Assembly: GCA_013289795.1 (NCBI GenBank)
Contig: JABCZH010000002.1
Coordinates: 62,001-126,000, forward strand
Direction: 5' to 3'
DNA from: Acidobacteriota bacterium
GTDB lineage: Bacteria > Acidobacteriota > Terriglobia > Terriglobales > Acidobacteriaceae
DNA length: 64,000 bases
Below, in pieces: positions 1 through 64,000 of this stretch. A program made the position numbers and the translations under genes. Positions within the stretch are counted from its first letter, which is position 1. The number at the start of each line of letters is the position of its first letter. Below the pieces are notes generated by a model that worked only from the letters and a program-made list of their open reading frames with translations, did no database searches and was not told the origin of the DNA.

Positions 1-857
1 TTGTGGCCGCCGCCACCGAATGCCTGCGCCACTGCGGCCACGTTGAGCTGGCCCTTGCTTCGCAGGCTGGCACGGAAGCGGCCATCGGGCAACTCGCGAA
101 AAAACGCCGCGACCTCGACATCGTGGATGGAGAGTGCGTAGTTGACCAGGCCTTCGCAATCTTCTTCACGGGCGCCGACGGCATCCATCTGTTGCTGGGT
201 GACGGAGATCCAAGCGAGAGGGCCATCGCGGTGGAGGTTCGACAGGGCCGAGCCGAGCAAACGCATTTTCGCGGTGGAATGGGCGAAATAAACATTGCGC
301 GCGCAGTGCGCGGGATCGGCCCCGGCCAGCACCAACTCCCGGGCCAGGGCAAAGGTGCGCTCGCTGGTGCCCTCGAACATGAACGAACCGGTGTCCGTTA
401 GCACGGCGGTGTAGAGGCAGGTGGCAATTTCGGGAGAAATCTTCACCCCAGCCTCACGGGCCAGCAGGTAAACCATTTCGGCGGTGGCGACGGCCTGGGG
501 ATCGATCCAATTCACATGGGCGAAGGGACGGCCGCTGAGGTGATGGTCGATGCTGATTAAGAAATGATTCTCCAGGCCAGCCAGCCGGGTGCGCTGGATG
601 CTGTCACATTCCAGAATGATGGCGGCTTCATAGCTGCCATTGACGCGGTCAGCGTGGACTACGGCGTCGGCGAAGGGCAGGGGTTGATAGATGCGAGGAA
701 CACCGTCGCGCAGGACAACCTCGGCGTGTTTGCCCATGAGGCGCAGAATCTGTGCGCAGGCGAGAGCGGAGCCCACGGCGTCGCCGTCGGGACGGGCGTG
801 CGACGTCAGCAGGAAGCGACTGCGTAGATCGATATGTTTGAGTACTTCGTCCAACAT
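1..857 (-). CDS. nrnA: NrnA-type DHH/DHHA1 phosphoesterase (oligoribonuclease / pAp phosphatase), 3' end outside window
   Basis: Cytoplasmic DHH-superfamily phosphodiesterase of the NrnA type. Family members degrade very short RNAs and in some species dephosphorylate pAp. 285 residues are visible; the C-terminus lies beyond base 1. The N-terminal domain shows HARPDGD at residues 20-26, ECDS near 83-86 and the metal-binding DHH at 104-106. The visible end reaches the glycine-rich FGGGGH motif of the DHHA1 domain, so nearly the whole protein is present. The ATG at 857 lies five bases after the rbfA stop, so it is the last visible gene of the rimP-nusA-infB-ylxP-rbfA-nrnA operon, the usual place for this gene. 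RecJ is excluded by size and context. Confidence 0.9.
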   Translation of the reverse strand, partial: MLDEVLKHIDLRSRFLLTSHARPDGDAVGSALACAQILRLMGKHAEVVLRDGVPRIYQPLPFADAVVHADRVNGSYEAAIILECDSIQRTRLAGLENHFLISIDHHLSGRPFAHVNWIDPQAVATAEMVYLLAREAGVKISPEIATCLYTAVLTDTGSFMFEGTSERTFALARELVLAGADPAHCARNVYFAHSTAKMRLLGSALSNLHRDGPLAWISVTQQQMDAVGAREEDCEGLVNYALSIHDVEVAAFFRELPDGRFRASLRSKGQLNVAAVAQAFGGGGH

Positions 858-862
858 TTGGG

Positions 863-1228
863 CTAACTTTTCTTTCTCTTTTTATTGCGGTTCAGCAATT
901 CATCGATTCTGGCGCCAAATTGATGCGAGCGGTCGAGTTGAAAATGCAGCTCGGGAGGACGGCGCAGGTGCAAGTTCTCCGCCACCTCGCGGCGGATGAA
1001 TCCGACGGCCGCAGTCAAGCCTTGCAGCGAGCGTTCGGCTTCTTCGTCGTCCCCGTCGAGCGTAACGAAAACTCGCGCCGATCGTGAATCCTGGGCCAGC
1101 ACCACGCTGGTGACGCTGACCAGACCGATGCGGGGGTCGCCAAGCTCGCCTTCGACGATGGTTTCGATCTCCTCGCGCAAGGCTTCTCCGAGCCGTTCCC
1201 GATGATATTTGCGCGCGCGCTGCTCCAC
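863..1228 (-). CDS. rbfA: Ribosome-binding factor A
   Basis: Small KH-like 30S maturation factor of 121 residues, the normal size, acting on the 5' helix of 16S rRNA and in cold adaptation. The start MEQRARKYHRERLGEALREE, the DPRIGLVSVTSV stretch near residues 31-42, the alternating strand AQDSRSARVFVTLDG and the LHLRRPPELHFQLD segment are all family hallmarks. The tail is a short lysine/arginine cluster. It sits between ylxP (DUF503) and nrnA in the conserved infB operon; the spacer to nrnA is five bases, indicating translational coupling. Confidence 0.93.
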   Translation of the reverse strand: MEQRARKYHRERLGEALREEIETIVEGELGDPRIGLVSVTSVVLAQDSRSARVFVTLDGDDEEAERSLQGLTAAVGFIRREVAENLHLRRPPELHFQLDRSHQFGARIDELLNRNKKRKKS

Positions 1229-1419
1229 GGTTTTCCCTCGGAGTAAAACGGATGAGAATATCAGAAAATGGGGGTTGCGTGTGGGCCGGGAGGGCGTTGG
1301 GAGGTACGAAGGTTATGGCGGGGCGGACCTCAACGGCCACAACCGCCACTCGGAATAAGCCTGTATCGGAGCGGTAAACCGCTGCGCCACCCAAAATCGG
1401 TGGTGCACGCAGAAAATGC

Positions 1420-1482
1420 ATAGGTCCTTCGTTGGGACTCGCCCGCTTCGCGAGCGACTCCGCGTCCTCAGGATGACAAAGG
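1420..1482. repeat. Dispersed intergenic element ending in CAGGATGACAAAG
   Basis: The 256-base spacer between rbfA and ylxP ends with a GTCCTTCG...CGCGAGCG...CTCAGGATGACAAAG sequence containing the small inverted repeat CTCGC/GCGAG. A related, more decayed copy lies near 14265-14365. The form resembles short dispersed elements common in Acidobacteriota intergenic DNA; that comparison is from memory. Nothing else is recognisable in the spacer. Confidence 0.45.
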
Positions 1483-1484
1483 TG

Positions 1485-1772
1485 TTACAGGTATTCGACG
1501 AAGGAGTCGGCGACCTCGGCTCCGGCGTTGTTGGTGATCCGGTTGGCCTGGCGTTCGACGTTTTTCATCAAGCCGTCGAGATAGTCGCGTGAGTCGGATA
1601 TGGCGACTACGCCGACGGTGGCGCGGTTCCACAGGCCGCTGGCATCCAGTTCGGCGACGGAGACGTTGAAACTGGCGCGCAGGCGGTCTTTCAGACTGCG
1701 CAGGACACGGCGTTTGTCCTTGAGAGACTGGGCGGCCTCGATGTGGAGCTCGAGGGTGAGTAGGGCGATCAT
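1485..1772 (-). CDS. YlxP-like DUF503 protein
   Basis: 95-residue protein of the DUF503/YlxP family, usually found between infB and rbfA, with a probable but poorly defined role in ribosome function. The N-terminus MIALLTLELHIEAAQSLKDK and the following RRVLRSLKDRLRASFNVSVAE are the diagnostic family block, and VGVVAISDSRDYL is the second conserved strand-turn. Full length for the family. Position and strand fit the infB operon, but a toxin-antitoxin pair on the other strand separates it from infB: its start at 1772 lies only 20 bases from the antitoxin operator. Confidence 0.88.
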   Translation of the reverse strand: MIALLTLELHIEAAQSLKDKRRVLRSLKDRLRASFNVSVAELDASGLWNRATVGVVAISDSRDYLDGLMKNVERQANRITNNAGAEVADSFVEYL

Positions 1773-1791
1773 TGGATTGTCCGATCAAAAG

Positions 1792-1827
1792 TACCATATC
1801 AGATGCTGGTATTTGATATGGTATAAT
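1792..1827 (+). promoter_or_regulatory. Promoter and palindromic operator of the VapBC-like pair
   Basis: A perfect 10-base inverted repeat (TACCATATCA at 1792-1801, TGATATGGTA at 1814-1823) overlaps a perfect -10 box TATAAT at 1822-1827. No convincing -35 box is present. Antitoxin-toxin complexes normally bind such palindromes to autoregulate. The -10 predicts a start near 1833-1836, only a few bases before the ATG at 1838, so the transcript would be nearly leaderless. Confidence 0.75.
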
Positions 1828-1837
1828 TTTAGTGGTT

Positions 1838-2041
1838 ATGGAAACGATTCGAAAGATCACGGTGGAGATCCCTGAGGAGCTTCTCGACAAAGCTCGAAAA
1901 GCCAGCGGCGCGGGCATTACCCAAACCGTCCGCACCGGGTTGCAGCTGGTTGCCGCATCTCACGCGTATGCCCGGCTGCGCCAGCTTCGGGGCAAAGTAC
2001 GCTTCGCACACACCGCGACTGAACTCAAAACCGATCGATGA
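1838..2041 (+). CDS. VapB-like antitoxin
   Basis: 67-residue type II antitoxin. The N-terminus METIRKITVEIPEELLDKAR forms a beta strand plus helix typical of ribbon-helix-helix DNA-binding antitoxins, followed by a GITQTVRTGLQLVAAS helix. The C-terminal part is charged and probably flexible, wrapping the toxin. A GTG six bases upstream could also be a start, but the ATG gives the family-like N-terminus. There is no Shine-Dalgarno sequence, in keeping with the very short predicted leader. It overlaps the toxin gene by four bases and lies opposite to the operon around it, so it is probably an insertion. Confidence 0.8.
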   Translation: METIRKITVEIPEELLDKARKASGAGITQTVRTGLQLVAASHAYARLRQLRGKVRFAHTATELKTDR

Positions 2042-2436
2042 TCGCAGCCGATACCAGCACCTGGATCGCATTTCTAGAGGGCGCGAAGGGCCGAGATGTC
2101 GAACTACTGGACCGCGCCCTGCGAGAGCGGCAGGTGCTTATGCCCCCGATCGTGCTCACGGAACTGTTGAGTGATCCGCAACTTCCTTCGAGTGTGGCCA
2201 AGACGCTTTCCGATGTGCCGATGATCGAGATCGAAGCAGGTTTTTGGCAGCGGTCGGGAGCATTGCGGGCGAAGATATTGTCCAAGCGTCGCAAGGCGCG
2301 ACTTGGTGACGCACTGATCGCACAGTGTTGCACGGACCGCGGCGTCCCACTTCTGACGCGGGATCGGGACTTCCGGGCGTTTGCGGAGGCCGCCGGGCTG
2401 AATATCATGGTTGGAACAGCCCCCGACGCCCGATGA
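2038..2436 (+). CDS. PIN-domain toxin, VapC-like
   Basis: 132-residue PIN-domain RNase, full length for VapC. The acidic metal-binding residues are in place: D5 in IAADTSTW, E42 in VLTELLSD, and the pair in the RLGDALIAQ and LLTRDRDF segments near residues 89 and 108. Family members cleave tRNA or rRNA and are held inactive by the cognate antitoxin. The start ATG overlaps the antitoxin stop (ATGA). It converges on infB with only seven bases between the two stop codons, so read-through in either direction would produce antisense RNA. Confidence 0.85.
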   Translation: MIAADTSTWIAFLEGAKGRDVELLDRALRERQVLMPPIVLTELLSDPQLPSSVAKTLSDVPMIEIEAGFWQRSGALRAKILSKRRKARLGDALIAQCCTDRGVPLLTRDRDFRAFAEAAGLNIMVGTAPDAR

Positions 2437-2443
2437 ATGATCT

Positions 2444-5296
2444 CTACGCGATGACCTCGGCCGCGATCTTCTCTGTCACAAAGGCTTCGATCACGTCGCC
2501 GACCTTGATGTCGGCATAATTGGCGATGGAGATGCCGCACTCCATGCCATTGGTGACCTGGCTGGCGTCATCTTTGAAGCGGCGCAGGGATCCCACTTTC
2601 CCCTTGAAGATGACCACGTTGTCGCGCAGCAGGCGAACTTCGGAATCGCGCTTGATGAGGCCGTCGATCACGGTACAACCAGCGATGGTTCCAACCTTGG
2701 GGATACGGAAGGTCTCGCGGACTTCGGCGCGGCCCTGGTAGTTTTCCTTGAAGGTGGGCTCGAGCAGGCCGCTCATGGCACGCTTGATCTCATCCTGCAA
2801 CTCATAAATGATGGAGTGCAGGCGGATGTCGACTTTCTCCTGCTCGGCCAGTTCCTGAGCTTTGCGTTCCGGACGCACATTGAAGCCGATGATGATGGCG
2901 TTCGAGGCCGAAGCCAGAAGCACGTCGGTTTCGGTAATGGCGCCGACGCCGGAGTGTATGAGCTTCAGACGGACTTTGTCGTTGGACAGCTTGGCCAACA
3001 GGTCGCCGAGGACTTCGACGGAGCCGCCGACGTCGGCTTTGAGGATGATGTTCAGTTCCTTGATGCCGGCAGTCTTGATCTGCTCGGCCAGGCCTTCGAG
3101 TGAAACGCGGGAACTCTTGGCCAGCGCGGCTTCGCGGGCCTTCTGCTCGCGGTATTCGGAGATGCCGCGGGCCTTGTCGCGGTCGGCGACGACGACGAAT
3201 TGGTCGCCAGCCTGAGGCAAGCCTTCCATGCCGAGAATTTCGATGGGAGTGGATGGCGGCGCGGTCGCGAGCGAGTTGCTGCGATCGTCGAACATGGCGC
3301 GCACTTTGCCGTAGACGTTGCCGACGACGAAGTTGTCGCCGGTTTTCAGGGTGCCGTTCTGTACGAGCAAGGTGGCGACGGGGCCGCGGCCGCGGTCGAG
3401 TTTCGCTTCGAGGACAACGCCGGTGGCCGGGCGGTCTGGATTGGCTTTGAGTTCCTGAAGATCGGCGACCAGGCAGATCATTTCCATCAGCAGGTTGAGA
3501 TTGGTTTTCTTCTTGGCGGAAACATCGACAAAGACGGTGGTGCCGCCCCAGTCTTCGGGCAGCAGGCCGCGATCGGCGAGTTGCTTTTTCACGCGGTCGG
3601 GCATGGCGTCAGGCTTATCGATTTTGTTGACGGCCACGATGATGGGCACTTCGGCGGCGTGGGCGTGATCGATGGCTTCGAGAGTCTGGGGCATAACGCC
3701 GTCGTCGGCAGCCACGACCAACACCACAATGTCAGTGGCTTTGGCGCCGCGGGAACGCATGCGGGTGAAGGCTTCGTGACCGGGCGTGTCGAGAAAAACG
3801 ATCTGGCGGCCGTAGGCGGGGGATTGCTTGTCTTGAATGGTGACTTTGTAGGCGCCGATATGTTGGGTGATGCCGCCGGCTTCGCCCCCGGCGACGTCGG
3901 TGGAACGGATAGCGTCGAGCAGCGTGGTCTTACCGTGATCAACGTGACCCATAATCGTGACCACGGGAGGCCGCGAAACTGTTTCGGTGGCTGCGGCGTC
4001 CTCACCGGCTGCACTGTCGGCAACATCTTTCGCGGCCTGTTCCTCGAAGGAGATAACGTTGGTGTCGGCTCCGAAGAAGCGCGCCATTTCGCTGGCCAGT
4101 TCGGTATCGAGGGTCTGGTTGACGGTGGCGAAGACGCCGCGAGTCAAGAGGCGTCCGATGAGATCCTTGGCGCGAATCTCAAGTTTCTCGGCAAGATCCT
4201 TGACGCTGATTCCTTCGGTGATGGTAATGCTTCGCGTAATGGGCTGTGGTTCATTGGAAAGCGAGAGCCGCGGCGGCGGCACGAAGCCCTTCATCGGGCC
4301 TTCTTTTATGCCTCGCGGAATGTAGCGCTGGCCGGGACGGCGCGCCGGACCACCGGGGCGGCTGCCGGGACGGGTGGAGCCCGGAGGCGGCATTCCGGGA
4401 CCAACACCCAGGGGACGGCTGCCGGTGGGCGCGGTACGCGTGGGATGCATGGGACGACGTTCGCCGGGACGCAACGGCGGTCGTGGGCCGGTCGCGGGTG
4501 ATGCCGGACGCGGACGCTGGAAAATGGGCTGACCGGGCACGGGACGCCCTGGAACCGAGCGCACTGGAGGCGCTCCCGCCTGAGGAGGCGGGGCGGGTGG
4601 TCTGACGTGCGCTTTATAAACCGGACGAGGGCCCGTCTGCGGCGTGATGGTGCGCGGCGAAGGAGCTACCGGACGAATGGGTGAGCTCGCAGCCGGCTTT
4701 AAACCAGCCGGCGACGCCGATAGCACGGGCGGTGGCGCGGTTGTGGCGACAGGTGTTGGGACGGCCGGACGTGCGGAAGCTGGCGGCGCGACAGTCGCAG
4801 CCGCTGAAGGCGGGGCACTGGGCGCTGACGGAGCCGCGAACGTCGGTTTGACTGCAGCGGCTGATGCTGCGGCTGGCGATGGCCTAGCCGCAGGCGCCGA
4901 GGGCGTTGCAATCTTTGGAGCTGCCGCCGGAACGGCGGGCTGGGTTGCGGCCGCAGGCGCTGGCGTGGAAGGACGTGGGACAGGAGGAGCGACTGCGGGA
5001 GATTGCTGTTTGCGGATGGCGTTCAGAACATCGCCGGGACGGGAAATCTGGGAAAGATCGATCTTGGTCTTGATCTCGTCGCTCTCAGCGCGGCTGGAAC
5101 GCGACGGCTTGGCCGATCCCGCCGCCTCACTGGCATTGGCACGGAAATGCGCCCTTACCTTGACGGCTTCGTGATCTTCAATGGAACTGGAATGGGTCTT
5201 CTTCTCGGTGACCCCGACTTCAAGCAGTACGTCGAGAATCGCCTTGCTTTTGACTTCCAGTTCCCTAGCCAGATCGTTAATTCGAACCTTGCTCAT
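2444..5296 (-). CDS. infB: Translation initiation factor IF-2
   Basis: 950-residue GTPase that places initiator tRNA on the 30S subunit. An IF2_N domain at residues 1-55 is followed by a very proline/alanine-rich linker (roughly 100-340), a second IF2_N-like domain (about 355-405) and the GTPase starting near 450 with [20 protein letters not shown] and a SAK motif. Domains II-IV complete the protein. It is somewhat longer than the E. coli protein because of the low-complexity linker. It follows nusA after 78 bases, with no ylxR gene between them as is common elsewhere. The minus-strand ATG at 5296 begins [15 protein letters not shown], the family start. Confidence 0.97.
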
Positions 5297-5374
5297 CCGC
5301 TGTGCTTCCTCCGGGGTATCCCGCTAAGTCTTCATATCAACCTCACGGTGTCAGTGTAAACGCGCTGCCAAACT

Positions 5375-6877
5375 CTACTTGTGCTGCTCGGAGGAAGGCT
5401 GCTCCTCCGCCACTTCTTCTTCTGTGGAAACCTCAGCCACGGGAACTTCCGTCGAGGGAAGATCGGGTTCAGTATCGGCAGCCGCCGCCACTTCTGCGGT
5501 TTCCTCGCTCGCAGCTTCTGCCGGGGCTGCGGCTGATTCCTCGGCTGCCGGCGCCTCAACCGATTCCGCTGCGGCAGGAGTCTCCACAGCCGCGGCGGCT
5601 TCCAGGCTGGAGAAGTAATTATTCACCGCCAGGCTGATTTTTTCCACCGTCTTGGGGCCAATACCCTCAATAGCTTCCAATTGCTCGGGGGTCATATCCG
5701 CGAGGGCTTCGACAGTGGTGACGCCCACGGTACTCAACTTAACGATCAGGGTTTCGCCCAAGCCAGGAACGTTCTCCAGCGGAGTGGGTGCAGCCGCGAC
5801 CAGCTGCGACATTTGCTGCTCAACCTCCTGGCGCTTCTCTTCCTCGCTCTTGATGTCAATCTTCCAGTTGAGCAGCTTGGCCGCCAAGCGGACGTTTTGC
5901 CCTTTCTTGCCGATGGCGAGCGAGAGCTGACTGTCGTCAACCACGACTTCGAGGTGCTTGTCGGCGGAGTCGACGATGGTTACACGGCTCACCTTGGCCG
6001 GTTGCAGAGCTTTCTCCGCAAAGGTCACCGGGTCTTCGTGGTATTCGATGATGTCAATCTTCTCGCCGCGCAGCTCGCGAATGATCGATTGCACTCGCAT
6101 ACCCTTCATGCCGACACAGGCGCCGACGGCGTCCACGTCTTTGTCCTTCGACAGGACCGCGATCTTGGTGCGCTCGCCGGCTTCGCGGGCGATGGCGCGA
6201 ATGACCACGGTACCATCGTAGATTTCGGGCACTTCGGTCTGGAAGAGATTCGATACCAGGGCCGGATCGGCGCGGGAGACCACGACTGCGGGGCCTTTTG
6301 ATGCCCGTTCTACGCGAGCAATCACGACGCGTACGCGTTCGCCGACGGCAAATGATTCCAGCCGCGACTGCTCTTTGCGGGGCATGCGCGACTCGGCCTT
6401 GCCGAGATCGAAAATCACATCTGGGCCTTCGACGCGCTTCACCGTGGCGTTGACGATCTCGCCGACGCGTCCGATGTATTCGTTGTAAACGGTGTCGCGT
6501 TCGGCTTCGCGGACTTTCTGAAAGATCACCTGCTTGGCGATTTGCGCCGCAATCCTGCCCAGAATTCCTTCGGTGACTTTGGGGGTTTGAATCTCACCGC
6601 CCACTTCAACGTTGGGATCGGACTTGCGGGCATCATCGAGCGTGATCTGGAGCAGCGGGTCTTCGACCTGCTCGGGAGTTTCGACCACGGTGCGCACCGA
6701 GAAAGCACGGATCTTGCCGGTGTCTTTGTCGAGCTGAGCGCGGAGGTTTTCCTGGGTCTTGTAATACTTGCGGGTGGCGACCACGATGGCGTCTTCCACG
6801 GCGCTGACCACAATTTGCGGATCAATGCCTTTTTCCCGGCTGAGGGCGTCAATCGTGTTGTAGAGCTCGCTTGCCAT
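5375..6877 (-). CDS. nusA: Transcription termination/antitermination factor NusA
   Basis: 500-residue RNA polymerase-associated factor controlling pausing, termination and antitermination. The RNAP-binding N-terminal domain (1-125), an S1 domain (EYIGRVGEIVNATVKRVEG, about 135-200), two KH domains (with GMKGMRVQSIIREL and IGKKGQNVRLAAKLL) and a helix-hairpin-helix repeat (VPGLGETLIVKL, about 365-425) occur in order. The last 75 residues are a low-complexity Ala/Glu/Pro tail not found in classical NusA; it may be a disordered acidic tail. Second gene of the rimP operon. Confidence 0.96.
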   Translation of the reverse strand: MASELYNTIDALSREKGIDPQIVVSAVEDAIVVATRKYYKTQENLRAQLDKDTGKIRAFSVRTVVETPEQVEDPLLQITLDDARKSDPNVEVGGEIQTPKVTEGILGRIAAQIAKQVIFQKVREAERDTVYNEYIGRVGEIVNATVKRVEGPDVIFDLGKAESRMPRKEQSRLESFAVGERVRVVIARVERASKGPAVVVSRADPALVSNLFQTEVPEIYDGTVVIRAIAREAGERTKIAVLSKDKDVDAVGACVGMKGMRVQSIIRELRGEKIDIIEYHEDPVTFAEKALQPAKVSRVTIVDSADKHLEVVVDDSQLSLAIGKKGQNVRLAAKLLNWKIDIKSEEEKRQEVEQQMSQLVAAAPTPLENVPGLGETLIVKLSTVGVTTVEALADMTPEQLEAIEGIGPKTVEKISLAVNNYFSSLEAAAAVETPAAAESVEAPAAEESAAAPAEAASEETAEVAAAADTEPDLPSTEVPVAEVSTEEEVAEEQPSSEQHK

Positions 6878-6885
6878 AGGTAAAC

Positions 6886-6912
6886 CGCTTCTAGCTCTTA
6901 GCTTCTAGCTAA
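6886..6912. repeat. Heptad array, AGCTNNT type, between rimP and nusA
   Basis: About four 7-nt units (AGCTCTT, AGCTTCT and variants) fill the spacer between rimP and nusA. Read in the direction of transcription the units carry TAA or TAG, and the rimP stop codon (6909-6911) lies inside the array. Confidence 0.8.
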
Positions 6913-7400
6913 ATCTCTGGCACTACGTTTGCCTTCTCTAGGTTGCTCAGTTCAATCTCTAGCTTTGCGGGAACGCCGCCGGGTTTCGGCTTCTTTCCTG
7001 GCGTACCCAGTTCCAGCGTCAGGCGGCCTTCGTGAAAACTTTGCAGCCGTCCTTCAAAGTGCCGGTTGCCGTTTACCGGAGTTCGCGTCGTTAACTTTAT
7101 GCGACTGCCGATGAAGCGTTCGAAATCCGCCGCCTTCGACAGCTTGCGGTCGAGGCCTGGAGATGAAACCTCCAGCACATACGGACCGCCGGGAACCGCG
7201 TCCTCCACGTCGAGAACGGTGCTCAGTTCGCGACTGACGTTGGCGCAATCCTCGTGCGTGACGCCGCCGGGCTTGTCGATGAAGACACGCAACATGCGTG
7301 AACCGCCTGAGCCACGCATGTCAACCTCGACCACCTCCACACCGCTGGAGGCGCCCACCTGGGCGGCAATTTCACGAACCCGCTCGATGTCAAATACCAT
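6909..7400 (-). CDS. rimP: Ribosome maturation factor RimP
   Basis: 163-residue 30S assembly factor with the two-domain RimP fold. Diagnostic stretches are VEVDMRGSGGSRMLRVFIDK near residues 24-43, the DCANVSRELSTVLDVED helix, and the signature YVLEVSSPGLDRKL near 87-100. It is slightly longer than the 150-residue E. coli protein. First gene of the minus-strand operon that continues with nusA and infB. Its last codon and stop lie in a heptad repeat array. No clear promoter was found upstream. Confidence 0.93.
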   Translation of the reverse strand: MVFDIERVREIAAQVGASSGVEVVEVDMRGSGGSRMLRVFIDKPGGVTHEDCANVSRELSTVLDVEDAVPGGPYVLEVSSPGLDRKLSKAADFERFIGSRIKLTTRTPVNGNRHFEGRLQSFHEGRLTLELGTPGKKPKPGGVPAKLEIELSNLEKANVVPEI

Positions 7401-7619
7401 GAAACCAGTAACTTACCGACTCCTGGGCGTGTTGTGAAAGCAGCACAAACTAAAATGTGGGCTTGCGCCCACTGGTGTGCTTCGCCAAAATCGGTTTCTT
7501 ACACAACAGTTTCCAAGGACAATAATACGCCGGGGGAGGGGAAAAGACAAACGGGGACGAAAGCGGATTGTTGCTGCGACGGGCCCGTGATACCGTACAT
7601 AGCCGTTGGGAGGCGTGAA

Positions 7620-8306
7620 ATGAAAGCCGTATTTCAAGTCGTCCTGTTTTGTCTACTCTCGGTCGCTGCCATTGCGCAATCTGGCCCACCTGCTCTGTGC
7701 AAGCCTTGCCTGTTTTATGGCGGGGATTTTTCGAACGATCTCAATTCATATGCGTTATGGGACGAGAATACTCTTTTCTACCCTAATACGAGCACCTATG
7801 GTGCGGTGCGGGTTCCGAAGGGCCACAGTGTAGTGGTTGAGGGCATCCTTTTTCAGATTCAGTTCGACCCATCTTTCCTGCTCGATCCCAGAGGCGTGAC
7901 CTGGGAAATCCGCAAAGGAGTGACCGCGGGCAGCGGCGGAACTGTGATCGCCTCAGGCCAGGGACCTGTTGCGGTCCAGCCCACGGGGAGATTCGATATT
8001 GGCCCCGAATACACCGTTGCGATCAAGACAGGTGGTGATGTGCCGCTCACGGGCGGCACCTACTGGTTCAACATCACCCCAGTCTGCGTTAACCAACGGG
8101 ACTCGGCTTGCGAGACGATTCAGTATGGTGTCTCGAACACGACGCAACAGGCAAATAGCTTCAGAGGCGGACTCCAGCCAGTTGACGAGATGTTCATCAA
8201 CTCACAGTATTACAACTATAACTGGGCAAACGTCTGCAGCTTAAACATAAATCATGCTGGCTGCGCGACGCTCTCCTTCGGGCTAATGGGAAGGATCATC
8301 CAATAG
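7620..8306 (+). CDS. Secreted protein of unknown function
   Basis: 228 residues, not recognised. The N-terminus MKAVFQVVLFCLLSVAAIAQ is a clear Sec signal peptide with a likely AIA-Q cleavage site. The mature part has several cysteines (CKPC near the N-terminus, later pairs) and a beta-rich composition, with a stretch resembling an extracellular beta-sandwich (PTGRFDIGPEYTVAIKTGG, GGTYWFNITPVC). The ATG at 7620 is chosen because GGAGG lies five bases upstream and it begins the signal peptide exactly; the reading frame stays open further upstream but is not protein-like. Possibly an adhesin or carbohydrate-associated protein; that is inference only. Confidence 0.7.
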   Translation: MKAVFQVVLFCLLSVAAIAQSGPPALCKPCLFYGGDFSNDLNSYALWDENTLFYPNTSTYGAVRVPKGHSVVVEGILFQIQFDPSFLLDPRGVTWEIRKGVTAGSGGTVIASGQGPVAVQPTGRFDIGPEYTVAIKTGGDVPLTGGTYWFNITPVCVNQRDSACETIQYGVSNTTQQANSFRGGLQPVDEMFINSQYYNYNWANVCSLNINHAGCATLSFGLMGRIIQ

Positions 8307-8333
8307 CGTTTAGCTGTAATCAAGCGACGCAAA

Positions 8334-10496
8334 TTATTGCACTTTGCCCCTCAAGACAGTAATTGACGCCGTGGGCAGTGTGTACTCGACGCCCATGCCT
8401 CCGGGTTGGTCGGAAGTCGTGGCCGGGCCGTCAGGGTTGGCGTAGCCATTTTGACCGTTGGGGTGCCAGACATAGTTGTCGGCGCCGAAGCTGATCTGGG
8501 TTACGTCTCCGTTGAAGTAGTGGTCGGTGTTGTTTTGTGCATTGTGAAAGTCGACTTGCACGGGGTGGGGACTGAACTGGTCTTTGTTCACCAGCAGCAA
8601 TGACCACTGTCCGTCGGGGCGCAAGGCCGAGTACGCCGTCACCAGCACGTGGCCTTGACCGTCGGTGATGTTGCTGGCAGCGGGGAAGACGGTGTGGGTC
8701 TTGTCCACCGGGTCAGACCATTCCTGCGTCAACATTTGTGCGGCGAAGAATTGCGCGGTGTCCTGCGAGACGTTGTAGTTCTGATCTACGTTGAACATGC
8801 CGAATGTGCCCCAGCCGCCGCAGCCTTGATACATGGGCAGCGGCTCCCACTGATAGTAGTAGAGCGCCTGGCCGCCGGCGGTGAGAAAGGCTCCGGCGTA
8901 GTCGGCCAGCCAGAGTGCGCCGACGGGCTGCATGTATGCCGTAGCGGTGTCGAAGGCCAAGTTGGATTCGGTGATTTGCATGGGCACGCTGGGCGGCAAG
9001 CCATCCCGACGCCAGGTTTTCATGATGCCCGTGACGGCTTGCGGCTCGTAGTAAAGATCCTGCCATTGCAAGTTGCACGGGTCGAAGGGATAGTGCTCGA
9101 AAGTCATGACGTTCAGGTCTTTGTCGTGCCCGTGGCTGTGCAGGTAGCGAAGAAAGCGGTTGAACCATGACACGTTGCCTTGCGCGTTCGGCCACACCTG
9201 AATGTCGCTGTTCACGCCTTCAAACACCGGGCCTGCGAGCTGGATGGTGGGATCGACTTTGTGGATGGCATCGGCCCACTGGATGTATAGCGCGGCGTCA
9301 TCTTCCGGCAGGACAAACTGTCCGTCGGGTTCTTCGCCCAGCTCGATGTAGCGGACGGCATAGCCGCGGCTCTTGATGAAAGCAATTTCGCTGGCGGCGT
9401 TGTCGGGGTTGTCATAGAGCATGGCCACGGGAATGGTCATGGGAATGCCGCGTGTGAGGCCGCTGCGGAAGACGAGATCGAAGCCGGGCTGCTCGCCATC
9501 ATCGGTGGCGATTTCGTTCGGCGTGTGCCAGGAATCGATAGATGAAGCGTAGGTCAGAGTCTGGTTCGGGTCGGGGCTGTGGTGTATCAGATCGACAAAT
9601 CTGTTGTTCGAATCGAGATATCCGAGATAGACCTCGTTGATGGAGAAGCCCAGGCAGTTACGGTGATCGGCGGAGCCGTGAGTGTCGCAGGTGTTGGATG
9701 AAGCGGTCATCAGCACGCGTACGAACTCTACTTTCATTTCGCTCTGCGAAAACTGCACGGTGACGGTACCGCCCTGGCCGCCGGTGACGGTTCCGTTGGG
9801 AAACGTGACCCAATTGCCGTTGGCGGGACTGCCGATGGGGTCACTGCCGGTCCAGTATTGAATCTGATAATCGGTGGCGTAGGGATTGGCCCAGGCGATT
9901 TGCATGGCGTCGACGCTCTTTTGGCCGCCGAGGTCGATGAAAATCCAGCCGGGATGCAGCGAGTTGTCTTCACCGGTGTAAGTCTGGTCGAGGTAAGGAT
10001 CGCTCTTCCAGTAGGTGGTGAGGTCGCCGTCGTCGAGCACGGAGTAGCCGCCGCTGGTGCCGTAGTTGCTGGTGGTGCCACGATGCGGCAGGTTGTATCC
10101 GAAGGAGCGCTTGAGCTCGCCGGAGCTGTGCGCGTCGCCGACGAAGTAGCCTTGGCCGGCGGGGTCGCTCCATGAGCCGACGGGATTCCAGTGCCATGCC
10201 TGAATGCTCAGCTCGGTGTTCAGGCGATAGCTGATGGGGCCCCATCCGGCGGTGAGCATGGTGGCGACGTGGGAAGGATCGTAGAGCGTCTGCACCGAGT
10301 TGAGGGGATCGCGGTCGATGCCGGCGCCAAGCGCGCGCAGCGGACTGAAAGTGTTGGTGGAGTGGCCGGGAGTGACGTCGACCGTAACCTGCTGGGCGAG
10401 AAGGGGCAGGGCGAGGAGCACGATTGCGGCTGTAGTGAATCGATTTAATACGCGTGGACAAAAAAATTGGACTCGATGCGTGGAGCGGGTTTTCAT
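8334..10496 (-). CDS. Secreted clan-A-like glycoside hydrolase with discoidin-like domain
   Basis: 720-residue exported protein. A signal peptide covers about the first 35 residues. Residues 140-295 resemble an F5/8 type C (discoidin) carbohydrate-binding domain (DDGDLTTYWKSDP, GWIFIDLGGQKSVDAM). Residues 330-620 look like a TIM-barrel glycosidase of clan A (GH39/GH44/GH51-like): ELGEEPDG near 385-392 would hold the acid/base glutamate and QITESNLAF near 507-515 the nucleophile. A small beta domain follows, ending in a TASITVLRG strand. The ATG at 10496 has GGAGG ten bases upstream; a GTG six bases earlier is possible. The exact GH family and substrate cannot be told from the sequence alone; a plant or microbial polysaccharide is likely. 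Confidence 0.75.
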   Translation of the reverse strand: MKTRSTHRVQFFCPRVLNRFTTAAIVLLALPLLAQQVTVDVTPGHSTNTFSPLRALGAGIDRDPLNSVQTLYDPSHVATMLTAGWGPISYRLNTELSIQAWHWNPVGSWSDPAGQGYFVGDAHSSGELKRSFGYNLPHRGTTSNYGTSGGYSVLDDGDLTTYWKSDPYLDQTYTGEDNSLHPGWIFIDLGGQKSVDAMQIAWANPYATDYQIQYWTGSDPIGSPANGNWVTFPNGTVTGGQGGTVTVQFSQSEMKVEFVRVLMTASSNTCDTHGSADHRNCLGFSINEVYLGYLDSNNRFVDLIHHSPDPNQTLTYASSIDSWHTPNEIATDDGEQPGFDLVFRSGLTRGIPMTIPVAMLYDNPDNAASEIAFIKSRGYAVRYIELGEEPDGQFVLPEDDAALYIQWADAIHKVDPTIQLAGPVFEGVNSDIQVWPNAQGNVSWFNRFLRYLHSHGHDKDLNVMTFEHYPFDPCNLQWQDLYYEPQAVTGIMKTWRRDGLPPSVPMQITESNLAFDTATAYMQPVGALWLADYAGAFLTAGGQALYYYQWEPLPMYQGCGGWGTFGMFNVDQNYNVSQDTAQFFAAQMLTQEWSDPVDKTHTVFPAASNITDGQGHVLVTAYSALRPDGQWSLLLVNKDQFSPHPVQVDFHNAQNNTDHYFNGDVTQISFGADNYVWHPNGQNGYANPDGPATTSDQPGGMGVEYTLPTASITVLRGKVQ

Positions 10497-10626
10497 GGCC
10501 ACAAAACCTCCGGGGAGGAAGGTGAGACATTGTAACCCAGGAGGTCAAGGGCGGGTGTCAAGACGACCGTTTGGCGTTTGAAAGAAAAGGTGGGACCATT
10601 AGGCGAAAGACGGTCGAGGAGGCAGC

Positions 10627-10842
10627 GTGAGCAGGCAGTTCAGAATGCGTGTAGCAGTTCCCGCTCTGTTGGTACTGCTTCTATTTCTTGCTGGCTTTCC
10701 AGTTCGGATGCGCTCTCCGCATTCGGCTGGCGGTCGTTTATTTGCATGGGTCTTTGGGGCGATCTTGATCGCGCTGGCCGTGATAGGCGTGATTGGACAG
10801 ATTGCTTTCGATATTTTCGGGCGGCGAGTTTTTCGCGACTAA
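10627..10842 (+). CDS. Small membrane protein of unknown function
   Basis: 71 residues with two hydrophobic segments (AVPALLVLLLFLAGFPV near 9-25 and WVFGAILIALAVIGVIGQIA near 41-60) joined by a short basic loop, ending RRVFRD. The GTG start at 10627 is preceded by a GAGGAGG ribosome-binding site. Not recognised. It lies between the divergent glycosidase and guaB and could be transcribed on its own. Confidence 0.55.
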   Translation: MSRQFRMRVAVPALLVLLLFLAGFPVRMRSPHSAGGRLFAWVFGAILIALAVIGVIGQIAFDIFGRRVFRD

Positions 10843-10876
10843 CTCAAAACGGCCCATTGCCTCAAGAGATCTCCAT

Positions 10877-10905
10877 TTGCCCAATCCTTCCCACGTCTCT
10901 AGAAT
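10877..10905 (+). promoter_or_regulatory. Sigma70-like promoter for guaB
   Basis: TTGCCC (10877-10882), a 17-base spacer and TAGAAT (10900-10905). The predicted transcript would start near 10912, about 39 bases before the guaB ATG. Confidence 0.55.
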
Positions 10906-10920
10906 AGAGATCATCCTTAA

Positions 10921-12456
<1,536 letters not shown>

Positions 12457-12510
12457 AGCTGCACACTTGAAAGGAAGCATGTTTTTGCCATTCGCGGGAG
12501 AAGTGCAGGC

Positions 12511-13005
12511 TTGACTCCCCATCAGAAAGACATCCTAAAAGTCTGGCTCGCCGCCGTCCTGTGGCTGGTGGTGATCGCCATTGAGTCGACGGCTTACCTG
12601 TCAGCCGACGAGACCAGCCGGTTTTTGTATCCGATATTTCACTTTCTATTTGGAATGGACTGGCGCCGGTTTTTGGTGTGGCACCACTACATCCGCAAGA
12701 CCGGCCACTTCGTGGGTTACTTCATTCTTAGCGTTCTGCTCTTCAGGGCCTGGAAGACCACGCTGAAATTGCCGGCATGGTGGGCGCTGCGCTGGTCGGC
12801 GATTGCGTTTTTCATGTCGGCGACGGTTGCCAGCATGGACGAGTGGCATCAGACGTATCTGCCGTCACGGACGGGCGCAATCAGCGACGTAGTGTTGGAC
12901 AGCTCGGCGGCGTTGACGGCGCAGATCGTGATTTTTCTGTTTCTCCGCGCAAAGGGCGCGAAGCTGGCGGAAGAGGTTCCGGTGGCTGCGCGTCATGATC
13001 ATTGA
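12511..13005 (+). CDS. VanZ-family membrane protein
   Basis: 164-residue integral membrane protein with four hydrophobic segments (about 10-28, 63-80, 92-113, 128-148). The VanZ pattern is visible: a histidine in IRKTGHFVGYFILSVLLF, then SMDEWHQTYLPSRTGAISDVVLDSSAA, the acidic/histidine signature of the family. VanZ proteins are linked to low-level teicoplanin resistance, but most members have no known function. The TTG at 12511 is chosen because GGGAG lies upstream and no in-frame ATG or GTG is available nearby. It follows guaB after 54 bases and may be co-transcribed. Confidence 0.8.
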   Translation: MTPHQKDILKVWLAAVLWLVVIAIESTAYLSADETSRFLYPIFHFLFGMDWRRFLVWHHYIRKTGHFVGYFILSVLLFRAWKTTLKLPAWWALRWSAIAFFMSATVASMDEWHQTYLPSRTGAISDVVLDSSAALTAQIVIFLFLRAKGAKLAEEVPVAARHDH

Positions 13006-13030
13006 CCGCCGGTGATTGACTGGAGTGGGC

Positions 13031-14227
13031 TCAGACGGCCTGTGTCTTTGGTGGTTGCGTGGCGCGAGAGATCAGGAGCAACGCCGCCGAGACGAGTGCG
13101 ATTCCAGCGGACAAGTAGAACGGAACTCGCGGGCCATAGTGTTTCCACAGTTCTCCGGTGATCAGGCTGGCGAGCAGGATGGCCGCGCTGCTGACGAAAG
13201 AGTAGATTCCGAGAGCGCGGCCCCGCGAATCGGGTGCAACCACTTCCACGACCAGCGCCTTCAGCACCGGGTTCGTGAGTGCATAGAACAGCCCATAGAA
13301 CGCCATCGCGAACCAGATGGCAGCAACGCTGGGTGCAACTGCGAAAATGAGGTACACGGCCGCAAAGACGAGGTAACCCGCAGCCGCCAGTACGCGGCGT
13401 GAGAAGCGATCGCTCAGTCCCCCAGCCGGCCAGGAAAATAACGTGTAGGTGATGTTGAATACGAGTCCCAGCAGTGGCGCATGGGTCGCCGGAATACCGA
13501 GGTTCTGGGCCCGCAATACCAGAAACATGTCACTTGAGTTTCCCAGGGAGAACAGCGTGACTGCGAGCAGCACGAAATAAAACTTTCCGGGAAAGTGCGC
13601 GGGTGCCTTGGCAGTTGGCCGATTCGGCGCGGCCGCCGGCTCCCTTCTGACTTCACGAATTCCAAACAATGCCACCGCGACGCAGAGTGCTCCGGGAATG
13701 CCGGCAAACCAGAAGACGCCGCGCAAGCCATAGTACGGCAGCAGCGAGAGGGCCAGCAGCGGCCCGGCAATGGCGCCGGCAGAGTCCATGGACTGCAAGA
13801 GACCGTAGGCAGAACCCAGGCGCGACGCGGGGACGGAGTCGGCCAGCATTACGTCGCGCGTGGTGCCGCGAATCCCCTTGGCGAAGCGATCGGCAAAACG
13901 AATGCCGAGCACCTGCCCCCACCAACTAGCAAGCGCCAAGAGTGGCTTAACAACGTTGGCGACAAAATATCCGGAGACCACCACCGGCTTGCGGCGTTTG
14001 ACACGATCGGCGAGATATCCAGAAAAGAGCTTGGCGAACGAAGCCACGCTCTCGGCGATGCCTTCGATGATGCCCAACTGTGCGGGGCCGGCGCCAATTG
14101 ACGCCAGGAATGCCGGGAGGACCCAGTAGGCCATCTCGCTGGCGGTGTCGTTCAGGAACGAGGTGGCTCCGAAAGCAATGAGGTTGTGGGAACCGCGTTC
14201 AGGAGTCTTCGCCGGCACTTCGGTCAT
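13031..14227 (-). CDS. MFS transporter
   Basis: 398 residues with about twelve hydrophobic segments, the size of a drug/proton antiporter-like major facilitator. The loop 2-3 motif is SGYLADRVKRRKPVVVSGY near 69-87, and ADRFAKGIRGTTRDVMLADS near 114-133 is typical of a widespread bacterial MFS subgroup. A second loop motif GLSDRFSRRVLAAAGY occurs after the central loop. The substrate cannot be predicted. It converges with the VanZ gene with 25 bases between the stops. Confidence 0.82.
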   Translation of the reverse strand: MTEVPAKTPERGSHNLIAFGATSFLNDTASEMAYWVLPAFLASIGAGPAQLGIIEGIAESVASFAKLFSGYLADRVKRRKPVVVSGYFVANVVKPLLALASWWGQVLGIRFADRFAKGIRGTTRDVMLADSVPASRLGSAYGLLQSMDSAGAIAGPLLALSLLPYYGLRGVFWFAGIPGALCVAVALFGIREVRREPAAAPNRPTAKAPAHFPGKFYFVLLAVTLFSLGNSSDMFLVLRAQNLGIPATHAPLLGLVFNITYTLFSWPAGGLSDRFSRRVLAAAGYLVFAAVYLIFAVAPSVAAIWFAMAFYGLFYALTNPVLKALVVEVVAPDSRGRALGIYSFVSSAAILLASLITGELWKHYGPRVPFYLSAGIALVSAALLLISRATQPPKTQAV

Positions 14228-14264
14228 GGAAATCTTTTATCACAGAGGATGCAGTGTCCGCGCA

Positions 14265-14365
14265 GGAAGAAGAAAAGCAGATTCCTCCCTTCGGCCGGAA
14301 TGACAAAAAAGGTGGTCGGGATTACAAAAGGAGTGGCCGGAACGACAAAGGGGAAGATGGAATCA
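14265..14365. repeat. Decayed copies of a GGAATGACAAA-type dispersed element
   Basis: Between the MFS gene and the next minus-strand gene, the words CGGAATGACAAA, CGGGATTACAAA and CGGAACGACAAA recur about every 28 bases together with GGTGG/GGAGTGG. They resemble the end of the element at 1420-1482. Confidence 0.4.
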
Positions 14366-14382
14366 CGAGGTAAAAACGGAAG

Positions 14383-14874
14383 TCAGTACATGGCGTCGTA
14401 CTTCGTGACTTCCCAGTTGCCGCCCTTGTTTTCAAGAGTGACGGTGAACAACTCCTTATAGGTTGCAGGCTCGCCCTCGGTGGTGCGGCGCTTGCCGCGG
14501 TAATGAAGAATACGAAGGGGCGGCGCGTCTTCCCAGTCCACCACTTTCCAGGAAACCAGCGGGTGTTTGGTTTCCGAGTCGCAAATGAAGGCGGCGTATT
14601 TGCGGCGGTAGTCATGCTCCCACTTGGTTAATTCCTCTTTGCACTGGCCATCGCGCATGGCTTCGAGATACTTCGCGGCCACGCGCTCGGAGTCGCGGTC
14701 GCGTAGCGGATTGAGCGAGATGGTGTTGGGAGTGCCGGACAAGGGATCGCGATCTTCGGACCGCGCCAGCACCGGGCCCTGGTTGTTGAGCCAGATGAGA
14801 TAGCCGAAGAAGATCACAAGCAGAATGCCGCCGGCGCCGGCGGCGATCCACAATTGTGTGCGGTTGGACTCCAT
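14383..14874 (-). CDS. Membrane-anchored protein of unknown function
   Basis: 163 residues. A single N-terminal transmembrane segment (LWIAAGAGGILLVIFFGYLIWL, residues 8-29) is followed by a soluble, charged domain likely to lie outside the membrane. The C-terminal half (about 75-163) with alternating strands such as SWKVVDWEDAPPLRILHY and YKELFTVTLENKGGNWEVTKY resembles NTF2/SnoaL-like or DUF4878-like small alpha+beta domains; this is a weak impression only. Lies downstream of the rplQ terminator. Confidence 0.6.
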   Translation of the reverse strand: MESNRTQLWIAAGAGGILLVIFFGYLIWLNNQGPVLARSEDRDPLSGTPNTISLNPLRDRDSERVAAKYLEAMRDGQCKEELTKWEHDYRRKYAAFICDSETKHPLVSWKVVDWEDAPPLRILHYRGKRRTTEGEPATYKELFTVTLENKGGNWEVTKYDAMY

Positions 14875-14959
14875 CCTAAGGAGAGTTTAGCGCGCTGTGA
14901 GGAGGGGGCTAGATTACGTTGGTGACCTGGCGGCGGGGGCGAAGGGACAAGCGTCCGGC

Positions 14960-14988
14960 AAACAAAAGCCCCGCCATAAGGCGGGGCC
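14960..14988 (-). terminator. Intrinsic terminator of the ribosomal megacluster
   Basis: On the minus strand GCCCCGCC, loop TTAT, GGCGGGGC is followed by TTTTGTTT: an 8-base GC-only stem (14968-14975 with 14980-14987) with a U-rich tract. It lies 36 bases beyond the rplQ stop. Confidence 0.9.
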
Positions 14989-15024
14989 AGTCGTGAATTT
15001 GGATGGATTCGGGCCGTAAGGCGA

Positions 15025-15525
15025 CTAGGTCTTATCTTCGCCTTCGGCGCCGGGGGTGGGATGTTCCACACCTCCATGGGCTTCGGCTTCGTCCATGGCT
15101 CGCTTGTTCTCGGCGGCGCGTTTGGAGCGGGCCTCGGCACGCTTCTGGCGCTTTTCGTCCAGCACCTTTTCGCTGCCCAGCAGTTCGATGAAGGCGTTGT
15201 CGGCGCCGTCGCCCTTGCGCCAGCCGGTGCGAACGATGCGCAGATAGCCGCCGTTACGGTCTCCAAAGCGGGGACCAATGGCGTCGAATAGCTTGTCGAC
15301 GGCGGCGCTGGTCATCAGGTAGGCAAGCGCCTGACGGCGGGCAGACAGGTCGCCACGCTTGCCGAGAGTGATCATTTTCTCGACCAGCGGGCGCATGGCT
15401 TTGGCTTTGGGGACGGTGGTCTCGATGCGCTCTTCGATGATGAGCGAAGTGACCAAATTGCGCAGCAGGGAGCGGCGGTGCGCGGGGTTACGTCCCAGTT
15501 TGTATCCGGCTACTTTGTGACGCAT
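15025..15525 (-). CDS. rplQ: 50S ribosomal protein L17
   Basis: 166-residue L17, the last gene of the cluster. MRHKVAGYKLGRNPAHRRSL and the helix NLVTSLIIEERIETTVPKAKA are the family N-terminal block. A Lys/Arg/Glu-rich C-terminal extension of some 45 residues (after VRTGWRKGDGADNAFIEL) goes beyond the minimal bacterial protein. The ATG at 15525 is chosen by family; the open frame upstream is read through a heptad repeat array and is not protein-like. Confidence 0.95.
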   Translation of the reverse strand: MRHKVAGYKLGRNPAHRRSLLRNLVTSLIIEERIETTVPKAKAMRPLVEKMITLGKRGDLSARRQALAYLMTSAAVDKLFDAIGPRFGDRNGGYLRIVRTGWRKGDGADNAFIELLGSEKVLDEKRQKRAEARSKRAAENKRAMDEAEAHGGVEHPTPGAEGEDKT

Positions 15526-15540
15526 AGGAGAAATCCTTAG

Positions 15541-15637
15541 TTTCGAGTTTCTGGTTGTCTGGTTTCCAGTTTCTAGTTCTTTGTTCCCGGGCGGTTTGGC
15601 TGGAAACTGGAAACTAGAAACCGGAAACTGGTTTCTA
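15541..15637. repeat. Inverted heptad array, CAGTTTC type, between rpoA and rplQ
   Basis: CTGGTTTCCAGTTTCTAG (15559-15576) faces CTGGAAACTGGAAACTAG and further units on the right (to about 15630), giving a long imperfect hairpin of 7-nt units. The rpoA stop TAG (15635-15637) is the first triplet of the array in the transcript. Confidence 0.85.
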
Positions 15638-16666
15638 CAGATCGTTGTCACCGTACGCCGACGCCGGCAGAATCTGGTTCGAGGTCGGACCGGGAACGGC
15701 GTTGCCTTGCTCGTCGATCTTCATACCCAGGCTCAAGCCCATGGTGGAGAGAATTTCCTTGATCTCGTTCAGTGACTTGCGGCCGAAATTCTTGGTCTTG
15801 AGCATTTCGGCTTCGGTCTTCTGCACCAGTTCGCCGATGGTCTGAATGTTCGCGTTCTTCAGGCAGTTATAGCTGCGCACGGAGAGCTCGAGCTCTTCGA
15901 CGGAACGGTTCAGGTTCTCGTTGCGAATTTCCGGCTTGCGCTCTTCGCTGGAACTCGAGGTCTCGATATCTTCTTCGAAGTTGATGAAGATATTCATGTG
16001 GTCCTTCAGCAGCTTCGCGGCCAAGCCGATGGAATCGGCGGGGGTAATGGAGCCGTTGGTCCAGACTTCGAGCGTGAGCTTGTCGTAGTCGGTGATCTGC
16101 CCGAGACGCGCCGCTTCCACGGTGTAGTTGCACTTGCGCACCGGCGAATGAACGGAATCGATGGGAATAAAACCGATGCCGAGATCGTCTTCGAAATTCT
16201 TGTCAGCGGAAACATAGCCGCGGCCGCGTTTGAGGCGCATTTCCATGTCGAGCTTGCCGCCTTCGCTGACGGTGGCGACGTAAACGTCTTTGTCGAGCAC
16301 TTCGACGTCGGCGTCGGCTTCAATCATTCCCGAGGTCACGATTCCGGGCTGGTCGGCACGCAGATAGATGGCCTTGGGCGCGTCGCCGCTGAGCTTGAAG
16401 GGAATCTGCTTGACGTTGAGGATGATGTCGGTTGCGTCCTCAACCACTCCGGGAATGGACTGGAACTCGTGCAGCACGCCGTCGATCTTGACTGCGGTTA
16501 CGGCTGCGCCTTCGATGGAAGACAGCAGCACGCGGCGAAGGGCGTTGCCGATGGTGGTGCCGAAGCCGCGTTCAAAAGGCTGGGCCCAGAAGATTCCGTA
16601 CTTGTCAGTGAGGGTTGAAGTATCAACCGCCAGGCGTTTCGGTTTTTGAAAACCTTTCCAAAGCAT
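15635..16666 (-). CDS. rpoA: RNA polymerase subunit alpha
   Basis: 343-residue alpha subunit. The N-terminal dimerisation domain contains [20 protein letters not shown] (about 33-52) and the usual [19 protein letters not shown] block. After a glutamate/serine-rich linker near 235-250, the C-terminal domain with [20 protein letters not shown] and the [13 protein letters not shown] helix contacts UP elements and activators. About 15 residues longer than E. coli alpha. It sits between rpsD and rplQ as in most bacteria. Confidence 0.97.
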
Positions 16667-16775
16667 GTGTTTCTCTCCTTCGGCCGTTTGGCTCGGTACA
16701 GGCTCCCTGAAGCGGTCCCACTTCAGGTCAAGCGCCCGAAACCGGCTGATCTGGCACGAAAAGTGGACCAGAAAA

Positions 16776-16844
16776 ACAGTTTCTAGTTTCCCAGTCTCTA
16801 GTCTCAGGCTTTCAACTGGAAGCCGGAAACTAGAAACCTGAAAC
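16776..16844. repeat. Inverted heptad array, CAGTTTC type, between rpsD and rpoA
   Basis: CAGTTTCTAGTTTC on the left faces CGGAAACTAGAAACCTG on the right around a less regular centre. In the transcript it starts right after the rpsD stop. The 16680-16770 part of this spacer shows nothing recognisable. Confidence 0.8.
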
Positions 16845-17474
16845 TTATTTACTATACAACTCTACAATCAGCTGCTCGTTGACCGGCAACTGAATCTCTT
16901 CGCGTTTGGGCAGCGATAACACCTTGCCCTTGAAATTCTCGCGATCGATTTCGAGCCAGCCCGGCGCATTCTGATGGCTGGCAAATTCCTTGGCCTGTTC
17001 GAGAATCGCGAGCTTCCTGCTGCTCTCGCGAATGGTAATCTCGTCGCCGACATTCGCCTGATAGGAGGGAATGTTGACCTTGCGGCCATTCACGTGGACG
17101 TGGCCGTGGCGCACCAGTTGGCGGGCCTGGCGGCGGGAAATGCCAAAACCGATGCGGTGCACGACGGTGTCAAGGCGGCGCTCCAGTTGCTGCAAAAGCA
17201 ATTCGCCGGTTACGCCCTGGGAACGCGCAGCCTTTTCGAAATAGTTGCGGAACTGGCTTTCCTGGGCGAAGTACATGCGCTTGGTCTTCTGCTTTTCGCG
17301 GAGCTGAAGACCATAGCCGACGATCTTCGCCTTGCGGTCCTTACCGTGCTGGCCGGGAGCGAAATTGCGCTTCTCGAGTGGACACTTGTCGCTGAAGCAC
17401 TTGGGGCCTTTGAGGAAAAGCTTAATGCCCTCGCGGCGGCAGAGACGACATACGGGATCAGTGTAACGTGCCAA
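16845..17474 (-). CDS. rpsD: 30S ribosomal protein S4
   Basis: 209-residue primary 16S-binding protein, which in enterobacteria also represses translation of its own operon. The N-terminus [20 protein letters not shown] and the [20 protein letters not shown] stretch (about 99-118) followed by the S4 RNA-binding fold ([20 protein letters not shown]) are diagnostic. Cysteines at 9, 12, 26 and 31 make the zinc-binding type. Full length. Confidence 0.96.
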
Positions 17475-17538
17475 GTTGTTCTCCTTTAGATGACCGGTTT
17501 ACAGGTTTGGCTTCACCCTTCTTCCCGGACGGTTAATG

Positions 17539-17656
17539 CGTCGTTGGTCGTCGGTCGTTCGTCGTTGGCCAACGGCGCAGCGGCTAAAGCCGCAGTAATC
17601 TTTTTACATCAGCTATTGGCTTTTGGCTAAACGCTAAGAACCAATAGCCAAGAGCC
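17539..17656. repeat. Two adjacent heptad arrays between rpsK and rpsD
   Basis: 17539-17573 is a TCGTTGG-type array. 17610-17656 is an AGCTNTT-type array that keeps the 7-base period through its turning point: GGCTTTTGGCTA (17618-17629) pairs with TAGCCAAGAGCC (17645-17656) with one mismatch. A GCGGCTAAAGCCGC hairpin lies between them. Confidence 0.85.
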
Positions 17657-17660
17657 TTTC

Positions 17661-18104
17661 TCAAACTCTACGGCGCTTTGGCGGACGGCAACCGTTGTGC
17701 GGAATCGGGGTTGCGTCCTTGATGTTACGCACTTCGATACCGGACGCGGCCAGAGCGCGGATGGCCGACTCACGTCCTGAACCGGGGCCGCTGACGCGGA
17801 CTTCGACGCTGCGGACACCGTGATCGCGGGCCATGCTGGCGGCGTTCGAGGCTGCCTGTTGCGCTGCGAAGGGCGTGCCCTTGCGGGAACCGCGAAACCC
17901 CAGAGAACCGGAACTCTTCCAGGAGAGCACGTTGCCCGCCTGGTCAGCGATGGTCACGATGGTGTTGTTGAACGACGCCTGAATGTGGGCGATACCATGC
18001 GAGACGTGTTTGCGTTCCTTCTTCTTGAAGGTTTTCTTTTTGCCCTTTTTCTCCGGCGCTGCTGCGCCGGCGGCGGGCGTTGCTCCTGCTGCTTGCTTTG
18101 CCAT
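17661..18104 (-). CDS. rpsK: 30S ribosomal protein S11
   Basis: 147 residues. After an Ala/Lys-rich N-terminal extension of about 30 residues the conserved core starts at [20 protein letters not shown] and includes the [20 protein letters not shown] block and the C-terminal [16 protein letters not shown], which is nearly invariant. The extension makes it longer than the ~129 residues usual for S11. The ATG at 18104 is the only good start. Lies between rpsM and rpsD. Confidence 0.96.
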
Positions 18105-18117
18105 AAAGTCTTCGCCT

Positions 18118-18166
18118 TTTGCTATTGGCTATTGGCTCTTAGCTAAAGCCTAAAAGCCAACAGCTG
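18118..18166. repeat. Inverted heptad array, GGCTNTT type, between rpsM and rpsK
   Basis: Units TGCTATT, GGCTATT, GGCTCTT, AGCTAAA, GCCTAAA, AGCCAAC follow each other at an exact 7-base period, with TTGGCTCTTAGC facing GCCTAAAAGCCAA. Confidence 0.85.
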
Positions 18167-18169
18167 ATT

Positions 18170-18556
18170 TTATGTCTTGGTCGCGGCTTTCTTCTTCTGG
18201 GCGATGGTTCCCTTGCGCGGGCCCTTACGGGTGCGCGCATTGGTGTGAGTGCGTTGCCCGCGGACCGGCAGATTGCGACGGTGCCGGTAGCCGCGATAGG
18301 AGCCGATCTCGATGAGGCGCTTGATATTCATCGAGACGTCCTTGCGCAGATCGCCTTCCACCAGACCTTCGCCTTCAATCACCTGGCGGATGCGGTTGAC
18401 CTCGTCCTCGCCCAAGTCCTGGACCTTCTTCATGGGCTCGACTTTGGCTTCGTCGAGAATGCGGGCGGAGCGCGAAACGCCGATGCCGTAGATGTAGGTC
18501 AGCGCGATGTTGATGCGCTTGGTGCGCGGGAGGTCGACTCCTGCTATACGGGCCAT
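18170..18556 (-). CDS. rpsM: 30S ribosomal protein S13
   Basis: 128 residues, normal length. [26 protein letters not shown] is the family start with the helix-two-turn-helix region, and [26 protein letters not shown] is the conserved C-terminal rRNA-binding block. It contacts 16S rRNA in the head of the small subunit. Nine bases separate it from rpmJ upstream. Confidence 0.97.
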
Positions 18557-18565
18557 AGTTGTCCT

Positions 18566-18679
18566 TTATCCTTGTCGCTGCTTGTGCTTGGAATTCACGC
18601 AGATCACCCGCACCACACCCTTGCGGTGGATGACCTTGCACTTGTCACAGATTTTCTTTACCGATGCTCGTACTTTCAT
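18566..18679 (-). CDS. rpmJ: 50S ribosomal protein L36
   Basis: 37-residue L36. The translated sequence [20 protein letters not shown] continues with a [16 protein letters not shown] end. Cysteines in the CxxC at 11 and 14, the later cysteine and histidine make this the zinc-binding (C+) form. It lies in its usual place between infA and rpsM. Confidence 0.96.
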
Positions 18680-18686
18680 GAAACCC

Positions 18687-18718
18687 CAGCTTTCAGCCGT
18701 CAGCCTTCAGCCGTCAGC
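18687..18718. repeat. Heptad array, CAGCNNT type, between infA and rpmJ
   Basis: Four and a half units (CAGCTTT, CAGCCGT, CAGCCTT, CAGCCGT) in one orientation, without an inverted half. Confidence 0.8.
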
Positions 18719-18744
18719 AAAACCACTGCGGCAAAGGTGGAGGC

Positions 18745-18963
18745 TCATTTATAGCGGTACACAATCCGTCCGCGATTCAGGTCGTAGGGGGAAAGCTCCA
18801 CTGCGACCTTGTCTCCGGGCAAAATTCGTATGAAATTCTTGCGCATCTTGCCGGAAACGTGCGCCAGTACCTGGTGCTTGTTTTCCAGTTCCACCTTGAA
18901 CATGGCGTTGGGCAGCGGTTCCAGGACCGTCGCCATAACTTCAATCGCGTCTTCTTTGCTCAT
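18745..18963 (-). CDS. infA: Translation initiation factor IF-1
   Basis: 72-residue OB-fold factor, exactly the normal size. [20 protein letters not shown], then [20 protein letters not shown] and the conserved [20 protein letters not shown] are all present; the C-terminus ends GRIVYRYK. The ATG at 18963 is chosen over an upstream in-frame ATG because it gives the canonical start and has AAGGAG just upstream. Between map and rpmJ, as in many bacteria. Confidence 0.97.
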
Positions 18964-18974
18964 TGACTCCTTGG

Positions 18975-19073
18975 TGGCTTTTGGCTCTTGGCCTTTAGCT
19001 CTTAGCAAACCCCTAACGTCTGACCTCTGAAGCTTTCAAGCGTCTCTAGCTAAGAGCCAAGAGCTAAAAGCCT
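18975..19073. repeat. Inverted heptad arrays between map and infA
   Basis: Left array 18975-19006 (TGGCTTT, TGGCTCT, TGGCCTT, TAGCTCT, TAGC) and right array 19047-19073 (AGCTAAG, AGCCAAG, AGCTAAA, AGCC). GGCTTTTGGCTCTTGGC pairs with GCCAAGAGCTAAAAGCC with one mismatch around a loop of some 55 bases. In the transcript it starts directly at the map stop. Confidence 0.85.
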
Positions 19074-19826
19074 CTACTTCGTCAAAATCACCGGGCCATC
19101 TTTGGTCACAGCCACACAGTGTTCAAAGTGGGCGCTACAACTGCCATCGACGGTGACCGCGGTCCACTTGTCTTCCAGCACCCGGGTAGCTGCCTTGCCG
19201 TAATTCACCATCGGTTCGATGGCAAGCACCATCCCCTCGCGTAGCCTGGGACCGTGTCCGCGTTCCCCGAAATTCGGGATCTGCGGTTCCTCGTGCAACT
19301 TCGTCCCAATTCCGTGTCCTACGAACTCGCGAACCACGCTGAAGCCGTTGGCTTCAACACACTCCTGAACCGCGGCGCCGACATCGCCGACGGTGTTTCC
19401 AACCACCGCCTGCTCGATGCCCTTGTACAGCGACGCTTCCGTGACTTCGAGCAGTTTGCGCACTTCCGGCGTCACCGATCCATCCACCGGCACCGTGATG
19501 GCGGCGTCGCCGTAATAGCCATCGAGCACTACGCCGCAATCGATGGAAACAATGTCGCCGGCCTTGAGCACCCTCTTCTCCGAGGGGATGCCGTGAACGA
19601 TCTCCTCGTTTACCGAGGTGCAAAGCACGCAAGGGTAATTGTAATAACCCTTGAACGCGGGCTTTGCGCCCATATCTTTGATCTTCTTCTCAGCAGCAAG
19701 CTCCAGGTCCATGGTCGTGACCCCGGGAGCAACCAGGCTGTTGAGCAGATTCAACACTTCCCGGACAGCGCGGCCGCTACGCCGCATCTTTTCAATTTCC
19801 GCCGTCGATTTACAGACAATCGCCAT
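19074..19826 (-). CDS. map: Methionine aminopeptidase, type I
   Basis: 250-residue cytosolic metalloprotease removing the initiator methionine. The dinuclear metal ligands are in place: the first Asp in SIDCGVVLDGYYGDAAIT, the second Asp eleven residues later in the same stretch, His in VREFVGHGIGTKLHEEPQIP, Glu in LAIEPMVNYG and the C-terminal Glu near HFEHCVAVT. No N-terminal zinc extension, so a plain type Ia enzyme. It abuts adk with no spacer at all, so translation is coupled. Confidence 0.96.
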   Translation of the reverse strand: MAIVCKSTAEIEKMRRSGRAVREVLNLLNSLVAPGVTTMDLELAAEKKIKDMGAKPAFKGYYNYPCVLCTSVNEEIVHGIPSEKRVLKAGDIVSIDCGVVLDGYYGDAAITVPVDGSVTPEVRKLLEVTEASLYKGIEQAVVGNTVGDVGAAVQECVEANGFSVVREFVGHGIGTKLHEEPQIPNFGERGHGPRLREGMVLAIEPMVNYGKAATRVLEDKWTAVTVDGSCSAHFEHCVAVTKDGPVILTK

Positions 19827-20534
19827 TCATGCGCCGGGGGCGTGGCGTTCAATCTCCTGAAAAATCTGCTGCGATACCTGGTCCACCGGCAACATGCCCG
19901 CCACTGACACCAGCCGTCCTTTGCGGGCGTAATACTCGGCCACGGGACGGGTCTGGGAGTCATAAGCCTGCAGGCGTTCCCGGATCACGTCCTCGCGATC
20001 ATCGTTACGAGTGACCAGCTTGGAACCGTCGAGGTCGCAAAGTTCATCGACACGCGGTGGCTGAAGATGGACGTTGTAAATGTGTCCACAGACAGGGCAG
20101 GTCCTGCGTCCAGTAAGCCGGAGCAATAAGTCATTATAATCCACGTCGATGCGGATCACAATCGGCAGACACCGGGCCCGATTCGGTTTGTCAAAGACCT
20201 CGTGCTCGAAATAAGCGTCCAACCAGCCCGCCTGAGCGGCTGTGCGGGGAAACCCATCCAGAATAAAACCGCGGCTGCAATCCGCCTCCCGCAGGCGTTC
20301 GGCGACCATGTCATACAACAATTCGTCCGGTACCAGGTCGCCACGGGCCATGATGTCCTTGGCCATCGCGCCCAACTGGGTGCCATTCTTCACGTGCGCC
20401 CGCAGAAGGTCTCCGGTAGAGATCTGCGGAATGTCGTAATGCTCGGCAATCAGCTTGGCCTGTGTGCCTTTGCCGGCTCCGGGCGGTCCGAGCAGTACAA
20501 TTGGTCCAATGCTGCGCGAAGTGTGATCCGCCAT
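19827..20534 (-). CDS. adk: Adenylate kinase
   Basis: 235-residue kinase balancing ATP+AMP and 2 ADP. The P-loop is GPPGAGKGTQ near residues 16-25, with QISTGDLLRAHV after it and FILDGFPRTAAQA in the middle. The lid carries CPVC, then sixteen residues, then CDLD: the Cys3-Asp zinc-binding lid known from Gram-positive enzymes. The ATG at 20534 starts a natural N-terminus; the open frame upstream is not conserved. It sits between secY and map. Confidence 0.95.
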   Translation of the reverse strand: MADHTSRSIGPIVLLGPPGAGKGTQAKLIAEHYDIPQISTGDLLRAHVKNGTQLGAMAKDIMARGDLVPDELLYDMVAERLREADCSRGFILDGFPRTAAQAGWLDAYFEHEVFDKPNRARCLPIVIRIDVDYNDLLLRLTGRRTCPVCGHIYNVHLQPPRVDELCDLDGSKLVTRNDDREDVIRERLQAYDSQTRPVAEYYARKGRLVSVAGMLPVDQVSQQIFQEIERHAPGA

Positions 20535-20607
20535 CCCGCCGGCCCCGTATATTCCCCCGTTCAATCTGCCCGGCCGTCTTTTCGGATCGCCGGGGCACAA
20601 CCAACTT

Positions 20608-20632
20608 CCCGCCGGCGAACGCCGGCGTTACG
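20608..20632. repeat. GC-rich palindrome between secY and adk
   Basis: CGCCGGCG-AA-CGCCGGCG: two copies of a self-complementary octamer that can form a strong hairpin immediately downstream of the secY stop. Not followed by a T-run, so more likely a dispersed palindrome than a terminator. Confidence 0.6.
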
Positions 20633-22021
20633 TCATGCCCAGGTGCGGCGGCCACGGATGCGTCCGCTCTTGGGAGTGAATCCGTCGTAGTGCCGCATGA
20701 TAAGCTGCGCCTCGATTTGGGTGACGGTGTCCATCGCCACGCCGACGACGATCAGCAAGGAAGTGCCGCCGAAGTAAAAGGTGACGCCCAAACCGTTGGT
20801 CATCCAGGTGGGCAAGCGTTCGAAGAACGCACCCACCGGGCCATAAAGGTGATTCAGGTGAATGCCCGCGATCATCCACTCTGGGATGAAAGAGATAATG
20901 ATCAGGTACAGGGCGCCCACCAATGTGATCCGGGTCAGGATTTCATTGATGTGGTCGGCGGTGCGCTTGCCGGGACGAATGCCGGGAATGAATCCGCCGT
21001 ACTTTCGCATGTTGTCGGCGACTTCATTGGGATTGAACACGATCGACACATAGAAGTAGGCGAAGAAAATGATCCCGACAGCGTAGAGGAAAGTGTAGAG
21101 CGGCTCACCCCATCCCAAGGCGCGAATCAGATCGCCAAAATAGCGGTTGTTCTTAAAACCCTGGAGCACCATCTGCGGCATGGTCAGGATGGATGAAGCG
21201 AAGATGACCGGCATGACGCCGCCAGCATTGACGCGCAACGGGAGATGCGTGGACTGCCCTCCCATGACTTTTCGCCCGACGACGCGCTTGGCATACTGCA
21301 CTGGAATGCGGCGCTCGCTGCGTTCGACGTAGACGATGAAGGCCACGATCAGAACCATGAGGGCGACCAGCATTAACATGGCAACTGGAGTAAACGGCCC
21401 CCAGGCAGCGTTCTTCGTTTTGTCGATGAGGTCGGCAACGCCGCGTGGAAGCCCAACCACGATGCCGGCGAAGATCAACAAAGACATGCCGTTGCCAACG
21501 CCACGTTCGGTGATCTGTTCGCCCAGCCACATGATGAATGCGCTGCCGGTGGTGAGCGTGAGCATGGTCATCAGAATGAAGCCGTAGCCAGGGTTGACCA
21601 CGAAATCTCCGGACTTCATGAGGCTAAGGGCGATACCCAGCGACTGCACGGAACTCAGAATGACGGTTAGGTATCGCGTCCACTGCGTGATCTTCTTGCG
21701 GCCCAGCTCGCCTTCTTTCTGCAATTTGGCGAGGGGCTCATACACCACCGTCAACAGTTGCAGAATGATGGACGCCGTGATGTACGGCATGATTCCGAGG
21801 GCAAAGATGGTGAGGCGGCGGAGCTGGCCTCCGGAGAACAGGTCCACGAAACCAAGAAAGGTACCGCGGTTCTGCTCGAAGAACTGTTGCAGCTTGTCGG
21901 CGTTCACGCCGGGAGTGGGAATGTGTCCACCCAGGCGGTATACGGCGAGCAGGCCCAGGGTAAACCCAATGCGCCTGCGTAGGTCAGGAATGCGAAAGAT
22001 GTTGGCCAGTTTCTCCAGCAT
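20633..22021 (-). CDS. secY: Protein translocase subunit SecY
   Basis: 462-residue channel subunit of the Sec translocon with ten membrane segments. Recognisable blocks are RIGFTLGLLAVYRLGGHIPT with the plug region after it, FALGIMPYITASIILQLLT in TM2, VGNGMSLLIFAGIVVGLP, and the cytoplasmic loop with PGKRTADHI; the RRTWA end is cytoplasmic. Full length. Its ATG overlaps the rplO stop by one base (TAATG), so it is translationally coupled. Confidence 0.97.
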   Translation of the reverse strand: MLEKLANIFRIPDLRRRIGFTLGLLAVYRLGGHIPTPGVNADKLQQFFEQNRGTFLGFVDLFSGGQLRRLTIFALGIMPYITASIILQLLTVVYEPLAKLQKEGELGRKKITQWTRYLTVILSSVQSLGIALSLMKSGDFVVNPGYGFILMTMLTLTTGSAFIMWLGEQITERGVGNGMSLLIFAGIVVGLPRGVADLIDKTKNAAWGPFTPVAMLMLVALMVLIVAFIVYVERSERRIPVQYAKRVVGRKVMGGQSTHLPLRVNAGGVMPVIFASSILTMPQMVLQGFKNNRYFGDLIRALGWGEPLYTFLYAVGIIFFAYFYVSIVFNPNEVADNMRKYGGFIPGIRPGKRTADHINEILTRITLVGALYLIIISFIPEWMIAGIHLNHLYGPVGAFFERLPTWMTNGLGVTFYFGGTSLLIVVGVAMDTVTQIEAQLIMRHYDGFTPKSGRIRGRRTWA

Positions 22022-22458
22022 TACTGCAAGACCTCGAACTTGCCGCCGGCCTTGGTGATCTTTTCCTGGGCCGACTTGGAAAACTTGTGGGCGTGAATGG
22101 TGAGCGCCTTGGAGAGTTCGCCGTCACCCAGAATCTTGACTGGGTGTTTGGTGCTGATGACGCCCGCCTTGCGCAAAACCTCAGGCGTGATGGTGGTTTC
22201 GCCAAGAGCGGCCAGCCGGTCGAGGTTCACAATGTTGAATTCCTTGCGGAAGATGTTGGTGAAGCCGCGCTTGGGCATGCGACGATGCAAAGGCATCTGG
22301 CCACCTTCAAAACCGCGCATCATACGCGAACCGCTGCGCGAGCGCTGGCCTTTGTGGCCGCGGGTGGAAGTCTTGCCCATGCCGGAGCCCATGCCGCGGC
22401 CCACGCGCTTCTTATTTTCCGACGCCTTCTTCGGTGCTCGAACGTTGGATAAATTCAT
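22021..22458 (-). CDS. rplO: 50S ribosomal protein L15
   Basis: 145-residue L15, normal size. MNLSNVRAPKKASENKKRVG leads into the Gly/Arg-rich GRGMGSGMGKTSTRGHKGQ, followed by MPLHRRMPKRGFTNIFRKEF; all are family blocks. It binds 23S rRNA during late assembly. The end overlaps the start of secY by one base. Confidence 0.96.
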   Translation of the reverse strand: MNLSNVRAPKKASENKKRVGRGMGSGMGKTSTRGHKGQRSRSGSRMMRGFEGGQMPLHRRMPKRGFTNIFRKEFNIVNLDRLAALGETTITPEVLRKAGVISTKHPVKILGDGELSKALTIHAHKFSKSAQEKITKAGGKFEVLQ

Positions 22459-22462
22459 AAAT

Positions 22463-22489
22463 AAGCTCTTGGCTATTAGCTCTTAGCTA
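22463..22489. repeat. Heptad array, AGCTNTT type, across the end of rpmD
   Basis: AGCTCTT, GGCTATT, AGCTCTT, AGCTAC. The last residues of L30 (AKS) and its stop codon TAA (22476-22478) are read from this array. Confidence 0.8.
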
Positions 22490-22691
22490 CCACGATTTCC
22501 ACCAGGTGCGGGATCTTGGCCACCATGCCGCGAATGGCGGCGTTGTCCGGACGCTCGATCACCTGGTTGAGGCGGGTAAAGCCCAGTCCCTTGACTACTC
22601 TCTTATGTTTTACCGGAGTACAGATCGCGGAACGCACCCACTTCAGGTGGAGCTTGCCGCTGGCCGCAGTCGATTTCTTTGCCGTCATCAT
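22476..22691 (-). CDS. rpmD: 50S ribosomal protein L30
   Basis: 71-residue L30. The family core LHLKWVRSAICTPVKHKRVV, then GLGFTRLNQVIERPDNAAIR and GMVAKIPHLVEIVVA. An N-terminal extension of about 13 residues (MMTAKKSTAASGK) precedes it. Two adjacent ATGs could serve as start. The C-terminal AKS and the stop are encoded by a repeat array, so the end of this protein seems to have been set by the repeat. Confidence 0.93.
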   Translation of the reverse strand: MMTAKKSTAASGKLHLKWVRSAICTPVKHKRVVKGLGFTRLNQVIERPDNAAIRGMVAKIPHLVEIVVAKS

Positions 22692-22709
22692 GTTGCGAAT
22701 CCTCTTCTG

Positions 22710-23219
22710 CTACAACTCTTGTGCGGACTTGCCGCGCATGGCGGCTACGTCAGCCCGGTTCTTCAAATGCTTGAGAGCATCAAACGTGGCTTTAATCACG
22801 TTGTGTGGGTTGGTGGTGCCGATGGACTTGGTGAGCACGTTCTGGATTCCGACCGAAGTCATCACCGCACGCACCGCTCCGCCGGCAATCACGCCCGTGC
22901 CTTCAGGAGCGGGCTTCAGCAATACTCTGCCCGAACCGAACTTTCCCAGCACCATGTGCGGGATGCTGGTCTGGGTAAGATTGACCCTGATCAGGTTCTT
23001 TTTCGCCGACTCAATTCCCTTGCGAATGGCCTGGGGAACTTCTTTGGCTTTGCCGGAACCGTATCCGACAATGGCGGCACTAGGGTCGCCCACCACCACC
23101 AGTGCGGCGAAGGACAGGTTCTTGCCTCCCTTGACCACTTTCGTGACCCGGTTAATGTTGACGACCTGGTCTTTCAACTGGTAGGCGCCTGCATCGAGTT
23201 TCTTTATTACTGTTGGCAT
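22710..23219 (-). CDS. rpsE: 30S ribosomal protein S5
   Basis: 169-residue S5. The double-stranded-RNA-binding N-terminal domain contains [20 protein letters not shown] and [20 protein letters not shown]; the C-terminal domain has [20 protein letters not shown]. These are sites where ram and spectinomycin mutations map in E. coli. Normal length; 18 bases upstream of rpmD. Confidence 0.96.
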
Positions 23220-23254
23220 CTGCTCTCTTCTCTTCGTTCTCTGTCTCTTGTTCT

Positions 23255-23620
23255 CTAGAACTGCAGTCCGGCTTCGCGGGCGGCGTCGGCCAGGGCTTTA
23301 ACCCGCCCGTGATAGATGTAGCCGCCACGATCGAACACAACCTTGGTGATTCCCTTGGCTTTGGCGCGCTCGGCGATGGCTTTGCCGACGTCCTTGGCTG
23401 CTGCGACGTTCCCGCCGATGCGCTTCTCGCCCTTCTTGCCCTCGGCGGAGTGAGCGGACACCAGTGTGTTGCTGTGGAGATCGTCAATCACCTGAACATA
23501 AATATGATTTAACGAGCGATACACGTTCAGGCGCGGACGCGAGGCGGTGCCGAGAATCTTTTTGCGGATGCGCTCATGCACGTGCCGCCGGTTTGTGTTC
23601 TTTGAGGTTCTAGTCAGCAT
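23255..23620 (-). CDS. rplR: 50S ribosomal protein L18
   Basis: 121-residue 5S rRNA-binding protein. [40 protein letters not shown] and the end [20 protein letters not shown] are the family blocks. Length is typical. It follows rplF after a heptad array and precedes rpsE by 35 bases. Confidence 0.96.
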
Positions 23621-23631
23621 TTCTTTAGTCC

Positions 23632-23696
23632 TTGGTCGTTCGTCGCTGGTCGTTGTTCGTTGGCAAAACCACCACGACCCAGTCCAGCCAAACGAC
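23632..23696. repeat. Heptad array, TCGTTGG type, between rplF and rplR
   Basis: GGTCGTT, CGTCGCT, GGTCGTT, GTTCGTT, GGC at 23632-23664; a weaker, partly inverted copy (CCACGACCCAGTCCAGCC...ACGAC) reaches the rplF stop. In the transcript that stop reads TAG followed directly by TCGTT. Confidence 0.8.
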
Positions 23697-24235
23697 TATT
23701 TTGCTCCGGTCTTGCCTACCTTCTTCTTCAAACGCTCCCCGGCGTAGCGCACGCCCTTGTTCTTGTAGGGATCGGGCGGACGCAAGCTGCGCATCTCAGC
23801 CGCGACCTGGCCTACTTTTTGGCGATCGATACCGGTGACCGACAGCTTGGTCTGCTTCGGGTCGACAGCCACCTCGATGCCGGTGGGGAGCGGATATTCG
23901 ATGGGATGGGAATAGCCAAGACTGAATACGACTGTTCCCTTCCCCTTCAATTCCGCGCGATACCCAATGCCGACGATTTCCAGATCGCGCGTCCATCCCT
24001 TGGTGACGCCCTCGACCGCGTTGTTGACAAGCGCTCGCGCCAGGCCATGGAGGGCGGCTTGGGAATCGTTTTCGCGGATCGCGACCAGATTGCCGTCCTG
24101 CTGTTGCATCTTAATGCCGGCAGGCAGGGATGTATCCAGTTTGCCCTTGGGCCCCTGGACAGCGACTGTATTGCCTTCGATTTTGACCGTCACTCCCTTG
24201 GGGAGCGGGATCGGTTTTCTTCCAATTCGTGACAT
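23696..24235 (-). CDS. rplF: 50S ribosomal protein L6
   Basis: 179-residue L6. [20 protein letters not shown], then VQGPKGKLD, the middle [20 protein letters not shown] and the signature [20 protein letters not shown] near the C-terminus that contacts the sarcin-ricin region. Full length with a lysine-rich end. Confidence 0.96.
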
Positions 24236-24242
24236 AAAGGTC

Positions 24243-24319
24243 AGCTCTTAGCTGCTAGCTCCTAGCCGCTAGCTCTTCGTTGGCTTTAGCTAATAGCTAG
24301 CAGCTAGTAGCTAGAAGCT
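24243..24319. repeat. Long inverted heptad array, AGCTNNT type, between rpsH and rplF
   Basis: Left arm 24243-24274 and right arm 24288-24319, each of four and a half units, match in about 25 of 32 positions when folded, with a 13-base loop. In the transcript nearly every unit of both arms carries TAG or TAA. Confidence 0.88.
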
Positions 24320-24321
24320 CC

Positions 24322-24720
24322 CTACCAAATTTCGCAAAGCAACTCGCCGCCCAGACCCTGCTTGCGGGCCTGACGTCCGGTCATCACGCCACGGGGCGTG
24401 GTGAGGATGTTGATGCCGAGCCCACCCAAAACGCGGGGAATCTCGGTGCGGCGCACGTATACGCGGCAACCGGGACGGGAAACCCGCTCCACATTCGAGA
24501 TGGCCGCCTCGTTACCGTTGCCATACTTCAAGTAAATGCGCAGGACTTTGTGTCCTTCCTCTTCCGTGGCTTTAACGTTGGCGATGTAGCCCTCCTCTTT
24601 GAGGATACGGGCAATTTCCGCCTTCAGCTTGGAAGCGGGGACATCCACTTTCTGGTGCCGGGCGCTAATCGCGTTGCGAATGCGCGCCAGCATGTCTGCG
24701 ACCGGATCGGTCAACCTCAT
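24322..24720 (-). CDS. rpsH: 30S ribosomal protein S8
   Basis: 132-residue S8. [20 protein letters not shown] is the family start; [20 protein letters not shown] and the C-terminal [20 protein letters not shown] with [13 protein letters not shown] complete the fold. S8 binds the central domain of 16S rRNA and represses the spc operon in E. coli; whether it does so here is not visible. Confidence 0.97.
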
Positions 24721-24790
24721 GTTTTGCTTCTCCTCAGCCGCCCGTTAGCTTCCGCGATGATCCGCGAAGAACCTGCGGCGACTCGTTTTA

Positions 24791-24976
24791 TTACCAGGAC
24801 GACTTCGAAACCCCGGGTATTTCTCCCCGCAATGCCAGGCTGCGGAAACACAACCGGCACAGGCCGAACTTGCGGATGAACGCGCGCGGACGACCGCAGA
24901 TCTGACAGCGGTTGTGCTTGCGCGAAGAAAACTTGGGCTTTCTCGCGTCCTTGACTCGTTTTGCAGTTGTAGCCAC
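24791..24976 (-). CDS. rpsN: 30S ribosomal protein S14, zinc-binding type
   Basis: 61-residue short S14 with two CxxC pairs (RCQICGRP near 23-28 and [11 protein letters not shown] near 39-49), that is the zinc-containing C+ form also called type [21 protein letters not shown] precedes the zinc module. The start codon is GTG at 24976. The only Shine-Dalgarno-like sequence, AGGAG followed by CTAA, is supplied by the upstream heptad array. Confidence 0.94.
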
Positions 24977-25016
24977 TTAGCTCCTAGCTCCTGGCTTCTA
25001 GCTCCTGGCTCGAAGC
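24977..25016. repeat. Heptad array, AGCTCCT type, between rplE and rpsN
   Basis: TTAGCTC, CTAGCTC, CTGGCTT, CTAGCTC, CTGGCTC at an exact 7-base period. In the transcript the units read as AGGAGCT, giving repeated GGAG motifs just before the rpsN GTG. Confidence 0.85.
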
Positions 25017-25035
25017 CTGAAAACCTCAACAACTC

Positions 25036-25659
25036 CTACGGCCGGAACGGCATTCCCATATGCCGCAACAGGGTTCGCGCCTGATCGTCACTGGCTGCGG
25101 TGGTCACGATGGTGACGTTCATGCCTTTCTGCTTATCGACCTTGGCGTAATCAATCTCGGGGAAGATCAACTGATCGTGCAGGCCGAGCGTATAGTTGCC
25201 GCGGCCATCGAATGACTTGGTAGAGACGCCCCGAAAGTCGCGCACGCGGGGAAGCACCACGTTCACCAGCCGGTCAAAAAACTCATACATGCGGTCGCCA
25301 CGCAAAGTGACCATGGCACCGATGGCCTGGCCCTCGCGGACCTTGAATGCCGCAATGGACTTCCTGGCCCGCGTCACTACCGGCTTCTGGCCGGTGATCT
25401 GACCCAATTCGTTGATCGCCGGATCCATCACCTTGGCATTCTGCGTGGCCTCGCCCATGCCCATGTTGATCACGATCTTGTGCAGGTGCGGGACCGCCAT
25501 GGGGTTCTCGAAGGAGAACTCCTTCATCAGCGTGGGCGCAATTTCTTTTTTGAAGCGCTCCTTCAGCCGCGGAGTCTCCTTGGCGCTGTGACGCGCCACC
25601 TCGGGAACTCTCTGCTCCTCTTGCGCGCCGCCCTTTTTCTCTTTTTTATCTTTCGCCAT
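25036..25659 (-). CDS. rplE: 50S ribosomal protein L5
   Basis: 207-residue 5S rRNA-binding protein. A Lys/Glu-rich N-terminal extension of about 30 residues ([20 protein letters not shown] and following) precedes the usual core: [40 protein letters not shown], and the end INVTIVTTA-like strand with [11 protein letters not shown]. The extension is unusual, since bacterial L5 is typically about 180 residues. Confidence 0.96.
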
Positions 25660-25704
25660 TGCTCGATACCCTCGCTCCTGGCTTCTCGGCCAAAAGCTAA
25701 CTGC

Positions 25705-26046
25705 CTACTTATCTAAAGTCGTTCCGCACTTCTTGCACACGCGGACCTTGCGGTCGCCACGAACTTCGCGGCCGATGCGGACCGGGCCGCAAGTCCCGCA
25801 CACCAGCTGCACATTGGAGATGGCAATCCGGCTCTCCTGCTCCGCAATGCCGCCCTTTATGTTGCGCTGCGGGTTGGGGCGCACGTGCTTTTTCACCATC
25901 ATGACGTGCTCGACCAGAAGCTTGCTGTCGCCAGGGAACACGCGCAGGACGCGGCCTTCTTTGCCTTTGTCGCGACCGGTGATCACTTTCACCGTATCGT
26001 TGCGGCGAATGTCCACTCGTTTATGTGCAGTTGCTGCGATTGCCAT
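25705..26046 (-). CDS. rplX: 50S ribosomal protein L24
   Basis: 113-residue L24 with a KOW motif (DTVKVITGRDKGKEGRVLRV near 14-33). The C-terminal part carries two cysteine pairs, CGTCG and CKKCG, likely a zinc site as in many bacterial L24. The ATG at 26046 is chosen because GAGG lies six bases upstream; an ATG six bases earlier is directly abutted by that GAGG. It initiates 50S assembly. Confidence 0.94.
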   Translation of the reverse strand: MAIAATAHKRVDIRRNDTVKVITGRDKGKEGRVLRVFPGDSKLLVEHVMMVKKHVRPNPQRNIKGGIAEQESRIAISNVQLVCGTCGPVRIGREVRGDRKVRVCKKCGTTLDK

Positions 26047-26055
26047 TTCCATCCT

Positions 26056-26088
26056 CAGTTTCTAGTTTCCGGTTTCTAGTTTCCAGTC
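26056..26088. repeat. Heptad array, CAGTTTC type, between rplN and rplX
   Basis: CAGTTTC, TAGTTTC, CGGTTTC, TAGTTTC, CAGTC: five units in one orientation. Confidence 0.85.
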
Positions 26089-26112
26089 AAACCATGAACT
26101 TCGAAACCTGTT

Positions 26113-26484
26113 CTAAAGCACTTCTGGCGCTAATGACACAATCTTCAAAAACTTCTTTTCGCGCAACTCGCGGGCCACCGGCCCAAACACGCGGGTTCCC
26201 ACCGGCTCACCGGCGTCGTTAATGAGCACGGCAGCGTTGGTATCAAAGCGGATATAAGTGCCATCGCGGCGACCGTATTCTTTGCGGGTACGCACGATGA
26301 CCGCTTTGACCACCGTTCCTTTTTTTACCTGGCCATCGGGTGCGGCTTCTTTCACACTGGCCGTGATCACGTCGCCCAGGCTGGCGTTCAAGCCCGTGGA
26401 GCCGCCCAGCGGCAGAATCATCTGCAGCTTGCGGGCGCCGGAGTTGTCGGCGACTTCGAGCATGCTTCTCATCATCACGGCCAT
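26113..26484 (-). CDS. rplN: 50S ribosomal protein L14
   Basis: 123-residue L14, one of the most conserved ribosomal proteins. The start [20 protein letters not shown], then [20 protein letters not shown] and [20 protein letters not shown] with the end [19 protein letters not shown] are all canonical. Lies between rpsQ and rplX as usual. Confidence 0.97.
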
Positions 26485-26510
26485 AATTCAATCTCCCAAT
26501 AACAAAATCT

Positions 26511-26819
26511 TTAGGAAGCGACTTCGGCGACCACTTCGGGCACCAAGGCGGCGCGGCGGACCACCTGCTTCAGCCGCCAGCGCTTCAACTTGGAAAGCGG
26601 GCGGGTCTCTTCGAGCCGGACCACATCGCCGATGTGGGCTTCGTTCTTTTCGTCGTGAGCGTAGAACTTCTTGGACTTTGAAACCACGCGCCCGTAGAAA
26701 GCGTGCGACTTCTTGCGCACCACTTGCACCACGATGGTCTTCTGCATGCGGTTCGACACCACTTCGCCGACTACTTCTTTGCGGCGTCCGGCGGCCTGTT
26801 GAACGCTGGTTTCGGCCAT
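26511..26819 (-). CDS. rpsQ: 30S ribosomal protein S17
   Basis: 102-residue S17 with OB fold: [40 protein letters not shown] and [21 protein letters not shown] short alanine/valine tail ([15 protein letters not shown]) extends it slightly. Its ATG overlaps the rpmC stop by one base. Confidence 0.96.
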
Positions 26820-27031
26820 TAACTCTTCTCCGTTTTGGCGGCAGCCAGTTCACGCTCGCGGGCGATGGTCTTCACGCGGGCAATGTCCCGGCGCAAGCCG
26901 CGGATCTTTTTCAAGCTTTCGGTCTGGCCCATGTTGAGCTGGAACTTCAGCTTGAAGAGCTGATCATTGAGATCGCGCTCCTGGTGCTTAAGCTCGTCTT
27001 CGGTCAAGTTGCGGACTTTGTCGGGTTTCAT
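26819..27031 (-). CDS. rpmC: 50S ribosomal protein L29
   Basis: 70-residue helical L29 at the exit tunnel, where trigger factor and SRP dock. [20 protein letters not shown], then [20 protein letters not shown] and the [18 protein letters not shown] helix. Normal length; one-base overlap with rpsQ, 14 bases after rplP. Confidence 0.95.
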
Positions 27032-27045
27032 AATGGTTACATTTC

Positions 27046-27465
27046 TTAGTGGACCGCTGACTCACGTTTCACGAATACCGTGCGCAATGGCAGCTTGTGC
27101 GACGCCAGACGCATGGCCTCGGAGGCGTCCTGCAAAGTGACTCCCTCCATCTCAAACAGAATCTTGCCAGGACGAACCACAGCCACCCAGTGGTCGGGTG
27201 CGCCCTTGCCCTTACCCATACGGGTTTCGGCGGGCTTCTTGGTGACCGGCTTATCCGGAAACAAACGAATCTGGATCTTGCCCCCGCGCTTAACGAAGCG
27301 CGTCATGGCCACGCGGGCAGCTTCGATTTGCCGGTCGGTAATCCAGCCGGGCTCGAGCACCTTCAATCCGTAGTCGCCAAACGTCAACTCGCTTCCGCGC
27401 CAGGCCTTACCCCGCATGCGGCCGCGCTGTTGTTTGCGGAACTTCACTTTCTTCGGCATCAACAT
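27046..27465 (-). CDS. rplP: 50S ribosomal protein L16
   Basis: 139-residue L16. [20 protein letters not shown] and the [20 protein letters not shown] block, then [20 protein letters not shown] around the conserved arginine that is hydroxylated in some bacteria, and the end [14 protein letters not shown]. The ATG at 27465 gives the usual N-terminus. Confidence 0.97.
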
Positions 27466-27470
27466 AAATA

Positions 27471-27496
27471 GGCTCTTAGCTTCTAGCTCTTAGCTC
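27471..27496. repeat. Heptad array, AGCTNNT type, between rpsC and rplP
   Basis: GGCTCTT, AGCTTCT, AGCTCTT, AGCTC; in the transcript it follows the rpsC TGA immediately. Confidence 0.8.
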
Positions 27497-28160
27497 AAAA
27501 CGCGCCAACGGGCTGTTGCGCTTCGCGCTTCTTGGCGGGCAAAATTTCGCCCTTGTAAACCCAGCACTTCACGCCAATCACTCCGTAAGTGGTGCGTGCT
27601 TCGGTGAAACCGTAGTCGATGTCGGCGCGCAAGGTATGCAGCGGCAACCGTCCCTGCAAATACCATTCTGAGCGGGCGATTTCATTCCCGTTCAAGCGGC
27701 CGCTCACCCGGACTTTGATTCCCTTACAACCGAAACGCAGCGCTGAATCCACCGCCTTGCGCATGGCGCGGCGGAAACCGACACGCTTTTCCAGTTGCAG
27801 CGCGATCGCCTCGGACACCAACTGGGCATCGAGTTCCGGCTTATGCACTTCCTGAATGTCGACATAAACCTCGCGCGAGGTGCGTTTCTGCACATCCTGC
27901 TTGAGCTTGTCGATCTCGACGCCTTTGCGTCCGATGATGATTCCGGGACGCGCAGTCTTGATAATGACCCGGAGCTTATTGCCGGGGCGCTCGATCTCAA
28001 TCGAGCTGACGCCCGCCGATTTGAGCTTTTCCTTGAGCTCGTTCTTCAGCTTGACGTCTTCAAGCAACAGCTTGTCGTAGTCGCGCTCGACAAACCAGCG
28101 GGACTTCCACGGCTTGGTGTAGCCAAGCCGGAAACCGTATGGATGAACTTTTTGTCCCAT
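27495..28160 (-). CDS. rpsC: 30S ribosomal protein S3
   Basis: 221-residue S3 with a KH domain ([20 protein letters not shown] around residues 60-80) and the C-terminal domain with [20 protein letters not shown] and [20 protein letters not shown]. The ATG at 28160 starts the standard [16 protein letters not shown]; an upstream open frame is non-conserved. It lines the mRNA entry channel. Confidence 0.97.
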
Positions 28161-28174
28161 CTTTTCTCCAAAAC

Positions 28175-28213
28175 CGTCGTTGGCCGTTCGTCGTTGGTCG
28201 TTGGCCAGCGACA
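28175..28213. repeat. Heptad array, TCGTTGG type, between rplV and rpsC
   Basis: CGTCGTT, GGCCGTT, CGTCGTT, GGTCGTT, GGCCAGC at an exact 7-base period. Confidence 0.85.
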
Positions 28214-28222
28214 ATCACAACC

Positions 28223-28699
28223 TTATTTCTTTGCTCCTACTGCCTTCTTTTTGCCTGCCGACTTCTTCTTGGCTGCGACTCTCTTTGCCGGAGCCTTGGC
28301 AGCCGAAGGTTCTGCGCCGACAACTTGTGCCACGGCGTCGCCGCCATTCTTACCGCGCTCCGCCAGTTCAATCTCGAGGTGCGAGATGCGCCGCACGTAG
28401 CGGAAAGCACGGCCCATGGGCGCGGGGCGGATCCGCTTCATGCGGGGACCGTCGCCGGCAACAGCACGCTTTACGTAAAGGCTGTCTATGTCGACGTCCA
28501 GGCCTTTTTCCGCACTCAGGTAGTTGGCGTTTTCCAATGCCGAGCGCAATAACTTCTCGACGGTGGCCGCCACGCGTTTCTTGGTGAAAGTGAGCGTGTT
28601 GAGCGCATCCTCAACACGGCGCCCCTTGATCAGATCCAGCACCAGACGGGCCTTCTGCGGCGAGACTCGCATGAACCGGGCTTGAGCTCGAAATTCCAT
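28223..28699 (-). CDS. rplV: 50S ribosomal protein L22
   Basis: 158-residue L22. MEFRAQARFMRVSPQKARLV aligns with the E. coli start residue for residue, which is why the ATG at 28699 is preferred over an in-frame ATG at 28717. The family end AMGRAFRYVRRISHLEIELA-like stretch is followed by an extra 40-residue Lys/Ala tail (AKRVAAKKKSAGKKKAVGAK) that resembles eukaryotic-like basic tails. It lines the exit tunnel. Confidence 0.94.
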   Translation of the reverse strand: MEFRAQARFMRVSPQKARLVLDLIKGRRVEDALNTLTFTKKRVAATVEKLLRSALENANYLSAEKGLDVDIDSLYVKRAVAGDGPRMKRIRPAPMGRAFRYVRRISHLEIELAERGKNGGDAVAQVVGAEPSAAKAPAKRVAAKKKSAGKKKAVGAKK

Positions 28700-28723
28700 A
28701 GTCTTAATCTCTTCCATCCTGCC

Positions 28724-29098
28724 TTACGACTTCGATGCTGGAGCTGCCGGCGCTGCCGCCGGAGCCGCTCCGCCTGCCGGAGTGATGGCTCCAGGACCGC
28801 CCGGCACGCCCGCCGGCCTGGCAGCCGTTTCCGTTGCTGCCCGCATGGAGTGCGCCTTGAACTGGCGGGTGAAGCTGAACTCACCCAGCTTGTGGCCGAC
28901 CATGTTCTCGGTGACATACACAGGAATGAACTTCCTGCCGTTGTGCACCGCGATGGTGTGACCCACAAACTCCGGAATCACAGTGGAGCGCCGCGACCAG
29001 GTGCGGAGCACCTTTTTCTCGTTGCGCGAGTTCATGCCTTCTACCCGGGATTGCAGGTAGCCATCGACGAACGGGCCCTTCTTGGTTGAACGTGCCAT
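28724..29098 (-). CDS. rpsS: 30S ribosomal protein S19 with low-complexity C-terminal tail
   Basis: 124 residues against about 92 in most bacteria. The core [20 protein letters not shown], then [20 protein letters not shown] and [20 protein letters not shown] is canonical. The last 35 residues are a Gly/Pro/Ala tail with no ribosomal counterpart in model species. S19 sits in the head near the A-site finger, so an exposed tail there is plausible but unexplained. No frameshift is seen. Confidence 0.95.
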
Positions 29099-29102
29099 AA
29101 AG

Positions 29103-29144
29103 TCAGCTCTCAGCTTTCAGCCGTCAGCTATCAGCTGACAGCCT
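29103..29144. repeat. Heptad array, TCAGCNN type, between rplB and rpsS
   Basis: TCAGCTC, TCAGCTT, TCAGCCG, TCAGCTA, TCAGCTG, ACAGCC: six units at an exact 7-base period. Confidence 0.87.
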
Positions 29145-29159
29145 TGTCATTGCTAACGA

Positions 29160-29984
29160 CTACTTACTTCGCCGGCTCACGATGAACTTATCCGTGCGCT
29201 TGTTGTTGCGCGTCTTGTAACCACGCGTCGGCTGTCCCCACGGAGTTACCGGGTGACGTCCGCCGGAAGTCTTGCCTTCGCCACCGCCATGGGGATGGTC
29301 GACCGGGTTCATCGAAACGCCGCGGTTGTGCGGGCGCTTGCCGAGCCAGCGCGAACGCCCAGCCTTGCCGATGGTGATGTTCTCGTGATCCAGATTGCCG
29401 ACCTGTCCGATGGTCGCCAGACAATCCTGGGAAACTTTGCGGGTTTCGCCGGAGGGCAACTTCACCAACGCGTACTCTGCTTCTTTGGCCACTAACTGAG
29501 CTGCGCCACCCGCCGAGCGCACCATCTGTGCGCCCTTGCCCGGCTTCAATTCGACATTGTGGATCGTGGTACCGGGGGGAATGTTGCGCAACGGCAACGC
29601 ATTTCCCACCAGAATGTCGGCGTCAGGACCGCTGACGATTTTCTGGCCAACCTTCATGCCATCGGGCTGCAGGATGTAGCGTTTCTCGCCGTCGGCATAG
29701 TTCAGCAAGGCAATGCGCGCGGAGCGGTTGGGATCGTATTCGATGGAAGCCACAGTCGCCGGGATGCCGGTCTTGTCGCGCTTGAAATCAATAATGCGCA
29801 ACTTCTTCTTGTGCCCGCCGCCAATGAACCGACTGGTGGTATCGCCCGAATTGCGGCGGCCACCGGTGCGCGGTTTGGGCTCGGTCAGGGGCTTGTGCGG
29901 TCTGGTCCGAGTGATGTCGTCGTTGACGATCGTCGTCCGGTAGCGCAACGTCTGAGTCGTCGGTCGGTATGTCTTGATTGGCAT
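29160..29984 (-). CDS. rplB: 50S ribosomal protein L2
   Basis: 274-residue L2, normal length. [20 protein letters not shown] leads; the middle has [20 protein letters not shown]; the C-terminal signature [20 protein letters not shown] contains the histidine close to the peptidyl transferase centre. Lies between rplW and rpsS. Confidence 0.98.
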
Positions 29985-29988
29985 AAAT

Positions 29989-30084
29989 CAGCTCTTGGCT
30001 TCTGGCTCTTAGCTTCTAGCTTTTCTTTACCGCTGCATTCGCCCGCGCCGGCCAACGGCCAGCGACGAACGACCAACGACTATA
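29989..30084. repeat. Two heptad arrays between rplW and rplB
   Basis: 29989-30025 is an AGCTNNT-type array (AGCTCTT, GGCTTCT, GGCTCTT, AGCTTCT, AGCTTTT). 30049-30084 is the reverse of the TCGTTGG type (GGCCAAC, GGCCAGC, GACGAAC, GACCAAC, GAC); in the transcript it begins at the rplW stop as TAG-TCGTT. Confidence 0.85.
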
Positions 30085-30373
30085 AGTTCTGTGCATACTC
30101 CGGCATCTTTTCGCCGGCTTTCAACCGCACGTATGCCTTCTTCCAGTCGGGACGGTAGCCGGCGAACTTGCCTCGCCGCCGCTCTTTTCCCGGATATGTC
30201 GCGGTGCGCACGGAACGCACTTTGACTTTGAAAATGCTCTGCACGGCTTCCTTAATCTCGGTCTTGGTCGCCTTGGTTGCCACCTGGAAGACCAGAGTGT
30301 TCTGGTTTTCCTTGATGGCCAGGCCCTTTTCCGTAATGACCGGCCGGTGAAGAATCTGGTATGCCGATTTCAT
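30080..30373 (-). CDS. rplW: 50S ribosomal protein L23
   Basis: 97-residue L23 at the tunnel exit. MKSAYQILHRPVITEKGLAI, then FQVATKATKTEIKEAVQSIF and VRSVRTATYPGKERRRGKFA with the usual basic loop. Its ATG overlaps the rplD stop by one base. The stop TAG is the first part of a heptad array. Confidence 0.96.
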   Translation of the reverse strand: MKSAYQILHRPVITEKGLAIKENQNTLVFQVATKATKTEIKEAVQSIFKVKVRSVRTATYPGKERRRGKFAGYRPDWKKAYVRLKAGEKMPEYAQNL

Positions 30374-31110
30374 CAGGCCACCTCCGCCGCTTTTTCATGT
30401 TTGGTGCGGCGCCGCGGCGCCTTTGTGGCCTTTTTCGGACTGCCTTCATCCTCGGCCGCATGCTTGTGACGCTTGGGCAGGGAACTCTTCAGGGTTACCT
30501 GCAACTTCTCGATCGCCGGCTGCGAAAAGATCGCCCGGTCGTAACGCAACAGGTGATAAGGATGGACCGCGTTGCCGCTGAGCAGTTCCACTCCCTCGAG
30601 ATTGCGCGAACTGAGAACCAGGTTGCGGTTTCCGTGATTCGGCACTTCGACCAGCAAAGCCGTGCTGTCAACTTTCAGCTTGTCGAGCGACTCACGGAAA
30701 GCCTTAGTCTTCACTTCCTTGAGGCTGAAAGCATTGACCACGATCAGCTTGCCGTCGGCAAACTTGGCGGCGAGAGCGGAACGCAACGCACCCAGCAATT
30801 TCTTGCGTGGAAACTGGTAGTCGTAAGAGTGCGGTTGCGGACCGTGTACGGTGCCGCCGTGCCGCCACAGCGGCGAACGAATGGAGCCGACGCGGGCGCG
30901 TCCGGTGCCCTTCTGCTTCCAAAGTTTTTTTCCGGCGCCGGAAACCAGTTTCTTGTTCTTGGTCGCGTGCGTGCCGGCGCGATGGGCGGCGCGATAGTGT
31001 TTCACCGCTTCCCATAGCAAGTCCTCGTTGACCGCACCGAAGACCTCGTCGGCAAGCTCGAGCGTGCCCACTTTGCCGCCGCTCAGGTTTTGAATGTCAA
31101 TCGTTGCCAT
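30373..31110 (-). CDS. rplD: 50S ribosomal protein L4
   Basis: 245-residue L4. MATIDIQNLSGGKVGTLELA, the extended loop KLWKQKGTGRARVGSIRSPL reaching into the tunnel, and SLKEVKTKAFRESLDKL are family blocks. A 35-residue basic C-terminal tail (SLPKRHKHAAEDEGSPKKAT and on) extends the usual ~210 residues. The ATG at 31110 is chosen by family; the upstream open frame reads through a dispersed repeat. L4 represses the S10 operon in E. coli; no such leader is recognisable here. Confidence 0.95.
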   Translation of the reverse strand: MATIDIQNLSGGKVGTLELADEVFGAVNEDLLWEAVKHYRAAHRAGTHATKNKKLVSGAGKKLWKQKGTGRARVGSIRSPLWRHGGTVHGPQPHSYDYQFPRKKLLGALRSALAAKFADGKLIVVNAFSLKEVKTKAFRESLDKLKVDSTALLVEVPNHGNRNLVLSSRNLEGVELLSGNAVHPYHLLRYDRAIFSQPAIEKLQVTLKSSLPKRHKHAAEDEGSPKKATKAPRRRTKHEKAAEVA

Positions 31111-31122
31111 ATGCTTTTTCTT

Positions 31123-31150
31123 GTGGGCGCGGGCGTCTCGCCCGTGCACC
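31123..31150. repeat. Dispersed GGGCG-AGA-CGCCC type element upstream of rplD
   Basis: In the transcript GGGCGAGACGCCCGCGCCC forms a small hairpin about 15 bases before the rplD ATG. The phrase resembles a short dispersed GC-rich repeat seen widely in soil bacteria; single copy here. Confidence 0.4.
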
Positions 31151-31158
31151 TTAATTCC

Positions 31159-31896
31159 TTATGCCTTCTTGGCGGCGCGTTTCGCTGCCTTCAACGGATC
31201 GACTGTCGCCGAACCGGCAAATCCACGACGTTCTCTGGGCGGCTTCTTGGCTTTGGTGATCACCAGGTATCCGCCGTTGGGGCCGGGTACGCTGCCTTCG
31301 ACCACCAGAAGGTTGTCTTCTTTGTCCATGCCCAGCACCCGTAAGTTGCGTACGGTGACGCGGGCGTTCCCCATGTGACCCGACATGCGCATCCCCTTGA
31401 ACACACGCGAAGGGAACGCGGAGGAGCCGATCGATCCTGTGATCTGAAACATGGAACCGTGCGACTTCGGGCCACCGCCAAAATGATGGCGTTTCACCAC
31501 GCCCTGGAAACCACGGCCCTTGCTGATGCCCACCACGTCTACAAACCGTTCGCCCTCAAAAATGTCGATCAGCACGCGGTCGCCGGCCTTCACTGCGCCG
31601 TCGCCATCGGCAGCAGCCTTTTCGTCGACTTCGACCGGCACTTCGCGAATGATTCTCACCGGCGGCAAATTGTTTTTGCCGAGGTGACCTTTCATTGGCT
31701 TGGTCAGCCGCGATTCCTTCACGAACTCGACCAGGCCGATCTGAGCAGCAACGTAGCCGTCTTTGGTTGCGGTCTTATGTTGCGTGACCACACAGGGGCC
31801 GGCTTGCAGCACGGTAGCAGGATGCACGTCGCCCTTGTCGTCGAAGAGTTGCGTCATGCCGACTTTTTTCCCCAGAATTCCAGCTACCTTTGCCAT
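31159..31896 (-). CDS. rplC: 50S ribosomal protein L3
   Basis: 245-residue L3. [20 protein letters not shown], then the central signature [20 protein letters not shown] and the loop [20 protein letters not shown] that reaches the peptidyl transferase centre. A C-terminal Ala/Lys extension follows [13 protein letters not shown]. The ATG at 31896 has AAGGA immediately upstream; two earlier in-frame ATGs are less likely. Confidence 0.96.
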
Positions 31897-31979
31897 TTCC
31901 TTCTCCATTCCCAGCATGGCCAGTGGCTATTGGCTGGGGAGCGCCGGACTCTTCATCCTCGCTCTTTAGTGTCGTCGTG

Positions 31980-32017
31980 AGCTCTCGCTGAAAGCTGAGA
32001 GCTGACGGCTAAGAGCT
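31980..32017. repeat. Heptad array, GCTGANN type, across the rpsJ stop
   Basis: GCTGAAA, GCTGAGA, GCTGACG, GCTAAGA, GCTA. The rpsJ stop TAG (32016-32018) lies at its edge. A short TGGCTATTGGCTGGG piece at 31923-31937 may be a remnant of a partner. Confidence 0.75.
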
Positions 32018-32345
32018 ATTTATGTTCCTTGCCAAACGCTTTGATCTCAACGTCAACACCCGCGGGGAGATCGAGTTTCATTAGCGCATCCACGGTCTGC
32101 TGCGTCGGCTCGAGAATATCGAGCAGGCGCTTATGGGTGCGAATTTCAAACTGTTCACGCGACTTCTTGTCCACGTGGGGGGAACGCAGCACGCAATACT
32201 TGTTTTTCATCGTGGGCAAAGGAATCGGCCCCGCGATCTGCGCGCCAGTGCGGCGGGCAGTATCGACGATCTCACCCGTGGACTGGTCCAGGATGCGGTA
32301 GTCGTACGCCTTCAGCCGGATGCGAATTCTCTCTTTTCCAACCAT
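32016..32345 (-). CDS. rpsJ: 30S ribosomal protein S10
   Basis: 109-residue S10 (NusE). [40 protein letters not shown] and [20 protein letters not shown] are invariant blocks; the C-terminus ends [17 protein letters not shown]. The same protein is the Nus-complex partner in antitermination. First S10-operon gene, here directly downstream of tuf. Confidence 0.97.
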
Positions 32346-32415
32346 GTTTCACTCTCAATCCCCGCCCGGCTATCCCGGGAGGAAAGAACTGGCGGCACGA
32401 TGCAAGCCGCTAAAT

Positions 32416-32457
32416 CAGCTTTTGGCTATTGGCTATTGGCTTTTGGCTTTTAGCTCA
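32416..32457. repeat. Heptad array, GGCTNTT type, between tuf and rpsJ
   Basis: CAGCTTT, TGGCTAT, TGGCTAT, TGGCTTT, TGGCTTT, TAGCTCA: six units at an exact 7-base period, one orientation. Confidence 0.88.
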
Positions 32458-32461
32458 AACC

Positions 32462-33649
<1,188 letters not shown>

Positions 33650-33653
33650 GTTC

Positions 33654-33686
33654 GCTTTTAGCTCCTAGCTTTTAGCTGCTAGCTCA
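33654..33686. repeat. Heptad array, AGCTNNT type, between fusA and tuf
   Basis: GCTTTTA, GCTCCTA, GCTTTTA, GCTGCTA, GCTC. In the transcript it lies just before the tuf start and includes an AGGAG, 14 bases from the ATG. Confidence 0.85.
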
Positions 33687-33722
33687 AACCTTTGTCATTC
33701 TGCTTTGCTTTCGCGCCGCGGG

Positions 33723-35810
33723 CTATCTTTTCGGTCCCTGCGACCTGCCGATAATTTCGTCCGCAACGCTACGTGGCACTTCTTCGTAACGCGCGAAGTG
33801 CATTGAGTATTCAGCGCGGCCTTGCGTACTTGAACGCATGTGGGTTGCGTAACCAAACATTTCCGCAAGCGGGACGATCGCCTTAATCACCTGCGAACCG
33901 GCACGATGTTCCATGCCTTCGATCCGTCCCCGGCGAGAACTCAGGTCGCCCATGATCACGCCGGCGTAGTCTTCGGGCGTTACTACTTCGACCGCCATCA
34001 CCGGCTCAAGCAGCACCGGCGAAGCCTTGCGGGCCGCCTCTTTGAAAGCCATGGAGCCGGCGATTTTGAAGGCCATTTCGTTGGAATCGACGTCATGGTA
34101 GCTGCCGTCATAAAGAATGGCTCTCACGTCCACCATCTCATAACCTGCCAGGACGCCGCCCTCCATGGCTTCCTTGATTCCGTGATCGATGGGCTTGATG
34201 AACTCCTTCGGGACCGAGCCGCCGATAACGTCGTTCACAAATTCGTAGCCCTTGCCCGGCTCGTTGGGCTCGATGCGAATCTTGGCGTGACCATACTGAC
34301 CACGGCCACCGGTTTGGCGAATGTATTTGCCCTCGGCTTCCGACTTCTTGCGGATGGTCTCGCGGTAGGCCACCTGCGGCTTGCCGACGTTGGCTTCGAC
34401 TTTGTACTCGCGCATCATGCGGTCGATGATGATCTCAAGATGCAGTTCACCCATGCCGCTGATGATGGTCTGTCCGCTATCGGGGTCGGTGTGAACCTTG
34501 AAGGTGGGATCTTCCTGGGCCAGCTTGGAGAGCGCCATGCCCATCTTTTCCTGGTCGGCTTTGGTCTTGGGCTCGACGGCGACTGAGATCACCGGAACCG
34601 CGAAGGTAATGGATTCCAGGGCGATGGGATGGGTCTCATCGCAGATGGTGTCGCCGGTGCTGACGTTCTTCAATCCGACGGCGGCGCAAATATCGCCCGC
34701 CAGAATCTCGCTGATGTCTTCGCGCTTGTTGGCGTGCATTTTGAGCAAACGCCCAATGCGCTCGGTACGTCCCTTGCCGCTGCTCAACACCGAATCGCCC
34801 GACTTGACCTGCCCGGAATAAACACGGATGAAGGTCAACTGTCCGACAAAGGGGTCGGCCATGATCTTGAAAGCCAGCGCGGAGAAAGGCTCGTTGTCTG
34901 CCGGCTTGCGGGTGACCACTTCGCCAGTGTCGGGGTTGACGCCCTTAACTTCGCCGGCGTCGAGCGGGGAAGGCAGATAGTCCACCACCGCATCGAGCAG
35001 GGGCTGTACACCTTTGTTCTTGAACGCGGTGCCGACCACAACCGGGAATAACTTGAGCGCGATGGTCGACTTGCGCAATGAAGCGCGTAACTCCTCGGGG
35101 GAAATAGTTTCCCCTTCCAAGAACTTGTGCAGCATTTCGTCGTCATTTTCGGCGACGGTTTCGACCAACTGAGTATGGAAGGCTTCGGCTTTCTTCTGCA
35201 GTTCGGCCGGAATCGGGCCAGAGATGTACTCGGCGCCAATGGTGTCGTCCTGCCACACAATGGACTTCATCTCGATGAGATCCACCACGCCCTTGAACTT
35301 ATCTTCCTGGCCGATGGGAATCTGGATGGCGATGGGCTTGGCGTTGAGGCGCTTGCGGATGGTATCGACGGCGTGTTCGAAATCAGCGCCCATCTTGTCG
35401 ATCTTGTTAATGAAACAAATGCGGGGAACACCGTACTTGTCGGCCTGGCGCCAGACTTTTTCCGATTGCGGCTGCACTCCGTGGACGGCGTCAAACACGG
35501 CTACAGCGCCATCGAGCACGCGCAGCGAGCGCTCAACCTCGGCGGTGAAATCAACGTGGCCGGGAGTATCAATAATATTGATGCGAATGTCACGCCAGGT
35601 GCAGGTGGTTGCGGCGGAAGTGATGGTGATGCCACGCTCCTGCTCCTGCTCCATCCAGTCCATGGTGGCAGTGCCTTCGTGGACCTCTCCGATGCGGTGC
35701 GTTTTTCCGGTATAGAAAAGGATGCGCTCCGTGGTCGTGGTCTTACCGGCATCGATGTGGGCCATGATGCCGATATTCCTGCACCGCTCTAATGGGACTG
35801 TTCTAGACAC
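33723..35810 (-). CDS. fusA: Elongation factor G
   Basis: 695-residue translocase GTPase. The start [20 protein letters not shown] leads directly into the P-loop [14 protein letters not shown]3 DTPGHVDF, G4 [10 protein letters not shown] and the C-terminal domain IV block [20 protein letters not shown] follow. The GTG at 35810 is chosen because it matches the E. coli start residue for residue; the open frame continues to a TTG at 35867, which would add 19 unconserved residues. Between rpsG and tuf as in the classical str operon. Confidence 0.95.
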
Positions 35811-35901
35811 AGCTTTCTTTCTCTCTTCTTTTCGTAACTCTTGCTCGTTGGCAACTGAACCCGTCAAATCTTTGTCTCTCTTAAATCGGTATTTCTTGAA
35901 C

Positions 35902-35928
35902 CAGTTCTCAGTTCCTAGTTCTCAGTTA
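35902..35928. repeat. Heptad array, CAGTTCT type, across the rpsG stop
   Basis: CAGTTCT, CAGTTCC, TAGTTCT, CAGTTAC. The rpsG stop TAA (35926-35928) is inside the array; in the transcript the following units give TGA, TAG and TGA in successive frames. Confidence 0.85.
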
Positions 35929-36399
35929 CCACCGGTAGTGGGCGAAGGCTTTGTTGGCTTCGGCCATACGGTGAACGTCTTCCTTTTTCTTGATGGCGGC
36001 GCCGCGATTGTTGGCGGCGTCCAGCAATTCATTGCTCAATTTGTCGATCATGCCCTTTTCGCCACGTCCGCGGGAGTAGGTGATCAGCCAGCGAATAGCT
36101 AGCGAGGTCCGGCGGTCGGCATTCACTTCGACCGGCACCTGGTAGTTGGCGCCACCGACGCGGCGGGTCTTGACTTCGAGAAGCGGCTTGACGTTCTCGA
36201 CCGCTTTTTTGAAGAGCTTCAGAGCATCGTCGCCGCCGCCCTTTTCCTGAAGACGGGTCATGGAGGAATACACGATCCTCTCGGCCGTGCTCTTCTTGCC
36301 GCCCCACATCATGCAATTGACGAATTTGGTGACCAGGTCGGATCCGTAAACCGGATCGTTCTCAGTCCCCCGTTTCGCGATATGTCCTTTTCGTGGCAT
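35926..36399 (-). CDS. rpsG: 30S ribosomal protein S7
   Basis: 157-residue S7 nucleating the 30S head. [20 protein letters not shown], then [20 protein letters not shown], the [20 protein letters not shown] block and the C-terminal [13 protein letters not shown] are all typical. 12 bases after rpsL. The last codon and stop border a heptad array. Confidence 0.97.
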
Positions 36400-36411
36400 G
36401 TAGCTTTGCTC

Positions 36412-36786
36412 CTACGCCTTCGGTCTCTTGGCGCCGTACTTCGAACGGCTCTGCTTGCGGCCGGCAACACCCACCGCGTCCAGCGTGCCGCGGATGACGT
36501 GATAACGCACTCCCGGCAGATCTTTCACGCGGCCGCCGCGAATGAGCACGATCGAGTGCTCCTGCAAATTGTGGCCGACGCCGGGGATGTAGGTTGTGAC
36601 TTCGATTCCGTTGGTGAGCCGCACACGGGCGACTTTGCGCAGCGCCGAGTTCGGCTTCTTAGGCGTTTGGGTGTACACGCGAGTGCATACACCTCGCTTT
36701 TGCGGACATCCCTGCAACGCCGGACTGGCAGTCTTGTACCGCGGCCGCTTGCGGCCGTCGCGCACCAATTGATTAAAAGTCGGCAC
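36412..36786 (-). CDS. rpsL: 30S ribosomal protein S12
   Basis: 124-residue decoding-centre protein and first gene of the megacluster. [20 protein letters not shown], then [20 protein letters not shown] (containing the lysine that is changed in streptomycin resistance, here wild-type K) and [20 protein letters not shown]. The GTG at 36786 gives the standard length and has AAGGAG nine bases upstream; the open frame further upstream is not protein-like. Confidence 0.96.
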
Positions 36787-37171
36787 TCTTGGAACTCCTT
36801 GAGCCGCGCAATTCGGCCACACGCCCATTAGGGCGAGCAGGCAACGAGACCCGCAGCTTCGACTGTTCCCTGATTCAGGGTCTGGGTGGCGGTGGGCCAG
36901 CCATGCTTCCGCCACGCATACCGCGGACGGATGATAAATAAAATCTGACTAAAGCTGCCGACGGTGGCGCCAAGCCCAAACAGGAGGCGCTCCGTTTCGC
37001 CAGCACCGCCCTGCATAGCCTTCCAACGGGTGGAAGTACGCACAGGACGCTTCAGCGAGGGCATCTTCGAAAAATCCGAAGACGTGTATCGTAACAGCTC
37101 GACTGCTCCCGGTGGCATGCACAAAAACCCACCGCGTACAGGAAAGCCAGGATGACTCGCGGAACCTTACA
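36787..37171 (-). other. Long untranslated leader of the megacluster
   Basis: About 380 bases separate the predicted transcription start from the rpsL GTG. No heptad array, riboswitch or conserved small gene was recognised; weak GC-rich dyads are present, for example around CATGCTTCCGCCACGC. An open frame exists on the minus strand but has no protein-like features. The length suggests a leader with a regulatory role, perhaps a ribosomal-protein binding site. Confidence 0.45.
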
Positions 37172-37201
37172 AATATAACAACTGAGTTCACAGGTCGTCA
37201 A
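37172..37201 (-). promoter_or_regulatory. Sigma70-like promoter of the str-S10-spc-alpha megacluster
   Basis: Minus strand: TTGACG (37201-37196), 18-base spacer, TATATT (37177-37172). This is the best promoter match upstream of rpsL and lies in the divergent region shared with the lipoprotein gene. Confidence 0.7.
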
Positions 37202-37257
37202 CACATCGTTCACCCGGCCGTGACGCATCCCAGCAAGGGCGCCTGCTTTTCGAAGGA

Positions 37258-37286
37258 TTGCTGAAAACGCGGACTGCTTCTACACT
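37258..37286 (+). promoter_or_regulatory. Sigma70-like promoter of the lipoprotein gene
   Basis: TTGCTG (37258-37263), 17-base spacer, TACACT (37281-37286), predicting a leader of roughly 50 bases before the ATG at 37346. Confidence 0.5.
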
Positions 37287-37345
37287 GGAAAATTCCCGGT
37301 ACAACGCGGGTAACCCTGTGGACCGCCTGAGGGCGGGGAGGATGA

Positions 37346-39487
37346 ATGGGCAGGTTGGGTCAGGTAGGGTTTGCCATTGCGGTTCTGTGCGCCGCGATCG
37401 CTTGGGAAGCCGGCTGCAGCAGCGGCACGGCCGTGAATACGACGACTTTCGCCGTGCCAGCCATCATAGTCTTGGCTCCCCAGAGCAGCGTTTCCATGGA
37501 ACTGGGGACAAACCAGCAATTCACTGCAACCCCTGAGGCCTCCAATAAATCGGCCATCACGGAACCTGTGTTTTTCCTATCCAGCAACAGCGCAGTGGTG
37601 ACCGTGGCGGTGAATGGCCTGGTTTGCGCCGGCACATGGGATTCTCTGAGCCTTCCCCAGATCTGCACCCCCGGCCCGGTCGGATTCGCCGACATTACGG
37701 CCACCGCCCAGGGCGTGAGCAGTCCAGCGACCCGGGTTTACGTTCACCAGCACATTGATAGCGTCGTGATAACTCCGGTCCCGCCTGGGCCTGCGACTAC
37801 GTGCCTGACGGCCACAGAAAATACGACGGTCCCCCACGCAGCGGCTTATCAAGCAACCGCCTTCAGTCGCGGCGTCGACATCACCGCAACCGCAGGGCAG
37901 TTCACCTGGCAGATGTTGAATACCGGCGTCGCGAGTTTGAGCACCACAGCCAGCGGGCTGGTTAATGTGGTCAACGGCCAGTCCTTGAATCAGGCGGAGT
38001 TGACGGCGACGGCTCCCGGCATCACTCCGCTATTCGCGGTCATCGGCAATGCGACCAGCGTGCCTTTCAGTTTCACCACCTGCCCGGTCCAGTCGATTCA
38101 GCTGCAAGTGACCGGTTCCTCTGCGACATCCGAGAGCATTACGCCCACAGTGGTGGACACATCGGGCACGGACATCAGCCACACCAACGTTCCTTTGACC
38201 TGGAGTTCCTCGGAGTCCGCCTCGGTGACTGTGAGCGGGGGGGCGGTGACGTCAGCCGCCGGCGGGGGAGGCGCGACAATCATTGCATCGTGCACTCCGC
38301 CCACCTGTAACATTGGCCTGCTGCCGTCGGTACCGATATTTCCTGAGAACGCGGTCACGATGGTGCCGGAGACCAGTACTTCACCGAGCGCAACCGTTTA
38401 TGTTTCAAGCTCAGGGTGCGGGACTGTCGACGCCTGCGTAAGTACGGTGGTTTCAGTAACTACCCAGCCGACAAAACTCGGCAATCCGATGATTCTGCCC
38501 GCAACGCCGGACTCGCTTGTGTTTGATCCCAAGGGAGCAAACATCTACATCGGAACAGATTCCGGGCTGCTGGGGAACAAGGGGTTGTCGGTAATTGCCG
38601 CGGGCGGCACCACGGTAAATGAATTCTCCTCGACGCCGGGCAAGGTTCTGGCCATTTCTCCGGATAGCAGCAAGGTGGTGGTTTCCGACACCACCGACTC
38701 GCCCAATCAGGTGTTTGTATTTGATACGTCCACGAATATTCCGGCGACGTTCCGAATTACGGGAGCAACTGCCGCCGACTTCTCGCCAGACAGCCTGAAG
38801 GCATTCATCGTGGCGGGAAGCACGCTCTATGTGTATTCCAAGCTGGACGCCTTACAGGCCAAGCCGCTCACCGCGCCTGCCAACGATGTGACGTTTCTAG
38901 CTGAAGGAGCCTTTGCGTATTTGGCGGGCGGGAATCCGTCAGGTGTTACGGTGCAGAGAACGTGCGACAACGGTCAGGCGGATACCGTCGCAGTGTCACC
39001 CGTTCCGACCTTTCTGAAAACACTGCCGGATGCGACTGGTGTTGTAGCGCTCATTCCTCCCGCCATCGGTGTCATCCACGTTTCCGCTTCGCCGAGCGGC
39101 TGTGCCCCCACCGTCAGCGATAGCCTGACGACTTTCGATCTGGGTCAGGGCAAATTCGCAGCCTCACAGTTGATAATTTCTCAGGACGGCTCGACAGCCT
39201 ATATCGTGACGCCCGACTTCAACAGCATCCTGGTGTTCAATATTGGGGCACAGACTTCCTCGGCGATCTCTCTGGTGGGCAAAGGATTTCCCTTGCATGC
39301 TTCCCTGACCCCCGACGGCACCCAACTCTACGTGGGAAGCAGCGATGGGACGGTCCACATTCTGCAAACCAATCTCGGCACGGACATAGGGCAAATCAGT
39401 TTTCCGGAGGGTTTGTGTCAGACCTCGGCTGGCCAGCCTTTTCCTGGAGTGACCTGCAATCCCGACCTGGTGGCAGTGAAACCTTAA
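37346..39487 (+). CDS. Surface lipoprotein with bacterial Ig-like repeats and a beta-propeller
   Basis: 713 residues. A signal peptide ends in a lipobox-like EAGC near residue 24, so membrane anchoring by a lipid is likely. Residues about 40-380 hold repeated bacterial Ig-like (Big_2/BACON-type) modules with the ITATAQG / LTATAPG motif at strand ends and many Ser/Thr. Residues about 385-713 look like a YVTN-type seven-bladed propeller (AISPDSSKVVVSD, ADFSPDSLKAFIV, ISQDGSTAYIVTP, LTPDGTQLYVGSS). Function unknown: adhesion or surface-binding is likely. The start has GGGGAGG nearby. Base composition is like its neighbours. Confidence 0.78.
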   Translation: MGRLGQVGFAIAVLCAAIAWEAGCSSGTAVNTTTFAVPAIIVLAPQSSVSMELGTNQQFTATPEASNKSAITEPVFFLSSNSAVVTVAVNGLVCAGTWDSLSLPQICTPGPVGFADITATAQGVSSPATRVYVHQHIDSVVITPVPPGPATTCLTATENTTVPHAAAYQATAFSRGVDITATAGQFTWQMLNTGVASLSTTASGLVNVVNGQSLNQAELTATAPGITPLFAVIGNATSVPFSFTTCPVQSIQLQVTGSSATSESITPTVVDTSGTDISHTNVPLTWSSSESASVTVSGGAVTSAAGGGGATIIASCTPPTCNIGLLPSVPIFPENAVTMVPETSTSPSATVYVSSSGCGTVDACVSTVVSVTTQPTKLGNPMILPATPDSLVFDPKGANIYIGTDSGLLGNKGLSVIAAGGTTVNEFSSTPGKVLAISPDSSKVVVSDTTDSPNQVFVFDTSTNIPATFRITGATAADFSPDSLKAFIVAGSTLYVYSKLDALQAKPLTAPANDVTFLAEGAFAYLAGGNPSGVTVQRTCDNGQADTVAVSPVPTFLKTLPDATGVVALIPPAIGVIHVSASPSGCAPTVSDSLTTFDLGQGKFAASQLIISQDGSTAYIVTPDFNSILVFNIGAQTSSAISLVGKGFPLHASLTPDGTQLYVGSSDGTVHILQTNLGTDIGQISFPEGLCQTSAGQPFPGVTCNPDLVAVKP

Positions 39488-39489
39488 GA

Positions 39490-39550
39490 CGGTCGTTGTG
39501 GGTTCGTCGTCGTGCACCTCAGTTTGACGAACGACTAGAGACCAACGACG
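39490..39550. repeat. Heptad array, TCGTTGG type, inverted, across the nusB end
   Basis: GGTCGTTGTGGGTTCGTCGTCG on the left faces GACGAAC, GACTAGA, GACCAAC, GACG on the right. The last four residues of NusB (VVGL) and its stop TAG are read from the right half; after the stop the transcript continues TCGTTCGTC. Confidence 0.75.
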
Positions 39551-39960
39551 CGTTTCTCCAACTCCTTGCCCACGCTGTCGAGCACTCCGTTAATGAATTG
39601 CACCGACTCAGGGCTGGAGAATTTGCGCGCGATTTCCAGAGCTTCATTAATGACTACGGCGCGCGGCGTGGCGGGGAAACCGATGAGTTCGGCCACCGCG
39701 GAGCGCAGAAGATTGCGGTCGACGGCAGCCATGCGGTCCATGCGCCAATGCTCGGCATGGCTCTCGATCAGGCCGTCAATTTCAGCAGCATGGTCGGTGG
39801 CGACGCGAAAGAGGTCTTCCGCGAATCCGCGCACTTCGTCCTGCGCCGACTCGTGCTCGCTCCAAAAGGTGCGGCGGACGTGGTCGGGCGCCTGCTTGCC
39901 CATATCGGACTGAAAGAGCATTTGCAGGACCAGTTCGCGGGATTTTCGGCGGGTACCCAT
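39535..39960 (-). CDS. nusB: Transcription antitermination factor NusB
   Basis: 141-residue RNA-binding factor that pairs with S10 (NusE) on boxA during rRNA antitermination. MGTRRKSRELVLQMLFQSDM is the standard start, chosen over an upstream in-frame ATG lying in a repeat array. The middle has HWRMDRMAAVDRNLLRSAVA and the end PRAVVINEALEIARKFSSPE, SVQFINGVLDSVGKEL. The C-terminal VVGL and stop are encoded by a heptad array. It follows ribH, the common order ribH-nusB. Confidence 0.94.
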   Translation of the reverse strand: MGTRRKSRELVLQMLFQSDMGKQAPDHVRRTFWSEHESAQDEVRGFAEDLFRVATDHAAEIDGLIESHAEHWRMDRMAAVDRNLLRSAVAELIGFPATPRAVVINEALEIARKFSSPESVQFINGVLDSVGKELEKRVVGL

Positions 39961-39964
39961 AAAG

Positions 39965-39996
39965 CAGTCAGCCATCAGCACTCAGCATTCAGTCTA
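39965..39996. repeat. Heptad array, TCAGCAN type, upstream of nusB
   Basis: CAGTCAG, CCATCAG, CACTCAG, CATTCAG. The opposite-strand partner lies at 40071-40098 in the 3' end of ribH. Confidence 0.8.
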
Positions 39997-40023
39997 CAGG
40001 AGTTGTGTTGCGCCCCCCGGAGA

Positions 40024-40614
40024 TCAGCGTTTACGTTTCTTAATCGAATGCGTGCCTTTTTGCGTTTTCCTGAGTGCTGAGTGCTGAATGCCGATGGCTT
40101 TCTTCAGATTCGCCATCTCCACGGCGGACAGTGCCGCTTCGAAACCCTTGTTGCCCATCTTCAGGCCCGCCCGATCGATGGCTTGCTCCAACGTTTCACA
40201 GGTGAGGACGCCGAAGGCGTGAGGGACGCCGGTTTCCTGCGCGGACTGTCCTATGCCGCGCGTGACTTCGTTGACGATGACGTCGTAGTGGGCGGTGTCT
40301 CCCCGGAGCAGGCAGCCCAGACAGATGATGGCGTCGTATTTTCTGGTTTCGGCCAGAGTGCGCGCGGCCGAGGGGATTTCGAAGGAGCCCGGCACGCGGA
40401 CGATGGTGATGTCTTTCTCCTGAGCGCCGGAACGAAGCAGTGCGTCATAGGCGCTCCGCAGCAGCCTGTCCGTAATGAACTCATTGAACCGGGAAGCGAC
40501 AATTCCGAAGCGGAAACCAGCAGCGTTCAGATTGCCTGCGAGCGTCTTCTTCCGAATTTTCTCTTCGGCAATTTTTTCAGTCTCTCGGTGCCTCTGTGGT
40601 GAAATGTTTCTCAT
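40024..40614 (-). CDS. ribH: 6,7-dimethyl-8-ribityllumazine synthase
   Basis: 196-residue penultimate enzyme of riboflavin synthesis. The core is canonical: FRFGIVASRFNEFITDRLLR (about 34-53), VRVPGSFEIPSAARTLAETR and CLGCLLRGDTAHYDVIVNEV with the catalytic histidine, then GVLTCETLEQAIDRA. Both ends are odd. The N-terminal ~30 residues include a stretch read from a CACCACAGAGGCACCGAGAG-type repeat, and the last 20 residues start with an IGIQHSALRK segment read from a heptad array, followed by a basic tail. No clear Shine-Dalgarno sequence precedes the ATG at 40614, so the true start may differ. Confidence 0.92.
   Translation of the reverse strand: MRNISPQRHRETEKIAEEKIRKKTLAGNLNAAGFRFGIVASRFNEFITDRLLRSAYDALLRSGAQEKDITIVRVPGSFEIPSAARTLAETRKYDAIICLGCLLRGDTAHYDVIVNEVTRGIGQSAQETGVPHAFGVLTCETLEQAIDRAGLKMGNKGFEAALSAVEMANLKKAIGIQHSALRKTQKGTHSIKKRKR
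40071..40098. repeat. Heptad array, GAGTGCT type, inside the ribH 3' end
   Basis: TGAGTGC, TGAGTGC, TGAATGC, CGATGGC: the reverse complement of the TCAGCAN words at 39965-39996. Here the array is translated as part of RibH. Confidence 0.8.
40578..40605. repeat. CCACAGAGGCAC-type repeat in the 5' end of ribH
   Basis: Related to the words at 56934-56960 and 59461-59489 (CCACAGAGGACAC). In this copy it is within the ribH reading frame. Confidence 0.55.
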
Positions 40615-40639
40615 CCATGAAACCCGCGGTGGCGAGACG

Positions 40640-41422
40640 CTACTTGCCCTTGAATTGCGGCGCACGCTTTTCCAGAAATGCCGTGGTGCCTTCTTTCTTG
40701 TCTTCCGACGAGCAGGCGACGCTGAACAGAACGGCCTCGAGATAAAGCGCGTCTGACAACGGCATGTTGAAGCCTCGGTTCACTGCTTCCATCGAATACT
40801 GTACCGCCAGCGGCGAGTTGGCGATGATTTTCTGCGCGATGGCCTCCGCCCGGGGAATCAACTCGGCTAGTGGCGTGACTTCGTTCACCAGCCCCATGCG
40901 ATGAGCCTCTTGAGCCGTGATCATTTCACCGGAAAGGATGAGCTGCATTGCGCGTCCTTTGCCGACCAGACGTGGCAGACGCTGAGTGCCACCGTAGCCG
41001 GGAATAATTCCGAGCTTCACTTCGGGCTGGCCGAGCTTGGCGTTGTCGCTGGCCAGTCTCATCGTGCAGGCCATGGCGATTTCGCAGCCGCCCCCGAGGG
41101 CGAAGCCATTGATGCAGGCGATGACGGGCTTGCCGAGGTTTTCGATTAAATCGAGAACGCTCTGGCCGCGGTGAGTATATTCCTTGCCGCTGACGGCGTC
41201 TTGCTTGGCGAGTTCACCGATGTCGGCGCCGGCGATGAATGCTTTTTCACCCGAGCCGGCAAGGATGGCGACGCGAATGTTGGGATCGTTCTTGGCGTCG
41301 GTGAAGGCAGCGCGCAGCTCCTCCATGGTGGCCATGTTGAGCGCGTTGAGGACCTTCGGCCGGTTGATGGTGACGTAGGCGATCGAGTTTTTCTTTTCGA
41401 ACAGAACGTTTTCGTATGTCAT
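40640..41422 (-). CDS. Enoyl-CoA hydratase / crotonase
   Basis: 260-residue crotonase-fold enzyme hydrating 2-enoyl-CoA, closest in type to 3-hydroxybutyryl-CoA dehydratase (Crt). MTYENVLFEKKNSIAYVTIN, the oxyanion hole AFIAGADIGELAKQDA (65-80), ACINGFALGGGCEIAMACTM with the first catalytic Glu, and GQPEVKLGIIPGYGGTQRLP with the second Glu at about 135. Together with the 3-hydroxyacyl-CoA dehydrogenase and thiolase further on it would run the butyryl-CoA/beta-oxidation cycle, but a nuclease and a toxin-antitoxin pair now lie between them. Confidence 0.9.
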   Translation of the reverse strand: MTYENVLFEKKNSIAYVTINRPKVLNALNMATMEELRAAFTDAKNDPNIRVAILAGSGEKAFIAGADIGELAKQDAVSGKEYTHRGQSVLDLIENLGKPVIACINGFALGGGCEIAMACTMRLASDNAKLGQPEVKLGIIPGYGGTQRLPRLVGKGRAMQLILSGEMITAQEAHRMGLVNEVTPLAELIPRAEAIAQKIIANSPLAVQYSMEAVNRGFNMPLSDALYLEAVLFSVACSSEDKKEGTTAFLEKRAPQFKGK

Positions 41423-41437
41423 TCCTCTGACCTTTTC

Positions 41438-42712
41438 CTATTTAACCTTGCCGGATACCGCCTTGTTGCAATTCGAGCACAGTGCCCGCGCGTTCTTGAG
41501 GCTCGTGAGGCCACCGTGAGCCCATTGCTTCTCATGATCCGCTTCCATCTCGTCGATATCTTTGAACGCCTTTCTGCACTCTGCGCATTGCCTGCCTGAG
41601 AGAACAAAGATCGCGAATCGTTCTTCCTCTGTGTAAGCCCTCTTCTTATCCCTTAACACAACATCGGGATAATCCTGCAAGAATGTCCGCCGCAAGATTG
41701 AGATCCGCTGCCTAAGGCTATTAAGATCGTTGGTCCCTTGCTGCATCAGGCGCCCGAACTCCGTCAGAACCGGGTCACGTTCCTCTTCTTTCTTTTGCAG
41801 ATTCTGTTGGCGCTTCACATGGAAATCTTCCAGAAACTTGTGCAAATCAGAATACAGAGTTGAATGGGCATATTCACCATTCATCACTTTCGCGAATAGG
41901 TAGTACAGTGGAACCGCCGCTTGCTTGTCCAATAAAGGGTCGTCCTTCACAAAGACCCTAGAGACCAGCTTGAGCTCATCGATCACCCGCTTATGTAGGC
42001 CGTCCCGAAATGCTGCCGACATTTTGCGGTTGGACTTAACAAGATTGTCCAGAAATCTTTTCTTCAGATCACAGAAGGGATCGCCGGTGTCAGTCTCACT
42101 TTTCTCAATCAAAAGCATCTTCGCTGCCAATTCGTAGTGTTGATACCGATTGTTGCCGAACGGGATCCGGGAAGAAAAGAACGCTAGTTTCGCGACATCA
42201 CGTATGAGCTGGCACATCTCGCCACCGAGGGCGTTGCGTTTCTCGGCTGCGTTAAGAGGCTCCCCGTTATTGAGCCTCGAAAACAACTCCTCGATGTCCT
42301 CGGATGTAGCGTCTCGGACCAGAACAACATCCAGTAATTTTCCCTTGAAGATTTCTTGCCACTCAGAAGTTAGAGTTGAGAAACCGACCTTAGCGGGCGG
42401 TGGCGTGCGATCCTCTGGTTCGAACATAACGAAGTCGTCGGCAAGATTGATGCCCCCGTCTATGAAGTTCCAAATCGCATGCAGGCGCTGTTTTCCGTCG
42501 ATCACCGCAAACTTATATTTCCCATGCTTCCCGCGTAAGTCGTGCAAATAGATTTTCGGCACATCGAACTTGTTTAGTATTGAATCCAAGAACAGCTGCT
42601 GTTTATCAGGCGACCACACTCCAGACTCGCGCTGGTATTCAGGGGAGTCGTTGATAACGTTCTTCTCGACCACGAACATGCCTATCGACATCCTCTCTGT
42701 TACGCAGTGCAT
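41438..42712 (-). CDS. DUF262 + HNH endonuclease (GmrSD-like defence nuclease candidate)
   Basis: 424 residues. The N-terminal half is a DUF262 domain (ParB/sulfiredoxin-like nucleotide-binding) with SPEYQRESGVWSPDKQQLFL near 22-41, FAVIDGKQRLHAIWNFIDGG near 68-87 and LFSRLNNGEPLNAAEKRNAL. The C-terminus is an HNH nuclease with CAEC, MEADHEKQWAHGG and ALCSNC: two Cys pairs around the D-H at about 392-393. The same two-part design is used by type IV restriction systems such as GmrSD, although the HNH here is not the DUF1524 type. The ATG at 42712 has GGAG eight bases upstream. Base composition is visibly AT-richer than its neighbours, suggesting recent transfer. Confidence 0.82.
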   Translation of the reverse strand: MHCVTERMSIGMFVVEKNVINDSPEYQRESGVWSPDKQQLFLDSILNKFDVPKIYLHDLRGKHGKYKFAVIDGKQRLHAIWNFIDGGINLADDFVMFEPEDRTPPPAKVGFSTLTSEWQEIFKGKLLDVVLVRDATSEDIEELFSRLNNGEPLNAAEKRNALGGEMCQLIRDVAKLAFFSSRIPFGNNRYQHYELAAKMLLIEKSETDTGDPFCDLKKRFLDNLVKSNRKMSAAFRDGLHKRVIDELKLVSRVFVKDDPLLDKQAAVPLYYLFAKVMNGEYAHSTLYSDLHKFLEDFHVKRQQNLQKKEEERDPVLTEFGRLMQQGTNDLNSLRQRISILRRTFLQDYPDVVLRDKKRAYTEEERFAIFVLSGRQCAECRKAFKDIDEMEADHEKQWAHGGLTSLKNARALCSNCNKAVSGKVK

Positions 42713-42789
42713 GACTCTTTCTCCGTCACTCCTCTGAATTAGTGTCGTCGTAGATCGTGGCCGCGCCGACCACAAGACTTGGCGAGGCG

Positions 42790-42828
42790 TTGTGGCTTGG
42801 GACAATAGTCTGCTATAATTGTATAGCA
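42790..42828 (+). promoter_or_regulatory. Promoter and palindromic operator of the RelBE pair
   Basis: An extended -10 (TGCTATAAT, TATAAT at 42814-42819) follows TTGTGG (42790-42795) at 18 bases. The perfect inverted repeat TGCTATA-ATTG-TATAGCA (42811-42828) covers the -10, the usual arrangement for toxin-antitoxin autoregulation. GAGGTG lies before the ATG. Confidence 0.75.
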
Positions 42829-42840
42829 CGAGGTGATTCC

Positions 42841-43065
42841 ATGCTAGCCATCCGTCTTCCAGAGAAAATCGAGAAACGGCTTGATCGACTAGCCAAGCGC
42901 ACCGGCCGCACCAAGACCTACTATGCGCGCGAAGCTATCCTACAACACCTGGATGAACTGGAAGATGTCTATATCGCTGAAAGGCGACTAGAGGCAGTGC
43001 GGTCAGGACGCAGCAAGCCAATCCCCCTCGAAAAGGTGATGCGGCGTTATGGCATGGCGGATTGA
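42841..43065 (+). CDS. RelB/DinJ-like antitoxin, ribbon-helix-helix
   Basis: 74 residues. MLAIRLPEKIEKRLDRLAKR followed by TGRTKTYYAREAILQHLDEL is the ribbon-helix-helix DNA-binding fold of RelB/CopG-like antitoxins; the C-terminal ERRLEAVRSGRSKPIPLEKV segment probably binds the toxin. The ATG at 42841 has a strong GAGGTG site and is preferred over a longer open frame. It overlaps the toxin gene by 17 bases. Confidence 0.88.
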   Translation: MLAIRLPEKIEKRLDRLAKRTGRTKTYYAREAILQHLDELEDVYIAERRLEAVRSGRSKPIPLEKVMRRYGMAD

Positions 43066-43318
43066 AATCGACCCCGCAGCTCAGCGTGAGCTCGACAAGC
43101 TGGACCAATCAGTAGCCCGCCGCGTTCTTAAATTCCTCGACCAGCGATTAGGTCAGCTCGACGATCCACGAAAAATTGGGGAAAGACTTCACGGGACTTT
43201 GAGTGAATTCTGGAAATATCGAGTGGGGGACTATCGCCTGATCTGCTCCCTGGAGGATGATCGGCTGGTCGTGCTGCTGCTCCGCGTCGGGCACCGCCGG
43301 GAAGTTTACAAACGCTAA
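43049..43318 (+). CDS. RelE/ParE-superfamily toxin
   Basis: 89 residues with the compact RelE fold. MAWRIEIDPAAQRELDKLDQ, then RVLKFLDQRLGQLDDPRKIG, WKYRVGDYRLICSLEDDRLV and VVLLLRVGHRREVYKR. The R61 and R81-type basic residues of mRNA interferase RelE have counterparts (YRVGDYR, GHRREVY). RelE-type toxins cut mRNA in the ribosomal A site; ParE types attack gyrase, and the two cannot be separated by eye, although the sequence looks RelE-like. The stop lies close to the end of the acyl-CoA dehydrogenase gene on the other strand. Confidence 0.88.
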   Translation: MAWRIEIDPAAQRELDKLDQSVARRVLKFLDQRLGQLDDPRKIGERLHGTLSEFWKYRVGDYRLICSLEDDRLVVLLLRVGHRREVYKR

Positions 43319-43323
43319 TCAAG

Positions 43324-43349
43324 AATCCGTGTTAATCCGTGCAAATCCA
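43324..43349. repeat. AATCCGTGTT tandem repeat
   Basis: Two and a half units of a 10-base word (AATCCGTGTT, AATCCGTGCA, AATCC) in the space between the toxin gene and the dehydrogenase. Confidence 0.6.
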
Positions 43350-43360
43350 TGGCCTCGCTC

Positions 43361-44239
43361 TTACAATTTATTCGGCTTCGGGTTGCTAGGATCCGAATAA
43401 TCGTAGAAGCCCTTGCCAGTTTTCTTCCCGTACCAGCCCGCCATCACCAATCTCTTCAATAAAGGCGGCGAGGCGAAGCGGCGTTCCTTGAATTCGTCGT
43501 ACATCACGTGGGTGATGTAGTAGGTGGTGTCGAGGCCGACGAAGTCCAGCAAGGTCAACGGACCCATGGGATAGCCGCACCCCAGTTTCATGGCATTATC
43601 AATGTCTTCGATCGATCCGACGCCTTCTTCGTAGGCACGGACGGCATCGAGAAGATACGGTACCAGCAGACGGTTGACGATGAATCCGGTCTTGTCGCTG
43701 GTGCGGACGGGGACTTTGCCGAGCTTCTTGCCAAACTCGTAAGCGGTATCGTACACGTCGGGAGCGGTGGCGATGGTCTTTACCACTTCGACCAGCTTCA
43801 TCAGCGCCACGGGATTGAAGAAGTGCAGGCCGATGAAGCGTTCGGGACGTTTCGTTGCCGACATCAGTTCGGTCACGGAGATGGAAGAAGTGTTGGTGGC
43901 GAAGATGGCGTCCTTCTTGGCGATGGCATCAAGAGCCGCGTACATCTTCTTCTTTTCGACGATGTTCTCGATCACGGCTTCGACCACGATGTCGCAATCA
44001 GCGAGGTCCTGCATGTTGGTCGTGCCTTTGAGGCGGGCACGCACGGCTTGGGGAGTTTCTTTTAGCGTGCCCTTCTCGGCAAACTTGGCCAGCGACTTCT
44101 CGATGCCAGCGAAGCCTTTATCGAGAAACTTCTGCTCAACTTCGAGGACGGTGACTTCGAATCCGGCTGTTGCTGAGACCTGGGCTATGCCGGAACCCAT
44201 CAAACCACAGCCCAGAACTCCGACTTTCTTTATCTCCAT
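43361..44239 (-). CDS. 3-hydroxyacyl-CoA (3-hydroxybutyryl-CoA) dehydrogenase
   Basis: 292-residue NAD(P)-dependent dehydrogenase. The Rossmann motif VGVLGCGLMGSGIAQVSATA at 7-26, the catalytic-type stretch RFIGLHFFNPVALMKLVEVV with the histidine, NRLLVPYLLDAVRAYEEGVG and GCGYPMGPLTLLDFVGLDTT near the dimer interface are classical. It oxidises 3-hydroxybutyryl-CoA to acetoacetyl-CoA or the reverse. Same strand as the thiolase 50 bases upstream, most likely one operon with it. Confidence 0.92.
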   Translation of the reverse strand: MEIKKVGVLGCGLMGSGIAQVSATAGFEVTVLEVEQKFLDKGFAGIEKSLAKFAEKGTLKETPQAVRARLKGTTNMQDLADCDIVVEAVIENIVEKKKMYAALDAIAKKDAIFATNTSSISVTELMSATKRPERFIGLHFFNPVALMKLVEVVKTIATAPDVYDTAYEFGKKLGKVPVRTSDKTGFIVNRLLVPYLLDAVRAYEEGVGSIEDIDNAMKLGCGYPMGPLTLLDFVGLDTTYYITHVMYDEFKERRFASPPLLKRLVMAGWYGKKTGKGFYDYSDPSNPKPNKL

Positions 44240-44259
44240 AGATGATTCCTTTTTAGCCG

Positions 44260-44284
44260 CAGATTAACGCTGATCAACGCTGAT
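44260..44284. repeat. AACGCTGATC tandem repeat between thiolase and dehydrogenase genes
   Basis: CAGATTAACGCTGATCAACGCTGAT: two to three copies of an 11-base word; not of the heptad kind. Confidence 0.55.
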
Positions 44285-44289
44285 AAAAA

Positions 44290-45489
44290 CTAATTCAAAC
44301 TTTCGACGATCATGGCGATTCCCTGCCCGCCACCGATGCAAGCGGTCGCCAGGCCATATTTCTTCTTGCGGCGGTGTAGTTCGTAGAGCAGAGTGATCAC
44401 CAGCCGCGTGCCGGTTGCGCCCAGGGGATGTCCGAGGGCGATGGCCCCGCCGTTCACGTTGACTTTGCCGCGATCGAGGCCGAGTTCTTTTTCGACCGCC
44501 AGATACTGGGCGGCGAACGCTTCATTGACTTCGATCAAGTCAATGTAATCCAGAGTCAGCCCAGCTTTTTGCAGGGCGATCTTGGTGGCTGGCACGGGGC
44601 CGCGGCCCATGAGCTTTGGCTCAACGCCGGCGATCCCCCAGCTTACGAGGCGGCCCATCGGTTTGACGCCGCGTTTCGTGGCTTCTTCGAGCGACATGAC
44701 GACGACTGCCGCAGCGCCGTCCACGATACCGCTGGCATTTCCGGCGGTGACGGTGCCGTTCTTGCCGAAGGCTGGTTTCAATTTAGCGAGGCCTTCGATC
44801 GTGGTTTGGGGACGGCGATGATCGTCTTCAGTCAGGGTTTCGCCGGTGGGCTCACCTTTGTGATTCTTGAGCGGGATCGCGACCAGTTCATCCTGCAAGC
44901 GATGCTCTTTGTAGGCGGCATCGGCAGCCTGCTGGGAGCGCAGAGCGAACTCGTCTTGTGCCAGGCGAGTGATGCCATGCTGCTCGCCGTAGAGTTCTGC
45001 GGTGTTGGCCATGTAGGAACCGCAGAAAGTGTCGAGCAGGGCGACCATCAGTGAGTCTTCGAGCTTGCCACCGGGAGCCAGGGAGAAGCCGTCGCGCCCG
45101 CGAATGGAGAACGGAGCCTGCGACATGGCTTCCATGCCGCCGGCAAGGACGACGCTGGCCTCGCCGAGCTGAATCATCTGAGCGGCGTTGACAATGGCTT
45201 GCATGCCTGATCCGCAGAGACGATTCACGGTGAGCGCGGGAGTCTCGATGGGCAAGCCGGCGCGCAGGCCGACGTGGCGGGCGCCATAAAGAGCGTCGCC
45301 GGAGGTTTGCTGGGCGTTGCCGAAGACAGCATGGTCGAAGTCTTTGGGATCAACTCCGGCGCGTTCGATGGCACCCTTGGCGGCGATCGCGCCCAACTCC
45401 TGCGCAGTGAAGTCTTTCAGCTTACCGCAATAGCGGCCAAAGGGCGTGCGCGCCCCGCTGACGATGGCGATGTCTCCTGGTTTGAGCAT
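44290..45489 (-). CDS. Acetyl-CoA acetyltransferase (thiolase)
   Basis: 399-residue thiolase condensing or cleaving acyl-CoA. The nucleophilic cysteine is in TVNRLCGSGMQAIVNAAQMI near residue 90; the active-site histidines are in YIDLIEVNEAFAAQYLAVEK and NVNGGAIALGHPLGATGTRL, and the second cysteine in LATACIGGGQGIAMIVESLN at the end. Together with the dehydrogenase and the crotonase it can interconvert acetyl-CoA and crotonyl-CoA. The start is the minus-strand ATG at 45489. Confidence 0.94.
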   Translation of the reverse strand: MLKPGDIAIVSGARTPFGRYCGKLKDFTAQELGAIAAKGAIERAGVDPKDFDHAVFGNAQQTSGDALYGARHVGLRAGLPIETPALTVNRLCGSGMQAIVNAAQMIQLGEASVVLAGGMEAMSQAPFSIRGRDGFSLAPGGKLEDSLMVALLDTFCGSYMANTAELYGEQHGITRLAQDEFALRSQQAADAAYKEHRLQDELVAIPLKNHKGEPTGETLTEDDHRRPQTTIEGLAKLKPAFGKNGTVTAGNASGIVDGAAAVVVMSLEEATKRGVKPMGRLVSWGIAGVEPKLMGRGPVPATKIALQKAGLTLDYIDLIEVNEAFAAQYLAVEKELGLDRGKVNVNGGAIALGHPLGATGTRLVITLLYELHRRKKKYGLATACIGGGQGIAMIVESLN

Positions 45490-45923
45490 GACTAAAGCGG
45501 CGAATTCCTAGGATTAAGAGTCTTGGCTGAACTTGAAAGTGTAACAGTGCGGATGCGGAAAGCGCCAACCATGTGTATCGCGGTGGGCTACTTTGGATCG
45601 TCACCGCCGCCAAAGAGCCTTATCGCCCAACGAGGAACTCCGCGATACCCGATGTGGCCGCCGGAAGCGTCACGATGTCGAAATATGTCAATGGCCGCGG
45701 CGAGGGCGATACTGTCTGGTACGCGGCGTGGATGGTGTTCCTTCTTGTTGCCAGCCAGGGATAACGCTTTCCCAGAGCAAGGGACATTAGGAACAAAAGC
45801 CAGAAAATAATCGTCGGAGCCCAGCTTCGCCATCGCGGCCTTGACCCACTTGTCATTTACGCTTCCGATGGATCCCGATGGAATTGTACGCCTGCGAAAG
45901 GACGGACGTGTTGTCTCGCACTA
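45490..45923. other. Gene-poor stretch, possible decayed gene
   Basis: More than 430 bases without a convincing gene. On the minus strand two frames carry short protein-like pieces (for example KWVKAAMAKLGSDDYFLAF and, shifted, YPWLATRRNTIHAAYQTVSP), which could be the remains of a frameshifted gene. No family was recognised. Otherwise nothing structured is visible. Confidence 0.35.
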
Positions 45924-45954
45924 GTTATCAGTTCCCGGTTCTCAGTTCTCAGAA
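45924..45954. repeat. Heptad array, CAGTTCT type, downstream of the TPR-GAF gene
   Basis: CAGTTCC, CGGTTCT, CAGTTCT, CAGAAG, ending a few bases before the stop codon of the next gene on the minus strand. Confidence 0.75.
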
Positions 45955-45961
45955 GAGCTGA

Positions 45962-48529
45962 TCAGGCTACGGCTGCGGCTGCGACCGAGGCCGCGAGGAC
46001 CACAACTTTGCCCGCGCCCTGAGCAATGGAAAGGTGGACTGCCTGCTCGGCGCGATTGACGACTTCGGTCACGATATCCACGGGATCGTACTCGGCGCGG
46101 ACTACGGCCTCGGCCAATCCGGCATTGAAGCGGACAGGATCGTCTTTCTCGGGAAGCTTGATTTGGGCGACCAGGCGTTGCAGTTTTTCCGCTGCCAGAA
46201 TGCCTTCTTTCTCGGTAGTTTCACCCAGCACGATGGCGATGCTGGTGGCTTCGTAGCGGAAGGCGAGATCATTCTGCCGAATATTGGCGGCAAACAGCTG
46301 TCCGATTTGCTGCATCAAGGCTTCGATCGCCGCTTCGCCGAATTCTTTCAGCATGGCCGCCTTCTCGCCGAATTGCAGCAGGAGGATTGACAGAGAGGTG
46401 CTCTGCTGGGTGTTGCGACGGGTTTCGGCCATCAGCAGGTCGAGATAAGACGCGCGCTTAAGAAGGCCGGAGCGTTCGTCGGTGACCGAGAGGCTTTTGA
46501 CCAGGCGGCGTAATCCGGCATTGTTCAGTGCGATCAGGATTTGATCGCAGATGGTCTTAAGCACCAGTACGTCGTTGGGGCTCCAGACTTGGGCCGTATT
46601 TTGTGCCAGCAGCAACACTCCGGCGTGTTCAGTCCCATCGGCGAGAGGAAGGATCAGTAGAGAGACGATTCCAAGCTGATCGCAAATGTCCTGAACCGCA
46701 GCCAACTCGGGTGAAGAGCGGGCGCTGGTAATCGCGAGCATACTGCCCTGGCGAATGGCGGCATCATGCGCGACGGAGACAATTTTCTCTAACGCGCTGG
46801 CTTCGGCGGGCTCGGTGCCGGGACTGCAGAATTCTTTTGTGCTGGTGGGACGCTGTCCAGACTTGCGCATGGCGACCACGCAGCGGCCAACCCTCCATTG
46901 CGCGCCGATTTCGTTGGCGGCAGTCGACATCACGGCTTCGGCATTGCTTTGGCGATAAAGTTTGCGAGTGATGTCTGCCACGCGGGCAAAGCCGCTGACA
47001 TCCGCGGCCGACGATTGCGCTGGGACTACAGGGGCTATCACCGGAACCGGCGCAGGGGCCACCGCCGCCGGTTCGGCTCCCGGATAGTGCGGAATCAAAC
47101 CGACGGAGAGATAAAGCTGCTGCAGCGCTGGATTGCGTTCTTCCTCGTGGGGGAAGAGCTGCTGAATACGCTGCAAGCGTTCGAGGGCCTTGGCGCGCAT
47201 GCCGTACTGCACGAGGATTTCCGCTTGCAGCATGAGGTCCTGCAATGCCGCGGCGCCGAGCAACTTTTCTTCGGCGCGCACCGTGCTGGCGGTCGAATCC
47301 GCCATGCTCGTAAAGCGGGACGCAATTACTTTGAAACGGTTTTCGTCAATCTTGCCGCGCAGCATTTCCAGGCGTTTGTTGTGGCCGGGCTCATACGCAT
47401 CAACTTCAGCAGCACGATCCAGCGACTCGGCGGCCTTGTCGTATTTGCCCATGCTGCAATGCAGATCGAACAGCTTGAGTAGCGTCTGGCAGTAGTCGGT
47501 CTCGCGGTTGGAGGAATTGAACTGCTCACTCATGAACTCGAGCATGTCGGCCGAGGGCCGATGGGCGGCGACAATTTCCTGCATCAGGGTGAGAAAGGTG
47601 CGGCGATCGCCCTTGCGGCGCTGGTATTGCTCCAACTTTCGCGCCAGGGAAACAGCGTCAGCGTCCTGGCTGGAGTCGATCAACAGTCCGATAAGTTTCG
47701 CCACATCCTGGGTGCGGGAAGGGTTTTCTTCAAAGAGTTGCCAGATGATGGGCTCGGCATCGCTCAGGCGATTGGCTGCCAGCAGCGCCTTCCCGTAGGT
47801 TTCGCGGATGTCTTGAGCAGCAGAACCGGCATTGACCAGGGGTTCGAGGACAAAGATGGCGGCGCCGACCTGGCCCTGGTCGACCAGGCCTTTGCTGTAG
47901 GCAAGGGCGATGTGCGGGTCGGTGGCGTCTTCGGCGTAGGCGCGCTCAATCCAGGACGCACTGTTGCCGCCGGAGGCCCGTGCCATTTCCGAGATTCTGA
48001 AGAATGCCGCCGCAGCGCCCCTGCCGTCGCCGAGTTCGGAGGACAATTCTCCCAAGCGGATCAGGTTCTTCTCGCTGGAGTCAAGCTTGAGGATTCGCTG
48101 CAAGACGGAGAGTGACTCCTGCTTGCGGCTCTGTTTGCTCAATTCCTCGAAGGCATTCTCGTAAGTCTCCAGCGCGAGCTTGCGATTGTTGTTCTCGAGG
48201 AGTTCCCCGAAGCGGACTTTCTGCTCCCAAGTGGGGTTCACAAAGCGCGCCAGTTTCTTGTAAGTGAGGCTGGCGCGGGTGGCGTCGCCCGCCTGAATCT
48301 GGCGTTCGAACATCGCCCCCAGCAGGCTCACCGCCTCCGGAATGCGCTGCAAGGAAAGGCTGAGATCTGCCGCCATCTGGCAGATACTGTCATTGGTCGG
48401 GTCGGCGGCCAGAATTTGCAGGTACTCTTCCAGAGCGGTGTCGGTCTTCCCCTTCTGGAGAAGCTTTTCGGCGCGCTCTATCCGCTTATTGATTTCGCCC
48501 CGATCCATACGCTTGACGGTATCTGACAT
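45962..48529 (-). CDS. TPR-GAF protein with degenerate GGDEF domain
   Basis: 855 residues. About 1-480 form tetratricopeptide-like helical repeats (KTDTALEEYLQILAADPTND, KYDKAAESLDRAAEVDAYEP), then an Ala/Pro-rich linker, a GAF-like sensor (about 540-690, LLILPLADGTEHAGVLLLAQ) and a GGDEF-like domain. The signature that should read RYGGDEF is RYEATSI (in NDLAFRYEATSIAIVLGE), so diguanylate cyclase activity is unlikely; it may bind a ligand or partner instead. The ATG at 48529 is chosen (MSDTVKRMDRGEINKRIERA); a TTG further upstream is possible. Cytoplasmic. Confidence 0.75.
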   Translation of the reverse strand: MSDTVKRMDRGEINKRIERAEKLLQKGKTDTALEEYLQILAADPTNDSICQMAADLSLSLQRIPEAVSLLGAMFERQIQAGDATRASLTYKKLARFVNPTWEQKVRFGELLENNNRKLALETYENAFEELSKQSRKQESLSVLQRILKLDSSEKNLIRLGELSSELGDGRGAAAAFFRISEMARASGGNSASWIERAYAEDATDPHIALAYSKGLVDQGQVGAAIFVLEPLVNAGSAAQDIRETYGKALLAANRLSDAEPIIWQLFEENPSRTQDVAKLIGLLIDSSQDADAVSLARKLEQYQRRKGDRRTFLTLMQEIVAAHRPSADMLEFMSEQFNSSNRETDYCQTLLKLFDLHCSMGKYDKAAESLDRAAEVDAYEPGHNKRLEMLRGKIDENRFKVIASRFTSMADSTASTVRAEEKLLGAAALQDLMLQAEILVQYGMRAKALERLQRIQQLFPHEEERNPALQQLYLSVGLIPHYPGAEPAAVAPAPVPVIAPVVPAQSSAADVSGFARVADITRKLYRQSNAEAVMSTAANEIGAQWRVGRCVVAMRKSGQRPTSTKEFCSPGTEPAEASALEKIVSVAHDAAIRQGSMLAITSARSSPELAAVQDICDQLGIVSLLILPLADGTEHAGVLLLAQNTAQVWSPNDVLVLKTICDQILIALNNAGLRRLVKSLSVTDERSGLLKRASYLDLLMAETRRNTQQSTSLSILLLQFGEKAAMLKEFGEAAIEALMQQIGQLFAANIRQNDLAFRYEATSIAIVLGETTEKEGILAAEKLQRLVAQIKLPEKDDPVRFNAGLAEAVVRAEYDPVDIVTEVVNRAEQAVHLSIAQGAGKVVVLAASVAAAAVA

Positions 48530-48601
48530 GAGAGCTGGAAGTGCGCGGAGTGACCCCACTGAAATTTTAGGAGGGGGGTGCGGCAAGCGGCAATGAACTA
48601 A

Positions 48602-48632
48602 GGCCGGGCGCGATTACGAAAGTCACCCGGCC
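48602..48632. promoter_or_regulatory. GGCCGGG...CCCGGCC dyad in the divergent intergenic region
   Basis: Perfect 7-base inverted repeat (48602-48608, 48626-48632) between two divergent genes, just upstream of the permease promoter. It could be a regulator site or an RNA hairpin. Confidence 0.35.
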
Positions 48633-48642
48633 GAATAAGTCT

Positions 48643-48670
48643 TTGGCAATACGGAACTTTCTGGTATACG
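48643..48670 (+). promoter_or_regulatory. Promoter of the permease-kynureninase pair
   Basis: TTGGCA (48643-48648), 16 bases, and an extended -10 TGGTATACG (TATACG at 48665-48670). The predicted start is at or within a base or two of the permease ATG (48678), and there is no Shine-Dalgarno sequence: a leaderless mRNA is likely. Confidence 0.55.
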
Positions 48671-48677
48671 TGCCGGA

Positions 48678-50039
48678 ATGACTCAGACCGCAGCAGTCGA
48701 CCCGGAACACGGTCTCCAGCATCAGTTGAGCGCCGGCCAGATGGCAATGGTAGCTGTCGGAGGATCGATCGGCACCGGCCTGTTGTTGGGATCGGCAGCA
48801 GCGATTGAGGTGGCCGGGCCGAGTGTGATTTTGAGTTTTCTGCTTGCCGGCTTCATTAACTGGACCGTAACCATGGCCCTGGGAGAACTTTCCAGTAAGC
48901 ATCCGGCAGCGGGGTCATTTGGCGTCTACGCCGATCTGTATCTCAACCCGTGGGCGGGGTTTGTGTCGCGCGCGGGCTATTGGGCGGCGATTTGTCTTTC
49001 GGTAGGTGCGAGTCTAGTAGCTTCGGCGACCTATATGCGGTATTGGTTTCCGGCGGTTCCACCGTTATTTTGGGTAGCGCTGTTTTCACTTCTTCTGGGG
49101 CTGGTGAACCTACGGAGCGTGCATGAGTATGGGCGCTTCGAGTACTGGTTCTCGATGGTGAAGCTCGCGACCATGCTGGCGTTCATCGCCATCGGCGGAA
49201 CCCTGTTGTTGAGCGGCCACGTAACTCCGCAATACACGACCCACGGCGGTTTTTTCCCCAACGGGCCCGTGGCGTCACTCCTGGCTCTAACTTTTGCTCT
49301 ATACACGTTCGGTGGAGTGGAGATTGTGGCCATCACCACGGGCGAATCGCGTAGCGCGGCCGAAGTTCCGCGGGCGGCGCTCTACACTTTCGGAATTCTT
49401 ACGGTGGTTTATTTGGGCGCGGTGATCGTGTTGGTGGGTGTAATGCCCTGGGACCATGCGGGTGTCTCCGAGAGTCCATTCGTCACGGTGTTTCGCATGG
49501 TCAAGATTCCGGCGGCCAGTGCTTTGTTGAACTTCGTCATTTTGACGGCGGCCCTGTCCGGAGCGAATGCCAATTTATACGCGGGATCGCGCATGTTGTT
49601 TTCGCTGGCGCGGGACGGATGGGCTCCGGCGAAGCTGGGACAGTTGAATACCGCGGGATCTCCGAAGCTGGCGCTGCTGGCTTCTTCCTATGGAATTGTG
49701 GTGGCGCTGGTGGCGGAAACCTGGGTGCCAAAGAACGCGTTTGTGTACATTCTGAGCGCAGCGTTGTTCGGGCTGATGCTGTCGTGGCTGACGTCGCTGG
49801 CGGCGCACGTTTCGTTCCGGCGAAAGGCCACAGAGGAAGAATTGCGTAACCTGCCTATGCGTTCACGACTTGGCATGTGGGGCTCGGCGCTGGGATTCAC
49901 CCTGGTAACGGCGGCGGTCTTGCGTACATGGTGGGATTCGCGCGTCAACCTGTTGAGCGGAGTGGCTTATCTGGCACTGTTTTCCGTGGCTTACGCGGTG
50001 ATGAGAAAGCTGCGAAGACCAAGTACAATAGTTCCGTGA
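48678..50039 (+). CDS. Amino acid permease, APC superfamily
   Basis: 453 residues with twelve membrane segments. TM1 carries VAVGGSIGTGLLLGSAAAIE, the substrate-binding GGSIGTG motif of the amino acid transporter family; FALYTFGGVEIVAITTGESR in TM6 and LSGANANLYAGSRMLFSLAR in TM8 follow. Comparable with aromatic amino acid or GABA permeases. The stop codon overlaps the kynureninase-like gene (GTGA), which suggests the substrate is tryptophan, kynurenine or a related compound; that is inference. No Shine-Dalgarno sequence precedes the ATG. Confidence 0.87.
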   Translation: MTQTAAVDPEHGLQHQLSAGQMAMVAVGGSIGTGLLLGSAAAIEVAGPSVILSFLLAGFINWTVTMALGELSSKHPAAGSFGVYADLYLNPWAGFVSRAGYWAAICLSVGASLVASATYMRYWFPAVPPLFWVALFSLLLGLVNLRSVHEYGRFEYWFSMVKLATMLAFIAIGGTLLLSGHVTPQYTTHGGFFPNGPVASLLALTFALYTFGGVEIVAITTGESRSAAEVPRAALYTFGILTVVYLGAVIVLVGVMPWDHAGVSESPFVTVFRMVKIPAASALLNFVILTAALSGANANLYAGSRMLFSLARDGWAPAKLGQLNTAGSPKLALLASSYGIVVALVAETWVPKNAFVYILSAALFGLMLSWLTSLAAHVSFRRKATEEELRNLPMRSRLGMWGSALGFTLVTAAVLRTWWDSRVNLLSGVAYLALFSVAYAVMRKLRRPSTIVP

Positions 50040-51202
50040 CCGACCACTTGTTGCAATACCGCTCTGAGTTCCCCATCCTGGATCGAACTACTTATCTGAT
50101 CAGCAATTCTCTCGGCGCCATGCCGCGCGGTGTGTATGACGCCATGCAGGGCTACGCCGATACCTGGGCCATGCGCGGGGTGCGCGCCTGGGAGGAGCGG
50201 TGGTGGATGCTGGCAGCAGAGGTGGGCGACGAGATTGGCGTGTTGATGAACGCGCCCAACGGATCGGTCTCCACACATCAGAATGTGACAACTTGTCAGG
50301 CAGTGGTGGCGTCGTGTTTTGACTTTTCCGGGAAGCGCAACAAAGTCGTGTACAGCGACATGAATTTTCCCTCGGTGATGTATTTCTGGGAAGCGCAGCA
50401 GTCGCGGGGCGCGCGCGTACACATGGTGAAGACCGATGACGGCATCACGATACCTCTGCAACGTCTGCTGGATGCGATCGATGAAACCACTCTGCTGGTG
50501 CCGATTTCGCACGTGATCTTCCGCAGCGCTTTCATTCAGGATGCGCGGGCCATCATCGAGAAGGCGCATAAAGTGGGCGCGCTGGTGGTGCTGGATACGT
50601 TTCAGTCGCTCGGAACGGTGCCGGTGGATGTGCAGGCGCTGAACACTGACTTCGCCTGCGGCGGCGTGTTGAAGTGGCTCTGCGGCGGGCCGGGGGTGGG
50701 CTATTTGTATGTGCGGCCGGATTTGGGGAACAAGCTGAAGCCCACATTTACCGGCTGGACCGCGCACGAGAATCCATTTGCATTCGAGATTGGTCCGAAC
50801 CGCTATACCGATCCTCCTTATCGTTTCATGAACGGTACTCCACACATTCCGGCGCTGGAGGCGGCGCGGCCGGGGTTGAAGATCATTGCGGATGCTGGCA
50901 TCGAGCGCATACGTGAGAAATCGAAACGGCAGACCGGGCGGCTGATTGACCTGGCCACCAAGCACGGGTGGCGGGTGAATACGCCCCGCGATGCGGAGCA
51001 GCGCGGCGGGACGGTTTCGATCGATATGCCCGACGCGAAAGAAGTGTGCCGCGAGTTAATTAAGCGGGAAATATTGGTGGATTACCGCCCCAAGGCGGGC
51101 GTACGTATGTCTCCTCACTTCTACAACACGGATGAAGAATTGGAAATTGGGATCGGTGCGGTGGAAGAGATTCTGAAGGAACGGGCCGTGGCAGTGCGGT
51201 AG
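50036..51202 (+). CDS. Kynureninase-like PLP enzyme (aminotransferase class V fold)
   Basis: 388 residues. YLISNSLGAMPRGVYDAMQG near residues 19-38, NGSVSTHQNVTTCQAVVASC and VLDTFQSLGTVPVDVQALNT match the kynureninase pattern; ACGGVLKWLCGGPGVGYLYV holds the PLP lysine. Kynureninase hydrolyses kynurenine to anthranilate and alanine. Other class V enzymes are possible, but size and motifs favour kynureninase. The start GTG overlaps the permease stop by four bases, which fits a catabolic pair with the transporter. Confidence 0.8.
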   Translation: MTDHLLQYRSEFPILDRTTYLISNSLGAMPRGVYDAMQGYADTWAMRGVRAWEERWWMLAAEVGDEIGVLMNAPNGSVSTHQNVTTCQAVVASCFDFSGKRNKVVYSDMNFPSVMYFWEAQQSRGARVHMVKTDDGITIPLQRLLDAIDETTLLVPISHVIFRSAFIQDARAIIEKAHKVGALVVLDTFQSLGTVPVDVQALNTDFACGGVLKWLCGGPGVGYLYVRPDLGNKLKPTFTGWTAHENPFAFEIGPNRYTDPPYRFMNGTPHIPALEAARPGLKIIADAGIERIREKSKRQTGRLIDLATKHGWRVNTPRDAEQRGGTVSIDMPDAKEVCRELIKREILVDYRPKAGVRMSPHFYNTDEELEIGIGAVEEILKERAVAVR

Positions 51203-51215
51203 GTTGAAAGCACTC

Positions 51216-51239
51216 GGAGACGTAGGAGGCTACGTCTCC
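51216..51239. repeat. Perfect palindrome after kynU-like gene
   Basis: GGAGACGTAG (51216-51225), loop GAGG, CTACGTCTCC (51230-51239): a 10-base perfect stem. No T-run follows. It may be a dispersed palindrome, a stem with a role in 3' end stability, or a protein site. Confidence 0.65.
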
Positions 51240-51361
51240 AGGGCAGACGGTATCGGCCCCATCCCATTACCAACGTAAGTCTTCTCAGTCGTTTCCTGCT
51301 GCCTTACCACGACATATCCCCGTACACTCGGCCCGATGCGTTCTGTTGGGTCATAAATGCG

Positions 51362-52447
51362 ATGTTTCTTCTGGCTTTCATCTTGATGCGGCATCAATCT
51401 GCACCTTGGTTGTGGCCTGTGCTGGGGGCGGCCGCTGGAGTGTGCCTGTTCTACCGAGGCTTTCAGTTGCTGCAGCGGAAGCGTCTGATCATGAACACGC
51501 CGTCGTCGAAGATTCGCAGCGCGGCCATGGGACTGGTGGAAGTCTGCGGATTGGCGACCGGCCCCTACACACTGACCGCACCTATCACCGGAGTTCCGTG
51601 CTACTACTACCGCACCATGGTTTGGCAGTGGAAACAGCAGGGCAAGAACAGTGCGTGGGTAAAAGAAGCGGACGAGAGCCTGCATGTGCCTTTCTATCTG
51701 GATGACGGTACGGCGCGCGTGCTGGTCAATCCGCAAGGGGCGGAACTGGACATCCACCGCGACTTCAAGGAGGAATTCAGTCATTCGCTATTCTCCAGCA
51801 GCCTGGAGATTCCGGGGAACGTTACCGGCTTCCTGACCGCCCACGGAGTCGACACCAGCGCCAAAGTTAAGATCGAGGAGTATTGCATCAAGCCCAAGAA
51901 CGCGCTGTTCATTCTGGGAACACTGGCAAGTAATCCCGGAATCGAAGTGAGTGCGGTGCCGGTACGCAGTTCGCGAGGGATTGAACAGGTGCGCTCATTC
52001 AGCCTGGGTTCGATTTTGTCATTCTCTGGGGCAACAGCCTTTAGCAGCCAAGAGAACGTTACGCCGCCGGAATCGCTTCAGGACCCAAAGACGGCGGTCC
52101 TGGATCCGGCACACCAAGCGAGAATCGCCGATGCACTCACCAAAGCGGGCATCACTAGTCCCGCGGCCTGGGCGGCAGCAGGAATTAGACAAACGCACAC
52201 CACTGCAGTCGCGGTAACCAGCGCAGGAGGTGCGGCTGCGGCCGCCGCTGCTCCGGAGCAGTTCGATCTACATCCCTCCACTGTGCTGATGAAAGGCGCG
52301 CATAGCCCGGCGTTCTTTATTTCGTGGCGGAGCCAGCGCGACGTGGTGAACTCCCTGGCATGGAAATCGGCATTGATGATTTGGGGTGGGCCTGCGCTGA
52401 CCCTGGTATGCGCTTACATTTTGGCCACCGAATTCGGCTGGTGGTAA
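51362..52447 (+). CDS. GIDE-domain membrane protein
   Basis: 361 residues. A membrane segment is near the N-terminus (PWLWPVLGAAAGVCLFYRGF) and another at the C-terminus (LMIWGGPALTLVCAYILATE). Between them is a GIDE-like domain (GLATGPYTLTAPITGVPCYY, YRTMVWQWKQQGKNS, VPFYLDDGTARVLVNPQGAE), named for human MUL1-type E3 ligases; bacterial members lack the RING and their role is unknown. It is next to lemA, with which GIDE proteins are often encoded, and the two may form one membrane complex. Confidence 0.75.
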   Translation: MFLLAFILMRHQSAPWLWPVLGAAAGVCLFYRGFQLLQRKRLIMNTPSSKIRSAAMGLVEVCGLATGPYTLTAPITGVPCYYYRTMVWQWKQQGKNSAWVKEADESLHVPFYLDDGTARVLVNPQGAELDIHRDFKEEFSHSLFSSSLEIPGNVTGFLTAHGVDTSAKVKIEEYCIKPKNALFILGTLASNPGIEVSAVPVRSSRGIEQVRSFSLGSILSFSGATAFSSQENVTPPESLQDPKTAVLDPAHQARIADALTKAGITSPAAWAAAGIRQTHTTAVAVTSAGGAAAAAAAPEQFDLHPSTVLMKGAHSPAFFISWRSQRDVVNSLAWKSALMIWGGPALTLVCAYILATEFGWW

Positions 52448-52469
52448 TGAACGAAAAAGAGAGCACAAG

Positions 52470-53039
52470 ATGAACAACATCCTTTCGTTGGCTTTTCTGT
52501 TTGCGCTCGTCGGCCTGGCGGTTTATGTGGTCATGATCTTCAACGGCCTAATCGCCGTGAAAAACGATGTGGCCAAGGCCTGGGCAAATATTGACATCCT
52601 GCTGAAGCAGCGTCATGACGAACTACCCAACCTGGTGGAAGTGTGCAAAGGGTACATGAACCATGAGCGCGAGACGCTGGAGAAGGTGACCCAGGCGCGC
52701 AGCCAGTATCAGCAGGCGGTTTCAGTGGACCAGAAGGCGCAAGCGGACCAGGGCACAACCTCGGCGTTGCGCAGTCTTTTTGCCGTGGCGGAGAACTATC
52801 CGCAACTGAAAGCGAATGACAATTTCTTGAAGCTGCAAAACCGGATCACCGAACTGGAAAGCGAAATCGCCGACCGGCGGGAGTTTTACAACGATTCGGT
52901 CAACACCTTCAACGTCCGCATTCAGCAGGTGCCGGACACGTTTATTGCGGCTTTCATGAACGCCCGGCCGCAACCCATGTTTAAGGTGGAGGACGCCGAC
53001 AGAGCGGAAGTAAAGCTGAGCTTTGGAGCGGCGGGATAG
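52470..53039 (+). CDS. LemA-family protein
   Basis: 189 residues with one N-terminal membrane segment (LAFLFALVGLAVYVVMIFNG) and a helical soluble domain. The family block KNDVAKAWANIDILLKQRHD, ELPNLVEVCKGYMNHERETL and FFAVAENYPQLKANDNF-like part is intact, followed by SEIADRREFYNDSVNTFNVR. LemA proteins are of unknown function, in part linked to cell envelope stress. 22 bases after the GIDE gene, so probably co-transcribed. Confidence 0.9.
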   Translation: MNNILSLAFLFALVGLAVYVVMIFNGLIAVKNDVAKAWANIDILLKQRHDELPNLVEVCKGYMNHERETLEKVTQARSQYQQAVSVDQKAQADQGTTSALRSLFAVAENYPQLKANDNFLKLQNRITELESEIADRREFYNDSVNTFNVRIQQVPDTFIAAFMNARPQPMFKVEDADRAEVKLSFGAAG

Positions 53040-53140
53040 AAGAATCCTCGCCAGTGGCACGAGGAGGGATGTTCGCACCTGCAACTTTTGGAGCATCAGC
53101 CTTCTCACCTCCGTAACCGCCGCGACCCGAATTTCTCAAT

Positions 53141-53146
53141 TAGAAT
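53141..53146 (+). promoter_or_regulatory. Candidate -10 element of a leaderless gene
   Basis: TAGAAT seven bases before the GTG at 53153; no clear -35 and no Shine-Dalgarno sequence. Fits a leaderless mRNA. Confidence 0.3.
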
Positions 53147-53152
53147 TGCCCC

Positions 53153-53923
53153 GTGGCTGACTCGGTCCGCATCGGCGTTTTGGGAGACTTCGATCCGAAG
53201 TCTCCGACGCTGCCGGCGATTGATAAATCGCTGCAGCATGCCGCGGCCAAGGTGGGCACGACCGTCGAACCAACCTGGCTGGCCACGCCTTCGCTGCTCG
53301 AACCCAACATCGAAAAAACGCTGGAGAAATTTGACGGCATCTGGGCGGCGCCGGGCAGTCCCTACAAGAGTTTCGACGGCATGTTGAAGGGAATCGAGTT
53401 TGCACGACGACGGGACTGGCCATTTCTGGGTACGTGCGGTGGGTTTCAATATGCGCTGATCGAGTGTGCCCGCAATGTGCTGGGCATCAAAGACGCAGAC
53501 TCAGCAGAGAACAACTCCGGATCGAAGAACATTGTCATTTATCCGGTGACGTGTGCGGTAGCGAAGCGGGCCAAGGACGCTCCGAAGCTTTCCGGCGAGA
53601 TACCTGAGATACGTCTGCGCCCAGGATCATATCTCCGTTCCTTCTACACCCAGGATGTGGTTGCCGAGGAATTCTTCTGCAATTTTGAGGTGAATCCCGA
53701 GTACGAATGGGCGGCCATGGAAGCCGGTTTCCCGGTGTCGGCGCGCGGCTCAAAGGGCGAGATTCGGGCCATCGAATCGCCTACACATCGTTTTTACATC
53801 GCGACCCTGTATCAACCGCAGCTTTCATCAAAGGCCAAGAAACCACATCCTCTGGTGATGGCATTTGTTCAAGCAGCTGCCGATTGGGGACGAAAGAAGC
53901 TGGACGACAGCGTGCTGGAGTAG
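53153..53923 (+). CDS. PyrG-type class I glutamine amidotransferase domain protein
   Basis: 256 residues resembling only the C-terminal glutaminase half of CTP synthase. The oxyanion-type stretch is GIWAAPGSPYKSFDGMLKGI, the nucleophile elbow WPFLGTCGGFQYALIECARN has a cysteine at about residue 104, and RFYIATLYQPQLSSKAKKPH supplies the catalytic histidine-like end. The family is described as CTP synthase C-terminal region-related, and in some organisms has selenocysteine; here the codon is TGC. The synthase domain is absent, so the acceptor of any ammonia is unknown. Start is GTG; no Shine-Dalgarno sequence. Confidence 0.72.
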   Translation: MADSVRIGVLGDFDPKSPTLPAIDKSLQHAAAKVGTTVEPTWLATPSLLEPNIEKTLEKFDGIWAAPGSPYKSFDGMLKGIEFARRRDWPFLGTCGGFQYALIECARNVLGIKDADSAENNSGSKNIVIYPVTCAVAKRAKDAPKLSGEIPEIRLRPGSYLRSFYTQDVVAEEFFCNFEVNPEYEWAAMEAGFPVSARGSKGEIRAIESPTHRFYIATLYQPQLSSKAKKPHPLVMAFVQAAADWGRKKLDDSVLE

Positions 53924-53936
53924 GTTGGCCTCGATG

Positions 53937-54383
53937 TCAGACTGCGATCAGTTCGAAGGCGGGATAGCTCTCCACCAGTTCCCTGAAAGATTCGACGGGC
54001 GAGCCCGCCGCCACGGGAAAATAGCGCTGGACTTCCTTTTTGAAGCGATCTAGATAGGCTTTCAAGATGGCAGGCTTGTCGGCATCCGGAAGGGGTCGCA
54101 AACGAAACCTTTGCCGGACGCTTCCCTTCCTCAGCGTGACTTCTCCGGCGGCTTCGGCGTTGCGTACCCATTGCGTGCGCCCGCGCGGAGCCACCAGGAA
54201 ACGCTTGCCATCCAGTTCCAGGAGATTGACGGGCATTGAGTAGGTTTTCCCACTCTTACGGCCCTTTACCTGAAGCAGGTAGTTGTAGGAAAAACCCAGC
54301 CCCCTGCCCACCAAGAATCCAAATACACGATTGAAGATGCGTTCGATGGCAGTGGGTGGGCGAAAGATCGGCACGGTGGACAT
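53937..54383 (-). CDS. Deazaflavin (F420)-dependent nitroreductase-family protein
   Basis: 148 residues of the split-barrel DUF385/Ddn type. LQVKGRKSGKTYSMPVNLLE and GKRFLVAPRGRTQWVRNAEA are the F420-binding-like signature blocks; the remainder is normal for the family. In mycobacteria such proteins reduce nitroimidazoles or quinones. Use of F420 or another flavin in this organism is not shown. 13 bases separate its stop from the end of the amidotransferase gene on the other strand. Confidence 0.78.
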   Translation of the reverse strand: MSTVPIFRPPTAIERIFNRVFGFLVGRGLGFSYNYLLQVKGRKSGKTYSMPVNLLELDGKRFLVAPRGRTQWVRNAEAAGEVTLRKGSVRQRFRLRPLPDADKPAILKAYLDRFKKEVQRYFPVAAGSPVESFRELVESYPAFELIAV

Positions 54384-54434
54384 GATGAGTCATAATTGTA
54401 AGGCTCACCGACGTAACAATGCAGTCAGACTTTC

Positions 54435-55043
54435 TTACGCACGCCTCACAAACCGCAGCGAGGCTGAGTTCATGCAGTAGCGAAGACCGGTCGGCCGCGG
54501 ACCGTCGTCGAAAACGTGGCCAAGATGGGCGTCGCACAAGGTGCAGGCGACGGCATCGCGGATCATGCCAAAGCTGACGTCCCGGGAGGTGCGGACGTTC
54601 TCGGCTGCGATTGGCTGCCAGAAACTAGGCCAGCCGGTGCCGGAATCAAACTTAGTCTCCGAGCTGAACAAGGCGTTGTCGCAGCAGATGCAGCGGAACA
54701 GGCCTTTTTCGTGGAGATTCCAATACTTTCCGGTGTAGGCGATCTCAGTATCGGCGTGACGCGTGATTTCGAACGCACCCGGAGTAAGTTGCTTCCGCCA
54801 TTCTTCCTCCGTCTTTACCACCCGGGCAATGGTTGCAGTTTGCAGCCGCTTGCCATCATCGGAAAATTGAACGATCTTCACTTGCCCGGACTTGTCCGCA
54901 GGCTGGGACGCTAAAGCTGCCACCAGCTTCGGATGCCGCAGCGACCAATAGGTATAACCGAGGGCAGCGGAAGCCGCCGCCGCGATAAACTCGCGGCGGC
55001 CCAGCTTGCCTTTCGAGGTAACGCGATCAAGAGAATCGAACAT
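54435..55043 (-). CDS. msrB: Tat-exported methionine-R-sulfoxide reductase MsrB
   Basis: 202 residues. The N-terminus has a twin-arginine signal (LGRREFIAAAASAALGYTYW, residues 14-33), so it is predicted to work outside the cytoplasm. The MsrB domain starts near 75 and contains the zinc Cys pairs CICC and CTLC, FDSGTGWPSFWQPIAAENVR, and the catalytic RYCMNSASL near the end. It reduces methionine-R-sulfoxide in folded proteins. Lies 18 bases after msrA in one operon. Confidence 0.93.
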   Translation of the reverse strand: MFDSLDRVTSKGKLGRREFIAAAASAALGYTYWSLRHPKLVAALASQPADKSGQVKIVQFSDDGKRLQTATIARVVKTEEEWRKQLTPGAFEITRHADTEIAYTGKYWNLHEKGLFRCICCDNALFSSETKFDSGTGWPSFWQPIAAENVRTSRDVSFGMIRDAVACTLCDAHLGHVFDDGPRPTGLRYCMNSASLRFVRRA

Positions 55044-55061
55044 ACATCCGTCCTTTTACTT

Positions 55062-55715
55062 TCACTTTCCTGTGTACAGGTCCGGGAACTGTTGGCGAAG
55101 TTGCGCGACTTTAGGTGCATCGTTGTAACGGATGTAAAGGTCGTCGGGATGATTGGTTGCGTAGTTCTGATGGTAACCCTCGGCCTCGTAAAAGGCCTTT
55201 AACGGCACCACCTGAGTCACAATGGGGCGAGAAAAGACTTTCGCCTTGTCCAGTTGGGCAATGTAGGCTTCCGCGATATGTTTTTGTTCGTCATTGCTGT
55301 AGAAGATCGACGAGCGATATTGCGTGCCTTCGTCGGGGCCCTGGCGGTTCAGTTCGGTGGGATCGTGGGCCACGGAGAAAAACACACGTAGCAGCTCGCC
55401 GTACGTAACCTGCGAGGGATCGTAAACGATCTTCACCGACTCCGCGTGGCCGGTCGCCCCCGTGCTGACGATCTGGTATTGCGCAGTAAGAGAGGAGCCA
55501 CCCGAGTAGCCCGAAGTGGCGCTGACGACACCCTTGACGTGCTGGAAGACGGCTTGAATGCCCCAGAAACAGCCTCCGGAAATGACGGCAGTTTGCTGCC
55601 CCGAGGCCTTGGCTACGGGGGCATCCACGGCGGGCGCGGGGAAGCTCCCGTTGCCGGCATAGGCGGCTGCCCCCAACACGAACACTAACAAAACGTTAAG
55701 ACAAGAACGCAACAC
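55062..55715 (-). CDS. msrA: Exported methionine-S-sulfoxide reductase MsrA
   Basis: 217 residues. A hydrophobic N-terminal signal (SCLNVLLVFVLGAAAYAG) is followed by the MsrA domain with the nucleophile in VISGGCFWGIQAVFQHVKGV, GYSGGSSLTAQYQIVSTGAT and ESVKIVYDPSQVTYGELLRV; resolving cysteines near the C-terminus are not evident. The GTG at 55715 has GGAGG seven bases upstream. It repairs methionine-S-sulfoxide; with the adjacent Tat-exported MsrB it gives the periplasm both stereospecific enzymes. Confidence 0.92.
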   Translation of the reverse strand: MLRSCLNVLLVFVLGAAAYAGNGSFPAPAVDAPVAKASGQQTAVISGGCFWGIQAVFQHVKGVVSATSGYSGGSSLTAQYQIVSTGATGHAESVKIVYDPSQVTYGELLRVFFSVAHDPTELNRQGPDEGTQYRSSIFYSNDEQKHIAEAYIAQLDKAKVFSRPIVTQVVPLKAFYEAEGYHQNYATNHPDDLYIRYNDAPKVAQLRQQFPDLYTGK

Positions 55716-55888
55716 AGGAATGACCTCCACAACTCAGTTATTGTACGTACTCGATTAGAGTCCGGATGCGAGGAAAAGGTTTCGGCGGTAAACCGCAGAG
55801 TATGAGTGGGTTATGCAACAGCATTTTCCCGGCCGCGGTGGACAAGGCCTCTCCAGGCTGAATAAACTGCTTGTGCTGCCTCCCTACT

Positions 55889-56917
55889 ATGCGACTCATC
55901 ACTTTTGAAGATTCGGTGCGCCGCTCGCGCATTGGCGCAGTGACCAGCGATGAACGAGTCATCGATCTCAACTCTGCTTGCGCGCTGTATCTGCGCGATG
56001 TGGAGAACGAGACGGCTTTCTATCGCCTGGCTGACGCGTTGGTTCCGACCAACATGCTGGCCCTGTTCCAGGGCGGTGACACCAGCCTAGAGGCGGCGCG
56101 AAAGGCGTTCGACTACATTCAGCAAAGTGGCGCTGCGAGTGGACCGCAGGGGGAAACGATCACGTACTCGCTGAACGAGGTAACGCTCAAGGCCCCAATC
56201 GTTCCCAAGAAGTTCTTTCATACTGCCGGCAATTTCCGCGAGCATCATGAAGAAGCCACCAAGGCCGGATTTTCGCATCCGGTGATGCCATGGATTGTGT
56301 TCTTCCAGAACGTGGACGCCATCATTGGCCACGAAGAGCCGGTAATTTATCCCGAGCACCTCACTCGGGAACTGGATTACGAACTCGAGCTTGCTGTGGT
56401 TTTGAAGAGCGGCGGAAAACATTTCACGCCGGAGGAAGCGGCCGGCCACATCGGCGGGTATGTCATTTTCAATGACATTACGGCGCGCGATATTCAGCGG
56501 CGAGAGATGAAATCTGGGGTATTCAGCTTTTGTAAAGGAATTGACACCTTCTGCCCGCTGGGCCCGTGGATTGTGACCGCCGACGAGATCCCGGATGCCC
56601 ACAACCTCGACATGGAACTGCGAGTGAACGGGGAGTCGCGGCAGCGGTCGCACTCGAGCAAGATGTCGGTCAAGATTCCAGAAATTCTCTCGCACTATTC
56701 GCCCATGGGATACAGCGCGGGCGATGTGGTCTCGACCGGCACGGTTTCGGGTGTTGCGGCTTTCAGCGGCGACCCGCAGGCCTGGTACCTGAAGCCGGGG
56801 GACGTGATGGAGTGTGAGATCGAGAAGATTGGGGTTCTGCGGAACCCGGTAATTTCCTGGGAAGAGGCTTACGGGGAAAAGCCGCGGAAGATGGCGACTC
56901 AGGAAGCGGGAATATAG
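55889..56917 (+). CDS. Fumarylacetoacetate hydrolase-family protein
   Basis: 342 residues of the FAH/5-carboxymethyl-2-hydroxymuconate isomerase fold. The metal ligands are in ELDYELELAVVLKSG (Glu-x-Glu, about 174-180) with an aspartate in IFNDITARDIQRREMK; KGIDTFCPLGPWIVTADEIP and VVSTGTVSGVAAFSGDP complete the active site. Such enzymes cleave or decarboxylate acyl-pyruvates, often at the end of aromatic degradation. It lies 64 bases upstream of the homocitrate synthase-like gene, so they may act in one pathway. Start ATG at 55889, chosen over an earlier in-frame ATG. Confidence 0.87.
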   Translation: MRLITFEDSVRRSRIGAVTSDERVIDLNSACALYLRDVENETAFYRLADALVPTNMLALFQGGDTSLEAARKAFDYIQQSGAASGPQGETITYSLNEVTLKAPIVPKKFFHTAGNFREHHEEATKAGFSHPVMPWIVFFQNVDAIIGHEEPVIYPEHLTRELDYELELAVVLKSGGKHFTPEEAAGHIGGYVIFNDITARDIQRREMKSGVFSFCKGIDTFCPLGPWIVTADEIPDAHNLDMELRVNGESRQRSHSSKMSVKIPEILSHYSPMGYSAGDVVSTGTVSGVAAFSGDPQAWYLKPGDVMECEIEKIGVLRNPVISWEEAYGEKPRKMATQEAGI

Positions 56918-56933
56918 GCCGGAAAAAGCGGAA

Positions 56934-56960
56934 ACCACAGAGGACACTGAGTACACAGCG
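56934..56960. repeat. CCACAGAGGACAC-type repeat
   Basis: CACAGAGGA, CACTGAGTA, CACAG: a 9-base period. Related words lie at 40578-40605 and 59461-59489. Confidence 0.55.
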
Positions 56961-56981
56961 GAATTCTCTTAGCGGTTCAGA

Positions 56982-58172
56982 ATGGGTGATCATTCCAAAA
57001 TCTGGGTAAGCGAACTCAACTCGCGGCCGGAGATACGTTCGGCATTTGCTGGGAAGACGATTCGCTTCTACGACACCACGCTGCGCGACGGCGAGCAGAC
57101 GGTCGGCGTCGTGCTCTCGCCGCAGCAGAAGGTCGAGATCGCGCGCAAGCTCGATCAATTGGGCGTAAGCCGCATTGAAGCTGGCTTCCCCAAGGTTTCT
57201 CCCGAAGACGTCGAAGCCATTCAACTGATGCAGAAGGCGAATATCAAAGCTGAGCTGTGGGGCTTCTCGCGGGCAGTGAAAGGCGACGTAGAAGAACTGG
57301 TTCGGCTGGGTCTGACGGCGTCGGTCATCGAATCGCCGACCAGCGACATCAAGCTGAAAGCTTACGGCATCTCTCGCGATGAAGTCCTCAAGCGGGTGAC
57401 TGAAGCGATTTCCTTCGCGCGGAAAAACGGAATTGCCACTGCTTATTTCGCGGTGGATGGAACCCGCACCGAGCTCGCATTCCTGAAGAAGACATATATG
57501 GCAGCGTTGGAAGCGGGTGCGGCGGAGATCGTGGTGGTAGATACGATTGGAGCCTGCGGCCCGGAAGCTGCGGCCTTCCTGGTTTCCGAAGTCTGCCGCT
57601 GGGTGGGACCGGACGTGCCGGTGCATTGGCACGGTCACGACGATTTTGGAATGGCAACAGCATGTGCGGTGGCTGCGGTGCGGGCTGGAGCGACATGGAT
57701 TCAGGGCACCATCAATGGCATGGGTGAACGCGCGGGGAATGCTGACATCTGTGAGATCGCCCTCGCGTTGCGTTGCCTCTATGACGTGGACGTTGCGCTG
57801 GATATGACCAAGGCCCGGGAGGCATCTGCCGCTGTGAGCAACGCCTCAGGCTACACGCTTGACGCCTGGAAGCCGCTGGTGGGAGAAAATCTTTTCATGC
57901 GGGAGAGCGGAGCAGTGGCCAGCCAGTTTCACATACCGGAAGCGATTGAGCCGTATTCATCAGAACTGGTGAATGCCCGCCGCAGCATTGTGTTGGGAAA
58001 GAAAAGCGGGTTGGACAGTATTGATCTGAAATGCAAAGAGCTAGGCCTGAGCATTCAGCCGGAGCAGCGTGGAGCGATTCTCGCAGAGGTGAAGAAGCGG
58101 GCGATCGCCAAGCGCGGGTTGGTGAGCGATGATGAGTTTCGGCAGTTAGTTCGTGGGCTGGGCAAGAACTGA
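56982..58172 (+). CDS. DRE-TIM metallolyase: homocitrate / 2-isopropylmalate synthase-like
   Basis: 396 residues. The barrel starts with IRFYDTTLRDGEQTVGVVLS (metal Asp and catalytic Arg), AGFPKVSPEDVEAIQ follows; HWHGHDDFGMATACAVAAVR gives the two metal histidines and the LINGMGERAGNAD-like stretch GTINGMGERAGNADICEIAL completes the site. It condenses acetyl-CoA with a 2-oxoacid. Length fits homocitrate synthase or a short isopropylmalate/citramalate synthase without the LeuA regulatory domain. The substrate is undetermined. Followed by a small TPR gene after 10 bases. Confidence 0.83.
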   Translation: MGDHSKIWVSELNSRPEIRSAFAGKTIRFYDTTLRDGEQTVGVVLSPQQKVEIARKLDQLGVSRIEAGFPKVSPEDVEAIQLMQKANIKAELWGFSRAVKGDVEELVRLGLTASVIESPTSDIKLKAYGISRDEVLKRVTEAISFARKNGIATAYFAVDGTRTELAFLKKTYMAALEAGAAEIVVVDTIGACGPEAAAFLVSEVCRWVGPDVPVHWHGHDDFGMATACAVAAVRAGATWIQGTINGMGERAGNADICEIALALRCLYDVDVALDMTKAREASAAVSNASGYTLDAWKPLVGENLFMRESGAVASQFHIPEAIEPYSSELVNARRSIVLGKKSGLDSIDLKCKELGLSIQPEQRGAILAEVKKRAIAKRGLVSDDEFRQLVRGLGKN

Positions 58173-58182
58173 GGAGTGACTG

Positions 58183-58491
58183 ATGGATCGTTTGGCAATG
58201 CTGAGTGAGATTCTGTCGCAGAATCCGAACGACGCCTTCGCTCGGTACGGGCTGGCTATGGAGTATTCGAGGTCCGGGGATGCGCAGAGTGCGCTGGAAG
58301 AGTTCGCCAAGCTGCTGGCGACTCATCCCGACTACACCGCAGGATATTTCATGGCCGCGCAGACGCTGGTGGGCGCGAACCGGCGTGATGAGGCTCGGAA
58401 GATGCTGGTGGAGGGGATTTCGTCAGCTGTGCGCACGGGAAACTCACACGCGCAATCGGAGATGACGGCGCTGCTGGATGAACTGAAGTGA
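58183..58491 (+). CDS. Small TPR protein
   Basis: 102 residues with about two and a half tetratricopeptide repeats: NPNDAFARYGLAMEYSRSGD, AQSALEEFAKLLATHPDYTA and VGANRRDEARKMLVEGISSA. Probably an adaptor. GGAG precedes the ATG at 58183 by about nine bases. It is co-directional with the metallolyase gene and most likely co-transcribed. Function not known. Confidence 0.75.
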   Translation: MDRLAMLSEILSQNPNDAFARYGLAMEYSRSGDAQSALEEFAKLLATHPDYTAGYFMAAQTLVGANRRDEARKMLVEGISSAVRTGNSHAQSEMTALLDELK

Positions 58492-58532
58492 GGTGGAAGA
58501 GCCTCTGTGCTTCGCAGCCACAATCAAAGCCC

Positions 58533-58570
58533 TAAAACGCAGAGAACCGCAAAGAAACAGTGCCGAGATC
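58533..58570. repeat. CGCAGAGAACCGCAAAGA-type repeat
   Basis: Imperfect repeats of CGCAGAGA/CGCAAAGA words downstream of the small TPR gene; weak. Confidence 0.35.
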
Positions 58571-58615
58571 GCAAAGAAGGACATAGCGAGGATAGTGAAA
58601 AAAGGCCGGCCCCAT

Positions 58616-59410
58616 CTAGTCTTGCCTTCGGCTAACCATCCTCGACATTCCCCACTCGACGAGCCCCGGAAAAAGTTGATACAGCTTGATGACCGGGTGC
58701 ATGGTCCATGGCACAACGACTTCCCTTCTTTCCTTGAGGTATCCTCGCAGCACGGCACGAGCGACGCGATCCGCACTGATGCCCCGAACAGAACCCGGTC
58801 GCACCTGCTTTTGTTCGCCTCCCCGCAGAGCGTTTGCGCCGAAATCGGTTCGCACGTAGCCCGGACATACTGTCAACACATGAATACCGGACTGCTTCAG
58901 TTCGACTCTCGCCGCTTTGCCGAGTGCATTCATGGCAAACTTTGTCGCGCTGTAGACGGCATGAAAGGGCAGCGGAACGTGTCCGGCAACACTGGAAATA
59001 TTGATGATCGTGCCTCCGCCTTGCTGCTTCATCACCGGAATCACGGCTTGCACAGCCTGTAACGCGCCAAAGAAGTTGGTGTCGAAGGTTTCGCGGTACG
59101 CAGCAGGGTCGGCGTGGGAGACGGAATCCAGCAGGCCATGACCGGCATTGTTCACCCAGATATCGATGTGTTGGAAATGATGCAGGGCCAATCCCAGCAC
59201 GCGGTCGATTTCCTCTCGGTTGCGGACGTCGCAGGAAAGCGCCAGCGTGCGCTCCGTGTGGGCGATGCGCTGGCGGGCGCTCTCGGCCCGCGCGGCATCG
59301 CGCGACAACAGAACCACGCTGGCGCCTTCATCGGCAAAGAGTCGGGCGATGGCTTCGCCGATGCCCATGGACGAACCGGTGATGACTGCGACTTTGCCGG
59401 AGAGGGTCAT
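58616..59410 (-). CDS. Short-chain dehydrogenase/reductase
   Basis: 264-residue SDR. The nucleotide-binding motif is VITGSSMGIGEAIARLFADE (10-29), NNAGHGLL is the structural motif, and the catalytic set is S-Y-K in IINISSVAGHVPLPFHAVYS plus ATKFAMNA. FDTNFFGALQAV is also typical. The C-terminal helical part (VVPWTMHPVIKLYQLFPGLV) hints at membrane association or a lipid-like substrate. The ATG at 59410 gives the standard start. Substrate unknown. Confidence 0.88.
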   Translation of the reverse strand: MTLSGKVAVITGSSMGIGEAIARLFADEGASVVLLSRDAARAESARQRIAHTERTLALSCDVRNREEIDRVLGLALHHFQHIDIWVNNAGHGLLDSVSHADPAAYRETFDTNFFGALQAVQAVIPVMKQQGGGTIINISSVAGHVPLPFHAVYSATKFAMNALGKAARVELKQSGIHVLTVCPGYVRTDFGANALRGGEQKQVRPGSVRGISADRVARAVLRGYLKERREVVVPWTMHPVIKLYQLFPGLVEWGMSRMVSRRQD

Positions 59411-59460
59411 TCCGTGCTTGTAAGCTTTCCGACGAAACGAGTCAAGAGTGAAGGCCTCAA

Positions 59461-59489
59461 CCACAGAGGACACAGACGTACTCAGAGGA
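59461..59489. repeat. CCACAGAGGACAC-type repeat
   Basis: CCACAGAGGACACAGACGTA with a further CTCAGAGG, between the divergent SDR and LON-domain genes. Confidence 0.5.
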
Positions 59490-59502
59490 TACAATCCATT
59501 GG

Positions 59503-60123
59503 ATGCCGGTACCCAATGGGTTGCTTTCGTTATTTCCGCTGGATACGGTGTTACTTCCAAGCGCGCGCTTGCCACTGCATGTTTTCGAGCCGCGTTACAA
59601 AGAGATGATTGGAGAGTGCCTGGAGCGCAAGCAGCCATTCGGTGTGCTGCGCGCCAAAGATGGCGAAGTCGCAGAGATTGGCTGCACTGCGGAAATCCTC
59701 AACCTGGTCAAGAAATATGAGGATGGGCGCATGGACATCATCACTCAGGGTCGCCAGCGCTTTGAAGTCATGCAAGTTCATCCTGAACGATCTTTCCTGC
59801 AAGCGGAGGTTTTCTACTTGCGCGATGATCCCGGCTCGGCGACGCCGGAGGAAGTCTCGCGGGCTATGGAACTGCATGGCGAGATTATGAAGCTGGCGGG
59901 CTCGGAGCCGGAAGGCGTCTCAGATGTGAATCAACAAGAGCTGTCGTTTCACCTTGCGGGATCGCTGCCACTTGATCTCGATTTCAAGCAGACGCTGCTG
60001 GGGATGAAGTCGGAACCAGAACGTTTGCAAGCGGTCATTTCTTTTTTCGAAAACATCCTGCCCAACGTCCGCCGCACTCTGCATGTGCGCCGCAAGGCCG
60101 GCGGGAATGGCCATGCCAGCTAA
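59503..60123 (+). CDS. LON substrate-binding-domain protein
   Basis: 206 residues corresponding to the N-terminal (substrate-recognition) domain of Lon protease, without ATPase or protease. LLSLFPLDTVLLPSARLPLH, VFEPRYKEMIGECLERKQPF, then GQRFEV-like DIITQGRQRFEVMQVHPERS are the typical blocks; a helical C-terminal region follows. Stand-alone LON proteins are widespread with unknown role, perhaps in protein quality control. It is followed by the MoxR ATPase after 54 bases. Confidence 0.85.
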   Translation: MPVPNGLLSLFPLDTVLLPSARLPLHVFEPRYKEMIGECLERKQPFGVLRAKDGEVAEIGCTAEILNLVKKYEDGRMDIITQGRQRFEVMQVHPERSFLQAEVFYLRDDPGSATPEEVSRAMELHGEIMKLAGSEPEGVSDVNQQELSFHLAGSLPLDLDFKQTLLGMKSEPERLQAVISFFENILPNVRRTLHVRRKAGGNGHAS

Positions 60124-60133
60124 CGGTGCGGCG

Positions 60134-60139
60134 TATAAT
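60134..60139 (+). promoter_or_regulatory. Candidate -10 box upstream of the MoxR-type gene
   Basis: Perfect TATAAT with no convincing -35 element; it would give a leader of about 30 bases. Confidence 0.35.
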
Positions 60140-60177
60140 CTAGGCAAGAAGTTGTTCTCCCTGGGGGTTTTGTGATC

Positions 60178-61668
60178 ATGAGTCTTCCGCCGACGCTCGG
60201 CGAATTGCGCCACAGTCAGTTTTCTGAACCAGCCCTGCGGACGCGCGGGGTGAAGGATGAACTACGCGATAACCTGGTGGTGAAACTGCGCCAGGGGGGA
60301 ACGATTTTCCCGGGGATCGTTGGTTACGACGATACCGTGGTGCCGCAGATTGTGAATGCTATTCTTTCGCGGCATAATTTCATTCTGCTGGGGCTGCGCG
60401 GTCAGGCGAAGAGCCGCATCCTGCGCGCTTTGACCAATCTGCTCGACCCTCAAATGCCTTACGTGGCGGGCTGCGAAATCCATGACAACCCTTACTTGCC
60501 CATCTGCCGCCCTTGTCGCGACAAGATTGCGCAGCATGGCGATACGACGGCGATCGCGTATCTGACGCCGGACGCGCGCTACGTGGAAAAGCTGGCGACG
60601 CCGGATGTGACCATCGCGGACCTGATCGGCGACATCGATCCCATCAAAGCGGCGCGCGGTGGGCACGAACTCAGCAGCGAGATGACGGTTCATTACGGGC
60701 TGTTGCCGCGGGCGAACCGCGGAATATTTGCCATCAACGAACTGCCCGACCTGGCGGGAAAGATTCAAGTCGGACTGTTCAACATCATGCAGGAAGGCGA
60801 CGTGCAGATTAAGGGCTATCCCATCCGGCTGCCGCTGGACGTTGCGCTAGTGTTCAGTGCCAACCCGGAGGATTATACGGCGCGGGGAAAAATCATCACG
60901 CCGCTCAAGGACCGCATTGGCTCGGAGATTCGCACCCACTACCCAGCTTCGGTGGAGGAAGGGATCGCGATCACCACGCAAGAGGCTTGGACCGATCGCA
61001 ACGGACACAAGGTGCACGTTCCGAAGTATGTGCAGGAAGTCATCGAGCGAATCGCATTCGCCGCGCGCGAAGACAAGAAAGTGGACAAGCGGTCGGGCGT
61101 GAGCCAGCGTTTGCCGATTTCATGCATGGAGAACGTGATTTCGAATGCTGAGCGACGGGCCATCAAGCATGACGAGAAGCTGGTGGTACCGCGCATCGGC
61201 GATGTATACGCAGCCATGCCGGCGATCACCGGCAAACTCGAACTTGAATATGAAGGCGAGATGAAGGGCGCTGACTTCGTAGGGCGCGAACTGATCCGCA
61301 CAGCTGTGGCCAAAGCTTACGATGGCTACTTCAAGGGTGTGGACATGCAGCAGGTAGTGCAGTGGTTCGATCTGGGCGGCGAAATTCAGTTGGCCGACGC
61401 GGCCGGAGCCGGCGAGGCCTTGCCGTCGCTCCGCGGCATTCAGGGCCTAATGGAGAAACTCGTGAAGCTGAACGTGGGGCCGAAAGACACGCCGGAGACT
61501 CAGGTGTCGGCAGCTGAGTTCATCCTGGAAGGCCTGCATGCTCACAAGCGCATTGGACGAAATGAGGAGCGCGTGTTCACGGCGGGAGAGAAACAGCCAA
61601 AGCATCCAGCGGAAAAGCCGTTTGAGCGAGAGGACATGCCGTATCGACCGAGGAGACCGTTTAATTAG
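60178..61668 (+). CDS. MoxR/ChlI-type AAA+ ATPase
   Basis: 496 residues. The P-loop is GLRGQAKS at residues 72-79, with alanine in place of the last glycine before the lysine, and the Walker B region reads [11 protein letters not shown], ending in NE rather than DE. A cysteine set (C99, C110, C113, with histidines nearby in [16 protein letters not shown]) looks like a small metal site. The remainder resembles magnesium chelatase subunit I/MoxR proteins ([33 protein letters not shown]). With the VWA protein encoded next it would form an ATPase-VWA chaperone-like pair. The ATG at 60178 is preferred over a GTG six bases upstream. Confidence 0.82.
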
Positions 61669-61672
61669 CCTT

Positions 61673-61736
61673 CAGCTATCAGCCGTCAGCTTTCAGCGGG
61701 TTTCGCTGACCGCTGAGAGCTGACGGCTGAAAGCTG
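61673..61736. repeat. Inverted heptad array, TCAGCNN type, between the AAA and VWA genes
   Basis: CAGCCGTCAGCTTTCAGCGG (61680-61699) and CCGCTGAGAGCTGACGGCTG (61710-61729) pair in 19 of 20 positions around a 10-base loop, and the stem can be extended by seven more bases with one mismatch. It is the strongest hairpin of this kind in the window and sits inside a two-gene operon. Confidence 0.9.
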
Positions 61737-61740
61737 TTTT

Positions 61741-62979
61741 ATGAAACGCATCCGCTACAGCAAGTACGTTCCCGATCCCGCCGGCGAGATGAGCATGGAA
61801 GACCTGCTCGGTGCCCTCTCTGACTTCCTGCTGCAAAGCGGTTTCCAGAATTATCTCTACGACGACTTTCCTGAGGGCGAGCAAACCCTGGACGATCTTC
61901 GCGACGCCATCGAGCAGGCATTGATGAACGGGGACCTGCTCGACGAACAAATGCGCGAGCAATTGCAGCGAATGCAGATGGACGGCACGCTGGATGAACT
62001 GATTGAGCAACTGATTGAGCGCATGCAGCAGGAAGACTACATCAGCATTGAGCAGCCGCACGATCCTGCGCAGCGTTCGAGTGTGGGCGGGCAGGTGGGC
62101 GAGGCGCAGCCGCAAGTGAAGTTTGAGATCACCGACAAGAGTTTGGACTTCCTCGGTTTCAAGACGCTGCGGGATCTGATGGGCTCGCTGGGAAAATCGA
62201 GTTTTGGCCGTCACGATACGCGCGATATGGCCACCGGAGTCGAGGCCAGCGGGGCTTCACGAGTCTACGAGTTCGGCGATACGTTGAATCTCGACATCAC
62301 GGCAACACTATCGAGCGCCATTCAGCGCGAGGGAATGAGGCTGCCGTTGAACATCGAATACTCCGACTTGCAAGTACATCAGTGTGAGTATCAGTCATCG
62401 TGCGCTACGGTGTTAATGCTGGATTGCTCGCACTCGATGATCCTCTACGGCGAGGATCGGTTCACGCCGGCCAAGAAAGTCGCGATGGCGTTGTCGCATC
62501 TGATCCGCACGCAGTATCCTGGCGATTCGCTGTCGCTAATTCTGTTTCATGATTCGGCTGAGGAAGTGCCGCTCTCACAGCTGGCGCGAGTGAAAGTTGG
62601 GCCGTACTACACCAACACGCGCGAGGGCCTTCGGCTGGCGCAGCGCCTTTTGCAACGACAGAGAAAAGACATGAAGCAGATTGTGATGATCACAGACGGG
62701 AAACCGTCGGCGCTGACGCTCGAAGACGGTCGCATTTACAAGAATGCGTTTGGGCTGGATCCGCTGGTGGTGAGTCAGACGCTGGAGGAGGTTTCTAAGT
62801 GCAAGCGGGCGGGCGTAATGATCAATACGTTTATGTTGGCGTCGGATTACGGCCTGGTGCAGTTCGTGCAGAAAGTCACCGAGATGTGTCGCGGTAAGGC
62901 GTATTTCACGACGCCTTATACACTGGGGCAATACTTGTTGATGGATTACATGTCGCGGAAGACGAAGACGATACATTAG
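61741..62979 (+). CDS. VWA-domain protein, partner of the MoxR-type ATPase
   Basis: 412 residues. An acidic, helical N-terminal region (about 1-110) precedes a von Willebrand A domain whose MIDAS motif D-C-S-H-S is at 228-232, with VMITDGKPS later supplying the last metal contact. [20 protein letters not shown] and the [20 protein letters not shown] helix follow. It is cytoplasmic with no signal peptide. Pairs of MoxR ATPase and VWA protein act in cofactor insertion or complex activation in other bacteria; the client here is unknown. Confidence 0.85.
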
Positions 62980-63055
62980 TCGCAAGCAAAAAACCTGCCG
63001 AGCTTTGTTCGACTGCCCATCGAGGGCGTCCGGGCCCACGTGGTTCGCGGCGCTC

Positions 63056-63289
63056 CTAAGTTCCTTCCACTTTCTTTACCGCCAATTCCGCTCCCTGAAA
63101 CCCGATCTTGCTGTGAGTGCCGTCACAGAAGGGCTTGTTGACGGATCCGCCGCAACGGCAGAGTGAGAAAGCCGGCTTGCCGGTCAGATCGTACTTGTTG
63201 CCGTTGACATCGACCAGCTCGATTGTGCCTTCAGGAGCTTCTACGCGATAAGGTCCATTGGGGCGGATGGTGATTTTGACTGTAGCCAT
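63056..63289 (-). CDS. CDGSH iron-sulfur protein
   Basis: 77 residues. The Fe-S binding motif CRCGGSVNKPFCDGTH near residues 44-59 has the three cysteines and one histidine that hold a 2Fe-2S cluster in the mitoNEET family. The N-terminal half (VKITIRPNGPYRVEAPEGTI) matches the small bacterial CDGSH proteins. Redox or Fe-S transfer roles are suggested for the family. The ATG at 63289 is preceded by GAGG. Confidence 0.88.
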   Translation of the reverse strand: MATVKITIRPNGPYRVEAPEGTIELVDVNGNKYDLTGKPAFSLCRCGGSVNKPFCDGTHSKIGFQGAELAVKKVEGT

Positions 63290-63335
63290 GAGGCCTCTTT
63301 TCTCAAAAGGGTTCGATAGCAAAGGTAACACGAGA

Positions 63336-63444
63336 AGCTGTCAGCTATCAGCCGTCAGCATTCAGCCCACTGTCGTTTGGAACGCTCCTATGCAAAATCT
63401 CTTGGGATCCCAAGCTGAGAGCTGATAGCTGAGAGCTGATGGCT
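63336..63444. repeat. Inverted heptad arrays, GCTGTCA / GCTGAGA type
   Basis: Left array 63336-63366 (GCTGTCA, GCTATCA, GCCGTCA, GCATTCA, GCC) and right array 63413-63444 (GCTGAGA, GCTGATA, GCTGAGA, GCTGATG, GCT) face each other across 46 bases, upstream of the CDGSH gene and right after the glycosyltransferase stop in the transcript. Confidence 0.85.
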
Positions 63445-63448
63445 TTGC

Positions 63449-64000
63449 TTACGCGGCGCGAACTTCAGCCTGGACCGTGCGGTGGTAGAGCTTCAAGTAC
63501 TCGTCGGTCATGCGGCGGGCAGTGAAGCATTCACGCGCGCGTTGGAAGGCGCGGGCGCCGTATCCACGGCAGAGATCGCGTTGCTCGTGAAGGCGACGAA
63601 TTACGCCGGCCAGGCTGGCGGCGTCGTTTTCACGAAAGTAAATCGCTGCGTCGCCCCAAATTTCGCGGAATGAAGGAATGTCATTGGCCACGATGGCGCA
63701 GCGCGAGAAGGCGGCTTCGAGCGGCGCGAGGCCAAAGGGTTCGTAACGCGAGGTCGCGACAAAAATCGCCGCACGACTGTACAGCGTGCGGAGCTGGGCC
63801 TCGGTCTGTGCCCCTTTCAAAGAAATGCTGGCGGGGTCGGCGGCCAGCTTGATGTCGGCGGAGATGGGAATACGTCGAACCGGAGCCGGCTCGTCGCAGT
63901 TCACGATGCAAACCGGCAGCGGGTGGGAGTGTTGCGTCAACAGCGATATCTGTTTGCCTGCGTCCCGCAGGCGACCCACCGCAAGCACTGAATCGTTCTT
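63449..64000 (-). CDS. Glycosyltransferase family 4-like protein, 5' end outside window
   Basis: C-terminal 183 residues of a GT-B fold glycosyltransferase. SVLAVGRLRDAGKQISLL is the start of the nucleotide-sugar domain, RTLYSRAAIFVATSRYEPFG followed by LAPLEAAFSRCAIVANDIPS gives the E-x7-E type signature of group 1 enzymes. The frame is open to the window edge (no start needed here). The substrate is unknown; a surface polysaccharide or trehalose-type role is possible. Confidence 0.88.
   Translation of the reverse strand, partial: KNDSVLAVGRLRDAGKQISLLTQHSHPLPVCIVNCDEPAPVRRIPISADIKLAADPASISLKGAQTEAQLRTLYSRAAIFVATSRYEPFGLAPLEAAFSRCAIVANDIPSFREIWGDAAIYFRENDAASLAGVIRRLHEQRDLCRGYGARAFQRARECFTARRMTDEYLKLYHRTVQAEVRAA

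Follow-up and report, generated by a model that had tools for sequence, protein, structure and literature searches.

The window, as the whole analysed stretch of 64,000 nucleotides is called here, contains a gene coding for a DUF262-HNH fusion protein, located within an acyl-CoA gene cluster and adjacent to a RelBE toxin-antitoxin pair. The gene is best explained, with a probability of roughly 0.6, as a single-gene, single-polypeptide NTP-gated nuclease restricting foreign DNA, with RelBE as a bystander and not a partner. By analogy, the best reading is that its product works like GmrSD or SspE, but is no member of GmrSD. The features are listed in Table 1.

Table 1. Features of the region (positions in the window; "." indicates no strand)
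Feature	Position	Strand	Details
Crotonase (enoyl-CoA hydratase) gene, one slot edge	40640..41422	-	Pfam
13-bp near-direct repeat, crotonase-side copy	41418..41430	.	12/13; includes crotonase start codon
DUF262-HNH fusion gene	41438..42712	-	424 aa, intact frame
HNH nuclease domain, residues about 355-424	41441..41650	-	Pfam, alignment, predicted fold
DUF262 / ParB-Srx-like NTP-binding domain, residues about 4-153	42254..42703	-	Pfam, motifs, predicted fold
DGKQR motif of DUF262 domain	42485-42499	-	
13-bp near-direct repeat, relB-side copy	42725..42737	.	12/13
Palindromic relB operator TGCTATA-ATTG-TATAGCA	42811..42828	.	perfect 7+4+7
relB antitoxin gene, ribbon-helix-helix (RHH) family	42841..43065	+	74 aa
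relE toxin gene, RelE/ParE family	43049..43318	+	89 aa
3-hydroxyacyl-CoA dehydrogenase gene, other slot edge	43361..44239	-	Pfam
Thiolase gene	44290..45489	-	Pfam

The start of the fusion gene, an ATG at 42712, was taken from the alignment with relatives; the open frame begins at a GTG at 42829. As proposed in the initial annotation, the protein has two domains: Pfam finds GmrSD_N (DUF262/GmrS) at the N-terminus (E 5.6e-17) and a short, classical HNH domain (PF01844, E 1.5e-8) at the C-terminus. DUF1524 has no match at E 0.1 in the DUF262-HNH, RelB and RelE proteins, nor did Pfam find it in the ten window neighbours that were scanned. The motifs of DUF262, given as QR, DGQQR and FxxxN in the accessible portion of PMC12137116, are all present (Q27-R28, D72-G-K-Q-R76, F144xxxN148). 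The HNH domain features two cysteine pairs, C376-C379 and C412-C415, and a site of the DH-N-N type (D392-H393, N407, N416), whose H, N and N lie 14 and 9 residues apart, as they do in a Geobacter HNH enzyme (H54-N68-N77, in the available text of PMC4619093). The gene is also AT-richer than its neighbours, as previously claimed: compared with 21 other, hand-picked ORFs of the window, its GC content is 0.500 vs a mean of 0.588 (sd 0.018), and its GC3 is 0.621 vs 0.721 (sd 0.029).

The ability of the protein to form the expected folds was evaluated on an AlphaFold2 model (mean pLDDT 87.3, pTM 0.69). The model and the motifs together support the presence of a ParB/Srx-type nucleotide pocket, on which the initial annotation depended, and of a DH-N-N nuclease site. 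The first PDB match found by Foldseek is BrxU (E 1.9e-5). Structural realignment, covering 778 of the 784 Foldseek chains, gave an HNH nickase (4h9d_C, Z 8.4, rmsd 2.6 over 67 residues), SspE (6jiv_A, Z 8.3, rmsd 3.5 over 135 residues) and ParB-CDP (6sdk_A, Z 8.2, rmsd 2.6 over 93 residues), all with Z about 8, a level at which the aligner warns that matches can be common. The predicted beta-beta-alpha fold shared with 4h9d_C and the residues D392-H393-N407-N416 place the C-terminal domain in the HNH superfamily. Overlay on the whole BrxU chain is poor (rmsd 13.6 over 290; TM-scores 0.24 and 0.19). When PDB sequences were searched, the single protein gave three weak phmmer matches (best E 0.05), while a 14-sequence profile reached DUF262 chains at 5.1e-5 and BrxU at 4.2e-4.

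In the proposed mechanism, the ParB/Srx-type DUF262 domain would bind, and probably hydrolyse, an NTP, and would sense a feature of foreign DNA, modified or not; the helical region would relay the state of the sensor to the C-terminal beta-beta-alpha HNH domain, which would nick or cut the DNA, possibly conferring phage resistance.

Pfam identities confirm that the crotonase gene is split from the dehydrogenase and thiolase genes by the DUF262-HNH gene and RelBE. When 300 genomes of the family were surveyed, the spacer between the dehydrogenase and crotonase genes proved to be a variable slot, ranging from 24 to 1957 bp in 101 genomes; the count was made without seven rows (G503, G460, G449, G641 contig 171, G286, G023 contig 26, G544), and is unchanged by them, because none shares a contig with any dehydrogenase of the list. 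RelBE is found in the slot, intact, in the same orientation and without DUF262, in seven other genomes, other genera included, and in decayed form in five further ones. Eleven rows of RelE matches, at or near the site, were taken into the site comparison; in a tree limited to 30 fetched loci, where G010 alone stands for the five decayed cases, one clade (98/98) unites the nine usable RelE sequences of the slot. DUF262, in contrast, is found in none of the 48 other dehydrogenase-crotonase spacers examined.

Since RelBE occupies the same site elsewhere and forms one clade, while DUF262 is missing from all 48 spacers, RelBE seems, on sequence grounds, to be an older, separately inherited resident of the spacer, and DUF262-HNH a low-GC newcomer. 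The nuclease gene would have been gained horizontally, and late, into a variable spacer of the thiolase-dehydrogenase-crotonase cluster, a conserved acyl-CoA gene order; the old RelBE pair, together with its operator, would already have been in that spacer. The "small defence island" of the initial annotation is not sustained: RelBE is found without DUF262, and the other genes that fill the slot are, judged by eye, mostly unlike defence genes. A role as housekeeping partner of crotonase was likewise rejected, as DUF262 does not travel with that gene in the 48 other spacers. Looking at this one site in many genomes thus separates an old RelBE resident from a new nuclease, and corrects a tempting defence-island reading.

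The toxin-antitoxin pair itself features the elements expected of RelBE: overlapping genes, an RHH antitoxin (NF048017, 9.8e-33), a RelE/ParE toxin (PF05016, 3e-17; TIGR02385, 2.7e-9) and a palindromic operator. With up to two mismatches allowed, the palindrome occurs once in the window, vs 0.03 expected, and each of the seven other sites where RelBE is intact has the same form. A divergent pair with a palindromic promoter had been described; pair and perfect palindrome are both there, but the consensus scan for promoters and terminators, which gave no more matches in the region than in shuffles, places no promoter at the operator. A TATAAT hexamer is visible by eye inside the operator.

DUF262-HNH and RelBE, being adjacent and divergent, might be seen as one joint defence module, with the toxin as a fail-safe; the pairing of a DUF262 protein with a RelE-superfamily RNase in ptuXYZ operons, reported in the available part of PMC11980606, points the same way. 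Among 15 other DUF262-HNH neighbourhoods, one (L048/L222) contains a RelE homologue (2.1e-7), immediately preceded, on the same strand, by an antitoxin-like frame of 80 aa; in a second (L229) there is a doubtful match (0.002), and near L225 a Phd/YefM-like match falls below its cut-off. In the other 13 of the 15, nothing matched RelE or RelB at 0.01, and toxin-antitoxin pairs are common, so that one or two cases may be due to chance. Given also the twelve genomes with RelBE, intact or decayed, at this site, and the single RelE clade, a joint RelBE/DUF262 island is unlikely, and the fail-safe module is the least probable of the readings weighed here.

The DUF262-HNH gene is flanked by a 13-bp near-direct repeat. 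Equally good repeats were obtained in 6 of 2000 shuffles, in 2 of 3000 random interval pairs and in 2 of the 276 gene-leader pairs of the window. Its interpretation as a target-site duplication is suggestive only, because the repeat extends over the crotonase start and was noticed post hoc.

The relatives of the DUF262 domain were analyzed in two trees: the first had 34 rows, while for the second, of 35 rows, L062, L006, L067, L056, L069 and L007 were dropped and seven were added. In the latter, the window DUF262 groups (100/99) with 12 proteins lacking HNH and with the phage DUF262-HNH protein L141. In the 12 HNH-less members, a separate gene for an FRG domain is located upstream. These FRG-paired proteins, seen on a plasmid and in contigs of the viral collection, a scan of which yielded at least 80 loci, are the closest DUF262 sequences (up to 41% identity); two FRG proteins scanned match the PADLOC candidate PDC-S15. 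FRG domains belong to the ART superfamily, and are possible NADases. No FRG-domain gene was found among the window neighbours scanned; a genome-wide search of the same genome gave 0 matches, but so did all 14 controls.

L141 is the best full-length homologue among the matches listed (31.5% over residues 5-418; in the HNH part, 44% identical over 68 aa, E 1.6e-17). Its gene lies between primase and thymidylate synthase (ThyX) genes, followed by those for a DnaB-like helicase and a DNA polymerase; such a replication-module location also fits a phage-side function. Among four like matches (L146-149), L147 has its DUF262-HNH gene directly before a DNA polymerase gene. Among the matches listed, all phage-borne examples come from metagenomic contigs.

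These locations lend themselves to the main rival explanation, in which the gene is a phage-derived endonuclease from a replication module, excluding rivals, attacking host DNA or spreading, and is now a chromosomal passenger: a selfish gene, which moves or competes, without protecting the cell. That the gene stands alone, was seen once at its site among the spacers examined, and is flanked by the 12/13 repeat would agree with such an origin, but the repeat is weak evidence, in view of the equally good gene-leader pairs. The distance to L141 is about three substitutions per site, L141 being flagged as a long row, and the window DUF262 is nearer to the FRG-paired proteins. Of the named phage records, 69 match the window protein and 29 match L141, in no case over 80% of the protein, and none of the scanned neighbours of the window gene was recognised as a phage gene. 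A phage passenger is, on balance, considerably less probable than a restricting nuclease.

It is conceivable, though doubtful, that one DUF262 clade exchanged its effector, most members acting with a separate FRG protein, the window and phage proteins with a fused HNH. Phages and hosts in conflict would then share a sensor, coupled in some cases to abortive NAD loss and in others to DNA cutting; if a shared clade means a shared trigger, the clade would be a natural set, one sensor with two effectors, in which DUF262 sensing is directly testable. In the literature searched, no paper was found for "FRG domain" and "DUF262" together; DUF262-HNH fusions, FRG-paired DUF262 genes and phage replication modules, unconnected in the literature examined, are linked here. 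A 2025 study of Menshen domain polymorphism might bear on a related effector exchange.

Other DUF262-HNH genes also seem, from their surroundings, to stand alone. Around ten of them, 51 of the 102 ORFs that a greedy length rule had called were scanned, and no Pfam family is common to more than two of these neighbours; of the 39 families recorded, 25 are listed, ordered by members, and the rest match at most one member each. The rule missed the RelE-type pair adjoining the L048 gene, recovered by tblastn. Around the window gene no defence cluster is present, which counts against a restriction effector.

Two other DUF262-HNH genes adjoin methyltransferases, and raise the possibility of an orphan type II restriction enzyme, a sequence-specific DUF262-HNH protein whose methyltransferase is elsewhere or lost. 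L062, on a Leuconostoc plasmid, has the same domain order, lies next to an EcoRI-family adenine methyltransferase and is called a type II restriction enzyme by PADLOC at 308 bits; L059, carried by a conjugative plasmid of Rhizobium, has a DNA methyltransferase gene on one side and a DEAD/DEAH helicase gene on the other. The window protein reaches only 39.8 bits with that restriction-enzyme model, its best stretch being the HNH part; it belongs to a different DUF262 clade from L059, and none of its ten scanned neighbours is a methyltransferase. An orphan enzyme is accordingly improbable, more so than the phage passenger, and the NTP-gated nuclease is preferred.

Among known systems, GmrSD, BrxU, SspE and DndI share with the window protein an N-terminal DUF262 domain (QR, DGxQR, FxxxN) of predicted ParB/Srx fold and a C-terminal His-Me nuclease with a D/E-H-N-N type site. 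The motif is DGKQR instead of the DGQQR of that group, and the chain, of 424 aa, is shorter than BrxU, SspE and DndI (roughly 560-770 aa). Where the GmrSD group has a C-terminal DUF1524, the window protein has a PF01844 HNH with two CxxC pairs. The profile search suggested earlier retrieved the GmrS domain but no GmrD, and membership in GmrSD was rejected, DUF1524 being absent from the same and the neighbouring scanned proteins. Of the GmrSD-type assignment the DUF262 sensor remains; with FRG-paired kin and a phage protein as best full-length homologue listed, the rest is analogy only.

The best PADLOC match is NsnA, presumably Menshen A, at 94.9 bits, a general DUF262 signal; the DUF262 protein of L011, which by eye adjoins an ATPase-like gene, scores 394.6 bits, and Menshen was rejected. 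Its ATPase/OLD-type partner is not beside the window gene, where the neighbours are RelBE and acyl-CoA genes. Type II enzymes of the L062 kind (PADLOC PDLC03418) also join DUF262 and HNH in one chain, but L062 forms a long, separate branch in the first tree and is paired with a methyltransferase, unlike the window gene. The same domain combination is surveyed as a class, ParB-CTPase-fold/HNH fusions with the PF01844 family, in the accessible part of PMC12704722, which does not single out the window clade. The RelBE pair is an ordinary type II toxin-antitoxin, with RHH antitoxin, RelE/ParE-fold toxin and palindromic operator, but one long settled in the spacer of a metabolic gene cluster. Phage DUF262-HNH proteins (L141; L146-149) show full-length, co-linear homology and the same two domains, but are phage-borne and distant in the tree, with L141 inside the window clade and L147 outside. 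The proteins of FRG + DUF262 pairs share the clade of the window DUF262, but end after DUF262 and the helical region, where the window protein continues into its fused HNH.

Inserted genes split the crotonase gene, on one side, from the 3-hydroxyacyl-CoA dehydrogenase and thiolase genes, on the other; the initial annotation had described this arrangement, and the coordinates it gave proved right (see table). The nuclease protein is composed of two domains, as had been proposed: by Pfam, residues 22-161 match the GmrSD N-terminal domain (DUF262, PF03235, 5.6e-17), residues 376-419 a classical HNH domain (PF01844, 1.5e-8), and DUF1524 has no match at E 0.1. The gene is indeed AT-richer than its surroundings, with GC of 0.500 and GC3 of 0.621, versus means of 0.588 and 0.721 in 21 other picked ORFs of the window. 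A stretch of 128 bp separates it from the relB side, where the palindromic element announced for the RelBE pair is found; allowing up to two mismatches, it has a single match across the 64 kb, against 0.03 expected. The 29-bp repeat has nine matches in the genome at E 1e-3, window copy included, and similar stretches occur in the spacers of relatives.

Features of the interval between the dehydrogenase and crotonase genes (window positions)
Feature	Position	Strand	Description
Spacer	41423-43360		variable gene slot
DUF262-HNH gene	41438-42712	-	ATG at 42712; 424 residues, frame uninterrupted
Palindrome	42811-42828		perfect, TGCTATA-ATTG-TATAGCA; precedes relB
relB	42841-43065	+	NCBIfam RelB-like family, 9.8e-33
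relE	43049-43318	+	NCBIfam RelE/StbE, 2.7e-9
29-bp interspersed repeat	43324-43352		CCA[C/T]GGATTTGCACGGATTAACACGGATT type; between relE and dehydrogenase gene

Across the family, the spacer between dehydrogenase and crotonase is a slot with variable gene content. In a first set of 37 genomes, own genome included, 19 further loci contain a dehydrogenase 60-87% identical: crotonase is the next gene in 17 of them, while the other two feature a contig end and a lumazine synthase gene. When 300 genomes of the same family were searched, 116 matched the dehydrogenase (1e-130) and 122 the crotonase (1e-105); in 101 of the 116, crotonase lies downstream in the same orientation, no more than 5 kb away. 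Spacer length ranges in these from 24 to 1957 bp (299 bp or less in 57, 328 bp or more in 44), the window spacer, at 1941 bp, being the second longest. In the relatives compared (L072-L078, L101-L140), long spacers are filled by many, mutually unrelated genes, named by eye except for RelB: a zinc-ribbon protein with membrane-like stretches (13 loci, one cluster), RelB (12, window counted), small membrane-like proteins (8), several singletons and a GIY-YIG-like frame. By eye, the majority do not look like defence genes.

RelE is matched at 1e-12 in 61 of the 300 family genomes. Seven other genomes (L072-L078) carry RelBE in the same spacer and orientation, all seven with a form of the palindrome, and five more retain remnants: part of RelE (G010), RelB with a frame-broken RelE (G628), RelB alone (G024, G581) and part of RelB (G569). 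Thirty RelE proteins were placed in a tree: those from the slot, nine in all (window, L072-L078, G010), group together (98/98), and the 21 taken from elsewhere fall outside. A single clade at the slot, along with remnants, would be expected from one old insertion that was then inherited vertically and decayed. At L074, dehydrogenase 3' ends stand on both sides of RelBE; the second is a copy of residues 259-292 (85%) at 2046-2147, between relB and crotonase, and may be a relic of duplication or recombination.

The DUF262-HNH protein, in contrast, finds no tblastn match at E 0.01 in 48 other spacers (49 loci, two being the same place), including those with the seven intact and five decayed RelBE sites; the gene does not, therefore, belong to a family always accompanying crotonase. 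As judged from sequence, RelBE and the nuclease gene are therefore two separate arrivals, the nuclease gene being, most simply, the later one. The initial annotation had viewed them as a small defence island: as a single unit this is not supported, since RelBE occupies the slot elsewhere without DUF262-HNH and other fillers are mostly not defence-like by eye. RelBE is probably a bystander of the nuclease, rather than a partner; two of 15 other DUF262-HNH neighbourhoods count against this reading: L048 has an adjoining RelE-type pair and L229 a doubtful RelE match. Yet the remaining 13 give no RelE or RelB match at 0.01, so chance is still the simpler account of both cases. The L048 pair (711-1225) consists of an 80-aa antitoxin-like frame and a 91-aa RelE homologue (2.1e-7), about 220 bp upstream of the DUF262-HNH gene, on the same strand.

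Matches to the nuclease protein at 1e-10 are found in 12 of 300 family and 13 of 396 phylum genomes, own genome counted in both; the best beyond it, in these two sets, reaches 1.7e-43. The nearest DUF262 sequences belong to four genomes of Bacteroidota and to a viral contig; they share 38-41% identity with the window protein within residues 16-346, stop before any HNH domain, and have a gene for an FRG-domain protein directly upstream. Seven loci of lower identity (31-36%) show this pairing too. FRG is confirmed by Pfam in ten of the twelve (L042, L044, L058, L046, L004, L060, L142-L145), while in L043 and L045 only the motif is seen. PMC9503650 assigns Frg to the ART superfamily and names NADase activity as a possibility. 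In a 34-row tree, built without the phage contig L141 and L142-L145, the window protein is sister to eight FRG rows (group of nine, 100/100; FRG rows, 96/90). In the 35-row tree, the window DUF262, the 12 FRG-paired proteins and L141 form one group (100/99), but the inner fork is no longer resolved once L141 is included. One or two changes are required to explain the HNH label (a single change in 50% of 200 bootstrap trees), so the tree fits either loss of HNH in FRG-paired proteins or its gain in the window lineage. In a relative, a DUF262-HNH homologue (L005, 1453-2708) lies in two overlapping frames of 254 and 187 aa, either a disrupted gene or a frameshift.

Among the matches listed, the best full-length relative is that of L141, 31.5% identical over residues 5-418 and 44% over 68 residues of the HNH part. 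Its gene order (1-5561, PHROGs) is DNA primase, DUF262-HNH, thymidylate synthase, DnaB-like helicase, DNA polymerase. In L147 (3932-7762), one of at least four similar matches, DUF262-HNH stands just ahead of a DNA polymerase gene, with an exonuclease in the cluster. Named phage records, however, give 69 matches to the window protein and 29 to that of L141, none across more than 80% of the length, which argues against a general phage habit. DUF262-HNH genes are also carried by plasmids. One, from Leuconostoc, adjoins an EcoRI-family methyltransferase gene and is called a type II restriction enzyme by PADLOC (308 bits); on a Rhizobium conjugative plasmid (L059, 895-10223), SNF2-related, DNA methyltransferase, DUF262-HNH and DEAD/DEAH helicase genes follow in a row, an arrangement suggestive of a restriction-type system in which DUF262-HNH would be the nuclease. 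No partner is common to more than two of the 51 neighbours around ten DUF262-HNH genes. In the literature searched, no description was found that connects this DUF262 clade with FRG-paired genes and with phage replication modules.

Key residues, as reported in PMC12137116 and PMC4619093, are present for both the nucleotide pocket (Q27-R28, D72-G-K-Q-R76, F144-N148) and the nuclease (D392-H393-N407-N416); eight columns of a 22-row alignment are invariant, including Q27, R28, D72, G73, Q75, R76 and F144. In the AlphaFold2 model (14 sequences, mean pLDDT 87.3, pTM 0.69), the predicted N-terminal domain is similar in fold to SspE (Z 8.3, rmsd 3.5 over 135 residues) and to ParB with bound nucleotide (Z 8.2, rmsd 2.6 over 93 residues), and the C-terminal one to an HNH nickase of Geobacter (Z 8.4, rmsd 2.6 over 67 residues); Z near 8 is the level at which the tool warns, and the fold matches accord with the sequence families. 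SspE and DndI are described, in PMC10952713 and PMC11662687, as a DUF262 NTPase tied to a DNA mark, with a C-terminal nicking nuclease. By analogy with them, the DUF262 domain would be an NTP-gated sensor, and the fused HNH a cutter acting on incoming DNA.

The own genome encodes a second DUF262 protein (L001, contig 4, 340745-341413) of 577 aa, in which a LEHVLPQ motif, as in GmrD, is seen by eye; judging from its sequence, an ordinary fused GmrSD is probably encoded by the host as well. The initial annotation had linked the nuclease itself to GmrSD-type systems: the DUF262 domain, corresponding to GmrS, supports this, but a search for DUF1524, the GmrD part that defines the family, found none, a PF01844 HNH being present, so membership is rejected, though the protein may work like GmrSD. 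The domain combination is already known, as PMC12704722 describes a class of bacterial proteins in which a ParB-CTPase fold is fused to a PF01844 HNH.
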